NCBI GenBank assembly: GCA_017434555.1
Contig: JAFRFB010000013.1
Coordinates: 1 to 64,000, forward strand
DNA from: Methanobrevibacter sp.
GTDB lineage: Archaea > Methanobacteriota > Methanobacteria > Methanobacteriales > Methanobacteriaceae
Length of the DNA: 64,000 nt
Direction: 5' to 3'
Both the position numbers and the translations under genes were made by a program. The notes under the pieces are model-generated. The model was not told the origin of the DNA, ran no database searches, and saw only the letters and a program-made list of their open reading frames with translations. Below, piece by piece: positions 1-64,000 of the stretch. Each line of letters opens with the position of its first letter. Position 1 is the first letter of the stretch.

Positions 1-1
1 T

Positions 2-2491
2 AATGCTACTGGTAATGTTACTGTGGTTATTGATGGTAGTGCGTATCCTGGTGTTATTGTTAATGGTACTGCGGTTGTTTATGTTGAGAATTTGACTGCT
101 GGTCCTAAGTCTGTGATTGTTGAGTATCCTGGTGACGATAAGTTTGTCGCTAATTATACTGTTGGTAATTTCACTGTTGAGAAGGTTAAGGTTACTCCTG
201 AGATTATTGTTGTTGATCAGGGTAATGGTACTGTTGTTGTGGTTGTTCCGGGTAATGCTACTGGTAATGTGACTATTGAGGTTGAGGGTCAAAACTTTAC
301 CGGCCCTGTAGTTAACGGTACAGTTGTCATTACTTTGACTAATGTAACTCCTGGCACTCACAATATTACTGTAATTTATTCTGGTGATGATACTCATACT
401 AATGCTACTTTAAACGGCACTGTAACTATCCATGATCCTGTTCCAGTACCTGTTCCAAGCACTCCAATTGCTGTTGATGTTTCAGACATTTATGTTGGAG
501 ATATCGAAGAAATCAATGTGACTGTCAATGGCGATGCTACAGGTAAGATTAAAATCGAAATTGACGGTAAAGAGTACTTTGCTGATATTGAAAATGGTGT
601 TGCAAGGTTTAAAGTTGAAAACTTAACTGCAGGCGTAAAAACAGTTGCTGTAACTTATGCCGGTGACAGTAATTACACTGCTAACTTCACTACCGATAAA
701 TTCACTGTATACAAACACAGTTCCACAGTAAGAGCTGAAATTGAAAGCATTAATGTGGGTGAAAATGTAGTCATTAAAGTCATAGTTCCTGGTGATGCTA
801 CCGGTCAGGTATTAGTGGACATTGATGGTGTATCACAATACTATGCCAATGTAACTGACGGTGAAGGATTCGTTACTATTCCTTACATCCCAAGCGGCAA
901 ATACAATGTCAATTTAACTTATATAGGTGATGATAAATACTTGCCAAGCTCAAATGTTTCTTTATTCGATGTAAATAAGGTTGATCCATTTGTAATTCCA
1001 ATTGCACATGATATTTATGTTGGAGAACTTGAATCCATCAGATTAATTGTCCCTGCTGATGCTACAGGAAACGTAACTGTTGTCATTGACGGTGAAGAAT
1101 ATGTCTTCAACTTAAATGAAGGCACATTAGGCGTATACTACAATGAAGGTTCAAAATACATTGTTGCTATCAGTGGAGGAAATGGAGAATTGGTAATTGA
1201 AGGATTGCCTGTAGGCGAATATGTGGTAAGCGTTAGATATAACGGTGATTACAAATACACAACTGCAGAAAATACAACTGTCTTCAAAGTTATCAGTCGT
1301 CATATTGACATTGAAGTCATTGATCAAGGTAACGGTACTGTTGTAGTTATGGTTCCTGATAATGCAACCGGAAACGTAACAATAACAGTTGAAAACAAGA
1401 CTTTCGTTGCTCCTGTAATTAACGGAACTGCTGTTATCAATTTAACAAATGTAACTCCTGGAAAACACAACATTACTGTTGATTATTCCGGTGATGACAA
1501 ACATGATCCTGCCAGCAAAGACGCAACTGTAGAAATTCCAAAGCTTTATGCTCCAATAAGCGTTACAGCACAGGATATTTATGTTGGAGACACTGAAGTT
1601 ATTGTGGTAACAGTTCCGGATGATGCAACTGGTACAATAACTATTGAAATCAACGGTAAAGAATATTCTGCTCCGGTTAGAGATGGAAAAGCAGTATTTG
1701 AGGTTGACGGATTGGCATTTGGTAACAAGACTGTTGCTGTAAAATACAGCGGCGATGATAAATACAGAGACAATTACACAACAGGTCAATTTGAAGTTAT
1801 CAAACGTCCTACAAACACTACTGCAACTGCTCAGGATATTAATGTAGGTGAAAATGAAACTATTGTTGCTAAAGTTCTTCCGGATGATGCAACTGGTGTC
1901 ATATTGGTTAATATGGGTGGTGTAGGATACTATGCAGATATTGTTAACGGTACTGCAAATATTGTCATTCCTGAACTTCCTAGTGGAATATACATAGGCA
2001 GAGTTTATTATCAGGGTGATGAGAAATACTTGCCAAGTAATACTACTGTCAGATTCACAGTATCCAAAGTTAAAGCTCCTATAAATGCTGCTGGAGATAA
2101 AATTGAAGAAGGTCAAACTGCAACTGTAGTTGTAAGAGTTCCTGAAGATGCAACCGGTACTATAACAATTACTGTTGATGGCAAAAAATACACTGAAGAA
2201 GTTAAAGACGGTAAAGCTGTATTTGATGTTCCGGGACTAATTAATGGAGACTGGAATGTTGACGCTTCATACTCTGGTGATAAAAAATACGAAGCCAACG
2301 ATACAATTACTGATATCCTAGTATATCGTCCTGCTCCTGAAAATCACACGGATAATAATACAGATAACGTATCTCCTGTTGCAGGTGATGGAATTAACTT
2401 GTCAGATTATCCGACAGGTAATCCAATTTTAATGTTATTATTAATATTAATTGCACTTGGTGCAAGCCAAGCAAGAAGATTTAAAAAATAA
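2..2491 (+). CDS. Adhesin-like surface protein with Ig-like repeats, 3' part (5' end outside window)
   Basis: The frame is open from base 2, so the true start lies upstream of the window and at least 829 residues remain. The protein consists of about nine beta-sandwich (Ig-like) repeats of 80-105 residues, each with a recognisable D(D/N)ATG(x)(I/V)x(I/V)(x)(I/V)(D/N)G core and a closing Y(x)GDD(K)Y-type strand. The C-terminus has a short polar linker (about 50 residues rich in N, D, T) and one hydrophobic segment (PILMLLLILIALGAS) followed by RRFKK, typical of membrane-anchored, cell-wall-spanning archaeal adhesins. The first 300 bases use almost only T-ending codons, unlike the rest of the gene. 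Large antisense reading frames here are by-products of the repeat composition. The binding partner cannot be told from sequence. Confidence 0.9.
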   Translation, partial: NATGNVTVVIDGSAYPGVIVNGTAVVYVENLTAGPKSVIVEYPGDDKFVANYTVGNFTVEKVKVTPEIIVVDQGNGTVVVVVPGNATGNVTIEVEGQNFTGPVVNGTVVITLTNVTPGTHNITVIYSGDDTHTNATLNGTVTIHDPVPVPVPSTPIAVDVSDIYVGDIEEINVTVNGDATGKIKIEIDGKEYFADIENGVARFKVENLTAGVKTVAVTYAGDSNYTANFTTDKFTVYKHSSTVRAEIESINVGENVVIKVIVPGDATGQVLVDIDGVSQYYANVTDGEGFVTIPYIPSGKYNVNLTYIGDDKYLPSSNVSLFDVNKVDPFVIPIAHDIYVGELESIRLIVPADATGNVTVVIDGEEYVFNLNEGTLGVYYNEGSKYIVAISGGNGELVIEGLPVGEYVVSVRYNGDYKYTTAENTTVFKVISRHIDIEVIDQGNGTVVVMVPDNATGNVTITVENKTFVAPVINGTAVINLTNVTPGKHNITVDYSGDDKHDPASKDATVEIPKLYAPISVTAQDIYVGDTEVIVVTVPDDATGTITIEINGKEYSAPVRDGKAVFEVDGLAFGNKTVAVKYSGDDKYRDNYTTGQFEVIKRPTNTTATAQDINVGENETIVAKVLPDDATGVILVNMGGVGYYADIVNGTANIVIPELPSGIYIGRVYYQGDEKYLPSNTTVRFTVSKVKAPINAAGDKIEEGQTATVVVRVPEDATGTITITVDGKKYTEEVKDGKAVFDVPGLINGDWNVDASYSGDKKYEANDTITDILVYRPAPENHTDNNTDNVSPVAGDGINLSDYPTGNPILMLLLILIALGASQARRFKK

Positions 2492-2610
2492 TCTTTTCAA
2501 TTAATATTTTTTCTATTTTTTTAATCTAATCCCTTACTTTTAATTAATTAAACTTATTAATCAAATAAAACCATATATTATAATGAGATAAATTATAAGG
2601 ATTGTTTTTT

Positions 2611-3996
2611 ATGAATTATTTAGTTGTTGGTGCAGGAAATGCTAGTAGGCCTGTTGCAAGATTGCTTAATCATTTGGGTCATCATGTTGTTATTACTGAT
2701 TTAAAAGAAATCACTGAATTTAAGGCAGACGTTCAAAGAATTTTACTTCAGATGGAAAATGAAGGAATTAAATTGGATTTAGGCAATAAAAATCCGAATC
2801 TGGACGGTATTGAAGCGGTTTATGCTCCGCCAACTTTGCCGGATTCCGCTCCAATTGCAAAATTAATCAAAGAATCTGATGTTAGTGTATTGACTAATGA
2901 GGATTTCTCAAAAATCGTTAATGATTTGATTCCTGTAGATATTATCGGTATTACCGGAACAATGGGTAAAACAACAACTACATTCATAACAACCAGCTTA
3001 TTCAAACAGGCGGGATATAAGGTCTGGTCATGTTCATCACTCGTAAACAATCTTGTTTCTGAAGCAATCATTGATGGTATAGTCAAAGGTAAGGCTGATG
3101 ATTGTGACATTGCTATTTTTGAACTTCCTCACGGTACTATTGGTCTTTTAAATAGTTTAAATATTAAAATCGGGCTTTTAACCAACATTGCAGAAGATCA
3201 TTTGTCTGAGTTTGGAGGCTCTCTTGAAAAATACCAGCAGAGGAAATTGATACTTGAGAGGATGTCTGAAACATTTATCGCAAATCACTCATGTTTTGAT
3301 ATCATAAATCCTCAAAGAAACGATGCATTATATTATGCTTTAGATGAAGATGTTGACTTTAAAGGCACCGTCGGTGATGAATCCTTAACCATTGAATATA
3401 AAGATGATAAGTTTACTACGCCCTTCTACATGATGAGCTACTTTTTTGAAAATTCCGTTGCAGCAAGTGCTGTGGCACTAACATATGGAGTAAAAAAAGA
3501 GGATATTATTGATGCATTAACTGTATTTAAAGGATTGCCTGCTCATATGGAAGATGTTGGCGATTATAATGGAAGAAAAGTGATTTTAGACTCTGCATTT
3601 TTGTATGATGGAATGAAAATCACCTTGGATTACTTTAAAGATGAAAGCGTTGTGCTTTTCCTCGATCATTTTGATACATTGTCCGTTCGTGACAAGGCCG
3701 AAGTCGGTCAACTGGTAAGCAACTATGATATAAAAACAGTCATTGCAAGCGGCTTTAATGAGGTAACTCAGGAAGTTGAAATGGAAGCGGCTCAGGAATT
3801 GCTTGATGCAATCACCAATCCTAAAATTGAAAAAGTCGCTGTTGAAAATATAGAAATTGCCGCCTGTGAAACATTTAAATATTCCGTTCCCGGAGACATA
3901 ATCCTGCATATGGGACCGTTAATAGCTTATGACAGGCTCACGACAGTTGAAAAAATCATGAAAGGACTTGATGAGGGAAGTAAGAAATATGATTAA
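2611..3996 (+). CDS. Mur ligase family protein (probable pseudomurein peptide ligase)
   Basis: This is an ATP-dependent amide ligase of the Mur superfamily, about 461 residues. The N-terminal Rossmann-like domain starts with NYLVVGAGNASRPVARLL. The central ATPase domain carries the P-loop GITGTMGKTTTT near residues 110-122, where Met replaces the usual Asn. NIAEDHLSEFG corresponds to the second conserved Mur motif, and a C-terminal ligase domain follows. In pseudomurein-walled methanogens such enzymes are thought to add amino acids to the wall peptide; the exact step is not readable here. I place the start at the ATG at 2611, ten bases after AAGG, not at an upstream TTG. The next gene overlaps its 3' end by 8 bases and is another Mur ligase, so the two are probably co-translated. 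Confidence 0.85.
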   Translation: MNYLVVGAGNASRPVARLLNHLGHHVVITDLKEITEFKADVQRILLQMENEGIKLDLGNKNPNLDGIEAVYAPPTLPDSAPIAKLIKESDVSVLTNEDFSKIVNDLIPVDIIGITGTMGKTTTTFITTSLFKQAGYKVWSCSSLVNNLVSEAIIDGIVKGKADDCDIAIFELPHGTIGLLNSLNIKIGLLTNIAEDHLSEFGGSLEKYQQRKLILERMSETFIANHSCFDIINPQRNDALYYALDEDVDFKGTVGDESLTIEYKDDKFTTPFYMMSYFFENSVAASAVALTYGVKKEDIIDALTVFKGLPAHMEDVGDYNGRKVILDSAFLYDGMKITLDYFKDESVVLFLDHFDTLSVRDKAEVGQLVSNYDIKTVIASGFNEVTQEVEMEAAQELLDAITNPKIEKVAVENIEIAACETFKYSVPGDIILHMGPLIAYDRLTTVEKIMKGLDEGSKKYD

Positions 3997-5494
3997 AAAG
4001 ACATTTGGCGTTATCGGTGTTTGCGGGGCAAACGGCAATCTGATTGCAAGAATACTCAACGAAAGGGGATATAACGTAATAGGAACTGATTTGTCCCCAA
4101 AAGAAAAGTGCAGATTTTCAAAATCCCTGGAAGGCTATGATATAGAACTCTTTTACGGTGAAACTCCGGATGAATTTTTCGAAAAGTCCGATTATATTGT
4201 CCCTCCGGCAAGCTTATCTAAAAAATCAGCAATTTTTCAAAAGATTGACAAGTCATTGTTTGAATTAGAGGATGTAATTGATAATTTCCACACGGAAAAA
4301 CCTGTATTCGGAATAACCGGGACCAATGGCAAGACTACTACAACCACACTTCTTAAAAAGATTGCCTATGATTATGGAATCGAACCTGCAGAGCACAATC
4401 TGGAAAAAATGCAGGGAAATGCTGAATATATTCCAATCCTTCAGTCAAGATTACACGGAGATGTGGCCATTCTTGAAGTTGGAACGTTTGGAGTTCCGGG
4501 CACTGTAAAAAGGATAGTGGATTTATCTGAAATGCAGGCAGGCCTGATTACAAACATTACTCCTGACCATTTGGACTGTCTGGGAAGTTTCATGGATTAT
4601 GCTCATGTTAAAGGCGAATTTATAGAAGAATTAAACGGCAAAAAATTAATCGTCAATGGACAGGACCCTACAATCATGGGGCTTTTAAAGGAATATGAAT
4701 TTGAAGGTGATTTAATAACATTTGGTGTTGATTGGACTCCTGAAAGAGTTAATGCTAAGGAATGTGTCTGCGGACGGGAAATCAAAGTAAAAGAAATAAT
4801 TTCCGGTTGCGGTTATTACTTCTGCGGATGCGGCATTACAACTCCTCAGGTGGATTATATTGCAACAAACGTTGATTTAAAGAATCGTACATTTGATTTA
4901 CACACTCCTCAAGAAAAGCTGAAAGTTCAAATGGCAATAGACGGACTTCACAATGTATACAATATTACCGGCGTCATAATTGCCGCTCATGAATTCTTAA
5001 AGTTACCTTATGATAAAATCCTGGACTCAATTGCCACATTCACAGGTGTTGAAGGAAGAATGGAAAACGTGGCCAGTATTGGCGGAAAAGAAATTTATGT
5101 GGATTATGCTCACAATCCTGCAGGTGTACAAACGGTCTTATCTCAGTTTAATAAATTATTCAATGATTTTGCATGTGTCATTACAGTATCTTCCGAATCA
5201 GGTTATGAGGGGGATTTGACAATATTTGATCATGCATTGGAATTTTCAAAGTATGTTGTTCCGGCATCTGTAGCTTCACAAAAGATTGCCAATGAAAAGC
5301 TCAAGCAGGACCCTTCACTTTCTGATAAGATATTGTTTGACCATGTCGATGAATTTGTTAAAAAGGGAACCCTTGGCGCAAGTTATGATGAGGTTTTAGA
5401 CGGTATTAAAAAAGCTCTTGAAACTGATTGTGGTATGATTGTAGCTATTGGTGAGGCGGCAACCAAATTCAAATCCTGTGTTGAAGATATTTAA
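3989..5494 (+). CDS. Mur ligase with cysteine-rich (zinc-ribbon-like) insertion, MurT/pMurE-like
   Basis: Second Mur ligase of the pair, about 501 residues, with a Rossmann-type start (FGVIGVCGANGNLIARILNE), the canonical P-loop GITGTNGKTTTT near residue 108, NITPDHLDCLGSF and a C-terminal domain containing VDYAHNPAGV. Around residues 257-284 it has a cysteine cluster (CVCG, 13 residues, CGYYFCGCG) that looks like a zinc ribbon. Such an insertion is known in bacterial MurT, which amidates lipid II with GatD; no GatD-like amidotransferase lies next to this gene. A role in pseudomurein peptide assembly is inferred from family and host. The start at 3989 overlaps the upstream stop and is preceded by GAGGGAAG; longer TTG or ATG starts at 3968 and 3971 look less likely. 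Confidence 0.85.
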   Translation: MIKKTFGVIGVCGANGNLIARILNERGYNVIGTDLSPKEKCRFSKSLEGYDIELFYGETPDEFFEKSDYIVPPASLSKKSAIFQKIDKSLFELEDVIDNFHTEKPVFGITGTNGKTTTTTLLKKIAYDYGIEPAEHNLEKMQGNAEYIPILQSRLHGDVAILEVGTFGVPGTVKRIVDLSEMQAGLITNITPDHLDCLGSFMDYAHVKGEFIEELNGKKLIVNGQDPTIMGLLKEYEFEGDLITFGVDWTPERVNAKECVCGREIKVKEIISGCGYYFCGCGITTPQVDYIATNVDLKNRTFDLHTPQEKLKVQMAIDGLHNVYNITGVIIAAHEFLKLPYDKILDSIATFTGVEGRMENVASIGGKEIYVDYAHNPAGVQTVLSQFNKLFNDFACVITVSSESGYEGDLTIFDHALEFSKYVVPASVASQKIANEKLKQDPSLSDKILFDHVDEFVKKGTLGASYDEVLDGIKKALETDCGMIVAIGEAATKFKSCVEDI

Positions 5495-5504
5495 AAATAG
5501 AAAA

Positions 5505-5521
5505 AAGGGATTTAATCCCTT
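5505..5521. terminator. Bidirectional hairpin between convergent genes
   Basis: The near-perfect palindrome AAGGGATTTAATCCCTT sits between the stop of the second Mur ligase (5494) and the stop of the small membrane protein on the other strand (5520). An A-run precedes it. It probably ends transcription in both directions. Confidence 0.6.
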
Positions 5522-5735
5522 AATAAGTTTTGTATGCGTCATAAGCAGCATATAAACTGTATATTATTCTTATTCCATGTCCGACTATGCCTTTTAGGTA
5601 AAACATTACTATTACGCCTAGAGCTAATGAGATTATAAACATTATGAGTCCTTTTTTCTTATCTCCGTTAATAGCTTGTCCTAAACCAGGAATAATGAAT
5701 GAAAATATTGCATTGATAACTGCATTCCATTCCAT
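5520..5735 (-). CDS. Small membrane protein, 71 residues, PGLGQ motif
   Basis: The protein has two hydrophobic segments (about residues 7-17 and 28-48) around an IPGLGQAINGDKKKG turn. This PGLGQ-x-x-G pattern occurs in small TM2-like or DUF5683-like membrane proteins of unknown function. The gene has a strong ribosome site (GGGAGG about 10 bases before the ATG). It is monocistronic and convergent with the Mur ligase pair; no role in wall synthesis can be shown. Confidence 0.7.
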   Translation of the reverse strand: MEWNAVINAIFSFIIPGLGQAINGDKKKGLIMFIISLALGVIVMFYLKGIVGHGIRIIYSLYAAYDAYKTY

Positions 5736-5816
5736 TATGTAAACCTCCCGTGTTTGGTGATATTAATATTTTATTTTTTAAATGATATATTTTACTCGTC
5801 AAATGCTCTCACTATC

Positions 5817-5825
5817 TTTATAAAT
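5817..5825 (+). promoter_or_regulatory. TATA box for hef (leaderless transcript likely)
   Basis: TTTATAAAT is centred 28 bases before the ATG at 5849. No Shine-Dalgarno sequence lies between them, which fits transcription starting at or next to the start codon. Confidence 0.6.
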
Positions 5826-5848
5826 AGTCATTGACTAAATTTATTATT

Positions 5849-8167
5849 ATGACAACTTACATTAAACATCCATTAATCAAGAAAGATTCAATAGAGTCAA
5901 GACTTTATCAGCAGGTTTTGGCCGGGGATGTTTTAAAGAAAGGAAACACTATGGTTGTAGCTCCAACCGCATTGGGTAAAACTATTGTAGCTATTCTGGT
6001 TGCAGCCGACCGTTTGCAAAAGGTAAAAAATTCCAAGGTTCTTATTTTATCTCCTTCAAAACCTTTAGCCATTCAGCATGAGGAAAGCTTTAAGGAGTTT
6101 TTAACGCTTCCATGTTCATCAATTACAGGTGCGGTCAAAACCGATGAGCGTGTTAAAAGATGGGAGGAATCAAGAATCATTTCTGCGACACCACAAACTG
6201 TAGAATCCGATTTGTTAAACGGCAGATATGATTTAAGCAGTGTTTCATTAGTTGTTTTCGATGAATGTCACCATGGTGTCGGCGCATATTCTTATGTTTA
6301 TTTGGCCTCACGTTATGTTAAGGAATCCAATTATAACCTGATTTTGGGATTAACTGCATCTCCAGGTTCTGACAAATCAAAGATTAAGGAAGTCTGTGAG
6401 AATTTATACATTCAAAACATTGTTGTTAAAACGGAAAATGACCGTGATGTCAAGCCATATTTCAATCCGGTCACTATAGATTGGGTTAGAATTAAAATGA
6501 GCGAAGAATTGGATAAAATCAATAAATATCTGGAAAAAGCTCTTAAAATCAGATTGAAAACCTTAAAGAATATGGGCATTCTAAAAACGATTTCCGTTAC
6601 TAAAGTTGATATCTTGAAAACAAGAGGCCGTATTCAGGGTGAAATTGCAAGGTCAACCAACCCTAAAAAAGAACTCTTCCATGCAATCTCTATTTTAAGC
6701 GCTGTTATCAATATTCAGCATGCGCAGGAACTTGTTGAGACTCAGGGTGTTCATCCTTTCAATAAATACATTATGAGGTTGCGCAAAAAGAAAACAAAAG
6801 CATCCAAATCATTAATGAATGATCCTAATTTTTCACGTGCCGTCAGATTGGCTCATGAGGCTGAAAAGCATGGATGGGAACATCCTAAACTTAGAACTTT
6901 GGCTGAAATTTTAAAAAAGGAATTGGGTGCCGGAGACGGTCAGACCACTCTTCAAACAACAAGATATGGTGATAAACAGGATAAAAAAGCTTCAAAAATC
7001 ATAGTATTTACTCAATTTAGAGATACTCTTGAAATGATTCATGATAAGCTTGAAAGAGAAGGAATCAAATCAGCAAAGTTCTTTGGTCAGGGAACTAAAG
7101 ACGGCGAAAAAGGCCTCACCCAAAAAGAACAAAAAGAAATCATAAAAGCATTCAGAATGGGTGAATATGATGTTTTGATTTCAACAAGCGTTGCAGAGGA
7201 AGGTATCGATATTCCTGCAGTCGATTTGGTTATTTTATATGAACCTGTACCGTCCGAAGTCCGTATGATTCAGCGTCGTGGAAGGACCGGACGTAAAAGA
7301 ACAGGTAGGGTTAAGGTATTAATTACAAATGGAACTCGTGATGAGGGTTATTACTGGTCTTCCGTTAGAAAAGAGGACAATATGAAAAACCAGCTAATAG
7401 ATCCTAAAATTCTAGAAGAGCTTAACGAATCTGCTGTTGCAAGAATGGACAATGAAAAAAAGGTTAAAGTAATTGATAGGCCTAAGAAAGAAAATTTACC
7501 ATTAGTTTATGCAGATTCCCGTGAAGGAAACTCAAAGGTAATCAGATATTTGTCACAAATGGAAATGGATGTTAAAATCCAATCAATGGCCGTTGCAGAT
7601 TATCAGGTTTCAGATGAAGTAGCTATTGAGAGAAAAACCGCCAAGGATTTTGTCAGTTCAATGATAGACAAGCGTCTCTTTAAACAGGCTCGTGAATTGT
7701 CTGAAGAGTTTAAACGTCCTTTGATGATTCTTGAGGGGGATGATTTATACTCAGGAATGGTAAATCCAAATGCAATTAGAGGTACCATTGCATCAATTGC
7801 CCTGGATTTTGGAATAAGCATAATTCCTACAAGAGATGCCCAGGATACTGCTGCAATGATTAAAAGGATTGCTATTCGTGAACAGTCTGGTGAAAAGGCC
7901 AATATTCAAATCAGGACAGATAAAAAGCCTGTTAGTTTATGGGAACAGCAGCTGTTCATTGTTGAATCTCTTCCAAGTATTGGTCCTGTTAATGCTAAAA
8001 ATTTATTGGAGCACTTCGGCAGTGTTTCTAATGTATTCAATGCTTCTGAAAGCGAACTTATGGAAGTTGAAGGGATTGGAAAAATAACTGCTCAAAATAT
8101 CAGAAAAGTAATTGATTCTAAATATCTTTATTTCAAAAAAGAGATTAAGGAGAAAAAACTTCTTTAA
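5849..8167 (+). CDS. hef: Hef: archaeal fork-structure helicase/nuclease
   Basis: A 772-residue fusion of an SF2 helicase with an XPF-type nuclease, acting on stalled forks and branched DNA. The helicase half has APTALGKT (Walker A, about residue 36), a DECH box (FDECHHG, about residue 137), GLTASPG, and C-terminal helicase motifs (TSVAEEGIDIPAVD and QRRGRTGR). The nuclease half starts near residue 550 with VYADSREG and has the catalytic signature VAIERKTAKDF. The last 70 residues contain two helix-hairpin-helix units (LPSIGPVNAKNLLEHFG and VEGIGKITAQNI). Length and domain order match Hef of Euryarchaeota, related to human FANCM and XPF. The first ATG after the TATA box (5849) is the start; a TTG at 5831 is upstream of the expected transcript. 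Confidence 0.95.
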   Translation: MTTYIKHPLIKKDSIESRLYQQVLAGDVLKKGNTMVVAPTALGKTIVAILVAADRLQKVKNSKVLILSPSKPLAIQHEESFKEFLTLPCSSITGAVKTDERVKRWEESRIISATPQTVESDLLNGRYDLSSVSLVVFDECHHGVGAYSYVYLASRYVKESNYNLILGLTASPGSDKSKIKEVCENLYIQNIVVKTENDRDVKPYFNPVTIDWVRIKMSEELDKINKYLEKALKIRLKTLKNMGILKTISVTKVDILKTRGRIQGEIARSTNPKKELFHAISILSAVINIQHAQELVETQGVHPFNKYIMRLRKKKTKASKSLMNDPNFSRAVRLAHEAEKHGWEHPKLRTLAEILKKELGAGDGQTTLQTTRYGDKQDKKASKIIVFTQFRDTLEMIHDKLEREGIKSAKFFGQGTKDGEKGLTQKEQKEIIKAFRMGEYDVLISTSVAEEGIDIPAVDLVILYEPVPSEVRMIQRRGRTGRKRTGRVKVLITNGTRDEGYYWSSVRKEDNMKNQLIDPKILEELNESAVARMDNEKKVKVIDRPKKENLPLVYADSREGNSKVIRYLSQMEMDVKIQSMAVADYQVSDEVAIERKTAKDFVSSMIDKRLFKQARELSEEFKRPLMILEGDDLYSGMVNPNAIRGTIASIALDFGISIIPTRDAQDTAAMIKRIAIREQSGEKANIQIRTDKKPVSLWEQQLFIVESLPSIGPVNAKNLLEHFGSVSNVFNASESELMEVEGIGKITAQNIRKVIDSKYLYFKKEIKEKKLL

Positions 8168-8241
8168 TTTTCTTCTTTAATTATATTTGTCTTATTTTTC
8201 AATTATTATTGAATTTTTTTTAACTTTTAGCAAGATTTATT

Positions 8242-8290
8242 AATATATTTATCCTAATACTATACATGTATAATAAGTTTTACTTATTAT
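8242..8290 (+). promoter_or_regulatory. Promoter and 5'-end inverted repeat of the large adhesin
   Basis: AATATATTTAT (8242-8252) is a TATA box; transcription should start near 8270-8275. A perfect inverted repeat, ATAATAAGT-TTT-ACTTATTAT (8270-8290), lies exactly there. It could be a repressor operator or a hairpin at the mRNA 5' end. The ribosome site AAGGAGA (8304-8310) follows. Confidence 0.5.
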
Positions 8291-8316
8291 GTAAAATATT
8301 TATAAGGAGAATATTT

Positions 8317-11300
8317 ATGAAATATCGATATTTATCCCTTTTTTTAATATTGCTAATATTGTCTATCGGAGCGGTGTGCGCACAAGAAGATGCTGTCTCT
8401 GAAGATGATGTTGCTATTGCACAAGATAATACGGTATTGTCTGTTAGTGAATATGTCATTGATGATAATAATTATAATGACTATTTCGATAATGGCGGAC
8501 TTATACTTGAAAACTCTAATATTTCTGATGGAGATACAATCAAACTTGGAAATGTTAGTAATAAGGATTTTATAATTGAAAAAAGTTTAACTATCACTTC
8601 TAATTCATCCAGTGATATTTTAACTAATGTCTCATTCTATTTCTTTGAAGGAAGTGATAATTCAACAATTAGCGGTTTAAATTTTGTAAATCATGATGCT
8701 GAAGAACATGCAATTACAGTTATGGAAGCTACAAATATTGAAATTTCAGATAACGTAATTGATGTTCAAAGTATTGATACTATAGATGACCATTTATATG
8801 CGATTTGTTTATTATATGCGAATAATTTGAATATTCAAGCTAATTCCATTACCTATGTGGGAAAAACTAATGGAACTGCATCCAATTCTGCGATTCGTGT
8901 TATAGAATCAGAAGGTGTAGAAATCTCTTTCAATACTATTAGCGCTACTTTATCATCCTGTGATGTTGACTGGACGAATAATATTATTAAATCATCAGGT
9001 CTTTATTTTGCAAGCTGTGATGATTTAGTACTTTTAGGTAATGACATTTTTATTGAATATTCAAATGTTACAGGTGTATTTGATACTATTTATGGCATAT
9101 ATATAAAAGAAAGTGATGGTGTAGAAGTTTCTGAAAATAATTTGGAAATGCTGGGTCACAAATATGCATATGGATTATCAATTCAGGACGATGAATTCGC
9201 AGTTTCAGACAATGAATTCAAAATAGTTTCTGATGAGAATTATGCATGTGGTGTTGACATTGAAGGCGAATCTGCAGGTATTGTGGATTCAAACACTATT
9301 GAAGTAATTTCTCCAATTGTTGCTTATGGAATTTATGCGTGTGACTGGGATATGGACGGTCAAGTTGTAGACTATATAGACAATGAGATTTATGGTGAAT
9401 CCTCTGCAGTATATGGTATGGAATTGTTATATGCTGAAAAATCACTTATAGACGGCAATTATATAACACTTGATGGTAATTATACATTAGGTATCGCTGA
9501 AATAATGAGTAATGATCCTGCTGAAATCACAAATAATGATATTTGTGTATACGGTATCAATACTGATATGGTTCAAACTATGGATATGGTTCCTGAAGTG
9601 ACAGTCGGTATTTTCTCAATGGGTGAAAGTATAATCCAGAATAATGCGATTACTTCAACCGGTAACTGGACCGTATACAATTCTGGCTATGATGTTGAAG
9701 TAACTGATAACTACTTAATTTCAAATGAATTATTAGGTGATGACAGTGTTTACGATACTTCAGATGATGCTGTCGTTGAAAATAACATTCCGATTAAAGA
9801 TGCAGTCAACTACAATTTAACCAATGATACTTTCTATCTCTTCTTCAATGATCAAGGATGCTTAAGAGATAACATCACTGCTGAATCATTAACATTCATT
9901 GGTGAGTTCTCTGATTTAACTTTATGGAACGTAATTGACAGGCCGGTTAAATTATTAAGTGATAATGCAACTTTATATGACATGTCCTTTACAATAATTT
10001 CTGAAAATGTTACTGTTGACGGATTAAGCTTTGTTTCTGATGAATTAGCTGGAATAATCAATGTCCTCCAATCAAATGTTTCAATTGTCAACTGTGATTT
10101 CACTCTTTTCGGTGTTGAAGATGATTCTAATTGGGTGATTTCTGTTTTAGAAGCTGATGATGTTTTAATTGATGGAAATTCAATTACTTTCTATGTAGAA
10201 ACTAATGAAACTAATCATAATCATCCTATCTATGCTAAAGATTCTAATGCTTTAACTATTTCAAATAATTTCATTAGTGCGGAATTCCCTGCTCGTTCCA
10301 TTAACTGGACAAGCGGTGAAGTATACTCTGTAGCTGTATGTTTAGATGATTGTGATAATGCTGTTTTAGATGATAATGTTATTGACGTTAAATCTAACGG
10401 TCAAATCAGTACTTATGATACTATTTATGCAGTAAACATTGTAGGGGATAATGCAACCGTAACTCTTAACGATATAAAATCTACTGATGCACCTTATGGT
10501 TATGCTCTTGTTTTAGCCGGTGAAGACTTCAATATCGATGGTAATATTATTTCTGTTGAAAATGGTACCTATGCTTGTGGTATTGATGTTGAAAGTAATT
10601 CAAATGGTGTAATTAATGAAAACATTATCAGTGTAAGTGGTGATTCCGCTTATGGTATTTACACTGCTGACTGGGCTGGCGATGTAGAAGCAGATATTAC
10701 TAATAATGCAATTATTGCAGAAGGTATTTCAGTATTCGGTATGTCTTTAAGCGGTAGTGAAGCTTTAGTTGAAAACAACTCAGTTACCATTTTAAATGGT
10801 AACTTCACAACAGGTATTGCTTCTGCTATTGATGATATTATTATTAATAATAATTCAATTATTGCTAACGGATCCAATGTTGGTACTCCTGCAGGTTATG
10901 ACTCTATGGGTATTGAAACCACAGGTGTTCACATTGTAAGCGGAAATGCAATTGTAACTAACAATAATATTATAGCAAATAACAAATATGCAGTTGATTT
11001 CGATGGTGATGGTGAAGTAACTGATAATGAAATCTATGCTGACATGTTAACTGGTGACTTTGCAGTTGATTATGATCAAGATGGTGACATTTTGGTCGCT
11101 AATAACACTCCTGCAATGGAATTGGATTACATATTAACTAATGACACATTCTACGTTTACTTTGATGAAGAAGGTTTCATAAGAGAGCAAATTGATGCTG
11201 ATAATTTAACATTCGTTGGTGAATTCTCTAATTTAGTGTCTGAAATCTTCATAAATAAACCAATCATCCTATTAAGTGATAATGCTACTTTGAACAATAT

Positions 11301-13473
11301 TTCTATGACTATCATTTCTAGTGATGTTGTCGTTGATGGATTCAATTTCACTGGTGAAGATTCTGGAATGTCTGTTGAAGATAGTGATAATGTTTATATC
11401 ATAAACAATAACTTTGATGTTAATGGTTTCACTGACAGTTCTAATGTAGTTATTGATATTTACAATTCTGAAAACGTTTTACTTGAGAATAACACAATCA
11501 ACTTCGGTGTTGAAACTAATGGTACATTCTCAAATATCGCAGTTTATGCTGAAGATTCTAATAACTTAAGCATGATAGGAAACATTATAGCTGCTTACAT
11601 ACCTGCACGTTCCATTAATTGGACCAGCGGTGAAGTTTACTCTCAAGGTGTTTTCTTGGATAACTGTGACAATGCATTTTTAGAAGGCAACAATATTGGT
11701 GTTAAAGCTAACGATCAAATCAGTACTTATGATACCATTTATGCAGTAAACATTAAAGGTGATAATGCAACTCTCACTAAAAATATGTTGGGTGCTATTG
11801 AAGCTCCTTACGGATATGCTCTTGTCATGACTGGTGAAAACTTCAATATTACTAAAAACATGATTATTGCAGCTGAAAATGGTACTTATGCTTGTGGTAT
11901 TGATGTTGAAAGTAACTCAAACGGAGTAATTGATAATAACTTAATTTATGCTGTTGCTGATGTGGCTGCTTATGGTATTTACACTGCTGACTGGGCTGGA
12001 GATGTAAACGTAAATATTACTGATAATATTATTTTATCTGTTGCTAATTCTCCATTTGGAATGTCTTTAAGTGGTAGTGAAACTTTAGTTGAAAATAACG
12101 ATATTACAGTTCAAGGTAACTACACTACCGGTATAGCATCTGCTATTGATAATATTGTAATCAATAACAATACAATCATAGCTAATGGATCCAATGTCGG
12201 CACTCCTTTAGGTTACGATTCAATGGGTGTTGAAACTACAGGTATTCACATTGCAGACGGAAATGCAATAGTAACTAACAACGATGTTACTACTACCGGT
12301 GAATTTGCTGTTGATTTAGAAGGAACCGGTCAAGTAACTGAAAACTATTTGGTTGCTGATGTATACACTGGTGATGCTAGTGTCAAATACACACCTGACC
12401 AAAGAACTATGGTTAAAAACAACACTCCTGCAATGCAAAGAGCTGTTATTTCAGCTAATGATATTGTAATGTATTATAAAAACGGTACTAGATATGTAAT
12501 TACATTAACTGACCAAGAAGGAACTCCATTATCTAACAGAACCGTTACTATATCTATCAATGGTGAAGATTATAAGAGAACCACTAATGAAAACGGTACT
12601 ACTTCTTTGGCTATTAATTTAGATGCAGGTAATTATACTGTATCTGCATCCTATGTTGGTGAAGACGGTTATTCCAATGCTACTGTTGCAAATAACATTA
12701 CTGTTTTAACCACAATATATGGTAACGATGTTGTTAAAATGTTCAGAAATGGAACCCAATACCAAGCTACTTTCGTTGACGGTCAGGGTAATCCTTTAGT
12801 TAATACCAGTGTAACATTCAATATTCATGGTGTTTTCTATTATCGTACGACTAATGAAAACGGTACTGCTAAGTTAAACATTAACTTGGAACCTGGTACT
12901 TACATTATTACTGCTATGGCTCCTAACGGTGAAACGCACGCTAATAACATTACTGTTTTATCAACTATTGAAAGTAGTGATTTAGTAAAATACTATAGAA
13001 ACGAATCTCAATATGTTGTAACCATATATGGTGAAGACGGTAAAGCTGTTGGCGCAGGTGAAAATGTCACATTCAACATCAACGGTGTATTCTACACACG
13101 TACAACCAATGCAACCGGTCAGGCTAAGTTAAACATTAACTTACAACCTGGAGACTACATCATTACTACTATGTATAACGGATGTGTGGTGGCTAACAAC
13201 ATTACAGTAAAACCTGTATTGACAGCAAGCGACTTGGTCAAAAAATATGGTACTTCTGATCAGTTCATCGCATACTTGGTTGACGGTCAAGGTAAACCAT
13301 ATCAAGGTCAAATCGTTAAATTCAATATCCATGGATTGTTCTATAACAGAACTACTGATGCTGATGGTCGTGCAATACTTAACATCAGATTAGATGCTTC
13401 TCCTGATGTATACATTATTACTTCAATGTATAATGGCTGCAGTATCGCAAACAAAATTACAGTTATACCTTAA
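8317..13473 (+). CDS. Giant beta-helix adhesin-like protein with C-terminal Ig-like repeats
   Basis: A secreted protein of 1718 residues. It has a signal peptide (KYRYLSLFLILLILSIGAVCA, then acidic QEDAVSEDD), about 1370 residues of right-handed parallel beta-helix repeats rich in N, D, I and V, and four Ig-like repeats of 80-87 residues starting near 12462, 12724, 12975 and 13227. The repeats share NINGVFY or NIHGVFY, RTT(N/D) and LNIxL motifs with other surface proteins in this window. The beta-helix consists of three tandem modules of about 440 residues, seen from the anchors VDWTNN, INWTSGEVYS, INWTSGEVYS and YGIY(T/A)xDW. Copies two and three are very similar and the first is diverged. 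There is no C-terminal membrane helix, so the Ig repeats may attach it to the wall. The ATG at 8317 follows AAGGAGA. Confidence 0.9.
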   Translation: MKYRYLSLFLILLILSIGAVCAQEDAVSEDDVAIAQDNTVLSVSEYVIDDNNYNDYFDNGGLILENSNISDGDTIKLGNVSNKDFIIEKSLTITSNSSSDILTNVSFYFFEGSDNSTISGLNFVNHDAEEHAITVMEATNIEISDNVIDVQSIDTIDDHLYAICLLYANNLNIQANSITYVGKTNGTASNSAIRVIESEGVEISFNTISATLSSCDVDWTNNIIKSSGLYFASCDDLVLLGNDIFIEYSNVTGVFDTIYGIYIKESDGVEVSENNLEMLGHKYAYGLSIQDDEFAVSDNEFKIVSDENYACGVDIEGESAGIVDSNTIEVISPIVAYGIYACDWDMDGQVVDYIDNEIYGESSAVYGMELLYAEKSLIDGNYITLDGNYTLGIAEIMSNDPAEITNNDICVYGINTDMVQTMDMVPEVTVGIFSMGESIIQNNAITSTGNWTVYNSGYDVEVTDNYLISNELLGDDSVYDTSDDAVVENNIPIKDAVNYNLTNDTFYLFFNDQGCLRDNITAESLTFIGEFSDLTLWNVIDRPVKLLSDNATLYDMSFTIISENVTVDGLSFVSDELAGIINVLQSNVSIVNCDFTLFGVEDDSNWVISVLEADDVLIDGNSITFYVETNETNHNHPIYAKDSNALTISNNFISAEFPARSINWTSGEVYSVAVCLDDCDNAVLDDNVIDVKSNGQISTYDTIYAVNIVGDNATVTLNDIKSTDAPYGYALVLAGEDFNIDGNIISVENGTYACGIDVESNSNGVINENIISVSGDSAYGIYTADWAGDVEADITNNAIIAEGISVFGMSLSGSEALVENNSVTILNGNFTTGIASAIDDIIINNNSIIANGSNVGTPAGYDSMGIETTGVHIVSGNAIVTNNNIIANNKYAVDFDGDGEVTDNEIYADMLTGDFAVDYDQDGDILVANNTPAMELDYILTNDTFYVYFDEEGFIREQIDADNLTFVGEFSNLVSEIFINKPIILLSDNATLNNISMTIISSDVVVDGFNFTGEDSGMSVEDSDNVYIINNNFDVNGFTDSSNVVIDIYNSENVLLENNTINFGVETNGTFSNIAVYAEDSNNLSMIGNIIAAYIPARSINWTSGEVYSQGVFLDNCDNAFLEGNNIGVKANDQISTYDTIYAVNIKGDNATLTKNMLGAIEAPYGYALVMTGENFNITKNMIIAAENGTYACGIDVESNSNGVIDNNLIYAVADVAAYGIYTADWAGDVNVNITDNIILSVANSPFGMSLSGSETLVENNDITVQGNYTTGIASAIDNIVINNNTIIANGSNVGTPLGYDSMGVETTGIHIADGNAIVTNNDVTTTGEFAVDLEGTGQVTENYLVADVYTGDASVKYTPDQRTMVKNNTPAMQRAVISANDIVMYYKNGTRYVITLTDQEGTPLSNRTVTISINGEDYKRTTNENGTTSLAINLDAGNYTVSASYVGEDGYSNATVANNITVLTTIYGNDVVKMFRNGTQYQATFVDGQGNPLVNTSVTFNIHGVFYYRTTNENGTAKLNINLEPGTYIITAMAPNGETHANNITVLSTIESSDLVKYYRNESQYVVTIYGEDGKAVGAGENVTFNINGVFYTRTTNATGQAKLNINLQPGDYIITTMYNGCVVANNITVKPVLTASDLVKKYGTSDQFIAYLVDGQGKPYQGQIVKFNIHGLFYNRTTDADGRAILNIRLDASPDVYIITSMYNGCSIANKITVIP

Positions 13474-13490
13474 GAGGTTTAAAACCTCTT
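13472..13490. terminator. Hairpin terminator, adhesin and TIM-barrel gene
   Basis: AAGAGGTTTAAAACCTCTT overlaps the adhesin stop codon and is followed by a T-rich stretch. The convergent gene ends at 13511, so it may serve both. Confidence 0.7.
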
Positions 13491-13510
13491 AATTTTTTAT
13501 TTTTTTAAAA

Positions 13511-14257
13511 TTAGAAATTATTTTTTAGATATTCTAGACTTTTTTTAATTGAATCTTTATCATTTACTTCAATCATATATATGCCATCATAATTTTTATT
13601 CTCAAAAGTAGTGATGATATCTTTTAATTGAATATTGCCTTCACCTAATGCTAGGTGTGAGTCATCATCACCCATATTATCATGGGCATGTATGTGTTTA
13701 ATTGAATCAAAATACATTGCGTCCGGAGATATTCCTGAATGGTGGGCATGACCGATGTCAAATGTCATTCCCATATCAAGTTCAACAAGTGTTTCGTTCA
13801 ATCTCTTCATGTCCTGATAAATCATATTTTCAAAGGCAGGCATATTCTCGATGGTGGTATTTATGCCTAAGTCATTACTGTATTCGCCGATTTCTCTTAT
13901 TGAATTATTGGATACTTTATAAATTTCTTCGGGCATTTCTCTTGCAAGAAATGGAATTAAACCCGGATGAACAACAACTGCTTTGGCATCAATTTGATTT
14001 GCCAAATCAACGGAGTCCTTAATCTGTTCAATAGAATTTGCCCTACTTTTTGAGCCTAAGGCAGCAATATTAACATCCATAAATGGAGCATGGATAGTAT
14101 AATCTAAATTAAAACTGCTTAAAACGTCCAAATCAAACTCCTCTGTAGGGAATTGATGTAATAATTCAGCATATTTTATGCCTAATGATTCTATAAACTC
14201 TAAACTCTCATCTAAACTGTCATTAAATGTAGCTAATGTTGATGCACCGATTTTCAT
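13511..14257 (-). CDS. Xylose-isomerase-like TIM barrel protein (sugar phosphate isomerase/epimerase or endonuclease IV-like)
   Basis: A 248-residue protein of the AP-endonuclease-2 superfamily. It begins MKIGASTLATF and has the metal-site strands YTIHAPF, AVVVHPG, INTTIENMP, MTFDIGHAHHSG, IHAHDNMGDDDSHLALGEG and IYMIEVND. These resemble the His/Glu/Asp ligands of the trinuclear or dinuclear zinc sites of this fold. It could be a sugar isomerase or a DNA-repair enzyme, and sequence alone does not decide. It is the last gene of the hisS-hisI-PINA operon. The ATG at 14257 is 5 bases after AGTGAT; the GTG at 14266 lies inside that ribosome site. Confidence 0.8.
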   Translation of the reverse strand: MKIGASTLATFNDSLDESLEFIESLGIKYAELLHQFPTEEFDLDVLSSFNLDYTIHAPFMDVNIAALGSKSRANSIEQIKDSVDLANQIDAKAVVVHPGLIPFLAREMPEEIYKVSNNSIREIGEYSNDLGINTTIENMPAFENMIYQDMKRLNETLVELDMGMTFDIGHAHHSGISPDAMYFDSIKHIHAHDNMGDDDSHLALGEGNIQLKDIITTFENKNYDGIYMIEVNDKDSIKKSLEYLKNNF

Positions 14258-14262
14258 TTTTA

Positions 14263-16098
14263 TCACTTTTTAACTGCAGTAATTTCCAATCCCATTTCTA
14301 TTGCCTCGATTATGAAATCAGATAATTCTATACCATTTTTAATCCTAACTTCTCCCTTTTTGGATGTGGTGGCAGTAAGCAGATACTCGCCCTCTATCAA
14401 AATATCAAAATTGGATCTTCCGTTTTCACGGCCCAAATCTAAGATCAGCTGATTTTTGGTGTGAATGATATCTATTTCAAATGCTTTCCCATTCTTTTTT
14501 TCGCTGATAACTTCAACACCCAGTGAAATTCCAATCTTTTCTTCTATTTCAGCTATTCTTTTGCCGTTTTTACCAATGATTTTAGGAACCAAGTCCTCAG
14601 GAATGTAAATGTTTGCCCTTTCAGGGGAGACGATTTCAACATCCACTTTTGCTTTTTTAGGCAAATATTTTTTAATACGCCTTAAAATTTCTTTTTCAGC
14701 AATATTGTCTACGGATGATTTACTTGAAGATTGTGAAGGATTGTTAACCAAATCCAAATCCATTACAATGGTCTGTTCACCATAGGTATAAATTTCGTTT
14801 TTAAGCTCTCCTGTTTCAAAGTCACGAACTTCAATGACAGGCCTTGCAAGGTCTGCCTCTTTCATTCCGCTTGGAACCTTAACGGTCATTTTTGTCTCAT
14901 ATACGCTTTTGATTTCACCATCTTCAATATAAATGCTTGTATCGACGATTGAAGGAATGACCCCCAGCTCAACTCTTGAAGCAATTCTTTGAATTGCATC
15001 AATCGGCCTTGTAGCGTGTACAACACCAATCATCCCAACACCGGCTAAACGCATATCCGCAAAGATATTGAAGTCATGGTTTTTCCTAAGCTCATCATAA
15101 ATTGTATAATCGGGTCTAACCAATAGCAAAACGTCAGCAGTATTTTCCATACTTCCTTCCAGAGGAGCATATTGGGTTATTTCATCCGGAAGCTGCAAAT
15201 CTCTTGGGGATTCCATAGTTTTAACAATTTTATTCAGTTCTTTAGAGTAATATTTGGCGATTGCCTGAACAAAGGTCGATTTCCCTGCACCTGGAGAACC
15301 CGCAATCAGGATTCCTTCGGCATTATTGTTGATTCTGTCCATTAACTTATCACTTAAATGATATTCATCTAAATCAATATCTGCTACAGGTCGGACTGCT
15401 GTAATTTCAATCGCTTCGGAAAATGGCGGTTTGGCTATTGAAATTCTATATTCTCTTGACTGAACAACAAATGAACCTTCCTTTACTGATTCAAGATATG
15501 TTTTTGAATCACTTCTTGCCTTTTCAATAATCTCATCAATAATTTCTTCAAGCATTTTATAATCAAAAACTTCATCTGAAAGCTTAATAAAGTCAATATG
15601 CCCTGGAGTTCCCTTTTTAGCCATAGGAACTACATTTTCCTTTAAATGAACAGACATTGTTTTCTCGTCAAAGAATTTTGTTATTGACAGTTCCTTTTCA
15701 ACATACTTTTGCTTGAAATAATAAACAGGAATTCCCTGAGCCTTTGCGGTTTCTGCCTGAACCTTGTCGTTTGTCAGTAATGTAGCAAATTCAGATCTTG
15801 CCAAATCTCTAATTAAAGCATCAATTTCTCCGCTTTTTGCATATTTGATATCGTAATTTGTAGGTCTTTTTCCTTTAAATGATACTGAAAGCTCGCCTTC
15901 ATACTGTAATTTCTGTAAGTGCTGCAATTCATTTAAACCTGCAATTCCTTCGCTTCTGTTTGCATTTGCCTGATGTTCAAGTTCACATACAACTGCTTCG
16001 GGAACAATTATTTCAGGATAATCCAAATCTTCCTTTTCTAAAATCTCACTAATAGCGCCTATTATTACTGCACTTGTGTCAGGAACGATAGTTTTCAT
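14263..16098 (-). CDS. PINA-like ATPase: PIN domain, PilT/VirB11-type ATPase, KH domain
   Basis: A three-domain protein of about 611 residues. Residues 1-130 form a PIN nuclease-like domain (VPDTSAVI, EAVVCELEHQA, LLTNDKV). Residues 210-400 form a RecA/VirB11-like ATPase (IAGSPGAGKSTF; VLLLVRPDYTIYDELR; GVVHATRPIDAIQR). Residues 490-545 are a KH domain with VPKIIGKNGKRIAEIE. This order matches the archaeal hexameric PINA ATPase reported to act with the Holliday junction resolvase Hjc. The name PilT in older annotations refers only to the ATPase fold; no pilus genes are nearby. The start is the ATG at 16098, just after the hisI stop, since the family begins with MKTIVPDTS; an ATG at 16113 would overlap hisI. 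Confidence 0.85.
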   Translation of the reverse strand: MKTIVPDTSAVIIGAISEILEKEDLDYPEIIVPEAVVCELEHQANANRSEGIAGLNELQHLQKLQYEGELSVSFKGKRPTNYDIKYAKSGEIDALIRDLARSEFATLLTNDKVQAETAKAQGIPVYYFKQKYVEKELSITKFFDEKTMSVHLKENVVPMAKKGTPGHIDFIKLSDEVFDYKMLEEIIDEIIEKARSDSKTYLESVKEGSFVVQSREYRISIAKPPFSEAIEITAVRPVADIDLDEYHLSDKLMDRINNNAEGILIAGSPGAGKSTFVQAIAKYYSKELNKIVKTMESPRDLQLPDEITQYAPLEGSMENTADVLLLVRPDYTIYDELRKNHDFNIFADMRLAGVGMIGVVHATRPIDAIQRIASRVELGVIPSIVDTSIYIEDGEIKSVYETKMTVKVPSGMKEADLARPVIEVRDFETGELKNEIYTYGEQTIVMDLDLVNNPSQSSSKSSVDNIAEKEILRRIKKYLPKKAKVDVEIVSPERANIYIPEDLVPKIIGKNGKRIAEIEEKIGISLGVEVISEKKNGKAFEIDIIHTKNQLILDLGRENGRSNFDILIEGEYLLTATTSKKGEVRIKNGIELSDFIIEAIEMGLEITAVKK

Positions 16099-16099
16099 T

Positions 16100-16507
16100 T
16101 TAATACACGTCATCTGGGTTAATTATTCTTTTCTGGTTTGTTTTTAAATCCTTTTCTTTTAAATCATCAATATCTGGTGAATTTTTAAAGTCTAAATCTC
16201 TAAAGAAGCATGAATAATAACCTTCATGGCAGGCTGCACCAGTCTGTTTAATTTTAAGCACGATTGCATCCATGTCACAGTCAACAAGAATTTCCTGAAC
16301 TTCCTGTGTATGGCCGGAACTTTCTCCTTTTAACCATAACTTGTTTCTTGAAGTACTCCAGTAATGGGCTGTTCCGGTTTCAATTGTTTTTCTCAAGGCT
16401 TCTTTGTTCATGTTGGCTATCATCAATATTTCACCGGTATCTACGTCCTGTGCTACTGCGGTGATTACTTTCACGCCATTAATTTCGTGTCTAAAATTGA
16501 TTTCCAT
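16100..16507 (-). CDS. hisI: Phosphoribosyl-AMP cyclohydrolase HisI
   Basis: This enzyme opens the purine ring of phosphoribosyl-AMP, the third step of histidine synthesis. The 135 residues carry the family motifs VDTGEILMIANMN, TGTAHYWSTSRNKLW, KGESSGHTQ, and the metal ligands in VDCDMDAIVLKI and TGAACHEGYYSCF. HisE is not fused. It overlaps no gene but starts 2 bases after the hisS stop; AGGTGA, located in the hisS stop region, places the start at the ATG at 16507, not the GTG at 16516. Sitting after hisS links histidine synthesis and use in one transcript. Confidence 0.95.
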   Translation of the reverse strand: MEINFRHEINGVKVITAVAQDVDTGEILMIANMNKEALRKTIETGTAHYWSTSRNKLWLKGESSGHTQEVQEILVDCDMDAIVLKIKQTGAACHEGYYSCFFRDLDFKNSPDIDDLKEKDLKTNQKRIINPDDVY

Positions 16508-16508
16508 T

Positions 16509-17804
16509 TTATTCACCTTTTAAATAATCAGCAATATCATCAATTGAAATCTGTTCCTGTTCGCCGCTCTGCATATCCTTAACGGTCACTTTATTTTCTT
16601 CCAAATCGTTTTTGCCGATGATAATCATTTTTGGAACTTTGATTTTATCTGCATAGTTCATTAATTTCTTGAATTTCTTATTGTTCAAGTCAACATCGCA
16701 TCTGAACCCTGCTCTTCTTAACGTTTGGGTGATTTCATAAGCTTTAAGTCTGACATCTGCTGAAATCGGTGCAACATAAACATCCAAGTGTGATTTTGCC
16801 TCTTCTTTTTCTGTTAGTTCTTCAATAGCATTCATCAATCTGTCAAAACCAAGTGCAAAACCGGTTGATTCTACTTCCTGGCCTCCAAATACTTTAATCA
16901 GGCTGTAAGTTCCACCGCCACAAACCTGTTTTTGAGCTCCAAGGCCTTCAACATAGATTTCAAACACGATTCCGGTATAATAATCAAGTCCTCTTGCAAC
17001 TCCAAGGTTTAAGGTGTAGTTGTCCATATCAAAGCTGTCTAAAAGCTCAACTAACTCTTTTAACTGGTTGAATGCTTCTTGTGGTTCTTCATAATCTTTA
17101 ATTAATTCAGCAACATCTTCAAGTATGCTTTTATCTCCAACCAAATCAATCAGTTTGAGCAATATCTGGTTCAATTCATCATTTGAAATAATAGGATTTT
17201 CTCCGCTCAATGACTCTATTAATAAGTCTTTATCTCCCTTGTCAATGACAACCATCAGTTCCCTTTGGGTTAAAGTGTCAACTTCAAAGTACTTGAATAA
17301 TCCACGGATAATGCCCAGGTGGTTGATGTTAACGTCAGCACCAGTTATTCCGAGTGCTTCAATTGAATCGCTGCACATTGCAATTACTTCGGCTTCTCCC
17401 TGAGGAGATTTTGCACCAATCAACTCACATCCGAATTGCCAGAACTGTCTGAATCTTCCTTTTTGAGGTCTTTCGTATCTGAAACAGCTGCCGTAATAAT
17501 AAAGCTTGATAGGTTTTACAGCAGTTTTTTCAAGTTCATTTAAATATAATCTGGCAACAGGAGCAGTGATTTCAGGTCTTAAAGTTAATTCACGGTCGGA
17601 TTTGTCTTTAAAATTATATAACTGGTCGACTATTTCTTCTCCTGATTTGGTTGTAAAAAGTTTCAATTCTTCAAATAAAGGGGTTTTAATTTCCCTGTAA
17701 CCATAATTTTCAAATATATATCTTAAGGTACTTTCTGCTTTTTTTCTTTCTTCCATCTCTTCAAATAAAAAGTCTCTTGTACCTCTTGGTCTTGTAAATT
17801 CCAT
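16509..17804 (-). CDS. hisS: Histidyl-tRNA synthetase HisS
   Basis: Class II aminoacyl-tRNA synthetase of 431 residues. Visible motifs are RPRGTRDFLFEE at the N-terminus, motif 2 (FRYERPQKGRFRQFWQFG), TLRPEITAPVARLY (motif 1 region), the histidine signature ARGLDYYTGIVFEIY, and FALGFDRL (motif 3). The C-terminal anticodon-binding domain begins near LDVYVAPIS. Length is normal. The ribosome site AAGGTGAC is 5 bases before the ATG at 17804. It is the first gene of a four-gene minus-strand operon and is divergent from aroE, with 73 bases between start codons for both promoters. Confidence 0.96.
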   Translation of the reverse strand: MEFTRPRGTRDFLFEEMEERKKAESTLRYIFENYGYREIKTPLFEELKLFTTKSGEEIVDQLYNFKDKSDRELTLRPEITAPVARLYLNELEKTAVKPIKLYYYGSCFRYERPQKGRFRQFWQFGCELIGAKSPQGEAEVIAMCSDSIEALGITGADVNINHLGIIRGLFKYFEVDTLTQRELMVVIDKGDKDLLIESLSGENPIISNDELNQILLKLIDLVGDKSILEDVAELIKDYEEPQEAFNQLKELVELLDSFDMDNYTLNLGVARGLDYYTGIVFEIYVEGLGAQKQVCGGGTYSLIKVFGGQEVESTGFALGFDRLMNAIEELTEKEEAKSHLDVYVAPISADVRLKAYEITQTLRRAGFRCDVDLNNKKFKKLMNYADKIKVPKMIIIGKNDLEENKVTVKDMQSGEQEQISIDDIADYLKGE

Positions 17805-17845
17805 CTTTGTCACCTTTTATAGTATATTAATTTTTGATAATTAAA

Positions 17846-17854
17846 GTTTAAATA
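17846..17854 (+). promoter_or_regulatory. TATA box for aroE
   Basis: GTTTAAATA is centred 28 bases before the aroE ATG (17878), and there is no ribosome site. A leaderless transcript is likely. Confidence 0.5.
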
Positions 17855-17877
17855 ATTTTAGTAGCTAATTTTAATAT

Positions 17878-18720
17878 ATGGAAATTAAAGGAAGTACAAA
17901 TATTGTAGGTTTGATAGGCCACCCTGTGGAACACAGTTTCTCACCTCCAATGCACAATGCAGCATTCAAAGCCCTGGAAATGGATTATGTCTACACGGCT
18001 TTTGATGTTAATCCAAATGATTTAAAAAATGCTATTGCAGGGGCTCGCTCATTAAACATCAAAGGTTTTAATGTCACAATTCCTCACAAAATCGAAGTGA
18101 TGGAATATCTAAATGAAATCGATGAAGTTGCCTCATTGATAGGTGCCGTTAATACAATAGACTTTAAGGACTTGAAAGGATATAATACTGATGGAATAGG
18201 TGCTTTAAAAGCTATAGATGAAGTTACAAATATTAAAAATAAAAATGTTGTAATTGCAGGTGCCGGAGGAGCTTCAAGAGCAATATCATTTTATCTTGCC
18301 AAATATGGTACTGATAAATTAACGATACTGAATAGGAATGTTGACAAAGCCCAGAAATTGGCTGATGATGTATTGTCTTCCGCTTTGATTGATGATGTAA
18401 GTTCTGATGATATCAGGAATATGGATTTGGATGATGCAGATATCTTAATCAATACAACTCCTGTGGGAATGCATCCGAACGTTGATGATACTCCAATAGC
18501 TTCAGGTGAATTGATGCATGAGGATTTGGTTGTTTTTGATGCAGTTTACAATCCTAACGAAACAGGACTATTAAAAGAAGCCATTAAAGCAGGTGCAAAA
18601 CCTGTTTACGGAATCAAAATGTTATTGTATCAGGGAGCGGAAAGCTTTGAAATTTGGACAGGCAAAAAAGCACCGATTGACGTTATGGAAGATGCATTAA
18701 GAACAACTTTAGGATTTTGA
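17878..18720 (+). CDS. aroE: Shikimate dehydrogenase AroE
   Basis: NADP-dependent reduction of 3-dehydroshikimate in aromatic amino acid synthesis; 280 residues. The substrate domain shows GHPVEHSFSPPMHNAAF, GFNVTIPHK and IGAVNTI. The cofactor domain shows VVIAGAGGASRAI, NTTPVGMHP and the late GAESFEIWTG motif. Length is typical. The gene appears leaderless, and the next gene begins 4 bases after its stop, suggesting co-transcription with an uncharacterised protein. Confidence 0.96.
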   Translation: MEIKGSTNIVGLIGHPVEHSFSPPMHNAAFKALEMDYVYTAFDVNPNDLKNAIAGARSLNIKGFNVTIPHKIEVMEYLNEIDEVASLIGAVNTIDFKDLKGYNTDGIGALKAIDEVTNIKNKNVVIAGAGGASRAISFYLAKYGTDKLTILNRNVDKAQKLADDVLSSALIDDVSSDDIRNMDLDDADILINTTPVGMHPNVDDTPIASGELMHEDLVVFDAVYNPNETGLLKEAIKAGAKPVYGIKMLLYQGAESFEIWTGKKAPIDVMEDALRTTLGF

Positions 18721-18724
18721 TAAT

Positions 18725-19408
18725 ATGGATTTTATTTTTGATGTTTCTGGGTTAACAAAAGAAGAAGATGAATTCACAGATTCCAAAAAGGACGTATTGA
18801 AATATCTAAAAATTATAGGTGTGGATACCCGTTTTGTTTCATATACTCCTTCCAAACTTTATATTAATAATTTAAGGTTTTCAAAGTTTTCAAAAAAGCG
18901 TCAGGAAACATTTAAAAAGCAATATCCTAATATTGAAGTTGTAAGAAACTCACTTTTCCAGAAAATCTGTTCAAAGTCAGCCAAGGCATTATCCGACATC
19001 AAACCGAATTCAAGAATTTTAATTCCAGAAGACGATTTCATGATTGACGTGATTTTAGAGCCTTACACTAGAAAATATGGGGTTAACTTAGTCACTGATG
19101 GTGAATATGACTTGATAGTAAATCCTGTAATTCTTGACGATAAAATAAATCAGATATTTTCCACGATATTTGCCGGTGAAGGTCTTGAATTCAATAAAAA
19201 AGACAATGAAATCTATCCTTTAATTAACGTGCCTCTTGACTGGATCAATTCCTTTTTGGAAATGGACGGTCATGAAAAAATAAAAAATGAGAATAATGAT
19301 GAGTTGGCATCATCATTTATGGAATTTTTAGAAGGTGTAGCACCACAATACAGAGAAAACGTGCTAAAAGCATCTGATTATATTGAAATGAAATTAGAAG
19401 TCAAATAA
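18725..19408 (+). CDS. Conserved-looking hypothetical protein, 227 residues
   Basis: I do not recognise this family. The protein is soluble and mixed alpha/beta, with no signal peptide or membrane segment. Residues 1-80 are lysine- and phenylalanine-rich with a basic patch ([17 protein letters not shown]). Residues 95-150 contain alternating hydrophobic strands ([28 protein letters not shown]), and the tail is acidic. It follows aroE by 4 bases and its last 15 bases overlap the end of convergent rfcL. The tight spacing and normal codon use support a real gene. Confidence 0.75.
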
Positions 19409-20893
19409 AGAGGTCTGTTTATTTTTTTTCTCTTTAGGTTTTTCTTCTTCGACTTCTTCTTCAATAATTTCTTCAGCCATTAATTCTTCCGGCTCTTCTT
19501 CGACTTCTTCAACCTGTGGTTCTTCGCTGATCAGTTCAACTTCATCCCTTATAGGTTCCTCTTCAATGATTTCCTCTTGAGGAATGCCTGCAAACATCTG
19601 GTTTTGAAGTTCTTCTGCACGCCTGTCACGCTCTTCAATACGCATTTCCTCTTTTTGCTTTTCCATCTTTTTGATGACAGCTTTTGGAATGACCTTTTTT
19701 CTGAAACGTTTGATTTCATCCTTTTCCAAATCAAGGAAGTCTGAAATTTCCCAGGCCAGTTCATCATTTTGAAACATGATTTCAAGGTATGGAAACATTG
19801 AAATAGCTACAGTATTTGAAATGTGCATTTTTTGAGACATTTTTTCGGCAATGCCGTCACGCAAGTTTCTCTTTCCTCTGTTACGCCCCATTAATGTAAA
19901 TACGGTTGGTGATTTAATCGGGGTGAATTTTTTATAGGTTTCTTTTTTTGATGCGCTCACGCCAATGCCCATGAAATCTGTTGCATATTTCCAGTAACCG
20001 TAGTTTCTGGTGTTTCGAGCTCTTCCAAAGTATAAGTCTGCATTGGACAAGTTTTCATAAGCTTTTTTAAGTTCATTTTTATTGGTATACTCACGAGCCA
20101 CATTTTCGGCAATATACTCCATTACAAGGGTAGGCTCTTCATCCACTCTTAAGGCATCTTTAACGTGCTTAGGATTTTTACTTTTCAATGTTGCCATTAC
20201 TCCATCAATAATGGTTGATCTGTCATCTTTTGTCGTTACAGTTTCAACATCTTCCATTGTTAATTCATGGGAAGTGTCTGCAATGGCCTGAAAAGTATTG
20301 ATTGCTGAACGGATATCTCCGTTTGCTTTTTTGGATAATTCCTTGAGAGCTTCTTTGTCATATTCAATGCCTTCTTCTTTAGCAATATTTTTAAGCATTT
20401 TATTGATTGTCGGGCCTCTGATTTTTGCCATTTTAATGACCTGACATTTGGGCTTGATTGACTGAAGTCTTTTGGAGTAAAAATCATTAGCTATTAAAAT
20501 CAAAGGATGTTTGGAGGTTTTGATTATCTCTCCGATAGCTCTAACTCCGCCACGGTCGTTGGTTCCGTGAATACCGTCTACCTCATCCATTATTATTAAC
20601 TTATATTCGTCTCCGAAAAGAGACCTTGATGAAGAGGATTCGCCGATTGTGCTTTTAATAACGTCCTGTGAACGTTTATCACTTGCATTCAGCTCAATAT
20701 ATTCTGAAAATTCGTTGGCTATTGCCTGTGCAAATGTTGTCTTTCCGATTCCTGGAGGACCAACTAAAAGCAAAGGCTGCTGAGGATTGCCGTTTTTCCA
20801 ATTTTCAACCCATGATTCAATTATCTTTTTCTCTTTATTGTTACCTAATATCTCTTTTAGGTTTTTTGGTCGGTATTTATCAGTCCATAACAT
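19394..20893 (-). CDS. rfcL: Replication factor C large subunit RfcL
   Basis: Large subunit of the archaeal clamp loader, 499 residues. It has [17 protein letters not shown], Walker [11 protein letters not shown], Walker [10 protein letters not shown], sensor 1 [10 protein letters not shown] and a diverged arginine-finger region. The C-terminal 90 residues are highly charged (Glu, Lys), ending in QTSLFDF, a PCNA-interacting (PIP) motif expected for this subunit. It lies 12 bases downstream of rfcS, with AGGT before its ATG, so both subunits come from one mRNA. Confidence 0.96.
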
Positions 20894-20905
20894 TCGAATA
20901 CCTGA

Positions 20906-21853
20906 CTATAAGAATTTGGTTAAAAGTGCTTCAAGCTGTATTCTTGGATTTGATCCTTCTCTTATTCTAAAGTCGCAATTTGCTATTGCTTCAATTACAT
21001 CAATATAAAAGTCAGGATCCATTTTTCCATCAATAACTCTTCTTGAGACTTCCTGATAGATTTGAGAAACCATGTCCTCTCCGCTGGTTCCCTGAAGGAC
21101 CATTGTTTCGTGCAGGAGTTTCCTAGAACCCATGAAGTCTCCAGTTAATGCTTTTGTAATCATGTCGGATACATCTTGAGGTTTTGATTTTGAAACAACA
21201 TCATATACACTGTCTTCTGTTATGTGTTCTCCTTCTGATGCTGTTGCCTGAAGGATGTTAACTGCTTTACGCATATCTCCTTCTGAATAGTATACGATTG
21301 TTTCCAATCCTTTTTCATCATAATCAAAGTTTTCTTCACTGCAGATGTATTTTAATCTATTGATTACCTCTTCTCCTTTTATTGGCGCAAATCTGAATAT
21401 TGCACATCTTGATTGGATAGGGTCAATGATTTTTGATGAATAATTACAGGATAAGATGAATGAAGCTGTCTTTGTATACATTTCCATCTCACGTCTTAAA
21501 GCATGTTGAGCGTCTTTTGTCATGTTGTCAACTTCATCCAGAAATATTATTCTGAATGGAGCGCCTACAGGTTTCAATCTACAGAAATTCTTGATGTCAT
21601 TTCTTACTGTGTCGATTCCCCTTGCATCTGAAGCGTTCAATTCCAAAAAGTTTTGTCTCCAGTATTCTCCGAGAATTGATTTGACTAATGCAAGTGCGGT
21701 TGTGGTTTTTCCAACACCTGCAGGTCCTGTAAACATTAAGTTTGGCATGCTTTCTTCGCCAACATACTTTTTAAGTCTATTTATGATATGTTCTTGGCCT
21801 ACAATGTCATCTAGGCTTTGTGGTCTATATTTTTCTACCCAAGGTCCACTCAT
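20906..21853 (-). CDS. rfcS: Replication factor C small subunit RfcS
   Basis: Small clamp-loader subunit, 315 residues, which forms a complex with RfcL to load PCNA at primer ends. Motifs: [17 protein letters not shown], Walker [13 protein letters not shown], Walker [21 protein letters not shown], and the SRC arginine finger in QSRCAIFRF. The ribosome site GGTGAT precedes the ATG. No intein is present. An IS element lies 111 bases upstream of the start; a TATA-like ATATATTTTA (about 21880-21890 on the minus strand) remains between them. Confidence 0.97.
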
Positions 21854-21964
21854 TAAATCACCATGATTTTGTAATGTTAAAATATATGTCGATAGGTTAA
21901 TAATTAATTTGTGGTAGTGTTTGAGTAGTATTATTTTTCATGAAATTTTTCAAAAAATTAAGTT

Positions 21965-21984
21965 GGGACTGTCCACTATTTAAC
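21965..21984 (+). repeat. Left terminal inverted repeat of the IS
   Basis: GGGACTGTCCACTATTTAAC; the inverted partner at the right end differs at two positions. Confidence 0.85.
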
Positions 21985-22264
21985 TTTAATGTCGATGTGT
22001 AAAACTGGTATTTCTATCAGTTGAAATTACACATTGACTTCCTTTCAAGGAATAAATCCCTATAAAATTTAAATCTATTTAATTAAACAAAGACCCTCTT
22101 AAAACCTCATATTCATCATTTCCGCCTCATTTTAACAACCAATTATTTAATTAAATTAAATCTATTAGATTTAACTATGAATTTATAAATTTCTATTGCA
22201 TGAATATTAAGCATTTTTGAAGATTGTTTTAGTAAAAAAAAGGTCATAGAAACAGTTATATATG

Positions 22265-22314
22265 AATTGGAGAGATATTATTATACATACCCAAAAAACA
22301 AAACCTCTCCAATT
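22265..22314 (+). promoter_or_regulatory. Stem-loop in the IS leader
   Basis: AATTGGAGAG (22265-22274) pairs perfectly with CTCTCCAATT (22305-22314) around a 30-base loop, 90 bases upstream of the transposase start. It could limit read-through expression of the transposase from outside promoters; this is inferred. Confidence 0.5.
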
Positions 22315-22402
22315 ACTATTTTTGGTGAGTCATAATATATATTATTTTTTGTTTTTTGCCAGTATTTTTTTAAAAATACTATGAATGGAAAAGTGATTGA
22401 TT

Positions 22403-23908
22403 ATGATTCGTGTTGCACCAGTTCAACGTTGTATGCAAAGTAAATTGATTTTAGACAAACCTGGAGATAATTTAAATGATGAACATATGGCTAAACTCAT
22501 TGTTTACCTGATTAACGATTTTGAAAAGAAAAAACCATACTTATTTCACGAAAGAAATGTGAAGGGTAAAATCGGCCCGAAATTTCAAAATGAGCTTAAA
22601 GAGTTGTTAGGATTATATGTTTTTGCTACTTTTAGATTACAACGCACTTGCAGAAAGATTGAATCATTTCTAAGCGATAACAGCGAAGCTTGCAAGTACA
22701 TAACCAATAACAAACTTCCAAAAAAATCTAAAATAAATGAATTTAAAAATGAATACTCTTATTTAATCAACGAATTTCTATTGTTTACTGTTGAATGTGG
22801 TGTACAATTCAATCTGGTTGATTTTAAGATTGTTACACTTGATAGTACCACAGTTGAAGCCAGTGTTGACGAATATCGTTGCTTAAAATACGATCAACTT
22901 TACTACCTGGAAAATTTAATTCTAACATATAGCAAATCCAAAGGAAAAACAAGTATTTGGAAAAAACTAAGAAAATTCTTTTATTCCAATGAATTAGAAG
23001 ACAAATTAGTAGATTTAGTTGAAGAAATATATAAAAAACTAAATAAACACGGTCGTGAATTATTAATAATTGCTTTAAAATCCAAAAAAGCATACAAAAA
23101 AGTTTTAAACTTTATAGAAATCTTAAAAGAGAATTGTCCCAAAGGAAAAAAGGTTAATTTAACTGATCCTTACACTAAAAGAGTATTAATCAAAAAAGGA
23201 AAAACATTGTTTGGATACTTAATACAAACAGTTACTGATGCAAAAACAGGATTAATAATCATGCAAAACGTTGTTGAAGAACAAACAGATGCAGGCCAAC
23301 TAATACGGGCTATCGACTACATTCAACACACTTATGGTAAAACGCCACAATATATACTTGCAGATAACGGATATTATAAAATAGAATCCCTAGAATATGC
23401 ATTCTATAATGGAATTACCCCAATAGTGCCAGATAGAACCGAAAGCATGAATAATAACGGAACAAAGAATGATAATCCATTTGCAAAACACAACATGCCA
23501 TTTGATTACATTAACAATAATTTCACCTGTCCATATGGACAAAAATTAATTCCAACAAAAACCAAAATGATTTATGGGGTTTTAAATAACGTATATACAA
23601 CAGATAAATGCCCAGAATGTCCTTATAAAGATCAGTGTGCTAAAAAAAATAAATATCGTGAACTCTACGAACCAGTAAGCCCCGCATTCATCGAAGAAAA
23701 AAGAATATTCCAATCAGCACAAGGAAAAAAATTATATAAACTAAGACCAGCATACAGCGAAGGAAACTTCGCTGATTTAAAAAGCCACCAAGAATTCCAT
23801 AAATCTCGAAGAATAGGATTTGATAAAGTAGATATAGACTTAAAACTCGAAGCAATTGTAATAAATATTAAAAAAATAAAAAAACATTTAAATGTAACTT
23901 TAATTTAA
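22403..23908 (+). CDS. IS1182-like DDE transposase
   Basis: A 501-residue DDE transposase. The N-terminal domain (IRVAPVQRCMQSKLI) is typical of IS1182-type enzymes. Candidate catalytic residues are Asp in VTLDSTTVEASVDEY, Asp in YILADNGYYKI and Glu in PAYSEGNFADLK. Between the last two lies a cysteine cluster (FTCPYGQKL and CPECPYKDQC), a probable zinc-binding insertion common in this family. The reading frame is unbroken. AAGTGATT precedes the ATG at 22403; a TTG at 22397 is inside the ribosome site. Base composition is more A-rich than that of the neighbours. Confidence 0.92.
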   Translation: MIRVAPVQRCMQSKLILDKPGDNLNDEHMAKLIVYLINDFEKKKPYLFHERNVKGKIGPKFQNELKELLGLYVFATFRLQRTCRKIESFLSDNSEACKYITNNKLPKKSKINEFKNEYSYLINEFLLFTVECGVQFNLVDFKIVTLDSTTVEASVDEYRCLKYDQLYYLENLILTYSKSKGKTSIWKKLRKFFYSNELEDKLVDLVEEIYKKLNKHGRELLIIALKSKKAYKKVLNFIEILKENCPKGKKVNLTDPYTKRVLIKKGKTLFGYLIQTVTDAKTGLIIMQNVVEEQTDAGQLIRAIDYIQHTYGKTPQYILADNGYYKIESLEYAFYNGITPIVPDRTESMNNNGTKNDNPFAKHNMPFDYINNNFTCPYGQKLIPTKTKMIYGVLNNVYTTDKCPECPYKDQCAKKNKYRELYEPVSPAFIEEKRIFQSAQGKKLYKLRPAYSEGNFADLKSHQEFHKSRRIGFDKVDIDLKLEAIVINIKKIKKHLNVTLI

Positions 23909-23914
23909 CAAAAA

Positions 23915-23934
23915 ATTAAATAGCGGACAGTCCC
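23915..23934 (-). repeat. Right terminal inverted repeat of the IS
   Basis: Read on the minus strand it is GGGACTGTCCGCTATTTAAT, matching the left end at 18 of 20 positions. AGTT follows it outside the element. Confidence 0.85.
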
Positions 23935-24017
23935 AGTTGGATTTTCTTTGATATTTCCATTAACTTTTTAAACTTTTATGTAAAATAGTATACATAATTA
24001 AAGTTGAGGTAATTAAT

Positions 24018-24977
24018 ATGAGAGGCACTTGGAAACTTAGAATGAGAATGTTTTTAACATATTTTTTTATGTTTTCGATTGTTTATTTTTTAGTATTCCT
24101 TATATCAAGGTATTTAGGAATAAGCAGTTGGAGAATTTATGCGGTTATTAGTTTAGGAATGGTATTCCTTCAATACTGGTTTGGACCGTCAATCGTCAAA
24201 CGTTCAATGAATGTAAGGCCGCTTTCTGAAGCTGAGGCGCCGCATATTCATAAAATGGTTGAAGAACTTGCTCAGGAAGCTGGGGTTCCTAAACCTGAAG
24301 TGGGATTATCTGAAATTGCAATTCCAAATGCTTTTGCATATGGTAGAACAAGTAAAAGCGGACATATTGCCATTACCCGTCCGATTCTAGGATTGCTTGA
24401 TTATGATGAGTTAAGGGCGGTTTTAGGTCACGAAATGGGTCATATTAAACATAATGACATGGCAGTAACTGCTGCGGTTAGTGTAATTCCGATGATTTGT
24501 TATTATGTTGCAATAGCATTCATGTTTTCAGGCGACCGTGAAAACGGTGGAGGAATCTTAATTGGAATTTTAGGTTATGTTTTCTATTTAATCGGACAGC
24601 TCTTGGTTTTATTCATATCCAGAACCCGTGAATACTATGCGGATGAAGCTTCAGTTGAATTTGGTAATCGTCCTGCCGCATTGGTATCAGCATTATACAA
24701 ATTGTCTTATGGAGCATCTAGATGCAGTGAAGAAACCATTAAGGAACTGAATACCAATAGGGCATTTTTCGCAACAGACATTAATAACGCAGAGCATGAT
24801 ATCAATGATTTCAGACAGATAGACTTTGACGGCGACGGTAAAATATCTGATGAGGAATTAAGAAAATTGGCTAATTCAGAAGTTAAAATTTCCAGAAAAA
24901 ATGGAATCATGGAACTCTTATCTACTCACCCTGATTCTTTAAAAAGGGTAAAAAGATTAGCACAATTGGAATATTAG
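24018..24977 (+). CDS. htpX: HtpX-type M48 zinc metalloprotease with EF-hand-like loop
   Basis: A membrane-bound zinc protease for quality control of membrane proteins, 319 residues. Two N-terminal helices (about residues 10-30 and 37-52) precede the catalytic domain with HEMGH (LGHEMGHIKHND, about residue 140), two further membrane helices (about 155-170 and 180-200), and the third zinc ligand in EYYADEASVE. Near residues 268-281 lies DFDGDGKISDEEL, which fits the 12-residue EF-hand calcium loop (D-x-D-x-D-G-x-I-x-x-x-E). I do not expect that in ordinary HtpX. The start follows GAGGT. The TrmI-like methyltransferase gene begins 9 bases after its stop. Confidence 0.93.
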   Translation: MRGTWKLRMRMFLTYFFMFSIVYFLVFLISRYLGISSWRIYAVISLGMVFLQYWFGPSIVKRSMNVRPLSEAEAPHIHKMVEELAQEAGVPKPEVGLSEIAIPNAFAYGRTSKSGHIAITRPILGLLDYDELRAVLGHEMGHIKHNDMAVTAAVSVIPMICYYVAIAFMFSGDRENGGGILIGILGYVFYLIGQLLVLFISRTREYYADEASVEFGNRPAALVSALYKLSYGASRCSEETIKELNTNRAFFATDINNAEHDINDFRQIDFDGDGKISDEELRKLANSEVKISRKNGIMELLSTHPDSLKRVKRLAQLEY

Positions 24978-24986
24978 GTGTATTAT

Positions 24987-25718
24987 ATGAAATTGATTTT
25001 AGATGAACGTGGCAAGAAATATGTCTTAAAGGAAGGCCAGGAATTTGAAAGTGATTTGGGAATAGTTTCGGCGGAAGTTTTATCCAATGCCCAATATGGG
25101 GATGAGGTTAAAAGCCATCTTGACCACTCATTTAAAATTGTCAAGCCGAATATTAATGATTTCATAGATGTTATGGAAAGGCAATGTTCAATACTAATCA
25201 AAAAGGATATTGGAACGGTATTGGCATATACCGGTTTGGGTGCAGGTTCCAGGGTTGTGGATGCAGGAACCGGTGCTGGAGCAATTGCTTTAAACTTTGC
25301 AAATGTTGTAGGTGAAACGGGCCATGTCTATACCTATGAAATAAGGGAAGACTTTGCAGATATTGCAAAAAGAAATATTGAAACATTCGGCATTAAAAAC
25401 GTAGATGTTAAAAATCAAAATGTTAAGAATGGAATTGATGAGGATAATATTGATTTGGTATTTCTCGATCTTCCAAAGCCTTATGAGATATTTGAAGAGG
25501 TTTACGATGCACTGAACATTGGGGGATACCTTGCTGTCTATGCACCGTACATTAATCAGGCTGAAATTTCATATAGGGTTGCAAAGAAGCTTAATTTCTA
25601 TGATATTGAAATTTTAGAAACTTTGGAACGTGGTCTTGAGGTAAGACAGCGCGGCACAAGACCGAAAACAAGAATGGTTGGACACAGCGGTTATTTACTT
25701 TTCGCAAGAAAACTGTAA
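24987..25718 (+). CDS. trmI: tRNA (adenine-N1)-methyltransferase, TrmI family
   Basis: A 243-residue SAM-dependent methyltransferase of the TrmI/GCD14 family, which makes m1A at positions 57/58 of tRNA in archaea. It has a small N-terminal beta domain, the SAM motif VVDAGTGAGAIALNFAN (about residues 89-105), YEIREDFADIAKRN (motif II), and the catalytic region DLVFLDLPKPYE. The late VRQRGTRPKTRMVGHSGYL segment is characteristic of the family. AGGTG, inside the end of htpX, sets the start at the ATG at 24987 and not the GTG at 24978. Confidence 0.92.
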   Translation: MKLILDERGKKYVLKEGQEFESDLGIVSAEVLSNAQYGDEVKSHLDHSFKIVKPNINDFIDVMERQCSILIKKDIGTVLAYTGLGAGSRVVDAGTGAGAIALNFANVVGETGHVYTYEIREDFADIAKRNIETFGIKNVDVKNQNVKNGIDEDNIDLVFLDLPKPYEIFEEVYDALNIGGYLAVYAPYINQAEISYRVAKKLNFYDIEILETLERGLEVRQRGTRPKTRMVGHSGYLLFARKL

Positions 25719-25879
25719 ATCAACCCTCTTTTTTATTCATTTAATTGATTTTAGCTATTATTATTTTAATAGTTTGAAATTTTTATCTAATTAAATTAAT
25801 CGTATTTTTAATTAAATCAATGTTATCCTAAAAAAGCAGTTTTTAAAATATTATTATCTACATCAAAAAAATAAAAATT

Positions 25880-25901
25880 AGAGGAATAAATAAATCCCTC
25901 T
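25880..25901 (-). terminator. Terminator of the first papain-type adhesin
   Basis: On the minus strand, AGAGG and CCTCT bracket an A/T loop at the stop codon, followed by AATTTTTATTTTTTT. The same arrangement occurs after the paralogue at 29157. Confidence 0.65.
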
Positions 25902-28900
25902 TATGCAGTTATTCTGATTGTATTTGCAATTGTTGCATCACCGTATTGGGAAGTAATGATGTATTCTCCAGCCATTAACCTGATGTTAAGTTTGGCGGTT
26001 CCATTTGCATCTGTGGTTCTGTCATAAAAGACTCCGTTGATGTTGAATGTTATTTTTACACCAGATAATGCTTTTCCTTGTCCGTCAATTAGTTTCGCTT
26101 CAAATTGAGACCCGTCTAAATACGTCATGTTTAAATCTTCAGCAGTTAATGTAGGCAATACTGTAATGGTATATGCCATTTGAAGACCGGTTATTGGATC
26201 AATTGCTGTTAAAATATATTCACCAGGATTTAAATTAATATTTAACTTAGCGATTCCGCTTGCATTGGTTGTTCTATCATAAAATACGCCATTGATGTTC
26301 ATGGTAATTGTTTGTCCGGATAATGGATTTCCTTGACCGTCAATTAATTCTATGAGGAACTGTGATGCGTTTCTGAAGTATTTGACTAAATTGTTTGCAA
26401 TCAATGTTGGCAATACGGTAATAGTATTTTCAACAGTTGTGCCGTTGAAGGTTGTTTTGATTGTGTAATTGCCTGGATTTAGGTTGATGTTCATTTTAGC
26501 TATGCCTTCTGCATTACTGGTTCTGGTATATGTTCCACCATTAATTTCAAAACTTACAACCTGTTTTGGAGCACCGACTTTAGCTTCAAATTGGGAAGCG
26601 TTTTTATAGATTTTCACTAAGTCTTCAGTAAAAATAGCCAAATCTTTAGTATAAACTTTTAAAGATATTGTTTTATTTTCCAATGCTAAATCTTTCCATC
26701 CGTCACCTAAATCTATAAATGTCATGTTTTCCTGGTAGTGATTTCTTGACATGTCAAACATCATGACTGATGCTTTTTTCATTAGTGCTGTGAAATTATC
26801 TCCTTTGGTTATTGGGATTTCTTTTGTTAGTTTAACTGTATGGTAACCGGTAAATGGTGAAATTCCGCTTTGAGCATGCATTAACTCATCATTCACATAG
26901 ATTTCAAGTGTATAGTTTTCATCCGCTTTAAAGTAGGTCCCAACTGCACTTATTGATTCCGGACCATATTCTGATTCATAAGTGTTTTTATAGGATAATA
27001 TGCTTCCATTATTGGTTATTGTTTCCTGAACTCCACTTAAATCTGTCTGATAGTTTGTTGTGTAGTTTTCAGTATTTTCAATTATAAATCCTATTCCAAT
27101 ATTGATGCTTAAAAGTGATGTGTCATAATAGGATATGTAATTGAATCCTTTCTCTCCCTCATCAGTTCCGTGACTATTTTTTATGATGAATGCCCCATCA
27201 CCTGGAGGGGTTGTTTTAAAGTTTGGAGCAGGAAAATTGTCATCCCAACCAACAAGACTTATTTCATGACTTGTTTCTTTCGTTGAATTTTGATAATATG
27301 CTGAAGTATTTTCATTATATCCAGTTTCAGGAACATCATTATTAAATGCTGCGACTACAGATCCGCATCTTAATATTGCTTTTTTAAGTGCATCATTGTC
27401 TGTTGAATTTTTACGAGGTTCTACAATAATTGCATCTACAATGTGGATTTTTTCATTATCAGCAATGATTAATGGAGATAGTCTGCCTAATTCGTCATAG
27501 GTATCATATTCACTACTCATCACTCCGAACCATGATAAAATATATTCTAATCCTTGTTCCATTATTCCTCCTTCAATTGCTCCAATTCTACCATATTTTG
27601 TGAATTGTAGCATAATATCTTGCATATTGTTTTCTGAAAGGTCATATTCGATGCCAGTAGCTTTTAGTAATGAGGATTCTAAGGCGCCGCATGTACCGAA
27701 TGCCCAACATGAACCCATTATGCCCTGGTCTTTAACTGAACTGACCCATCCCCAGTCACGTGAATCATATCTTGATGGAAGGGTTTCTACATTAATTGTA
27801 TTGTTAGTAAATGAAATGCTTTTGCCTATTTCATGAACATTGCTCAGATAACTGGTCTCATTTAATATTAAAATATCATTTTCAACAGTAATATTAGTTA
27901 AATTACAGTCGGTGAAAACTGCATGTATTGCTTCACCGTTATTTGCAAATGTTGTGTCTTTCACGGTTAATTGATTATCGGTTTCATAAATTCCATGTTT
28001 TGTATAACCGTTATCATATGCATAAATTCCTTGTTTTGTATTGTTTATAAATTCACTGTTTTCAATAGTGGTATTTGCAAATTCACTATAAAGTCCTCCG
28101 CCGTGAGAATCGTTGTATTGTAGTTTATTTCCATAAAATCTGACATTATTAATATTTGCATCTACTCCTGAGATGTAAGCTGCTCCTCCATCATATGATG
28201 CAGTATTATTATAGAATTCACAGTTATTTAAATCAAATGGAGCAAAACATAAAGACTTATTTAGAAGTGGAGAACTAGGAGTATATATGCCTCCGGATAA
28301 TATTGATAATGCACCACCATAATCTCCAGTCGAATTAAAGAATTTGGAGTCACTAATTTCTATCATAGGAATACTTCCCTCACCTACCATTCCAAAAATG
28401 CATATTGAACCACCATTTTTTCGGGATGATGTATTTATGAATGTACAATTAGTAATGTCTGCCATTCTGCTAAGATGGGCAATTCCTATTGCACCTCCGC
28501 TTTCTTCAGCATTCAGGTTTTTGAAAATACAATCCTGAACGAAGACACAAGTGCAAAAATCAGTAAATATTGCTGGACCATAGTTGGATTTTGAATTGGT
28601 AAAAGTTGAGTTAGTAACATATGCTTCTGAAAAAAAGGAAAAAATGCCTCCTCCATATTTAGCAGTATTATTGTCAAAATAACAATTTTCTATTGTTGAT
28701 TGTGCTGTAGAATATATTGATCCTCCTTCTGTAGCATTATTATTAATGAACGATACATTATTGAGGGTGATTCCATTTTTATTTGAAATAGCTCCACCAT
28801 TATCAGAGTTTCCATTTATCAAGTTAAGATTTAAAATGGTAACACCAGGTCCGATAATATTAAATATTCTGGCTTGATTAGCACCATCAATAGTGTAACC

Positions 28901-29116
28901 ATTACCATTTATAGTAAAATCACTTTTGTTTATTAAAATTCCACTTTCAAGGCCATTATCACTTGTACTGTCATATTTATAATCTTGTTGTATATCTATA
29001 CTATTGTCGCTAGCATCGATTTCATTTTGAAGTGAGGTAAAGTTTCCTTCAGCTGAAACTGCACTAATTGAAATGAATAATACAATTAGTATTAAAAATA
29101 TTTTTATCTTATTCAA
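25901..29116 (-). CDS. Adhesin-like protein with papain-family (C1) peptidase domain, copy 1
   Basis: A secreted 1071-residue protein. Order: signal peptide (KIFLILIVLFISISAVSA); beta-helix of about 400 residues with N-rich rungs; papain-type domain about residues 440-660 with catalytic Cys in QGIMGSCWAFG (about 470), His in SHEISLVGWDD (about 616) and Asn in IIKNSHGTDEGEKGF (about 644); a beta-rich lectin-like domain to about 810; and three Ig-like repeats with NINGVFYDRTT. All three catalytic residues and the oxyanion Gln are present, so it should be active. Substrate is unknown; wall peptide, host or microbial surface protein, or self-processing are possible. The start is TTG, 9 bases after GGGGGT. 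A close paralogue lies immediately upstream on the same strand. Confidence 0.93.
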   Translation of the reverse strand: MNKIKIFLILIVLFISISAVSAEGNFTSLQNEIDASDNSIDIQQDYKYDSTSDNGLESGILINKSDFTINGNGYTIDGANQARIFNIIGPGVTILNLNLINGNSDNGGAISNKNGITLNNVSFINNNATEGGSIYSTAQSTIENCYFDNNTAKYGGGIFSFFSEAYVTNSTFTNSKSNYGPAIFTDFCTCVFVQDCIFKNLNAEESGGAIGIAHLSRMADITNCTFINTSSRKNGGSICIFGMVGEGSIPMIEISDSKFFNSTGDYGGALSILSGGIYTPSSPLLNKSLCFAPFDLNNCEFYNNTASYDGGAAYISGVDANINNVRFYGNKLQYNDSHGGGLYSEFANTTIENSEFINNTKQGIYAYDNGYTKHGIYETDNQLTVKDTTFANNGEAIHAVFTDCNLTNITVENDILILNETSYLSNVHEIGKSISFTNNTINVETLPSRYDSRDWGWVSSVKDQGIMGSCWAFGTCGALESSLLKATGIEYDLSENNMQDIMLQFTKYGRIGAIEGGIMEQGLEYILSWFGVMSSEYDTYDELGRLSPLIIADNEKIHIVDAIIVEPRKNSTDNDALKKAILRCGSVVAAFNNDVPETGYNENTSAYYQNSTKETSHEISLVGWDDNFPAPNFKTTPPGDGAFIIKNSHGTDEGEKGFNYISYYDTSLLSINIGIGFIIENTENYTTNYQTDLSGVQETITNNGSILSYKNTYESEYGPESISAVGTYFKADENYTLEIYVNDELMHAQSGISPFTGYHTVKLTKEIPITKGDNFTALMKKASVMMFDMSRNHYQENMTFIDLGDGWKDLALENKTISLKVYTKDLAIFTEDLVKIYKNASQFEAKVGAPKQVVSFEINGGTYTRTSNAEGIAKMNINLNPGNYTIKTTFNGTTVENTITVLPTLIANNLVKYFRNASQFLIELIDGQGNPLSGQTITMNINGVFYDRTTNASGIAKLNINLNPGEYILTAIDPITGLQMAYTITVLPTLTAEDLNMTYLDGSQFEAKLIDGQGKALSGVKITFNINGVFYDRTTDANGTAKLNIRLMAGEYIITSQYGDATIANTIRITA

Positions 29117-29156
29117 ATTTTTACCCCCATAATTATTATTATTAAAATAAAAATTT

Positions 29157-29178
29157 AGAGGAATAATTAAATTCCTCT
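29157..29178 (-). terminator. Terminator of the second papain-type adhesin
   Basis: AGAGGAAT and ATTCCTCT pair perfectly around a 6-base loop, with a T-rich tail on the minus strand. It lies between the two paralogues, so the downstream copy probably has its own promoter in the roughly 60-base gap or depends on read-through. Confidence 0.65.
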
Positions 29179-32100
29179 TATTCAGTTATTGTAATTGTAT
29201 TTGCAATTGTTGCATTACCGTATTGGGAAGTGATGATGTATTGGCCAGGCATTAACCTGATGTTCAGTCTAGCTATTCCATTTGCATCTGTGGTTCTGTC
29301 ATAAAAGACTCCGTTGATGTTAAATGTTATTTTTACACCAGACAATGCTTTTCCTTGTCCATCAACTAGTTTCGCTTCAAATTGAGTTCCGTCTAAATAC
29401 TTCATTTCTAAATCTTCAGCAGTTAATGTAGGCAATACTGTAATGGTAAATGCCATTTGAAGACCGGTTATAGGATCATATGCTGTTAAAATATATTCTC
29501 CTGGGTTTAAATTAATATTTAACTTAGTGATCCCACTTGAATTGGTAGTTCTGTCATAAAATACACCATTGATGTTCATGGTAATTTTTTGTCCGGATAA
29601 AGGATTTCCTTGACCGTCAATTAATTCTATGAGGAACTGTGATTCGTTTCTGAAGTATTTGACTAAATTGTTTGCAATTAATGTTGGCAATACAGTAATT
29701 GTATTTTCAACAGTTGTACCGTTGAAGGTTGTTTTAATTGTGTAATTACCAGGATTTAAGTTAATATTCATTTTAGCTATGCCTTGTGCATTACTGGTTC
29801 TATTATATGTTCCACCATTAATTTCAAAACTTACAACCTGATTTGAAGCACCAATCTTAGCTTCAAATTGGGAATCGTTTTTATAGATTTTCACTAAATC
29901 ATCTGTTAGAATTACTCCAGCAACAGTATAAACTTTTAAAGACACAGTTGAATTATCTGTAGCTAAATCATAGTATCCTTCTCCAAAATTGGCTAATGAC
30001 GTACCGTTTTTAAAGTGTTGTCTTGTTTTTTCGAGTATAGGAACATATTTTTTGGTCATCTCTACTGTAAAATTGTCACCTTCCATAATTGTAATGTTTT
30101 TGTTTAATTTTATGGTGTGATAACCTTTAAATGGAGCGACTCCGCTTTGAACTAATTTTGAAATATCATTTACAAATATTTCTACAGTGTATGCTTCACC
30201 TTCTTCGTAGAAGTATGTTCCAACTGCAGCTATCAAAGCATCTTCTATTGCATTATATGTATTTCTATAGGTTGAATTGACATCGGGGTTTTTTGATTTG
30301 TAGTAATTCATCTTACCTCCCAGATCGGTCTGATAATTTGTGGTATACGCTACATTGTTTTCAAAAACGTATCCGACTAAATCGGTTTCTGTTCCTAACT
30401 TAGTATCATAATATGAAACGTAATTATATCCTTCATCTCCGAATTCTGTTCCATAACTGTTCTTTATAATCCATGCTCCATCTCCTTCAGGCGCAGTTGC
30501 GAAATTTTTAGCGGAATATGTGTCGTCCCATCCTACTATTAAAACAATATGATTTGTTGATTGGTTTCCGTAATAATATAGTGCGGATGTATTTTTATTA
30601 TAATATTGTTCCTCTGTTGTAGAATGAAGTGTTGCAGTTAAACCACAGTATTTTAATATTGCTTGTTTTATTGCAGTATTGTCTGTTGAATTATTACGAG
30701 CATTAATAATTACTGCATCTTGTATATGTACATTATCTGGGCTGCTGATAAATTGTGATATTTTTCCAACGCTATCGTATTCATCATCAAATGAGTTAAC
30801 CATTCCTAACCAATTTATAGCATAGATTATGTGGCTTACAGCATCAGATCCTTCACTCATTCGTATATTTCCGAATTTTGAATATCTTAATAAACTGTTT
30901 TGAATATTATTCACGGAAAATTCATATTCGACTCCAGCATATTTCATTAATGCAGATTCCATGGCTCCCGCACTACCAAATGCCCAGCAGGAATTCATTT
31001 CTCCTTGATTTTTAACTGAACTTACCCAGTTCCAGTCACGTAAATCAAATGCTTTAGGAAGTCTGGAAAAAATGATGGTGTCGTTATAAAGTTCTAATGG
31101 TTCAACTGTTTCACTGACAACAGTTTCATAGTATGTATCGTTTAAATAGTTCTCATTGTCTTCATAAGTATTGTTTAAGAAATAATTTTCAAGGAAAACA
31201 CCATGAATAGCTTCACCATTATTTTTAAATAATGATGCGGTAATGTTTAAATCGCTGTCATAACTATACAGTCCATGTATTTCATTATTTATGAAATGAT
31301 TATTTACACCAACTAAATTACAATAATCGGCATATATTCCTCCTCCATGGGTATAGTTTTTGTCTTCACATGTCAATTTATTGTTTTCAATAAGAGTATT
31401 TGCAATATAATATGAACCAAAGGATAAGTAAACTGCTCCACCATCATATTTAGCACTGTTGTCTTTGAATGTGGTTTGGGTTATGAAGTTTTTTCCACCT
31501 AAAATAACTAAAGCTCCACCAAATTCAGATGAACAGTTTATAAACTCAGTATTATTGATAATTGTGCTTCCAGTTTCATTATATAAAAATCCTTTTGTAT
31601 CGATAAATGCTGCACCACCATTTTTGGCTGAAGTCGTGTTTATAAAACTGCAGCCGCTGATAAGCAATTCATCCAATTCTTTTATGTGTATAGCACCTGC
31701 ACTTAATATTGCATTCAGATTAGTGAAGTTTGAATTTAAAATATATGTTTTTCTATCATTATAAATTGCAGGGGCATATTTTGATGTTGTATTTATGAAT
31801 GAACAATCGTCTATAATTAACGAGGAAAGAGAACCATAAACCATTGCCTTTTCAAAGGTATTTGAAGTTTGGAAAGAAGATCCATTGATAACCATTTGAG
31901 ATTCTTCATTATAAATTGCAGAACCATCTGGAGCATAATTATCAATAAATTTACAATTGTTAATAGCAGTATCCTTTACTGATGTTAAAGCTCCTCCACG
32001 TGTATTTGCAACATTATTTATGAAAGTTACATTGTTTAAAACTAAACCATTACCTGATGAAAAGATTCCACCACCATAATCGGAAGATAATCCATTTTGT

Positions 32101-32396
32101 ATAATTAAGTTGTTAATTGTTACATTCGTATTTAATATTCTAAAAAGTCTTGACTGATTTTTTCCATCAATCGTATGTCCATTACCATTAATTACAAAGT
32201 TTGTTTTATTGACAAATGTTCCAATAGTATAGTTTCCATCATCTGTTGGACTATATGCATAATCTTGAGTTAATTCAATACTATCGGTACTTTCTTCAAT
32301 TTGTGTCTCTAATGCTGTCAGATTTCCATCAGCACTAACTGCACTCATTGAAATAAATAATACCAATAGAATTAATGGTATCATTATTTTTTTCAA
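29178..32396 (-). CDS. Adhesin-like protein with papain-family (C1) peptidase domain, copy 2
   Basis: Paralogue of the preceding protein, 1072 residues with the same layout: signal peptide (MIPLILLVLFISMSAVSA), beta-helix, papain domain with Cys in QGEMNSCWAFG (about 470), His in TNHIVLIVGWDD (about 615) and Asn in IIKNSYGTEFGDEG (about 643), a lectin-like domain, and three Ig repeats. The N-terminal halves are clearly diverged, but the last 250 residues are nearly identical to copy 1, also at DNA level. This suggests gene conversion or selection for a shared wall-attachment part. The start is TTG after GGAG. The 291 bases upstream, to leuS, hold only its promoter region and a T-rich stretch; a 74-codon frame there overlaps leuS and is not convincing. 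Confidence 0.93.
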   Translation of the reverse strand: MKKIMIPLILLVLFISMSAVSADGNLTALETQIEESTDSIELTQDYAYSPTDDGNYTIGTFVNKTNFVINGNGHTIDGKNQSRLFRILNTNVTINNLIIQNGLSSDYGGGIFSSGNGLVLNNVTFINNVANTRGGALTSVKDTAINNCKFIDNYAPDGSAIYNEESQMVINGSSFQTSNTFEKAMVYGSLSSLIIDDCSFINTTSKYAPAIYNDRKTYILNSNFTNLNAILSAGAIHIKELDELLISGCSFINTTSAKNGGAAFIDTKGFLYNETGSTIINNTEFINCSSEFGGALVILGGKNFITQTTFKDNSAKYDGGAVYLSFGSYYIANTLIENNKLTCEDKNYTHGGGIYADYCNLVGVNNHFINNEIHGLYSYDSDLNITASLFKNNGEAIHGVFLENYFLNNTYEDNENYLNDTYYETVVSETVEPLELYNDTIIFSRLPKAFDLRDWNWVSSVKNQGEMNSCWAFGSAGAMESALMKYAGVEYEFSVNNIQNSLLRYSKFGNIRMSEGSDAVSHIIYAINWLGMVNSFDDEYDSVGKISQFISSPDNVHIQDAVIINARNNSTDNTAIKQAILKYCGLTATLHSTTEEQYYNKNTSALYYYGNQSTNHIVLIVGWDDTYSAKNFATAPEGDGAWIIKNSYGTEFGDEGYNYVSYYDTKLGTETDLVGYVFENNVAYTTNYQTDLGGKMNYYKSKNPDVNSTYRNTYNAIEDALIAAVGTYFYEEGEAYTVEIFVNDISKLVQSGVAPFKGYHTIKLNKNITIMEGDNFTVEMTKKYVPILEKTRQHFKNGTSLANFGEGYYDLATDNSTVSLKVYTVAGVILTDDLVKIYKNDSQFEAKIGASNQVVSFEINGGTYNRTSNAQGIAKMNINLNPGNYTIKTTFNGTTVENTITVLPTLIANNLVKYFRNESQFLIELIDGQGNPLSGQKITMNINGVFYDRTTNSSGITKLNINLNPGEYILTAYDPITGLQMAFTITVLPTLTAEDLEMKYLDGTQFEAKLVDGQGKALSGVKITFNINGVFYDRTTDANGIARLNIRLMPGQYIITSQYGNATIANTITITE

Positions 32397-32687
32397 TATT
32401 TCAACTCCATAGTTTCAATGTATACTATTTTTTATATTGGTATTATTTAATCTTTTTTAGTCTATATTGATTGGAAGAAGTATATTATATGGAATGTGGA
32501 ATATGATAAAAAATGCGGATATTAGTAGATTTTAAGCAGTTTAAGTTATTTATTGGAAAAAGAGGATAAATTTTTAAGTTTTTTTATCAAGGTATTGTTG
32601 AATTTCAAAATGAGTAATCCCGTACTTGTATCAATCATTATTAAAATCATAAATGGATTTTTAATCATTAAAATAAAAAAATAAGAG

Positions 32688-35533
<2,846 letters not shown>

Positions 35534-35534
<1 letters not shown>

Positions 35535-36328
35535 TAAATCACCATTAAAGTCTTTTTAGGGCATTCAGGAACTTTTGTTTTGTGGTTGTTCCTTTCAACT
35601 CTATCTATGATATCATTAACTTCATCAACTTCAATATCCAATTCGTCTGCAATGGATTTTGCATCAATTTCCTTTTCAATGAATCGATATAAAATTTTAT
35701 CAAGCAATTCGTAAGTCATTCCTATTTCATCTTCATCGGTCTGATTATTCCATAATCCTGCTCTTGGAGGTTTATCGATGATTTCTTGAGGAACACCTAA
35801 GTATTTGGCTAATTCGAAAACATCAGTTTTATATAAGTCTCCAATAGGTTCAATGTCGCATGCACCGTCTCCATGTTTTGTGAAGTAACCTATTGAGATT
35901 TCACTTTTATTTCCTGTTCCGCTGACAAGGTAGTTTTTTGAATTAGCATAAAAATAAATAATTGACATTCTTATTCTAGCTTTAAGGTTTCCAATAGCTT
36001 TTATATCTTCTTCTAACTGTGTAACTGATAAGAATTCGTTTAAAATACTGTCAATAGCCATTTCTTTGTAGTTTATTCCAAGTAATTGTGCTATTGCAGT
36101 ACCATGAAGTTTATCTTCTGTCGGGGTTGTTGTTGATGGTAAAACTACTCCAAAAACATTTTCTTTTCCAACAGCTTCACAAGCTAAAAATGCAGCTACT
36201 GTGGAGTCAATTCCTCCACTTAATCCTACTACAAGTCCGGCTGCATTAGCTTCGGATACTTTATTTTGAACGAATTCTACTATGTCATTTTTTGTTTTTT
36301 CTACATTTATTTTTGGAATTTCGTTCAT
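35534..36328 (-). CDS. nadE: NAD+ synthetase NadE (ammonia-dependent)
   Basis: Amidates nicotinic acid adenine dinucleotide to NAD+. The 264 residues consist only of the synthetase domain, with the ATP pyrophosphatase loop [44 protein letters not shown], and [15 protein letters not shown]; there is no glutaminase domain, so ammonia is the expected nitrogen donor. The ATG at 36328 is chosen, about 10 bases after AGTGAG. It precedes leuS with a 1-base overlap. Confidence 0.95.
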
Positions 36329-36392
36329 ATCAAACACTCACTTAATTTTTCATTAGTAATTAATATAGTTCTCTTATTATATAATATATATC

Positions 36393-36788
36393 ATGTCAGA
36401 TGTGGAAATTTTATCTAAAAGAAATTTTGATGGTGCGGAAAAAGAAGTCTTGGAATGTTTTGTTGAGTATCAGCAGGCACTAATCGATAAAAATGATGCT
36501 AAACTGGATGAATTAATGGCTGATGATTATATATTAACTCACATGTCCGGTAAAAAGCAGACAAAAGCCCAATTCATCGATGAAGTAATGGATGGTACTT
36601 TGAACTATTTCAAGTCTGTAATTCATGAACCGAGCATATTATTTGATGAGGATGAAAATGCTACATTGATATCTGATGTTACTTTAACGGCACGTGTTTA
36701 TGGTGCCAGCGGCGCATGGACTGTTGATACTGTAATGGATTTCAAAAAAATAAATGGTAAATGGATAATTGGTAAGTGGGATACTTGA
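36393..36788 (+). CDS. NTF2-like (SnoaL/DUF4440-type) protein
   Basis: A 131-residue alpha+beta cone protein: an amphipathic N-terminal helix (AEKEVLECFVEYQQALIDKND), ELMADDYILTHMSGKKQTKAQFIDEV, then three beta strands ending VMDFKKINGKWIIGKWDT. This is the usual pattern of small NTF2-fold proteins that bind ligands or act as simple enzymes; no catalytic dyad is obvious. It is divergent from nadE. The region before the ATG is TATA-rich without a clear ribosome site, suggesting a leaderless mRNA. Confidence 0.8.
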   Translation: MSDVEILSKRNFDGAEKEVLECFVEYQQALIDKNDAKLDELMADDYILTHMSGKKQTKAQFIDEVMDGTLNYFKSVIHEPSILFDEDENATLISDVTLTARVYGASGAWTVDTVMDFKKINGKWIIGKWDT

Positions 36789-36797
36789 AATTAAGGA

Positions 36798-37628
36798 TTA
36801 TGGATGAATAAGATTTTCAGGTATTCCATAATCACTGTAATTTTGAGCAATCTTATCAACGGTTCCATCTTTAAACATTTCGTCTAATGTCTTTTGGACC
36901 TGATCTCTTAGCTCAGTGTTTCCTTTTTTAAATCCAACACCGTATTGTTCATAGGATAATGGTTCATTTATTATTTTAAAACCAGTGGAATTGAATTTTC
37001 CAGTCATCTGGTAATTGGCAGAACCGATATCAACAAGCACGGCGTCACATGCTCCACTGTCTAAATCCATAAATGCGGTATTGTAATCTTTTATTTCATT
37101 TATTTTACCGAATGTATCTGCAATAGTTTTATTTCCTGTTTTAAGAGCCTCTGCACCAGAAGATTCGCCTAATGTTTCAACGGTTTTTCCTTTCAAATCA
37201 CCAATTGATGAGATGTTTGAGTCGGATTTTACAACAAATACTTGTGTGTTGTTAAAGTATGGATTTGACCATTCATAATCATTTTCTCTTCCATTTATAG
37301 TAAATTCACTCCATATACAATCTATTTCTCCAGAATCCACTTCTACTTTCTTAGAATCCCAATTGATAATTGGCTGAGCTTTAAATGTCCAGTTATTTCT
37401 AGCACAAACTTCTTCTGCTAATGCCAAATCAAAACCTGTATAGCTTCCATTATCTGTTCGGTATGCAAATGGCGGAAATTCAGAACAAAATCCTACAACA
37501 AATGTATTGTTATCATTTTGTGTATTGGTGTTGGAATTGCCTAAAAAATCCAGTAAACCTGCATTAACAGTACCAATTGCTAAAAATATTGTAAATACTG
37601 CTAATATTGTTATTATTTTTTTATTCAT
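36798..37628 (-). CDS. Amino-acid-type ABC transporter substrate-binding protein (orphan)
   Basis: A secreted solute-binding protein of family 3, 276 residues. It has a signal peptide (IITILAVFTIFLAIGTVNA), then a linker rich in N and T, then the two-lobed domain with VVGFCSEFPPFAYRTDNGSYTGFDLALAEEV, IDCIWSEFTINGREN, and IGDLKGKTVETLGESSGAEAL. The ligand is probably a polar amino acid. No lipobox cysteine is seen at the cleavage site, so anchoring is unclear. No permease or ATPase gene is adjacent; partners must be elsewhere. The 289 bases upstream, shared with the divergent MFS gene, contain only promoters. Confidence 0.88.
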   Translation of the reverse strand: MNKKIITILAVFTIFLAIGTVNAGLLDFLGNSNTNTQNDNNTFVVGFCSEFPPFAYRTDNGSYTGFDLALAEEVCARNNWTFKAQPIINWDSKKVEVDSGEIDCIWSEFTINGRENDYEWSNPYFNNTQVFVVKSDSNISSIGDLKGKTVETLGESSGAEALKTGNKTIADTFGKINEIKDYNTAFMDLDSGACDAVLVDIGSANYQMTGKFNSTGFKIINEPLSYEQYGVGFKKGNTELRDQVQKTLDEMFKDGTVDKIAQNYSDYGIPENLIHP

Positions 37629-37917
37629 TTTATCAAACCTTTTTTTAATAACTGTCTAATTATTTGTTTTAAATATTATTTAAATTGTTGATGTGAAATC
37701 TGATAATTGTTATATATTAAAAAAATTACTACTTTTTCGAGGATAATTCGTAAAATACTATATTATCATCATTGGAGGTAACTGTTAGCTTTTTTTTCAT
37801 AGTTAATAACAAATTGAATTTTCTATTGTTGCTTAAATAACTAAATAGTTTTTATATTTCTTTTTTTGAAAGAAAAAATGTTAAAATATTTATATCACAC
37901 CTAATTAAAATAATATT

Positions 37918-39043
37918 ATGGTTAACAAAACGGTTTGGTCATTATCATGCGTTTGTTTTGCAATGTCAACATTACTAAGTTTGGTCGGAATTATTTCCGT
38001 CATTCAAATTTATTATAATGTATCTATTTATTATGCAACATTGTATGCCAGCATATTTTCAGGGGTATTAGGTTTTTCAAGCTTATTCATGCCAGTTATT
38101 TTTTCAAAGTTTGAAAAAAAGAAAATCATAATAGCAATATTATCCATTACCCTAATATGTAATCTGATTCAGTTATTCGTTACAGAATTTCATATTGGAA
38201 TAATATTTAGGATGATTCCTGCAGTTTTGCATCCTATAGTGCTAGTTCCTCTTTAACAATCATCGGCAAACTTGACCCTGATAAAACCAATCGTGTTGTC
38301 TTAGGTCTTTCTTCTGGAAGTATTTTAGGTCTTTCAATTACTTCCTATTTGGGCTTTAATTATGGATACAATTTTGTCATGATGTGGTTTATTTTAGTTG
38401 ATATTATAGCTTTAATTTTGGTTTTATTGTTTGTTCCTACTTTTGAAGGGAATAAAGAGCCTATAAGTATGCAAATTTCCCATGCAAAATCCAAATTATT
38501 TTTATTTTCAATTTTATATACCTTCTTTGTTGTCGTAGGAATTAATATTACCTATTCATTTATTCCTAAATTTCTATCAGAAGTGACAAATGTCATGGGG
38601 AATTTTTATTTATTATATTGTTCATGATGGGAATAGCATCCCTGTTTGGAACAACATTTAGCGGATATCTTATTCATAGAAATTCTAAAAGAACAGTATT
38701 TCTCTATCCATTTCTTTTCATGGCCATAATGTTCATATTAGGACTTTTTGTTAAAGTTCCTATTTTCGCATTGATTATTCTGATATTCTTTGGAATATTC
38801 GATGGATCCAGTTATACAATTGTTCAATATTGGGTTTCCTCTTCTGTTAGGGAATCCCCTGAATTTGGAAATGGTATTTTCTTGTTAATGTTCAATATTT
38901 CATTATTTACTGCAGCGATGATTGGCGGTGCGATTATAGGTATCTATAGTATTTCTTACATTTTCGTTGGGTCTATCCTAATGCTATTATTTTCCATACC
39001 ATTTGTGGTTTTAAGAATTAGAATTAATCCAAATATTTCTTAA
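37918..39043 (+). pseudogene. MFS transporter broken by two single-base frameshifts
   Basis: Three consecutive reading-frame segments make one 12-helix major facilitator. The first runs 37918-38256, the second continues from about 38241 (ASSSLTIIGKLDPDKTNR) to 38627, and the third from about 38600 (EFLFIILFMMGIASLF) to 39043. Each junction is explained by loss of one base: at about 38239-38241, and in a G-run at 38597-38600. The remainder reads well, including the family loop DPDKTNRVVLG and SGYLIHRNSKRTV. It is either a recent pseudogene or carries sequencing errors. A TATA box (ATTTATATC, about 37887-37895) sits 28 bases before the start. Its substrate cannot be inferred. Confidence 0.85.
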
Positions 39044-39220
39044 TTTGAGTCTGTAAAATTATTATTTTAGATAAAATTGGGATTTCAGTTAACAAGAACG
39101 TTAATGTGCATTCTCAAAAAAGAAATTAACGATGAGTTTTGAAAAATTATAAAAAGATATTTTCTAATTATAATGTTATGAATGTAAAGATAACTAAGTT
39201 TTTATACTATAAAAATTAAA

Positions 39221-39243
39221 ATAACATTTAGTAACTAAAAGTA
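39221..39243 (+). repeat. 23-bp direct repeat, copy 1, with promoter-like upstream sequence
   Basis: ATAACATTTAGTAACTAAAAGTA (given as 39221-39243) is repeated exactly at 40424-40446. It contains the near-palindrome TTTAGTAACTAAA. Both copies follow a TATA-like block (TTTTATACTATAAA here, TTTATATACTAAAA at the second) by about 10 bases. The toxin-antitoxin pair lies between the copies. Confidence 0.7.
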
Positions 39244-39285
39244 TGTAATTTGAATTTCGATTACTTAGCAATTTACGTGGACGAC

Positions 39286-39684
39286 TTATTCATTAAAATA
39301 TTTTTCATGATTTGAACAGATGTTCTGTATTCTTTTTTTGTTTTCAATTTTCTGTTTGGATTTATAATAACATTCTGTGAAATATATTAAGTTGTGTTTT
39401 CTACTTAATATGAATATAAATCTAAATGGGGATCTGTTTCCTTCTTTAATTGATTTACAACGAAATTTTTTGATTTTAAAAACTGGAAATTTTACTTGTG
39501 AACCTAACCCTGGAATTTGATTATATCTATCTTGGGTTAATCTGTGGTTGCCTCTTTTTAAATCTAGAAGTAGAACTTTTTTTAACCTTTCAAAATCCTC
39601 TTCAAGTGAAGGACATTTTTTGGTGAGTTTTTCAAATTCCTTATCAAACTTAGGATAAGTTTTAATGGTGTATTCAGTCGTCAT
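39286..39684 (-). CDS. RelE/ParE-superfamily toxin-like protein
   Basis: A 132-residue basic protein: YTIKTYPKFDKEFEKLTKKCPSLEEDFERLKKVL, then GNHRLTQDRYNQIPGLG, then a strand-rich end with KFPVFKIKKFRCKSI, NRSPFRFIFILSRK and IYFTECYYKSKQK. This alternation of two helices and an antiparallel sheet, with basic and aromatic residues, fits RelE-fold toxins (mRNA interferases or gyrase poisons). It is longer than typical RelE by about 40 residues. Its ATG at 39684 overlaps the Panacea stop by 11 bases, as expected for translational coupling of a toxin-antitoxin pair. Activity is inferred from fold and context only. Confidence 0.65.
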   Translation of the reverse strand: MTTEYTIKTYPKFDKEFEKLTKKCPSLEEDFERLKKVLLLDLKRGNHRLTQDRYNQIPGLGSQVKFPVFKIKKFRCKSIKEGNRSPFRFIFILSRKHNLIYFTECYYKSKQKIENKKRIQNICSNHEKYFNE

Positions 39685-40186
39685 ATTCTCTAACACTGTA
39701 TTCAGGATCTCTGTAAAAAACGTATTCGTAGTCTAAATCTTCATTATCCTCTGCAATTATCCAAGGCATATCTCCATGTGAATATTCACTAACTTCTTTT
39801 GCAGATAAATCACCCAATTCATCAATTACTTCATTTATAACACTTAATTCCATGGTGTTTAGGGCAGATAAATCTGGGACTTCTTGTAAGTAGTGTTTGT
39901 GAATAGTAGTTCCAAAATAAGGTTTTTTTTCGATTATAATGGAGTTGTCATTAATCATTTCATCAACTATTTCATCAATGTGTTGTGGATATGGTCCTCT
40001 TTCATATTTAATATAGGTTTCATTTGTTATGGAAGTTTCATATTTTTCATAATAATTGAAATCTGAAAAATATAATAATTTACAAATCACGGTTTTTCCA
40101 ACATTCTTTTTATTTTCACATCTGTTGATAATGTATGAAAGAACAGTTTTGAATTTTTCTTTATCAAATTCCATTGTTATCGCCAT
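39674..40186 (-). CDS. Panacea (SocA/DUF4065-type) antitoxin-like protein
   Basis: A 170-residue protein whose central segment KTVICKLLYFSDFNYYEKYETSITNETYIKYERGPYPQHIDEIVDEM (here cited from residues 30-76) is the hallmark of the Panacea antitoxin domain: K-L-x-Y-F-x-D near residue 39 and a G-P-x-P turn near residue 66. The rest holds ELSVINEVIDELGDLSAKEVSEYSHGDMPW (residues about 112-142), also conserved in the family. Known Panacea proteins neutralise many unrelated toxins. Here the partner is the overlapping downstream RelE-like gene. Start: ATG at 40186; an internal ATG at 40174 is possible. No DNA-binding domain is fused, so autoregulation is uncertain. Confidence 0.8.
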   Translation of the reverse strand: MAITMEFDKEKFKTVLSYIINRCENKKNVGKTVICKLLYFSDFNYYEKYETSITNETYIKYERGPYPQHIDEIVDEMINDNSIIIEKKPYFGTTIHKHYLQEVPDLSALNTMELSVINEVIDELGDLSAKEVSEYSHGDMPWIIAEDNEDLDYEYVFYRDPEYSVREYDD

Positions 40187-41585
<1,399 letters not shown>

Positions 41586-41642
41586 GGTTAAAATAATTAT
41601 TTATTTTAACTAATTCTTTTTTTATTTTTAAAAAATAGAGAA

Positions 41643-41664
41643 ATGATAGTTTGGTTACTATCAT
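41643..41664. terminator. Bidirectional hairpin between get3-like and PNPOx-like genes
   Basis: ATGATAG and CTATCAT pair perfectly around an 8-base loop, two bases after the PNPOx-like stop and 58 bases after the ATPase stop, in an A/T-rich setting. Confidence 0.6.
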
Positions 41665-41665
41665 A

Positions 41666-42067
41666 TTATAATTCAAAGGTTTTTGGTGGTTCACCTGAAA
41701 AATCAGCAATTGTTGCTTTTCCGGAAACGGTAAATACTTCAAATATTGGGTTTTCACCTGTTTCGTATAATGTTTTAACAAGTTCGTTGGAATCAATTAC
41801 TTTTTGTTTTAATTCTACATCATCAGTGAATTCAACTTTTCCTGCAATTCTTAACCATACAAATTCTGGTGTTGCAACAACCATTTCACAGCTTGGATTT
41901 GCATCTAATTCTTTAAACATTGGTTTTGTGTTTGCAGTACAGAAGTATGGTTTTCCATCTTCTTCGAAGTAAAACAATATTGGTCTTACTTTTGCATTTC
42001 CATCAAGTCCACTAGTTGCTAAATATATTAAGGAATTTTCTTTTAAAAAATCAATAACTTCGCTCAT
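41666..42067 (-). CDS. Pyridoxamine 5'-phosphate oxidase-like FMN-binding protein
   Basis: A 133-residue split-barrel flavoprotein: VIDFLKENSLIYLATSGLDGNAKVRPILFYFEEDGKPYFCTANTKPM (residues 4-50) with the FMN-phosphate-binding R-P segment, then NPSCEMVVATPEFVWLRIAGKVEFTDD. Proteins of this size are FMN- or F420-dependent oxidoreductases of unknown substrate. The promoter is unusual: three GTTACT half-sites lie just upstream of its TATA box with the same spacing as at the macrodomain-sirtuin promoter, suggesting control by the HxlR regulator at 46204. The ribosome site GGAGAT precedes the ATG. Confidence 0.88.
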   Translation of the reverse strand: MSEVIDFLKENSLIYLATSGLDGNAKVRPILFYFEEDGKPYFCTANTKPMFKELDANPSCEMVVATPEFVWLRIAGKVEFTDDVELKQKVIDSNELVKTLYETGENPIFEVFTVSGKATIADFSGEPPKTFEL

Positions 42068-42112
42068 TTTAATTATCTCCGTGTATTTGTAGTTAATAGT
42101 TTATTTAGACTT

Positions 42113-42162
42113 ATATAAACCTTTTTTGTAACTGAAATGTTACTAAGTAACCGATAAGTAAC
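42113..42162 (-). promoter_or_regulatory. Triple GTTACT box and TATA of the PNPOx-like gene
   Basis: Read on the minus strand, GTTACT begins at 42162 and at 42151 and GTTAC at 42132, giving start-to-start spacings of 11 and 19 bases. The TATA box TTTATAT begins at 42119, 13 bases after the third box. The same 11-19-13 pattern is found at 46637-46686. Such upstream placement next to the TATA box suits an activator or a TBP/TFB-blocking repressor. Confidence 0.7.
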
Positions 42163-42191
42163 CATTACACGGATTTAAAAAAAATAAAATA

Positions 42192-42215
42192 AGTTAAAAT
42201 TTTTCAATTTTAACT
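42192..42215 (-). terminator. Terminator after the two-helix membrane protein
   Basis: AGTTAAAAT and ATTTTAACT pair around a 6-base loop just after the stop at 42222, followed on the minus strand by an A/T-rich stretch. Confidence 0.5.
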
Positions 42216-42221
42216 CTAAAT

Positions 42222-42413
42222 TTAGTCTTTCCTATTGATAAACCAATAATAGATTTCTGCAATAATAAAAAGAATTAAACAGACAGAAAAGAATATGCTG
42301 AACGCTATTCCTGTAACTAAATCATATATAAATGCTATTATAAGCAATATGAGTAGTATTCTAATGATTATTGGTTGATTTGACCAGTTCTCTTTTATTT
42401 GATCTAAATTCAT
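42222..42413 (-). CDS. Small two-helix membrane protein, possible partner or immunity protein of the upstream surface protein
   Basis: A 63-residue protein with a short polar start (MNLDQIKENWSNQP) and two hydrophobic helices (about residues 15-36 and 38-57) ending INRKD. I recognise no family. It begins 3 bases after the stop of the 1005-residue surface protein, and its ribosome site GGAGAT overlaps the last codons of that gene, so both are made from one mRNA. That pairing, with a very small membrane protein after a large secreted protein, resembles an effector-immunity arrangement, but an accessory anchoring or export role is equally possible. Confidence 0.7.
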   Translation of the reverse strand: MNLDQIKENWSNQPIIIRILLILLIIAFIYDLVTGIAFSIFFSVCLILFIIAEIYYWFINRKD

Positions 42414-42416
42414 AGT

Positions 42417-45400
42417 TTATCTCCAGTATTTTTGCGGAACATTAAATGGGCTCCAACTTTCTTCTGCGAAATACTTGTAAGTTTCTTCTTTAGTTAATGT
42501 TTTAACATTTCCCTCACTTATATATTTCACATTGTCTCTGTCATAAGTATTGTCTTTTTTTATCGGAATTTCTAAATAATCTGTGCTGCCGTCATCTTTT
42601 GGAATATTGTAGATTTTAGTGTTTTGCATGTATCCCGGTCGTGTAAAGGTTATGTGGTCATATGCAGTATGAAGATCCTTGCTGTCAACATTATTGTCCA
42701 CATAATAAACTCCAATGCTCTGTAAACTTAATGCAGTTCCTAAAATACTTAGACCTATCGTTAAACTGCCGCCAATTAAAGCTCCTATAAATCCTTTTCC
42801 CAGTAAAACTCCTTTTATGGTCAGTGAAGTTAATGGTCGGAAATTGTCTCCTATGTAATTTAAAATGTCGTTAACTGTGCCTATTCCATTATTGACATTT
42901 TTTAAAACTTCTTTTGACATGCTGTAAATGCTGCATAGGCCACAGTCTCTGGTTATTGTAACTCCCTTATAGGCAAAACCATCTTTCACGGATAGTGGTG
43001 TTACCAAACCGGTTTTCAAATCAATCATGAAACTTGAATTTCCGCTTTCATCACTCAATATTGCAGTATTATTGTAATAAACAATGCTTGTCCTATAATC
43101 TTTAAGTGAATTAAAAACATCATCAAATACAGAGGTTATATTAACGTCGGCATCCTCTGCTATCGGTTTTAAGGAAAATTGTTCTATTTTTGATAATAAT
43201 ATGGAATTGACAAAACGGAATTTGATTATGTCGCTTTCGTTATTTCCCTTAATTTCCCTTCCCATGTCTGGAGTCAATATGTGCTGGTATGTCTCTTTCC
43301 AGTTCATTGCTCCTAAAATCACGGTATTCATTGCTCTGGACCATTTCACATCTGTGTTATATGTTAAATTATCGCAGAGTTTGTCACTTAGATAAGCAGT
43401 GTTTAGGGATGTTAAAAACATGGTGTAAAGGCTTTGCATTTTCACGTCTGTTTTATATTCATTTTCTCTGTTAATCCATTCATTCATTGTTTTATCAGTT
43501 ACTTTTTCATTAATTATTGCAAAAGAGTGTAAAACATCAAAATCTCCTTTATATTTGTCACTTAATCCATATGTTATGAGTTCTGATTTTTCAAATTCGA
43601 TACAATTTGGTGAATTAAATTTAGCAATTATGTCTTCTTCACTTAAATAACCGGCAATTCTTGTTCCAAAATAGTTAAATATCACGAGTTCACCAGTATT
43701 TACAAATTTTATTTTGTCTACTCCGTTTCCTATCAATTCTTTGTATGTTTTATAATCAAAGTCATATATTGATTTTCCATAATACCGTGATAGGGTCAAT
43801 TTCAAACCGAGTTCATCAAAGTTAATTGTCTGGAATTTTATTTTTGCAATTGTTTCACCATTTTGGATGTAATTGATGATTTCACTTTTATCAATGCTTT
43901 TATCAATGTATGCTCCAAACTGTTCTATATTGCTGCTGCAATTATTTTTATAGATGAAGTGGGTGTAATCTTGACTTCTGTAAAGTATTATTCCGTTACC
44001 TGTGAGGTCTTCAAGCTTATAGCTGTGCTGTACTGTAATGCCGTCAAATGGAAGCAATACGTATTCTGATCCCAGATATGTTGCACCGTATTCCGGCATA
44101 TTTGATGTTGCATAGATGAAATATTTGTATCCGATTTGAATTTCAATCAGCTGATTTTTTTCCATTCTGATAATGCCGTTTGCGCCATCTTTAATGGAGT
44201 AAACGCTGTTCGGATAAACATATGGGAAAGTCACATTCACATAATTTGGCACCTGTATTTCATATGTAAAATCCGTACTTTTTATTTTTTCACCAATGAT
44301 TTTCGGATGAATTCTGATTATGTTTGATATTGCCAGTTCATTATGCTCTGAAGTTATAATATACTCTCCAGGTTGAAGATTTATATTTAAATTTGCGATT
44401 CCGTTTTCATTTGTGGTTCTTGTGTAAAATACTCCATTAATATTGAAGTTTACTTTCTCAAATGCTGCAGGATTTCCAATACCGTCTACCAGATATACTT
44501 TAAATTTAGTCCCGTCCTGATATTCCATCAAAATATCATATCCGGTTAATGTCGGCAAGATTTTAATCTTATTTGATACATAACATCCCTCATACTGGGC
44601 GGTTATAATATAATCTCCGGGACCTAAGTTTAAATTAAGGCTTGCTACACCTTGGGTATTTGTTTGGCGATAGTAAAAAACACCATTAATATTAAATTCA
44701 ACTTCATGTCCGGATTCTGCTGTTTCTCCATTTTTTTCAAGTATTGTAACGCTGTATTTTGTTGCGTTTCTGTAATATTTTACCACGTCATTGTTATTTA
44801 TAATTTGGGACAATATTGTGATGTTATTACTTTTTTGTTCGTTATTTATTGGATTTATTGCCGTTAAAATGTATTTTCCCTGATGCAAATTCAAGTTCAA
44901 ATTTGCTGTTCCGTTTTCATTTGTGGTTCTTGTGTAAAATACTCCATTAATATTGAAAGTCACTGGGGTGTTTTTTAAGGCATCTCCATTTTTATCTAAA
45001 AATTTAGCATTATATTGGGTTGAATTCTTAAATATCTTAACTACGTCGTTAGATTCTATTGTGCTTCGTATATTAATGGTATTGTGTACTGATTTTTCCT
45101 TTACTATTGTTGTTATGTCATATTTTCCGCTATTTAAATTAATTGCAAGTGATGCCCGCCCATTTTCATTGTTTTGGCGAGTATAATTAATTCCATTTAA
45201 AGAAAATGTTGTTTGGGTATCACTTAGCGGATTATCGTTTTCATCGTAGCTGTTTGCAGCGAAGCGCGTACCGTCTTTATAATACATATCCACATCGTGA
45301 GTTTCTATATGGACATTTTCTTGTGGTGTACTTTGTGTTGTTATAGTTTCATTTTCTATCTCTGCAGCCGAAACTGAACTAATTAAAAAGAGCGTTAGGA

Positions 45401-45434
45401 AAATAAAAACTATTATATCTATTTTTCTAATCAT
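42417..45434 (-). CDS. Surface protein: four N-terminal Ig-like repeats and an unknown 630-residue C-terminal region
   Basis: A secreted 1005-residue protein. It has a signal peptide (IIVFIFLTLFLISSVSA), four Ig-like repeats (about residues 43-375, with NINGVFYTRTTNENG), and then a large region without recognisable family. The repeats are at the N-terminus, opposite to the other surface proteins here. The C-terminal region has no repeats. It contains a CGLC motif (about 829) and a glycine-rich hydrophobic stretch (FIGALIGGSLTIGLSILGTA, about 878-897) flanked by charged sequence, as seen in pore-forming or membrane-inserting domains. It ends with polar residues and has no C-terminal anchor. 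Co-transcription with the two-helix protein suggests a functional pair. A toxin role is hypothesis only. Confidence 0.88.
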   Translation of the reverse strand: MIRKIDIIVFIFLTLFLISSVSAAEIENETITTQSTPQENVHIETHDVDMYYKDGTRFAANSYDENDNPLSDTQTTFSLNGINYTRQNNENGRASLAINLNSGKYDITTIVKEKSVHNTINIRSTIESNDVVKIFKNSTQYNAKFLDKNGDALKNTPVTFNINGVFYTRTTNENGTANLNLNLHQGKYILTAINPINNEQKSNNITILSQIINNNDVVKYYRNATKYSVTILEKNGETAESGHEVEFNINGVFYYRQTNTQGVASLNLNLGPGDYIITAQYEGCYVSNKIKILPTLTGYDILMEYQDGTKFKVYLVDGIGNPAAFEKVNFNINGVFYTRTTNENGIANLNINLQPGEYIITSEHNELAISNIIRIHPKIIGEKIKSTDFTYEIQVPNYVNVTFPYVYPNSVYSIKDGANGIIRMEKNQLIEIQIGYKYFIYATSNMPEYGATYLGSEYVLLPFDGITVQHSYKLEDLTGNGIILYRSQDYTHFIYKNNCSSNIEQFGAYIDKSIDKSEIINYIQNGETIAKIKFQTINFDELGLKLTLSRYYGKSIYDFDYKTYKELIGNGVDKIKFVNTGELVIFNYFGTRIAGYLSEEDIIAKFNSPNCIEFEKSELITYGLSDKYKGDFDVLHSFAIINEKVTDKTMNEWINRENEYKTDVKMQSLYTMFLTSLNTAYLSDKLCDNLTYNTDVKWSRAMNTVILGAMNWKETYQHILTPDMGREIKGNNESDIIKFRFVNSILLSKIEQFSLKPIAEDADVNITSVFDDVFNSLKDYRTSIVYYNNTAILSDESGNSSFMIDLKTGLVTPLSVKDGFAYKGVTITRDCGLCSIYSMSKEVLKNVNNGIGTVNDILNYIGDNFRPLTSLTIKGVLLGKGFIGALIGGSLTIGLSILGTALSLQSIGVYYVDNNVDSKDLHTAYDHITFTRPGYMQNTKIYNIPKDDGSTDYLEIPIKKDNTYDRDNVKYISEGNVKTLTKEETYKYFAEESWSPFNVPQKYWR

Positions 45435-45448
45435 AGTATCTACCTACT

Positions 45449-45502
45449 GTTAATTATTTTTTTACTAATTAACACTCAAACTATGATTTGGAAGATATAA
45501 AT
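45449..45502 (-). promoter_or_regulatory. Promoter and 5'-end inverted repeat of the surface protein gene
   Basis: On the minus strand the TATA box ATTTATATC (45502-45494) predicts a start near 45472. There a perfect inverted repeat, GTTAATTA and TAATTAAC with a 9-base loop (45473-45449), begins. It is either an operator or a 5'-terminal hairpin. Confidence 0.5.
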
Positions 45503-45554
45503 GTTTTAATTTAAAATTTAAAAAGAAAATCTTTATTAAAATGAATTTTTAACG

Positions 45555-46202
45555 TCAATTTTCATTACTTATTATCATTATGCACATATAAGTAAATTCG
45601 CTTGTCGCAATATTTTTTAATGATGTTGAGACAATTTTTTCATCAGGATAGGAAAGTCTTTCACAGACAGTTACCTGGCGATTTTCATTAACTCCATTAT
45701 CGAGTAAAAACTGTGCCATGTCCTTAACTTTTCTTGAAGGAAGTGCAATTGTTATTTTTCCATTGTTAATAACTTCTAAAATATCTTCAATGTTTTCTCT
45801 TCCATGGAATGTCATTACATTGGCGCTATCCCATTGTATGTGGTTTCTGGCAGCAGCAAGCTGGAGGGAACTGATTCCAGGTATCACTTCAATATTTTCT
45901 TTGGGAAATGACTTTTCTTTTGAAATTCTTAAAACAGTATTTAAAACGCCTGAAAATCCAGGATCTCCGGTTGATAATATAGCAACGCTATTTCCGCTTA
46001 TTGCCAATTCGACTCCTTCTTCCAATTTATCAACTAAATCTTTTACATTAAATGCAATGGTGTTTTTAACATCACGAAATAGGTCTATGGCCCTCGTACT
46101 TCCTACGGTGTAATCGCAGTTTTTAACGCAGTCTACTGCTTTAAGGGTTAGATATTCTTCACTTCCAGGTCCGATTCCAATAATAAATATTTTTCCGTCC
46201 AT
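45555..46202 (-). CDS. cbiE: Cobalt-precorrin-7 C5-methyltransferase CbiE
   Basis: A SAM-dependent methyltransferase of corrinoid synthesis, 215 residues. It has FIIGIGPGSEEYLTLKAVD, VAILSTGDPGFSGVLNTVL, IEVIPGISSLQLAAARNHIQWD, MTFHGREN and RQVTVCERLSYPDEKI, all features of the CbiE/CobL-N family. No CbiT is fused or adjacent. It starts next to the end of the HxlR gene (ATG at 46202 after AATGAT, or ATG at 46211). Being behind a regulator gene may put corrinoid synthesis under the same control, but no other cobalamin gene is nearby. Confidence 0.9.
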   Translation of the reverse strand: MDGKIFIIGIGPGSEEYLTLKAVDCVKNCDYTVGSTRAIDLFRDVKNTIAFNVKDLVDKLEEGVELAISGNSVAILSTGDPGFSGVLNTVLRISKEKSFPKENIEVIPGISSLQLAAARNHIQWDSANVMTFHGRENIEDILEVINNGKITIALPSRKVKDMAQFLLDNGVNENRQVTVCERLSYPDEKIVSTSLKNIATSEFTYMCIMIISNEN

Positions 46203-46203
46203 A

Positions 46204-46581
46204 TTAATCATTGATTCCTAATGTTTTTTTAAATGTATCTTTTAGGTCTTGTCTTGTTTTGTCACTGTAGTCCTTCTCGGTATCATTATTTAATGTAAAC
46301 ATTGCCAGTTCATAGATAACTTTATTGAGGGATTTTCCATATTCTGTTAAATGGTATTGTGTGCTTACGGGTTTGGTATTTAAAACGCTTTTTTCGATTA
46401 TGCCGTTTTCCTCAAGTTCATTAAGACAACCTGACAAAACCTTATTGCTGATATCTTTATCTTCTTTAAACTCTTTGAAATGTTTTTTACCAAAAAACAT
46501 ATCTCGGATAATCAGAATACTCCATTTTTTATTGATTAAGTTCATTGTCCTGTCAACGGGACAAACTATTTTTTCGGTCAT
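46204..46581 (-). CDS. HxlR-family transcriptional regulator
   Basis: A 125-residue winged-helix protein: EKIVCPVDRTMNLINKKWSILIIRDMFFGKKHFKEF, KVLSGCLNELEENGIIEKSV, and STQYHLTEYGKSL. The N-terminal cysteine (residue 7) is the conserved position used for thiol-based sensing of quinones, aldehydes or hypochlorite in YodB, HypR and relatives. It is divergent from the macrodomain-sirtuin pair; the GTTACT boxes lie between the two promoters, 56-90 bases from this start, so autoregulation is likely. GTGGTGAT precedes the ATG. The cbiE gene is immediately downstream. Confidence 0.92.
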   Translation of the reverse strand: MTEKIVCPVDRTMNLINKKWSILIIRDMFFGKKHFKEFKEDKDISNKVLSGCLNELEENGIIEKSVLNTKPVSTQYHLTEYGKSLNKVIYELAMFTLNNDTEKDYSDKTRQDLKDTFKKTLGIND

Positions 46582-46636
46582 GAAAAATCACCACTTAATT
46601 ATTATTTTAATCTTTTATGATATTAAATATATTCAT

Positions 46637-46686
46637 GTTACTTTTTGGTTACTGAGTTCCCTATTTGTTACAAAAACAATTTAAAT
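46637..46686 (+). promoter_or_regulatory. Triple GTTACT box and TATA of the macrodomain-sirtuin operon
   Basis: GTTACT starts at 46637 and 46648 and GTTAC at 46667; the TATA box TTTAAAT starts at 46680. Spacings 11, 19 and 13 equal those at the PNPOx-like promoter. A second TATA-like block on the other strand (about 46615-46630) could serve hxlR, so the boxes are placed to act on both promoters. Confidence 0.7.
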
Positions 46687-46715
46687 GTATGATTATAATA
46701 TAATTAACATGAGGA

Positions 46716-47507
46716 GTGATTAAAATAGATTCTAACAAACAGTTAAACTATCTTTTAAATTATTTGATTGATGAAAGAAATGAGGAAATAGAAATTCCTC
46801 AAGACTATATTGAAAAAAGAAATTTGCTTCGGGCATTGATGAATGTAAGAATGCCAAATCCAATTGATGATGAGTTTCTAAAAGTTCAGGATGAATTTTT
46901 AACTGATGAAACTCTGTCAAAAGAATTGGTTGGTGTTGATGATATTAATGAATTCAAAGGTAAATTAATGCTTTGGAAAGGGGATATTACAGATTTAAAG
47001 GTTGATGCTATCGTTAATGCCGCTAATTCCAAGATGCTTGGATGTTTTGTTCCATTGCATAACTGTATTGACAATGTTATTCATTCAGCCAGTGGAATCC
47101 AACTGAGATTGGAATGTGACAGGATAATGAAGGCTCAAAATAGGGATGAAGACATTGGAAAAGCCAAAATTACGGATGCATATAATTTGGCATCAGAATA
47201 TGTGATACATACGGTTGGCCCTGCAATTCCTTTGAACTCCAAAGCTTCAGACACTGATTGTAAAAAACTTGAAAGCTGTTATAATTCATGTTTGGAAATA
47301 GCCAGTGCACATAATTTAAAATCTTTGGCGTTTTGCTGCATTTCAACAGGAGTTTTTAATTTCCCTCAGGATTTGGCAGCAAGTATTGCAGTAAAAACTG
47401 TTGATGAATACTTAAAAAATAACGAAACGTCCCTAAATCATGTCATTTTCAACGTATTTAAGGATGAGGATTATAAAATTTATAAAAATTTACTGTTTGG
47501 TGATTGA
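46716..47507 (+). CDS. Zinc-dependent macrodomain protein-ADP-ribose hydrolase
   Basis: A 263-residue macrodomain of the zinc-containing class. Key parts are [22 protein letters not shown] (ADP-ribose binding), the metal-site segment [19 protein letters not shown] (about residues 112-130), and [20 protein letters not shown]. In staphylococci and streptococci this class removes ADP-ribose added by the neighbouring SirTM sirtuin. Here the SirTM-like gene follows after 1 base. The start is uncertain: GTG at 46716 lies against GAGGA, and the ribosome site GAGGAGTGAT would suit an ATA at 46725. The promoter has triple GTTACT boxes. Confidence 0.92.
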
Positions 47508-47508
47508 A

Positions 47509-48360
47509 ATGGATCGTTTTGTACTCAGATTAGATAAGGCTAAAAAAGCTATTGATGATGCGGATTATATTGTTATTGGTGCAGGTGCAGGATTATCTGC
47601 TGCTGCAGGCATTGAATATTCAGGTAAAAGATTCACTGATAACTTTAAGGATTTCATTGATAAATATTCAATGACTGATATGTACTCTTCAGGATTCTAT
47701 CCATTTAAGACTTCCGAAGAAAAATGGGCATATTGGGCTCGCCACATTGATGTTAATAGGTTTCAGGTTGGAAAAACAGAGTTATATCAAAAATTATTAA
47801 AACTTGTTGAATATAAGGATTATTTTGTAATAACAACCAATGTTGAGCATCAGTTCTGGATTAACGGCTTTGAGGATGAAAGGATTTTTGCCACTCAGGG
47901 AGACTACGGGCTTTTTCAATGCAGTGAAGCATGTCATGACGAATTATATGATAATGAAGAACGTATTAAGGAAATGCTTGTAAATACCGTTGATTGTAAA
48001 ATTCCTCCTGAATTGGTTCCGAAATGTCCTCGCTGCGGAGCTGAAATGGAAACAAATCTCAGAAAAGATAATCTCTTTGTTGAGGACACTAATTGGCATG
48101 ATGCAAACAAGAGATATAAGAAGTTTTTAGATAAGATTGGTGATGCTAAAGTGGTATTTTTGGAATTGGGTGTAGGTTATAACACTCCTGTGATAATAAG
48201 ATATCCTTTTGAACAGTGGACTTATGATAATGAAAATGCTACATTAATCAGATTAAACCGTGATTTTCCAGATGCAATTAAGGAAAATGAATCTAAAACA
48301 ATTAGTTTTGATGAAGATATGGATGAAATTTTTGATTATTGGATTTCAAGAATTTTTTAA
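47509..48360 (+). CDS. SirTM-type (class M) sirtuin, probable protein ADP-ribosyltransferase
   Basis: A 283-residue Sir2-fold protein: ADYIVIGAGAGLSAAAGIEYSGKRF (NAD binding, residues 18-42), ITTNVEHQFWINGF, a changed active site where the usual His-Gly is embedded in ATQGDYGLFQCS, and zinc cysteines around QCSEAC and CPRCGAEM. Loss of the deacetylase histidine and linkage to a macrodomain are the marks of class M sirtuins, which ADP-ribosylate lipoylated GcvH-L in firmicutes. Neither GcvH-L nor a lipoate ligase is nearby, so the target is unknown. The ATG at 47509 follows GGTGAT. Its last 15 bases overlap the convergent phosphodiesterase gene. Confidence 0.9.
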   Translation: MDRFVLRLDKAKKAIDDADYIVIGAGAGLSAAAGIEYSGKRFTDNFKDFIDKYSMTDMYSSGFYPFKTSEEKWAYWARHIDVNRFQVGKTELYQKLLKLVEYKDYFVITTNVEHQFWINGFEDERIFATQGDYGLFQCSEACHDELYDNEERIKEMLVNTVDCKIPPELVPKCPRCGAEMETNLRKDNLFVEDTNWHDANKRYKKFLDKIGDAKVVFLELGVGYNTPVIIRYPFEQWTYDNENATLIRLNRDFPDAIKENESKTISFDEDMDEIFDYWISRIF

Positions 48361-50454
48361 TTCTTCCATTTCTTTTTTTAAAAAATCATAGATTGATTTT
48401 GACCCAATCAGTTCTCCTGGGTCTTGCCAATGTGAAGGATATAAAATAAATGGTCTTGTTTGGTTGCCTCCTAATCCTCCATGGCTGCCTATTAACTCTT
48501 CAAATGCACAGATTTCTTCAGTTTCAGGATTATAAAAACTGTTTACAAGTATGTCCGGCATGTGATTGAAAGCATTATGTCTTTTTAAATGCATAGGAGC
48601 ATTTTTACCGAAGTTTTCTAATGGATTTTTACCAACTATTTTATCATTATTCAAATAATAAATTCCATCTGACCCAATCACCATCGGACCGTTAGTAAAT
48701 GAATTAACTAAAACGAATCCTATTCCGGAATGTTTTACAAGTCCCGGAATCAAGTTTGGGAATAATGAAATTATTTCTTCATAATACAGCCGTTTACTCC
48801 ACTGGGTCAAATAGATTAATCCTAGATTTCCGGAGCCTAAAACGATTAATGTTGAATTTTTTGCTTTTTTGGTGCTTTGTTCTTGACTTTCGTGCTTTTG
48901 AATATAGTCCAAATCATTTTCATATTTTTTTCTAAAGTCTTCGAGATGTTCTATATTAATAAAGTCCGGGATTTTGTCTTTAAAGTCATCTATCTTATTG
49001 GAGAAATAGCCAGTATCTTTAATATCATCAACCTTATTAATTATCGTTTCAATTTGCTTGTTTTCCGGGATATATGCGTCTCTAAAGTGATCTGAAATAT
49101 ATCTGTTTTTGTCATAGATTTTCATATCATCTGGAAGGAGTCTTCTAACATAATCTGCAAGGCTAATTCCATATTTTTGTTTAAACGTCTCTCCATTTCC
49201 CTGACCATGGTCTGATAGAATAACAATTTCATAATTTCGTTCACTGCTTTTTTCAGCTTTTTCGATTCTATCAAACTGCAAATCAATCTGTTTTAACACG
49301 TTCCAGACATCATCGTCACGAACTCCTGAGTGATGAGCTACTTCGTCATATCCCACATAACTGGCATAGGCAGAGTTCATTTCTCCTTTAAACATATTTG
49401 CAATCAGTATTTCTGTAGCTATTTCACGTAGAAGCACATTTGCACCTGCCCTGATTGTAGCATAAATAATGGTTCTTCTAAGACGGGGTTTCACATTTTT
49501 TACATAATGCATTATCTGGGATTTTATTTCAACAAGGATTTCCCATAAAAATAATATGAAAACTCTTTGAAAAGTGTATGATTCTAAAAAAACAACATAT
49601 AATAGTTTATTGTACGAATTGTTGTATATTTTAAATCTTGATGAGGTTAAAATAGGATCATCACTGTCTCCACTAAACATATTGGTTATACTAATTCCAT
49701 TATCGCATAATAATCCGTTTCCATCTGATATTCTTTCTTCTATTATTGGAGCATGAGCTAATTTTCCTGAAATCATTATTTTATTATTATTTTCCTTTTC
49801 AACCCATCTGTAAGCTACAATATTCTCATTGTTTCCATGAAGTATTCCTGCCTGACATGCACCGGTTTGTGATGATAAATCTGTTTCCCATTCTTTTAGG
49901 GTATGTGTATTGTTATTTATCCAGCGTTTAAGAGTTGGCATCATATTCTTGTCAATGGCCTCTTTTAAAACATCTATTGAAAGCCCATCGATTTCAAGAA
50001 TTAATAAGCCGGGGTATACTTTTTTATAAAGTGGATTGCTGCTTCTTTTGATATAATCTGATATTCTTTTGGTGTATGAATCATAATAGTCTATATTGGC
50101 AATCTTTGAGACAATTGTTGATGCAATAGCCATTATTAATGGAATAATAAAAGATTCAACAGATCCTGAAGAAACACCCGGAATTAAACATGTAACTCCA
50201 TAAAAAATAGCGGAATTTATTATCAGCGCACCGACTCCAAATGTATAAATAATGAACTTCATTAAAAAACGACTCAGTATTGGCCAAATTAACATATTGG
50301 CTATAGCTACTCCGATTGTAATAAAAATTGCATTATACCAATTTCCCAATGTAAAATTATCAAATATCAAAGGCATTCCAATAACAACTATGATATTGAC
50401 TATTGCAGTTATTATTGTCAGGATTAATGTTTTAATAATATTGGGTAGGTTCAT
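48346..50454 (-). CDS. Membrane-anchored type I phosphodiesterase/alkaline-phosphatase superfamily protein
   Basis: A 702-residue protein. Four membrane helices in the first 120 residues resemble the small phage-holin-like (Holin_4) domain often fused to this enzyme class. A phosphodiesterase domain follows with LLILEIDGLSIDVL (metal site and start of fold), LSSQTGACQAGILHG (probable Thr nucleophile), VGYDEVAHHSG and IVILSDHGQGNG (metal ligands), and GSHGGLGGNQTRPFIL near the C-terminus. Substrates in this superfamily include nucleotides and phospholipid or glycan headgroups; which applies is unknown. It directly follows the metallophosphoesterase gene with no gap, suggesting a shared role at the membrane. 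Confidence 0.88.
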   Translation of the reverse strand: MNLPNIIKTLILTIITAIVNIIVVIGMPLIFDNFTLGNWYNAIFITIGVAIANMLIWPILSRFLMKFIIYTFGVGALIINSAIFYGVTCLIPGVSSGSVESFIIPLIMAIASTIVSKIANIDYYDSYTKRISDYIKRSSNPLYKKVYPGLLILEIDGLSIDVLKEAIDKNMMPTLKRWINNNTHTLKEWETDLSSQTGACQAGILHGNNENIVAYRWVEKENNNKIMISGKLAHAPIIEERISDGNGLLCDNGISITNMFSGDSDDPILTSSRFKIYNNSYNKLLYVVFLESYTFQRVFILFLWEILVEIKSQIMHYVKNVKPRLRRTIIYATIRAGANVLLREIATEILIANMFKGEMNSAYASYVGYDEVAHHSGVRDDDVWNVLKQIDLQFDRIEKAEKSSERNYEIVILSDHGQGNGETFKQKYGISLADYVRRLLPDDMKIYDKNRYISDHFRDAYIPENKQIETIINKVDDIKDTGYFSNKIDDFKDKIPDFINIEHLEDFRKKYENDLDYIQKHESQEQSTKKAKNSTLIVLGSGNLGLIYLTQWSKRLYYEEIISLFPNLIPGLVKHSGIGFVLVNSFTNGPMVIGSDGIYYLNNDKIVGKNPLENFGKNAPMHLKRHNAFNHMPDILVNSFYNPETEEICAFEELIGSHGGLGGNQTRPFILYPSHWQDPGELIGSKSIYDFLKKEMEELKNS

Positions 50455-51321
50455 TTAAACTCCTTTAATTTCTATACTTTTCCTCTGGTCCGTTTTTAGA
50501 TAAAATAATGTTATTTCAGGTTTGCAATTTATTCTTAGCCAAAATGAATTTGTTCCAAGACCTTTACTGGTGTATTGGACCATATCTTTTACTTTATACA
50601 TTCCGACAGGATATTTTATTGAATAGGAACATCTGAATGGGGTAGTTTTTACTCCAGGTATAACCAGCTGTCCTCCATGTGAATGGCCGGACATTTGTAA
50701 GTCAAATCTATTAGTTTCAGAAGATATTTTTGCAAAATCTGGTTCATGGGCAAGTAAAATGCTTGCACCATCATCAGGAAGTTTTTCAAGCACTTCATCT
50801 ATATTATCCGCACCGACGGTACAGCTGTCAACACCTGATATGTTGAGTAGCTCTCCATTCTTTTCAAGGGTAAAAACGTCATTACTTAAATCAACAATGT
50901 CAGACTCTTTTAAGATTTCTCTAATTTTTTCAGCGTCTGCCCAATGGTCATGATTTCCTAAAACAGCAAATTTTCCATCTTTTGCTTTTAATCGTTTGAA
51001 TGAGTCTAAAAGAGCATCTTCATAGCCTTCAAGAATATATGATACATAATCTCCAGTTAATGTAATCATATCAGGATTTATGCTGTTGACGTAATCAACC
51101 ACGCCGTTTAAGTATTCCGGACTAATCCATTGTCCCAAATGTATGTCTGTTAAATTTACTATCTTATAATTATGAAATTCAAATGGTAAATTTTTGATTT
51201 TAACCTCTACATCAACCAAATCAAATAAATTCGGTTTGAATTTAGTATCTCCTCTTGTTTGGGTTAATAATGTTTGAAATCCTTGACGCACTCGCATTGC
51301 TGATGGTTTTTCATTTACCAA
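50455..51321 (-). CDS. Calcineurin-like metallophosphoesterase
   Basis: A 288-residue binuclear metallophosphoesterase with NLTDIHLGQWI, TLTGDYVSY, VLGNHDHWADAE, ILLAHEPDF and SGHSHGGQLVIPG, the full set of metal ligands. It resembles the YkuE/UDP-diacylglucosamine hydrolase-like group of membrane-associated enzymes. AAGGTGA favours the TTG at 51321 as start; a GTG at 51330 lies within the ribosome site. It is divergent from the GTPase gene and heads the operon with the membrane phosphodiesterase. Confidence 0.9.
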   Translation of the reverse strand: MVNEKPSAMRVRQGFQTLLTQTRGDTKFKPNLFDLVDVEVKIKNLPFEFHNYKIVNLTDIHLGQWISPEYLNGVVDYVNSINPDMITLTGDYVSYILEGYEDALLDSFKRLKAKDGKFAVLGNHDHWADAEKIREILKESDIVDLSNDVFTLEKNGELLNISGVDSCTVGADNIDEVLEKLPDDGASILLAHEPDFAKISSETNRFDLQMSGHSHGGQLVIPGVKTTPFRCSYSIKYPVGMYKVKDMVQYTSKGLGTNSFWLRINCKPEITLFYLKTDQRKSIEIKGV

Positions 51322-51396
51322 TTTTTTCACCTTATTCTTTAAATAAGTTCGTGAAACTATTTATATTTTAAAAAGTATATAATAAATGTGATTATT

Positions 51397-52587
51397 ATGC
51401 TTCAAATTGCAGTTTGTGGAAAACCAAATGTTGGAAAATCATCTTTTTTCAATTCAGCAACAGCATCTGCCGTTGAAATGGCAAACTATCCGTTTACAAC
51501 AATTGATGCAAATAAAGCTGTTGCTCATGTAATTAAAGATTGCCCATGTAAAGAATTAGGTGTTACATGCAATCCTCACAATTCTATTTGTATTGATGGA
51601 AAGAGATTACTTCCAATTGAATTAATAGATGTTGCAGGATTAGTTCCTGGAGCACATGAAGGAAAAGGATTAGGTAATAAGTTTTTAGACGATTTAATGC
51701 AAGCTAAAGTATTTATAAATGTTATTGATGCTTCCGGTTCAACAGACCTTGAAGGAAATCCTGTTGATGCAGGCTCACACGACCCATTAGAAGATTTAGA
51801 CTTTTTAGAAAACGAAATTGTAATGTGGATGTATGGAATATTATCTAAAAATTGGGTAAGGCTTATAAGAAAAGTTGGTGCGGAGCATCTTGATATTTCA
51901 AAAGTGTTATTTGATCAGTTGTCAGGTACAGGAATAACTATTGAGGATATTATAGAAGCTAAAAGAACAGTCGAACCTGACTTCAATAAATGGGAAGAAG
52001 AAGATTTGATTGAACTTACAAGAAATATCCTGCACATTGCAAAACCGATGATGATTGTTGCAAATAAAGCGGACTTGCCGAGTTCAAAAGCAAATATTGA
52101 AAGAATTAAGGAAAAATATCCAAATGTAATTCCTACTTCTGCAAATTCTGAAATTGCACTTGTCAAAGCAAATGAATCAGGCCTTATCAGTTATGTTTCA
52201 GGTGATGACCACTTTGAAATATTAAAACCTGAAGAGTTATCAGAACCTCAAAAAAAGGCATTGGATTATATTCAAACCAATATTTTGGATGTTTATGGCA
52301 GTACTGGTGTTCAGGACGCTTTAAACTACGGTATTTTTGAACTGTTGGATAATATTGTTGTCTATCCTGTTCAGGATGAAAACAAATACACAGACCAGAA
52401 AGGTAATGTCCTTCCTGACGGATTCTTAGTTAAAAGAGGATCCACTCCACGTGAACTGGCTTATATTGTCCACACAGACATTGGGGATAAATTCATGCAT
52501 GCAGTTGATGCAAGATCAAAAATGCGTGTTGCCAGTGATTATGAGCTTAAAGACGGTGACATTATAAGTATTATTACACGCCAATAA
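51397..52587 (+). CDS. OLA1/YchF-type GTP-binding protein with TGS domain
   Basis: A 396-residue translation-factor-class GTPase of the Obg family: G1 [16 protein letters not shown], the switch region [12 protein letters not shown]3 [23 protein letters not shown]4 NKAD, and a C-terminal TGS domain ([11 protein letters not shown]...[14 protein letters not shown]). Cysteine-containing [15 protein letters not shown] after the switch is usual in the archaeal members. It probably acts on ribosomes. The ATG at 51397 is chosen since the GTG at 51388 is part of the short GTGAT ribosome site. Confidence 0.93.
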
Positions 52588-52614
52588 TACTTTCATTTCT
52601 TTTTTTAGATTTTC

Positions 52615-53187
52615 ATGACAAGACCTGCATTAACAAAGCAATTAACGCCTGAAGAATTTAATGAGTATTATTTTTTAAAGGAAGAATTAAAGGAATTTTG
52701 CAGACATGAAGGATTGAAGGTAAGTGGAAATAAGGGAGATTTGGAAAAAAGAATCATCCATTACTTATCAACAGGCGAATCTTTAAAAGAGGAAGATATT
52801 AGGAATAAATCTCAAGAAATTTCTTCTGAAATCGCTTTGGATTCAAAGTTAGGTGAAAACTTCAGATTCAGTGAAGATAAAAGAGCATTTTTTAAAAATG
52901 AAATAGGCAATACTTTCAAGTTCAAGGTTAAATTTCAAAAATGGGTAAAGGCAAATCCGGATAAAACTTACCGTGATGCGATTAATGCATACTTTGAGAT
53001 TCAAAATTCTAAAGAAAAGACAGAAATATCTAAACAGTTTCAGTATAATCAATATATAAGGGATTTCTTCAAAAATAATAATGATAAATCATTGGACGAT
53101 GCAATAAAATGCTGGAAATATAAAAAAAGTTTGAAAGGACATAATCGTTATGAAAATAGTGATTTAAAGGTTTTAAATGGTGAATAA
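52615..53187 (+). CDS. SAP-domain protein with DUF6434-like C-terminus
   Basis: A 190-residue protein. Residues 11-55 (YYFLKEELKEFCRHEGLKVSGNKGDLEKRIIHYLSTG, the L-x-x-F-C...G-x-K-x-x-L-x-x-R-I pattern) are a SAP DNA- or RNA-binding motif. The C-terminal part (FFKNEIGNTFKFKVKFQKWVKANPDKTYRDAINAYFEIQ, residues about 90-130) matches the small domain often found with it and described as DUF6434. Function unknown. It is followed by, and overlaps the ribosome site of, the TIGR04076-like gene. Confidence 0.8.
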   Translation: MTRPALTKQLTPEEFNEYYFLKEELKEFCRHEGLKVSGNKGDLEKRIIHYLSTGESLKEEDIRNKSQEISSEIALDSKLGENFRFSEDKRAFFKNEIGNTFKFKVKFQKWVKANPDKTYRDAINAYFEIQNSKEKTEISKQFQYNQYIRDFFKNNNDKSLDDAIKCWKYKKSLKGHNRYENSDLKVLNGE

Positions 53188-53188
53188 A

Positions 53189-53503
53189 TTGAAAAAAGTA
53201 AAGATAACAGTTATGAAAAAAGTTAGACATGATGACCTGATTGAAAAATATGAAAATCCTCTGGAACATGAATGTGATGTGGAGTTAGGTGATGTTTTCA
53301 TTGCCAATGGATGGAAAAAGCCGGATGATTTTTGCGATAGCGCATGGGAAACCCTTTCTCCATTCGTATTGGCTTTAGCTAATGGGGCCAGTGATTTTTA
53401 TGATGGTTGGATGAAAAATAAAAAATCAGCAATGTTATCATGCAATGACGGTTTTCGTCCTGTCAGTTTTTTACTTGAAACAATGGATGAAGATGCAGAT
53501 TAA
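53189..53503 (+). CDS. TIGR04076-like small cysteine protein
   Basis: A 104-residue protein: KKVKITVMKKVRHDDLIEKYENP, ECDVELGDVFIANGWKKPDDFCDSAWETLSPFVLALANG, and SAMLSCNDGFRPVSFLLE. The spacing of Cys residues and the D-G-x-R-P-V motif identify the TIGR04076 family of unknown function. GGTGA (53179-53183) fixes the TTG at 53189 as start; the ATG at 53177 is within the previous gene. Confidence 0.8.
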   Translation: MKKVKITVMKKVRHDDLIEKYENPLEHECDVELGDVFIANGWKKPDDFCDSAWETLSPFVLALANGASDFYDGWMKNKKSAMLSCNDGFRPVSFLLETMDEDAD

Positions 53504-53510
53504 TTTTTAA

Positions 53511-54536
53511 ATGGATATTATGGCTAATTTATTTGATAAAGGTTTGGATTTTTTTAAAAGGGAAATAGTATTTTCCATTTCATTAATATTGGCTATTTTA
53601 TCTTGTTTTTTTGTAAAACCAAGTTTTAATTATTTTCATTATATCAACTGGGATACGATATTACTTCTTTTCGTTATAATGGTGATTGTGGAGATTCTTA
53701 AGAACTTGGCTGTTTTTGAGATTTTGGTTCGTAAATTATTGGTCCTGATAGGAAATACCAGAGGACTTATTCTGGTTCTTGTTTTTATCTGCTTTTTCAG
53801 TTCAATATTTATAACAAATGATGTTTCATTAATTATATTCGTGCCATTCACTATTCTGGCTTTGAAAAAAGTTGATAGAATTGATTTAACAATAATTACT
53901 GTATCATTACAGACTGTTGCAGCCAATGTCGGATGCATGATTCTTCCTATCGGAGCTCCTCACAATATTGTGATCTATACCGTTTCTGACATATCATTCG
54001 AATCATTTTTCTTTATATTATTGCCATATGTCCTTGTATCTTTGGTATTTTTAACAGCAGCATTGTTTTTCATCCCAAAAGAGAATATTATATTACCTGA
54101 AATGAAAAAAATAGATGTTGATAGAAAAAATTTCTTTAAGCGTGTTTTTTTAGGTGTTGATTACTTTTTGCTTTTAACATTCATTGCTCTTTTCATATTA
54201 ATAGGCAATCTGGAAAATATTTCCTATTTCAATACATTATTTAGCAAATGGATTGCAGGCAATGAAGTTCTTTGGGGTATTTTTGCTTCACAAATAATTT
54301 CTAATGTTCCAGCAGCAATTTTACTCAGTGGTTTCAGCACTAATTATGAAGCCATTATTGTTGGAATTAATATAGGAGGTTTTGGAACTCTCATAGCATC
54401 TATGGCAAATCTGATTTCCTATAAAATTCTCATACGTGAATACGCGGATTTTAAAATTAGATATCTGATTATTTTCACTCTTTTAAATGTTATTTTGCTG
54501 ATTATTCTATTTGGAGTTTATACCATAATTATATAA
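53511..54536 (+). CDS. Anion permease, ArsB/SLC13-like
   Basis: A 341-residue membrane protein with about ten helices. Features of the ion-transporter superfamily are IFITNDVSLIIFVPFTIL (the N-D helix hairpin), ANVGCMILPIGAPHNIVIYTVSDI and the C-terminal repeat ASQIISNVPAAILLSGF. It is shorter than most relatives (about 400 residues). Substrate may be a dicarboxylate, sulfate or arsenite; nothing nearby decides. The start at 53511 lacks a clear ribosome site and is 7 bases after the previous stop; an ATG at 53520 is an alternative. Confidence 0.85.
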   Translation: MDIMANLFDKGLDFFKREIVFSISLILAILSCFFVKPSFNYFHYINWDTILLLFVIMVIVEILKNLAVFEILVRKLLVLIGNTRGLILVLVFICFFSSIFITNDVSLIIFVPFTILALKKVDRIDLTIITVSLQTVAANVGCMILPIGAPHNIVIYTVSDISFESFFFILLPYVLVSLVFLTAALFFIPKENIILPEMKKIDVDRKNFFKRVFLGVDYFLLLTFIALFILIGNLENISYFNTLFSKWIAGNEVLWGIFASQIISNVPAAILLSGFSTNYEAIIVGINIGGFGTLIASMANLISYKILIREYADFKIRYLIIFTLLNVILLIILFGVYTIII

Positions 54537-54551
54537 ATAAAAAATGATGAA

Positions 54552-55142
54552 TTAAGGATTAATTCCATTAAAGAGTATGTTTAGGAATTCATCACTATAT
54601 TCATTTTCTTCAACATTCGGATCTTTATTGTATACTTTCCACAGGACAACTGATTGGAAGGTTATACTGAAACACATAATTGCCAATATTCTTGGATTCA
54701 CGTCTCTGATTTTACCTTTTTCAATTTGCAGTTTAAAGAATTCTTCTAATTTTCCTAAAATCAAATCTGTAATTCTTGAAAGTATAAGTTTTCTTTCAGG
54801 AATTTCTCGAACTTCTTCCATAGCTATTTTCATTATGCTGAAGTCTTCGTCTGAAAGTTGTGAAAGTTCATTGAAGTTATTTTTTAGATATGCATCGATT
54901 TCTTCGTCTTCGTCAAATTCGAATATCTCTTCTATTTTATCAAGAAATATTTGCATATGATGTTCTTTAACAGTCTCTATTAAATTTTTCTTATTTTGAA
55001 ACTTTCTAAAAATTGTTATTTCATTTACTCCAGCTTCAGCAGCTATTTTTTTTGTTGTAGCTTTTTTAATCCCTTCTTTTTGAAGAATTCTAAATGTTGC
55101 ATTAATAATTTTTTCTTCAGTCGTTGTTGAATCGATATTCAT
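54552..55142 (-). CDS. TetR-family transcriptional regulator
   Basis: A 196-residue protein with a typical N-terminal helix-turn-helix: EEKIINATFRILQKEGIKKATTKKIAAEAGVNEITIFRKFQNKKNLIETV (residues 9-58), then an all-helical ligand domain. AAGTGAT precedes the ATG. It is 12 bases downstream of the C_GCAxxG_C_C gene on the same strand, so it may regulate that gene, or the convergent permease. Confidence 0.9.
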   Translation of the reverse strand: MNIDSTTTEEKIINATFRILQKEGIKKATTKKIAAEAGVNEITIFRKFQNKKNLIETVKEHHMQIFLDKIEEIFEFDEDEEIDAYLKNNFNELSQLSDEDFSIMKIAMEEVREIPERKLILSRITDLILGKLEEFFKLQIEKGKIRDVNPRILAIMCFSITFQSVVLWKVYNKDPNVEENEYSDEFLNILFNGINP

Positions 55143-55154
55143 ATAATCACTTTA

Positions 55155-55550
55155 TTATTTCAATAAATCAGCTTCTTTGTTTGCAATAAATACGCAGCAG
55201 TCAACGCAGGGGGATTTGTCTTTTCCATAATCACTTATTTTGTCGCAACGGACAGTGCCGTATTCTTCCTTAAACGTGTTAAACAGTTCTTTTGCATTGG
55301 CTTTAATTTTCACTTCATCGTCAACCAAAAGTCCGTTTGCAATTAATGCTCCGGTCAGTGCTCCGCATGTTCCTTCGTCAAATGTTCCACCCATTCCTCC
55401 GGCAAATCCGCAGGCTAATTTGCACATTTCACTTTGACTTATTGGATATTCGGCTGTTTCACATAAACCCATTAAAGTTGACTCGGAACAACTTTTAAAT
55501 GTTCTGTACTCTCTTATTTTTTCTTCCAATATTTTTTTGTCAAGTTCCAT
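55155..55550 (-). CDS. C_GCAxxG_C_C family redox protein
   Basis: A 131-residue protein with the family's conserved cysteines: FKSCSESTLMGLCE, CKLACGFAGGMGGTFDEGTCGALTGALIANGLL, and VRCDKISDYGKDKSPCVDCCVFIANKEA. The family is probably iron-sulfur or thiol-redox, of unproven function. The ATG at 55550 follows GGATGGAG; an upstream in-frame start would add 20 residues without a ribosome site. Confidence 0.9.
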   Translation of the reverse strand: MELDKKILEEKIREYRTFKSCSESTLMGLCETAEYPISQSEMCKLACGFAGGMGGTFDEGTCGALTGALIANGLLVDDEVKIKANAKELFNTFKEEYGTVRCDKISDYGKDKSPCVDCCVFIANKEADLLK

Positions 55551-55635
55551 AAAACTCCATCCCCATCTATAATATGTATTATATATTATAATTTTTAAAT
55601 AATTAACCATATTAATTTTTTATTAGGTGAAAATT

Positions 55636-56706
55636 ATGCATCCGAGACCAAGTCCAATTGCAGCATCCCTTTATACATTGAGGGATATGAATGTTGATGT
55701 TATTATCATGCATGGTCCTAATGGCTGCTGTTTTAGAACAGGCAGGCTTTTAGAAAGTGATGGAGTCCGTGTTTTAACAACTGCAATGGCAGAAAACGAT
55801 TTTATTTTAGGTGCTGGAGATAAATTGGAAGAAACTTTAATTAAGGCTTATGATATGTTCGAACCAGAACTGATGGGAGTTGTTGGAACATGTGCAAGTA
55901 TGATTATTGGTGAAGATTTAAAAGAGGCAATAGCTAATGCAGATTTGGATTGTACAGTCATTCCTGTTGAATCTCATGGAGGTTCAGGTGAAGGGGACAA
56001 TACGGTTGGTGCAATCATGGTTTTAGAATCAGCTGTTGAATGCGGTGTTATTCCTCGAGAGGAAGCTGACAGACAAATTGAAATGCTTGAAAAAGCAACT
56101 GAAATAGAAAAAACTCGAGGCATGGCTCAGGGAAAATACATCAAGCCTAATTTCGGTGATTCAAAAGAAATTGTAGCAAAAGATATCGTTCAGGCTTTAA
56201 AAGATGATAAAAAAGTTGCCTTTGTCTTGAATGCTAAAAAAGAGACTGCTTATTTATTTGCCGATATTATTAATTTTGATTATGTTCAAATCAATCCTCA
56301 AAATAAACCGATAATTGTTGCTAATCTGGATGAAAACATTGGTTTGGAAAGAATCAGAGGTCATGCAAGCAATATCAAAAGTGAACTGCCGATGGATATT
56401 GATTTCATTACTGGAGGATTGGATGAATATCCTATAACTGCTGATAGTGCATACGATTATTTAAAAGATATGGATTTGGATTTGGTTGTTGTATTTGGCG
56501 TTCCTCATGCATTTCCTATCGAAAAAATGGATGTCAAATCAGTTGCAGTTACTGATGGACCTCGTTTAGTCGAGCCTTTACGTGAACTGGGTTATGACAA
56601 TGTTGTCGCTGAACTTGATGCCCATTCCAAAACATTGGGAACAGATAAAATCGTTGATTCCGACTTTGGTTTAATGATTAGATCAGCTATTGACTGGATG
56701 GAATAA
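55636..56706 (+). CDS. cfbD: Ni-sirohydrochlorin a,c-diamide reductive cyclase catalytic subunit CfbD
   Basis: A nitrogenase-like protein of coenzyme F430 synthesis, 356 residues, that works with the ATP-dependent reductase CfbC. It shows [39 protein letters not shown] (residues 1-39), [16 protein letters not shown] and [12 protein letters not shown], with the cysteines for the iron-sulfur cluster. CfbC is not in the window. AGGTGA precedes the ATG at 55636. The hisH gene starts 1 base after its stop. Its presence is strong evidence for a methanogen. Confidence 0.93.
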
Positions 56707-56707
56707 T

Positions 56708-57304
56708 ATGATAACGATAATTGATTATAAAAGCGGAAATTTAAAAAGCATTTCAAACGGATTTAAAAAAATCGGTGAGGATTTTCTAATAACTGATGAC
56801 ATTGAACTGATTTGCGATGCCAAGCATCTTGTATTGCCGGGTGTCGGGGCTTTCGGTTCTGCAATGGAAAATCTGGAGCCTTTCAGAGATGTCATTTATG
56901 AGCATGTTAATGATGATAAGCCATTTTTAGGTGTCTGTCTGGGCCAGCAGGTATTGATGGGTAAAAGTGAAGAAAGCCCTGATGTGGATGGACTTAATTT
57001 ATTCAAAGGACATTGTGAATACCTGCCCGAAGGAGTTAAAGTACCTCATATGGGTTGGAATAAATTGAATGTGGTTAAGGATTCCCCAATTTTAGATGGC
57101 GTAAACGGGGAGTATTTTTATTTTGTACACTCATATCATGTAATTCCTGAAGATGATGCAATAGTTGCCGGAGTTTGTGATTATGGAATTGACGTTGTTG
57201 CATCTTTAAGTCAGAATAACTTATTTTCAACACAATTTCATCCGGAAAAGAGTGGAAAAGCCGGACTTAAGATTTTAAAAAATTTTGTTAACATTAAGGA
57301 GTAG
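56708..57304 (+). CDS. hisH: Imidazole glycerol phosphate synthase glutaminase subunit HisH
   Basis: Class I glutamine amidotransferase of histidine synthesis, 198 residues. It starts ITIIDYKSGNLKSISNGF and has LVLPGVGAFGSAM, the nucleophile Cys in FLGVCLGQQVLMG, and the catalytic His-Glu in STQFHPEKSG. It supplies ammonia to HisF, which is not adjacent. The ATG at 56708 lies directly after the cfbD stop. Confidence 0.95.
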   Translation: MITIIDYKSGNLKSISNGFKKIGEDFLITDDIELICDAKHLVLPGVGAFGSAMENLEPFRDVIYEHVNDDKPFLGVCLGQQVLMGKSEESPDVDGLNLFKGHCEYLPEGVKVPHMGWNKLNVVKDSPILDGVNGEYFYFVHSYHVIPEDDAIVAGVCDYGIDVVASLSQNNLFSTQFHPEKSGKAGLKILKNFVNIKE

Positions 57305-57309
57305 TTAAT

Positions 57310-58671
57310 ATGGATATAGAAGGATTTGTTAGAGCAAGAATTGATGATTATACTTACGAAGATTTATCTGTACTTTTAGCTGAAAGAATTAAGGAATATA
57401 AGGAAATTTCAGATGAAAATTCAATAAAAATGGCTGAAGCGGTAATAGATGAAGTTTCAACCACTTTAAAATTAAAAGAAAGTGATGACGAGTTTTTAAA
57501 AGAGATAACTGAAATTACCAAATCCGGAGTCGGAATGGGTGAAATGGGTGTCGGTTCCCGTGGAGCGGGAGACTTTTTCGTTCACAGAAGAATTGCCGAT
57601 ATTGTGGCATCAACTAACACCGCATCTCTTGTAAATCCAACAGAACAGGATGACGGTGGAGTTGTACGTTCAAAAGCTAAAAATGATGATGTTTATATTA
57701 CCACTGCCGTTGACGGTATTCATTCAAGATTAAGTGAATATCCTTTTTTAGGCGGTTTTCATGTTACAAGGGCAACTTTAAGGGATGTCTGTGTAATGGG
57801 GGCAGATCCAGTAGCTATTTTAAGTGATGTGCACCTGGCTGATGACGGTGATGTAGGTAAGATATTTGACTTTACTGCAGGTGTAGCTGCGGTTTCAGAA
57901 CTCGTTAATGTTCCTATAGTTGCTGGAAGTACTTTAAGGGTTGGCGGAGACATGGTTTTAGGTGACAGATTTGTTTCCGCAGTTGGAAGCGTAGGTGTTT
58001 CTGATTATCCTCCAACTGCACGTAAAGGCGCAACAAAAGGTGACGTTATTTTATTAACTGAAGGATCAGGTGGAGGAACCATTACAACAACAGCTATTTA
58101 TAATGGATTTTTCGATGTTGTATGGGATACGATGAACGTTAATTTTGTTCAGGCATCACAATCTCTTTTTGAAGCCGATTTAGTTAAAGACATTCATGCA
58201 ATGACTGATGTAACCAATGGAGGTCTCAGGGGAGATGCACATGAAATATCCAATACCACTGGTGTAGGTTTGGAATTTTATGAAAAGGATATTAGGAATA
58301 TGGTCGCTCCAAATGTATTGAACATGCTTGAAACATTAAATATTGATCCTTTGGGAGTTTCAACTGATTCATTGATGCTTGTAGTACCGGAAGATATTGC
58401 AGAAGATGTTAAAAAAACCGTATCTTCAGCAGGTGTTGATATCTCAGAAATAGGTCAGGTCACAGATAGCGGTGAACCAATCTTGATTAAGGAAGATTCA
58501 TCTACAGAAAAACTTGTTCCTCTTTTCAGAGAAGCTGCATACACAAAAATTAAAAAGTTAGTCGGTGATACCACGCCGGAGGACTTTGAATTAATGCAGG
58601 AAAAAGTCCAAAAAGCATGCGAAGATGCAATTGCTAAAAAGGATAAGGTTATAAAGTATATAACATCTTAA
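57310..58671 (+). CDS. AIR-synthase-like (HypE/SelD/PurM superfamily) protein
   Basis: A 453-residue ATP-grasp-like PurM-fold protein with an additional N-terminal helical part (about 70 residues). Conserved features are MGEMGVGSRGAGDFFVHRRIADIV, the DDVYITTAVDGIHSRL metal segment, GGFHVTRATLRDVCVMGADPVAILSDVHLADD, and DVTNGGLRGDAHEIS. It belongs to the archaeal HypE-related group of unknown substrate. It may take part in cofactor maturation, in line with the neighbouring cfbD. It starts 5 bases after hisH, with a stretch AAGGAG ahead. Confidence 0.85.
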   Translation: MDIEGFVRARIDDYTYEDLSVLLAERIKEYKEISDENSIKMAEAVIDEVSTTLKLKESDDEFLKEITEITKSGVGMGEMGVGSRGAGDFFVHRRIADIVASTNTASLVNPTEQDDGGVVRSKAKNDDVYITTAVDGIHSRLSEYPFLGGFHVTRATLRDVCVMGADPVAILSDVHLADDGDVGKIFDFTAGVAAVSELVNVPIVAGSTLRVGGDMVLGDRFVSAVGSVGVSDYPPTARKGATKGDVILLTEGSGGGTITTTAIYNGFFDVVWDTMNVNFVQASQSLFEADLVKDIHAMTDVTNGGLRGDAHEISNTTGVGLEFYEKDIRNMVAPNVLNMLETLNIDPLGVSTDSLMLVVPEDIAEDVKKTVSSAGVDISEIGQVTDSGEPILIKEDSSTEKLVPLFREAAYTKIKKLVGDTTPEDFELMQEKVQKACEDAIAKKDKVIKYITS

Positions 58672-59203
58672 TTATCACAAGTTTATTAACTCTCTACAGT
58701 ACTTTATTTAAAAAACCTAATACTAATAGTTTTTGTGCTATCGTTCAAAAGCATTAGATTATAACAATATTCAGAAAAATAAATGAAATTATAATAAGTA
58801 TTCAAAAATATAATGATAAAAATAAACAGCACAAAAAGAAACAATGCAAACACAGATAAAATTCACTAAATCATCACAGAACAGAACGAGCCAAAAAAAT
58901 TCAATAATAAATTCACGAGATAGTGAGGAAATGAATCCCCACTAGAACCTTTTCCTTTTTGTGCCTAATTAACAATATTATCACTAATAACATATATAAT
59001 TGAAATTAAGAATTAAATTCATCTTTGCAGTTCCGATGAAGACAAAATTCGATAGTGAATTAACAAAGAAGTGATTAATTTAATGAATGGGATAAAAATT
59101 GCATCTAGTAAAATAATCATCGTGTTCATTAATTTAATCAATGAACCTAAAAATAATAATATAAATCATTAAATCTATATCTCGCAATAAAAAAATAAAA
59201 AAG
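58672..59203. other. Gene-poor A/T-rich region at the provirus side
   Basis: No open frame above 60 codons, tRNA or CRISPR-type repeat is visible. An imperfect inverted repeat, GATTAATTTAATGAA (about 59073) and TTCATTAATTTAATC (about 59125), may be a hairpin. An integration site could lie here or in 59639-59939, but no duplicated core can be shown because the other end is outside the window. Confidence 0.4.
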
Positions 59204-59638
59204 TTATTGGTTTAATTGAGAACCAATGCTTTTATAATCTAACAAGAAATCATTGCCGTTATAATAAACGATTTCATAAATAGAACCATCTTCAGTAGTA
59301 AATACTGTCATAGATGGAGTACCATCAGAAAAAACAATATTTTGGTATGTAATACCATTATCTTCAATGGTAGTGATGTTATCCTCAGGCAATAATTCGT
59401 TTAGAATAGTTGTTTCCTCAGTTGCCTTAGTAATCATATACAATGGTTTACCATCTTCGCTATTGATAGTAATAGTAGAAGTGCCATTACCTTGAATATT
59501 TTCTATTTCTTTATCACTCAAATCATCAATAGTAAATGATTTACCACCGATAGATAGTGTAACTTGGCTACTAGCAACACAAGTACTCATTCCTATCAAT
59601 AATATCATTGATATTATCAGAATATATTTAAATCTCAT
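59204..59638 (-). CDS. Small secreted protein, 144 residues
   Basis: A signal peptide (YILIISMILLIGMSTCVAS) precedes about 120 residues of acidic beta-rich sequence (VTLSIGGKSFTIDDLSD, STITINSEDGKPLYMITKA, TPSMTVFTTEDGSIYEIVYY). I recognise no family. It stands alone between two gene-poor stretches, so whether it belongs to the host or the provirus is open. Confidence 0.75.
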   Translation of the reverse strand: MRFKYILIISMILLIGMSTCVASSQVTLSIGGKSFTIDDLSDKEIENIQGNGTSTITINSEDGKPLYMITKATEETTILNELLPEDNITTIEDNGITYQNIVFSDGTPSMTVFTTEDGSIYEIVYYNGNDFLLDYKSIGSQLNQ

Positions 59639-59939
59639 TTTAAATCATCTCTTTTTAATTATAGTAATAAATATACTTTTTTAAATAATTAAAATTTAAG
59701 ATTACAAATTTGAATGAGATGATACATTAAAACACTACTAAATTAAAAAAGGTTACAAATAATTAATGAAACTATCATTGGAGATGTAACTTGAAAGAAA
59801 ATAACCTAAAACACTACATATACCTATATTAAAAGAAAATAAAAAAACAATCCCATTCATTTTAAAAATAATGTAAAAAAATAATGGAATTGTAAAGATT
59901 CATAATCTCTAACAATCCCACCAGGAAAAACAAATAAAA
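59639..59939. other. Intergenic region before the provirus genes
   Basis: About 300 bases, A/T rich. The start-side part holds the promoter of the secreted protein; the end contains the terminator at 59886-59919. An inverted pair CAATCCCATT (59848-59857) and AATGGAATTG (59883-59892) overlaps it, so alternative hairpins are possible. Confidence 0.4.
59886..59919 (-). terminator. Terminator of the small provirus gene operon
   Basis: On the minus strand GGGATTGT-TAG-AGATT pairs with AATCTTT-ACAATTCC with a small loop, and a T-rich run (TATTTTTTT) follows. It lies 20 bases after the last small gene. Confidence 0.65.
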
Positions 59940-60371
59940 CTAGAATAAATCAACATGTTCCATATGGACTACTGAATTTTCACCCTCTTCTGTTTTAACG
60001 ATTTCAGTTACACGGACTAACACTGACCTATCATCTACGAACAAAACCTTTGCCGTGTCATTCATATAATACTTATCGGCAGGATCAGGATTTGCAGAAA
60101 ACATATCTCCAACTTTACTGTGTTTTAATTCCTGAAATGTAATGCCATACTCACGGTCTGTACGGAAATCCTTGTTTTCATCAAAACTAGTGTATTCCAA
60201 CATAATCGCTACACTATCTCTTTTGATTTCCACAATATCATCAATAGTACAACCTTCCAATGTGTTTAATAACTTTTCTACAACATCGGCTGCGGTTAAG
60301 TCATCTCCTTTCAATTTATCAATTTTATCAAGTGAAGATTTTTTAATTCTAATCGTTGTATAATCTACCAT
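59940..60371 (-). CDS. Provirus protein with ribbon-helix-helix-like N-terminus
   Basis: A 143-residue acidic protein. The start, TTIRIKKSSLDKIDKLKGDD then TAADVVEKLLNTLEG, looks like a ribbon-helix-helix DNA-binding unit (strand, helix, turn, helix), though without a proven match. The rest is acidic and beta-rich. GAGGTGAT sets the start at 60371. It is the last gene in the small-gene operon and could be its regulator. Confidence 0.7.
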   Translation of the reverse strand: MVDYTTIRIKKSSLDKIDKLKGDDLTAADVVEKLLNTLEGCTIDDIVEIKRDSVAIMLEYTSFDENKDFRTDREYGITFQELKHSKVGDMFSANPDPADKYYMNDTAKVLFVDDRSVLVRVTEIVKTEEGENSVVHMEHVDLF

Positions 60372-60387
60372 GCTAATCACCTCATTT

Positions 60388-60621
60388 TTATTGAAATCTC
60401 ACCAATTTAACAATATCTGTCAATCTTATTGTTTCATAAACAGCCATTTGTGAAACTGTTTTTATAATGTTCTCCACACCAAAATGATTAAGTAAGTCCC
60501 ACTCATCATCAGATAATTCATAATTAAAACTATAATTACTGTAATGATAAAACTTGTCATTTTTGTCAATGAAAAATGATACCTTCATTGAATCTCTGAT
60601 AATAAAGTTAAATCCATACAT
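60388..60621 (-). CDS. Provirus hypothetical protein, 77 residues
   Basis: An acidic and aromatic-rich protein (KVSFFIDKNDKFYHYSNYSFNYELSDDEWDLLNHFG) without a recognised domain. GGTGAT precedes the ATG by 5 bases. It is spaced 16 bases from the gene downstream. Confidence 0.65.
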   Translation of the reverse strand: MYGFNFIIRDSMKVSFFIDKNDKFYHYSNYSFNYELSDDEWDLLNHFGVENIIKTVSQMAVYETIRLTDIVKLVRFQ

Positions 60622-60634
60622 AATATCACCAGTG

Positions 60635-61024
60635 TTAGATTAACACTCCTTTAATGATTTCAACGGTCTCGTCCATTTTAGTAACATTATACTTGGAAAT
60701 AGACAAAGCTTTACCAATCTCATTGTTATAAGCTCTTTTTTCGATGAGTAATTGCTCATAATGGTCAATTAAACTTCTTTTAAAATCACATAATATTGAC
60801 TCTAAATCAGTTAATGGACTTCTAACATTCTCATATTCAATATAAGCTGTCATTATGAGTTCATTATCACCCTCGTACATTTCTTCATATGTATCACATT
60901 TTTCTTCAGCTCGTTTAAGTTCATCTCCTATGTCTTTTTTCATTTGATTGACATCTTTTTCAGCGATGACAATTAATTTGACATCTTTTTTCATTAATTC
61001 TGTTAAATATTCAACTCGGTTCAT
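60635..61024 (-). CDS. Provirus coiled-coil protein, 129 residues
   Basis: Almost entirely helical and charged, with heptad-like stretches (ELMKKDVKLIVIAEKDVNQMKKDIGDELKRAEEK) and a second helix pair to residue 125. GAGGTGAT places the start at the ATG at 61024; earlier in-frame starts overlap the previous gene and have no ribosome site. No function is evident. Confidence 0.7.
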   Translation of the reverse strand: MNRVEYLTELMKKDVKLIVIAEKDVNQMKKDIGDELKRAEEKCDTYEEMYEGDNELIMTAYIEYENVRSPLTDLESILCDFKRSLIDHYEQLLIEKRAYNNEIGKALSISKYNVTKMDETVEIIKGVLI

Positions 61025-61037
61025 ATCTATCACCTCG

Positions 61038-61223
61038 TTATTCAAATAATACATCAATGTGTATAAACATGCCATAAGTAAAGTTAAGCACTGCTCCAGC
61101 ATCTTTTAACAAATTCTCAACTTTATTTACACTATATTTATCAACAACAAGAGAATAATGATTATCACTCTCTTCGTTGATTTTTAAGCAGTCTTCTTTG
61201 ATTTTTTCAATGATTTCATTCAT
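61038..61223 (-). CDS. Provirus hypothetical protein, 61 residues
   Basis: A short protein (NEIIEKIKEDCLKINEESDNHYSLVVDKYSV). Its beginning, a helix then E-(S/A)-(D/E)-x-H-Y-S, resembles that of the 92-residue protein encoded just upstream (61241-61519), so both may descend from one gene. The ATG at 61223 follows GGGGGATTGG. Confidence 0.6.
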   Translation of the reverse strand: MNEIIEKIKEDCLKINEESDNHYSLVVDKYSVNKVENLLKDAGAVLNFTYGMFIHIDVLFE

Positions 61224-61240
61224 ATTTACCAATCCCCCAT

Positions 61241-61519
61241 TTAACTAATAATATAGTATTTATCACCATCTAAATCATCTAAATACATAGTAGATGGGTC
61301 TAAGGTCATGATTTTTAGATTTTCATGAACCTCAGGACAAAAACTGTCTCCACCATTGAAATCTTTGATAGATTCAAATTTCTCTGCTAATTCATTCATG
61401 ATTTCAGGTTTATCATAAATATTAATAGCAATAGTTGGATATTCTTCAAAATATTCAATACTATAATGTTCAGATGCTTCTGAAACAATTTCTACAATTT
61501 TATTCATTAATTTATTCAT
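61241..61519 (-). CDS. Provirus hypothetical protein, 92 residues
   Basis: The start NKLMNKIVEIVSEASEHYSIEYFEEYPTIAINIYDKPEIMNELAEKF (residues 2-48) suggests an alpha/beta fold similar to the next small protein. The ATG at 61519 follows the unusual ribosome site GAGCTGAT. An ATG at 61540 overlaps the DUF4314 gene and lacks such a site. Confidence 0.65.
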   Translation of the reverse strand: MNKLMNKIVEIVSEASEHYSIEYFEEYPTIAINIYDKPEIMNELAEKFESIKDFNGGDSFCPEVHENLKIMTLDPSTMYLDDLDGDKYYIIS

Positions 61520-61532
61520 ATTTATCAGCTCG

Positions 61533-61748
61533 TTATTCATCTATAAGTTTAAAATCATCTATATCGCAATTTAATGCTAATCCACTACCATTTTCCCATT
61601 CAACATGAATTTGACCTATATCGTCAATGTGATAGATTTTTCCACGAGTTCCAACAGGTGGAGCTTGTGGGTCATCCATATAAACCAATTCAACAGTTGT
61701 TCCGATTGGATACATTCTTTTTAACATTTCTTTGTCAGTTTTAAACAT
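61533..61748 (-). CDS. DUF4314-family protein, 71 residues
   Basis: The sequence YPIGTTVELVYMDDPQAPPVGTRGKIYHIDDIGQIHVEWENGSGLALNCDIDDFKLI (residues 13-69) matches the small beta-barrel DUF4314, common in phages and conjugative elements and of unknown function. The P-x-G-T-x-G-x-I and D-D-I-G-x-I-x-V-x-W motifs are complete. GAGGCGAC precedes the ATG. Confidence 0.85.
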   Translation of the reverse strand: MFKTDKEMLKRMYPIGTTVELVYMDDPQAPPVGTRGKIYHIDDIGQIHVEWENGSGLALNCDIDDFKLIDE

Positions 61749-61769
61749 AGTTTTGTCGCCTCGTTTAAT

Positions 61770-62048
61770 TTAATTGAGATTAAATCTCATCTCACAATAA
61801 TTTTCATCGAATTCAATTAATCTAGCACGATTTAAGTAAAAATCATGTTCTTCATCGTTATTAATGAAGTCCATGACTTTATCAAAATCTTCGCCACTAA
61901 AAAAGCTATATATTTCACTACTGCCTTTATTATAACGATTAAATGGAAATCCATAGCAATTTTCTTCAACTTCAATCATTCCACCAAGTAAATCAGTGAT
62001 TTTACTACTAATTTCACTACTTACTTCATCTCTTGGGTCATAACTCAT
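61770..62048 (-). CDS. Provirus hypothetical protein, 92 residues
   Basis: An acidic, soluble protein (SYDPRDEVSSEISSKITDLLGGMIEVEENCYGFPFNRY) with no recognised domain. The ATG directly follows the upstream stop, with GGAGTGAT ahead of it, so it is translationally linked to the preceding gene. Confidence 0.65.
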   Translation of the reverse strand: MSYDPRDEVSSEISSKITDLLGGMIEVEENCYGFPFNRYNKGSSEIYSFFSGEDFDKVMDFINNDEEHDFYLNRARLIEFDENYCEMRFNLN

Positions 62049-62276
62049 TTAAATCACTCCTACAACTGCATCACGACTAGTTTGAATAATTTCAAGATAT
62101 TCTTTGTAATCTTGAGATTTACAAGTGATTTTAATACCTGATGCTGTTTTTAAGATTACAGAACCAGTAGCACCGATACAAACAAAATCTACAACATTTA
62201 ATCCAGCATTAACATCTAAAATATTGGTTACTGGGACACATTGGGATTTTTCTTCATTTCCGATTGTCATAAACAT
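62049..62276 (-). CDS. Provirus hypothetical protein, 75 residues
   Basis: A small beta-rich protein (NEEKSQCVPVTNILDVNAGLNVVDFVCIGATGSVILKTASGIKITC). No family recognised. GGGTGAT places the start at the ATG at 62276; the longer frame would overlap the previous gene. Confidence 0.6.
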   Translation of the reverse strand: MFMTIGNEEKSQCVPVTNILDVNAGLNVVDFVCIGATGSVILKTASGIKITCKSQDYKEYLEIIQTSRDAVVGVI

Positions 62277-62289
62277 TAAAATCACCCAA

Positions 62290-62607
62290 TTATTCACCAA
62301 TAGTGATGTTAATTTCTCTGTGTTCAAATCCACCATAGCATAATAAGCTACAACGATTAGGAACAGCTAATTCAACATCTTCTACAATATCTCCAAAGTT
62401 ATTTTTGATATTTTCAAATAATTCAGTTGATTCTTTGATATAATCTCCTTCTTCACGGTCTTCATTGAATTCTGCGAATTCATCCCATCTAAAAACTCTA
62501 ACAAATATTCCATTGTATTCAGGAAGAACATCGAAATCTACAAGACAATTACAAGATTTAGCAGATTTTTCTACAAATTTTGACACTTTTACATATTTTT
62601 CATTCAT
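62290..62607 (-). CDS. First gene of the small provirus operon, 105 residues
   Basis: An acidic protein with NEKYVKVSKFVEKSAKSCNCLVDFDVLPEYNGIFVRVF and a second half ending EHREINITIGE. No recognised domain. The ribosome site is GAGCTGAT, identical to that of the 61519 gene. A promoter with an inverted repeat lies directly upstream. Confidence 0.65.
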   Translation of the reverse strand: MNEKYVKVSKFVEKSAKSCNCLVDFDVLPEYNGIFVRVFRWDEFAEFNEDREEGDYIKESTELFENIKNNFGDIVEDVELAVPNRCSLLCYGGFEHREINITIGE

Positions 62608-62629
62608 TTTTATCAGCTCGTTAGTTTTT

Positions 62630-62680
62630 ACGAGGTTTCATACCTCGTTAATTATAATAGCGACAAACTTATATATAAAG
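62630..62680 (-). promoter_or_regulatory. Promoter with inverted repeat for the small provirus operon
   Basis: On the minus strand CTTTATATATAAG (62680-62668) is the TATA box; transcription should begin near 62648. The perfect inverted repeat ACGAGGT-ATGAA-ACCTCGT spans 62648-62630, so it starts at the mRNA 5' end or is an operator over the start site. Confidence 0.6.
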
Positions 62681-62719
62681 TTATTTATTTTGTAAATGAA
62701 AAAGTTTTAAAAAAAATAT

Positions 62720-62746
62720 ATATACTTCAAGAAAAATGAAGTATAT
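62720..62746 (-). terminator. Terminator after the lysin-like gene
   Basis: ATATACTTCA and TGAAGTATAT form a perfect 10-base stem with a 7-base loop. On the minus strand a run of T follows (TATATTTTTTTT). It lies 64 bases after the peptidase stop. Confidence 0.75.
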
Positions 62747-62809
62747 CCTAATTAAAACATTTAAATATGCAAAATAAAGATTTAAAATAGGCAATTCCCC
62801 AAATAATAT

Positions 62810-63625
62810 TCATTGGTACAAGTCATCAAAAATCCATGAAGGATTATATGCAATTACTCTTCCATCACTGCACCAGTTGCTAGTAACAGCCTCTCCATCT
62901 AAAACTGCTGCCGGATCACGGTAGAACCAATCACCATTATTCCTAAATCTTAATCTGACATGACCTGTTCCTGACTTGCACATCACATGAACGAATTGTA
63001 CCTCATAATGAGTACCATATTTCTTGTTCATTCCTAATGCCAATCTGTAAAATAATTGGGCTACATCAGTACAGTTGGCACCAAGTTTTTTAGCAATTCT
63101 TCTGATAGTATCAGATGTATTATATTGGGAGTTGTAATAAAAAGCATATTTCATATATCTTATTGCTAATAAAGCATCGTCGATGGTTTTACAAACACCG
63201 AAATACTTTTCAAACTCATCTAACACTGCATCAGTGTTTTCACTGGTACTGTTTTCTTTTTTGATATAAACAATTCTAGGTGATGCTCCGTTGAGAACCT
63301 CATATGCAGAAACACGATTTGCCATATTTGCATAAGTATTTAGATAATATTTTGTTCCATCACTACCAGTTACATAGTTTGGTAAAAAAGACAAATCTTT
63401 GTTATCAAAGATTGCACACTCAACGAATTCAGCAATAAGTGCGTCTCTTTCATAATTAGTTCCTCTATCTTTAATAGCATTCAATATTGTTCCATAGTCT
63501 GCTACTCGGTCAAAATATCCATATATACATCTAGTATTAAATTTTCTATTATTTTTAACCAACCAGTAAGCAATCCTATTCATTAAATACCAATACTCAT
63601 TGATTTCTATAAATTTTTCACTCAT
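62810..63625 (-). CDS. Probable pseudomurein-cleaving phage lysin (transglutaminase-like cysteine peptidase)
   Basis: A 271-residue protein. Residues 1-120 look like one or two pseudomurein-binding-type units (INEYWYLMNRIAYWLVKNN; TYANMANRVSAYEVLNGASPRIVYIK). Residues 135-271 form a transglutaminase-like peptidase with Cys in GANCTDVAQLFYRLA (about 184), His in MCKSGTGHVRLRF (about 223) and Asp in GDWFYRDPAAVLDGEA (about 237). This matches the layout of archaeal virus endoisopeptidases PeiW, PeiP and PeiR (family C71), which cut pseudomurein cross-links. There is no signal peptide or holin next to it. GAGCTGAT precedes the ATG. It lies directly after a tail-fibre-like gene. Confidence 0.8.
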   Translation of the reverse strand: MSEKFIEINEYWYLMNRIAYWLVKNNRKFNTRCIYGYFDRVADYGTILNAIKDRGTNYERDALIAEFVECAIFDNKDLSFLPNYVTGSDGTKYYLNTYANMANRVSAYEVLNGASPRIVYIKKENSTSENTDAVLDEFEKYFGVCKTIDDALLAIRYMKYAFYYNSQYNTSDTIRRIAKKLGANCTDVAQLFYRLALGMNKKYGTHYEVQFVHVMCKSGTGHVRLRFRNNGDWFYRDPAAVLDGEAVTSNWCSDGRVIAYNPSWIFDDLYQ

Positions 63626-63644
63626 ATTATCAGCTCCATTTTTT

Positions 63645-64000
63645 CTAATTAATAAAAAAATTAATATTTAATTTTAAAACATCTGAAAAAGCAGTTCCTG
63701 CTACAAAACCAGTATTATCTCTTAAACGATTGAAAGTAACTCCACCATTAGATTTTACGGTACAAGTCCATAATTTAGCATCATCTTTTAACTCACAGAC
63801 ACATGAAATATCATTAGCAGGTCTAAAACCAGTAGGCAATGTTCCGATTGTTAATTCTGTCAGTGCTTGAGGGTAAGCATTTAATACTGGAAAACCAATT
63901 ATTTGAACAGATTTTCCAACTTTACGATATTTTACTTTGTTGGCAGTGTCAAAATTATAAAAATTTCCAGTTAAACTTAAATCAACCCAACCACTGTCAT
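63645..64000 (-). CDS. Tail-fibre or minor structural protein, C-terminal part (cut by window end)
   Basis: The frame stays open from the stop at 63645 to the window end, so the gene extends beyond 64000; internal TTG codons are not starts. The 117 visible residues read in order WVDLSLTGNFYNFD, VKYRKVGKSVQIIGFPVLNA, LTIGTLPTGFRPANDISC and NGGVTFNRLRD. The pattern Y-R-K-x-G-x-x-V-x-I-x-G followed by L-P-x-G-(F/Y)-R-P is common at the C-termini of phage tail-fibre and receptor-binding proteins. It supports a siphovirus-like provirus. Confidence 0.8.
   Translation of the reverse strand, partial: DSGWVDLSLTGNFYNFDTANKVKYRKVGKSVQIIGFPVLNAYPQALTELTIGTLPTGFRPANDISCVCELKDDAKLWTCTVKSNGGVTFNRLRDNTGFVAGTAFSDVLKLNINFFIN

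Follow-up and report, generated by a model that had tools for sequence, protein, structure and literature searches.

A class M sirtuin and zinc macrodomain pair of Methanobrevibacter lies beside an HxlR-family regulator gene and shares a predicted operator with a PNPOx-type flavoprotein gene

Results

Gene layout and identity of the SirTM/Zn-macro pair

The window analyzed here, the whole 64,000-nucleotide stretch at the start of contig JAFRFB010000013.1 of a Methanobrevibacter sp. assembly (GCA_017434555.1), carries adjacent genes for a zinc-class macrodomain (Zn-macro) and a class M sirtuin (SirTM). The features at and near this locus are as follows.

41666 to 42067, reverse strand: gene of a PNPOx/PPOX-class flavoprotein (NimA/NimC-like), the proposed co-regulated partner (PF01243; 2ig6, E 5e-17)
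42128 to 42162, reverse strand: second predicted operator copy with a single mismatch, 60 bp 5' of the PNPOx gene (genome scan)
46204 to 46581, reverse strand: gene of an HxlR/DUF24-family regulator with an N-terminal Cys7, divergent from the pair (PF01638)
46637 to 46671, forward strand: predicted operator GTTACTTTTTGGTTACTGAGTTCCCTATTTGTTAC, between hxlR and the Zn-macro gene (39 aligned loci; 0 mismatches to the composite pattern)
46672 to 46687, forward strand: BRE/TATA-like element (AAAAACAATTTAAATG), the putative promoter element of the pair (conserved AAAAATCATTTAAATA block)
46725 to 47507, forward strand: gene of the Zn-macrodomain, a predicted ADP-ribosyl hydrolase or eraser (8rsi match, NF003163; the ORF tool starts it at GTG 46716)
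47043 to 47066, forward strand: zinc loop Cx4HxC of C110, H115 and C117, numbered from GTG 46716 (sequence; as defined in PMC11490716)
47509 to 48360, forward strand: gene of the class M sirtuin, a predicted ADP-ribosyltransferase or writer (5a3a, E 4e-61)
47896 to 47901, forward strand: QG motif (Q130-G131) in place of the deacetylase HG (sequence and 5a3a alignment)

Both the ORF list and the sequence place a single base between the Zn-macro stop codon (47505‒47507) and the SirTM ATG (47509). A first-pass annotation of the window had described this 1-base spacing, a zinc-class macrodomain and a sirtuin with an altered active site, and the coordinates, database searches and alignments given here agree with it on each of these points. 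In the PDB search, the best solved homologue of the macrodomain was the M. oralis Zn-macro (8rsi; E 9e-116, full length), followed by the Zn-macros of S. aureus, S. pyogenes and fungi and then by ordinary MacroD proteins. The NCBIfam model NF003163 (protein-ADP-ribose hydrolase) scored 354 bits against a cut-off of 272. The residues diagnostic of Zn-macros are Cx4HxC, NAAN and Dx3H (PMC11490716). The Cx4HxC loop is kept in an alignment of 74 family-wide sequences, and the protein also has NAAN (N101‒N104) and the D119-x3-H123 dyad. The predicted N-terminal three-helix bundle (residues 5‒80) aligns with 8rsi over its full length.

The only PDB matches of SirTM were SpySirTM (5a3a; E 4e-61) and a fungal macro-SirTM fusion (8rsn). 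N111, Q130 and R185 align with the catalytic residues N118, Q137 and R192 of SpySirTM, and Q130-G131 corresponds to the replacement of HG by QG that defines class M (PMC4518038). In the profile searches, SirTM reached no Pfam model and fell far under the NCBIfam deacylase cut-off; without a Pfam match, it would be missed by Pfam-only automatic annotation. An ordinary deacetylase class, the alternative that the first-pass annotation had raised, is ruled out by the QG motif, the lack of a Pfam match and the sub-cut-off deacylase scores. A tree of limited sampling and arbitrary root groups 45 archaeal SirTMs into a single clade (97/86), next to a group from Clostridia, and no recent bacterial transfer of the SirTM at 47509‒48360 is seen in it. 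Elsewhere in the window, ORF 22397‒23908 resembles an IS-type transposase, as judged from its sequence.

The GTG at 46716 sits at the edge of the Shine-Dalgarno sequence GAGGAG (46711‒46716), and the conserved start position follows this sequence. Translation of the Zn-macro thus likely starts at the ATA at 46725, not at GTG 46716. The start codons at the conserved position of same-genus loci (L001‒L030, L063‒L079) are ATG in 18, ATA in 14, ATT in 12 and ATC in 1, with a Shine-Dalgarno sequence mostly 4‒8 nt upstream. In several of these genes, no ATG, GTG or TTG lies in frame ahead of the conserved N-terminus. The SirTM gene has an ATG start in 40 of 46 cases. The non-AUG start of the Zn-macro may keep the level of the eraser low.

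Absence of lipoyl partners from the genome

The host assembly comprises 3.15 Mb in 146 contigs and is 99.5% complete, and the GCV_H profile found zero matches in it. The sole Biotin_lipoyl domain of the genome forms the C-terminal end of PycB and carries the biotin motif AMKM; the sole LplA-B_cat match is BirA, whose gene adjoins that of the pyruvate carboxylase biotin-carboxylase. Neither a lipoate ligase (LplA2) nor a lipoyl domain was found genome-wide, and BirA and biotinyl PycB were the only relatives. These results rule out a lipoyl target elsewhere in the genome and extend to the whole assembly the first-pass claim that GcvH-L and a lipoate ligase are missing. The biotinylated swinging domain of PycB, the only Biotin_lipoyl protein present, could itself be proposed as the target, with SirTM still reading a lipoyl-type fold, since lipoyl and biotinyl domains have a common fold. 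We consider this very unlikely, as pycB is not linked to the pair in the archaeal neighbourhoods examined, and the properties of the M. oralis Zn-macro described below also speak against it.

The orthologous Zn-macro of M. oralis was crystallized by Ariza et al. 2024 (PMC11490716; PDB 8rsi, 8rsj and 8rsk), who termed its locus a minimal operon; the sequence of 8rsi is 100% identical to locus L006 (genome G041) of our set. This enzyme cannot demodify lipoyl-GcvH-L and lacks the positive patch used for that substrate, and it does act on PARP1 E988Q (PMC11490716). The same paper states that the targets of lone SirTM/Zn-macro pairs are unknown. The first-pass suggestion that the pair has another target is reasonable, but it is not new. 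The pair itself and its missing lipoyl partner are already published, and what is added here is the control system, namely the HxlR regulator, the operator and the link to PNPOx.

The target of the pair cannot be lipoyl-GcvH-L, which is the only known SirTM substrate (PMC4518038, PMC11490716). This known specificity might still favour a lipoylated protein that comes from the host or from syntrophs. Such a foreign target is extremely improbable: GcvH, lipoyl domains and lipoate ligases are all missing from the genome, and neither SirTM nor the Zn-macro shows a hydrophobic signal at its N-terminus.

A three-gene cassette with an HxlR regulator

The product of the divergent gene at 46204‒46581 matches PF01638 (E 9e-21; 74 bits, cut-off 20.8), and its best PDB matches are HypR (4a5m), YodB (5hs7) and QsrR (4hqm). 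Cys7 aligns with C14 of HypR and C6 of YodB, and Cys7-Pro8 is kept in at least 93% of 52 HxlR family sequences.

The immediate neighbours of the pair are HxlR, CbiE and a PDE. SirTM is present in 46 of 67 genomes of the genus, and HxlR adjoins the pair in 41 of these 46, divergently at the cbiE site in most and in other gene contexts in L064, L066, L068, L072 and L082; many of these genomes are MAGs, and genomes of one genus do not count as independent observations. The other five lack an adjacent HxlR, one of them at a contig edge. HxlR also stands beside the pair in another genus (L055). Conversely, in 14 genomes that have no SirTM but do have a cbiE orthologue, the cbiE neighbourhood lacks HxlR, Zn-macro and SirTM altogether, and the distance from cbiE to the next gene at these empty sites is 6‒93 bp (10 loci where the gap is measurable). 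Since all three genes are missing together at the 14 empty sites and 41 of 46 genomes have HxlR next to the pair, hxlR, the Zn-macro gene and the SirTM gene constitute a three-gene cassette. The first-pass annotation, which had proposed a comparison of archaeal SirTM neighbourhoods, had overlooked the regulator of this cassette as well as the operator and the flavoprotein described below. Literature searches for a link between macrodomains and HxlR found nothing.

HxlR could instead be a mere passenger of local synteny beside the published minimal operon with its unknown target. The M. oralis ortholog was indeed published as a minimal operon (PMC11490716), and synteny also covers the cbiE and PDE genes nearby. 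However, at precisely those sites from which the pair is absent, HxlR is absent too, and the two also occur together in other gene contexts, in other genera and in gut Clostridia. The operator described next is conserved as well, and its other sites lie solely before PNPOx genes. A passenger role is thus unlikely.

A predicted operator and its second site before PNPOx

Alignment of 39 intergenic regions revealed the composite pattern GTTAC-N6-GTWAC-N3-GTTNC-N6-GTTAC, located immediately 5' of the conserved AAAAATCATTTAAATA block. The pattern also occurs in L060, which represents a different genus and a different gene context. In the 3.15-Mb genome, only two sites have at most 1 mismatch, the one at 46637‒46671 and the one at 42128‒42162 upstream of the PNPOx gene. 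Across the 67 genomes, a scan allowing at most 2 mismatches found 59 distinct sites, against 10 for the reversed control pattern. Thirty-eight of the 59 lie at the promoter of the pair, and all of the others (21/21, the window's included) lie upstream of a PNPOx gene, mostly 60‒63 bp from its start; the pattern was derived from the pair's own promoters, so that only the PNPOx sites and the bacterial sites are independent tests.

Two arrangements bear on how the regulator and its sites are related. In G047, hxlR is away from the pair and neighbours PNPOx, where an operator is present (L162); the promoter of the pair keeps its own operator, as regulation in trans would predict. In the SirTM-negative genomes G042 and G101, PNPOx, an HxlR and the operator occur together, suggesting HxlR-PNPOx as the older unit. 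From these sequence patterns, we are confident, short of certainty, that HxlR and the pair are linked by regulation.

PNPOx orthologues (at least 65% identity) are present in 21 of the 46 SirTM genomes and absent from 25, and the operator precedes them at 20 loci besides that of the window. PNPOx adjoins the pair itself in L055, L059, L060, L064, L066, L068, L072 and L082. With orthologues in only 21 of 46 genomes, PNPOx cannot be the universal target; it is the leading single candidate for a substrate, a candidacy that we hold weakly. Its absence from over half of the SirTM genomes means that the target may instead be a conserved housekeeping protein. PNPOx copies with stops or frameshifts occur near the operator or the pair in L171 (G060) and L067 (G038), which suggests that some species are still losing the flavoprotein.

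Bacterial and other archaeal contexts

A scan of species genomes found 79 bacterial SirTM loci, mostly in gut Clostridia. Upstream of the bacterial pair are genes for HxlR, PNPOx-ferredoxin fusions, PNPOx, and nitroreductase-like, radical-SAM-like and flavodoxin-ferredoxin proteins, several of these names being read from the sequences themselves. At 72 bacterial SirTM loci, HxlR accounts for 20 of the 320 positions upstream and for 0 of 288 downstream; for PNPOx and the PNPOx-ferredoxin fusion together, the counts are 35 of 320 and 0 of 288. The motif GTTNC-N6-GTAAC precedes the bacterial hxlR gene in 18 of 24 loci, with a density of 2.04 per kb before those genes versus 0.016 per kb elsewhere (~125x).

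In another archaeal genus, the pair forms a same-strand operon with genes for a GNAT protein, an alpha/beta hydrolase, glutathione peroxidase and flavodoxin (L031, L032, L044‒L047, L049, L050, L052). In several genomes of a further genus, SirTM is directly followed by a gene for a nicotinamide phosphoribosyltransferase (PF18127; L040, L041, L048, L056 and L058), a linkage that fits an active SirTM because nicotinamide is the product of its use of NAD+. The glutathione peroxidase, flavodoxin and nicotinamide phosphoribosyltransferase neighbours fit redox stress and NAD+ use.

Additional SirTM copies were also observed. The second tandem SirTM of L034, L040, L041 and L043 no longer has the GAG loop or the GVGxNTP motif, and NG has replaced its QG, so that it is probably a non-catalytic partner. 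In G047 (L178), a second, divergent SirTM (L057, 7664‒8494; 38%) sits close to the bacterial group, at the end of a long branch, and is clustered with several HxlR and FMN-reductase-like genes, with no adjacent Zn-macro.

A writer and an eraser in one operon recall the logic of DarT/DarG, and the cassette has been gained and lost. On these grounds, the pair might be a defence or toxin-antitoxin NAD+ system, in which SirTM would be a toxic ADP-ribosylator and the Zn-macro its antidote. We give this little credence, since PADLOC gave no match to SirTM or the Zn-macro, the chromosomal site is fixed in most of the genus, and the surroundings point to redox regulation and not to a defence island.

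Discussion

The HxlR regulator, its predicted operator and the proposed co-regulated flavoprotein tell more about the function of the pair than the missing lipoyl genes do. We consider that the pair is probably a reversible ADP-ribosylation module that is induced by redox (thiol) stress and acts on a non-lipoyl target. What the sequences show is the identity and catalytic residues of the enzymes, the absence of lipoyl partners, the linkage and co-loss of HxlR, and the conservation and specificity of the operator.

By analogy with known DUF24 regulators, HxlR would bind two operators, the GTTAC one that separates hxlR from the Zn-macro/SirTM operon and the second one before the PNPOx-type flavoprotein gene. 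Oxidants or electrophiles would modify its N-terminal cysteine and alter its DNA binding, and the flavoprotein, SirTM and the Zn-macro would then be induced together. HxlR proteins can also be activators, and the direction of this regulation is likewise taken from the DUF24 family. As expected from SirTM/Zn-macro biochemistry, SirTM in this archaeon would use NAD+ to ADP-ribosylate a non-lipoylated protein, from which the Zn-macro would subsequently take off the ADP-ribose.

Zn-macros are reported to cleave S-linked ADP-ribose. A tentative and rather doubtful extension is that the lone pairs of gut methanogens and Clostridia represent a separate thiol-switch branch, whose substrate would be the PNPOx or PNPOx-ferredoxin flavoprotein, possibly modified at a cysteine. 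If this were true, redox sensing would be converted directly into the reversible ADP-ribosylation of an electron carrier.

The proposed module can be compared with three known systems. The M. oralis minimal operon is an orthologous pair from the same genus, with the same gene order and Zn-loop and with no GcvH-L or LplA in the operon (PMC11490716). We found a divergent HxlR beside the pair in M. oralis locus L006 as well, whereas the published account, in the part consulted, deals with the pair only and contains no HxlR, operator or PNPOx link. The extended SirTM operon of S. aureus and S. pyogenes (Rack et al. 2015, PMC4518038) shares the adjacency of SirTM and Zn-macro and the catalytic N/Q/R residues. 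Its flavin-type oxidoreductases (OYE, LLM) and its induction by oxidative stress, which are features of the bacterial system, can be counted as a further likeness. In contrast, no GcvH-L, LplA2, OYE or LLM lies beside the present pair, and a PNPOx-type flavoprotein and HxlR are found instead. HypR and YodB of B. subtilis and QsrR of S. aureus are the closest solved structures to HxlR by sequence, and they resemble it in the N-terminal redox cysteine and in the divergent layout of self and target promoters. The present system differs in being archaeal, in its operator of GTTAC half-sites, and in having an ADP-ribosylation pair as the proposed target, for which no description as an HxlR/DUF24 target was found in the literature searched.

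SirTM/Zn-macro pairs without lipoyl-GcvH-L are many, and their role was stated as open in the 2024 paper (PMC11490716). If our reading is correct, a dedicated redox regulator whose operator is conserved between Methanobrevibacter and gut Clostridia would tell when the pair is made, namely under thiol stress. The regulator and operator would also name a short list of partners and thereby make the role of the orphan pair in redox stress testable. The cassette would then illustrate that protein ADP-ribosylation can be under redox control in archaea.
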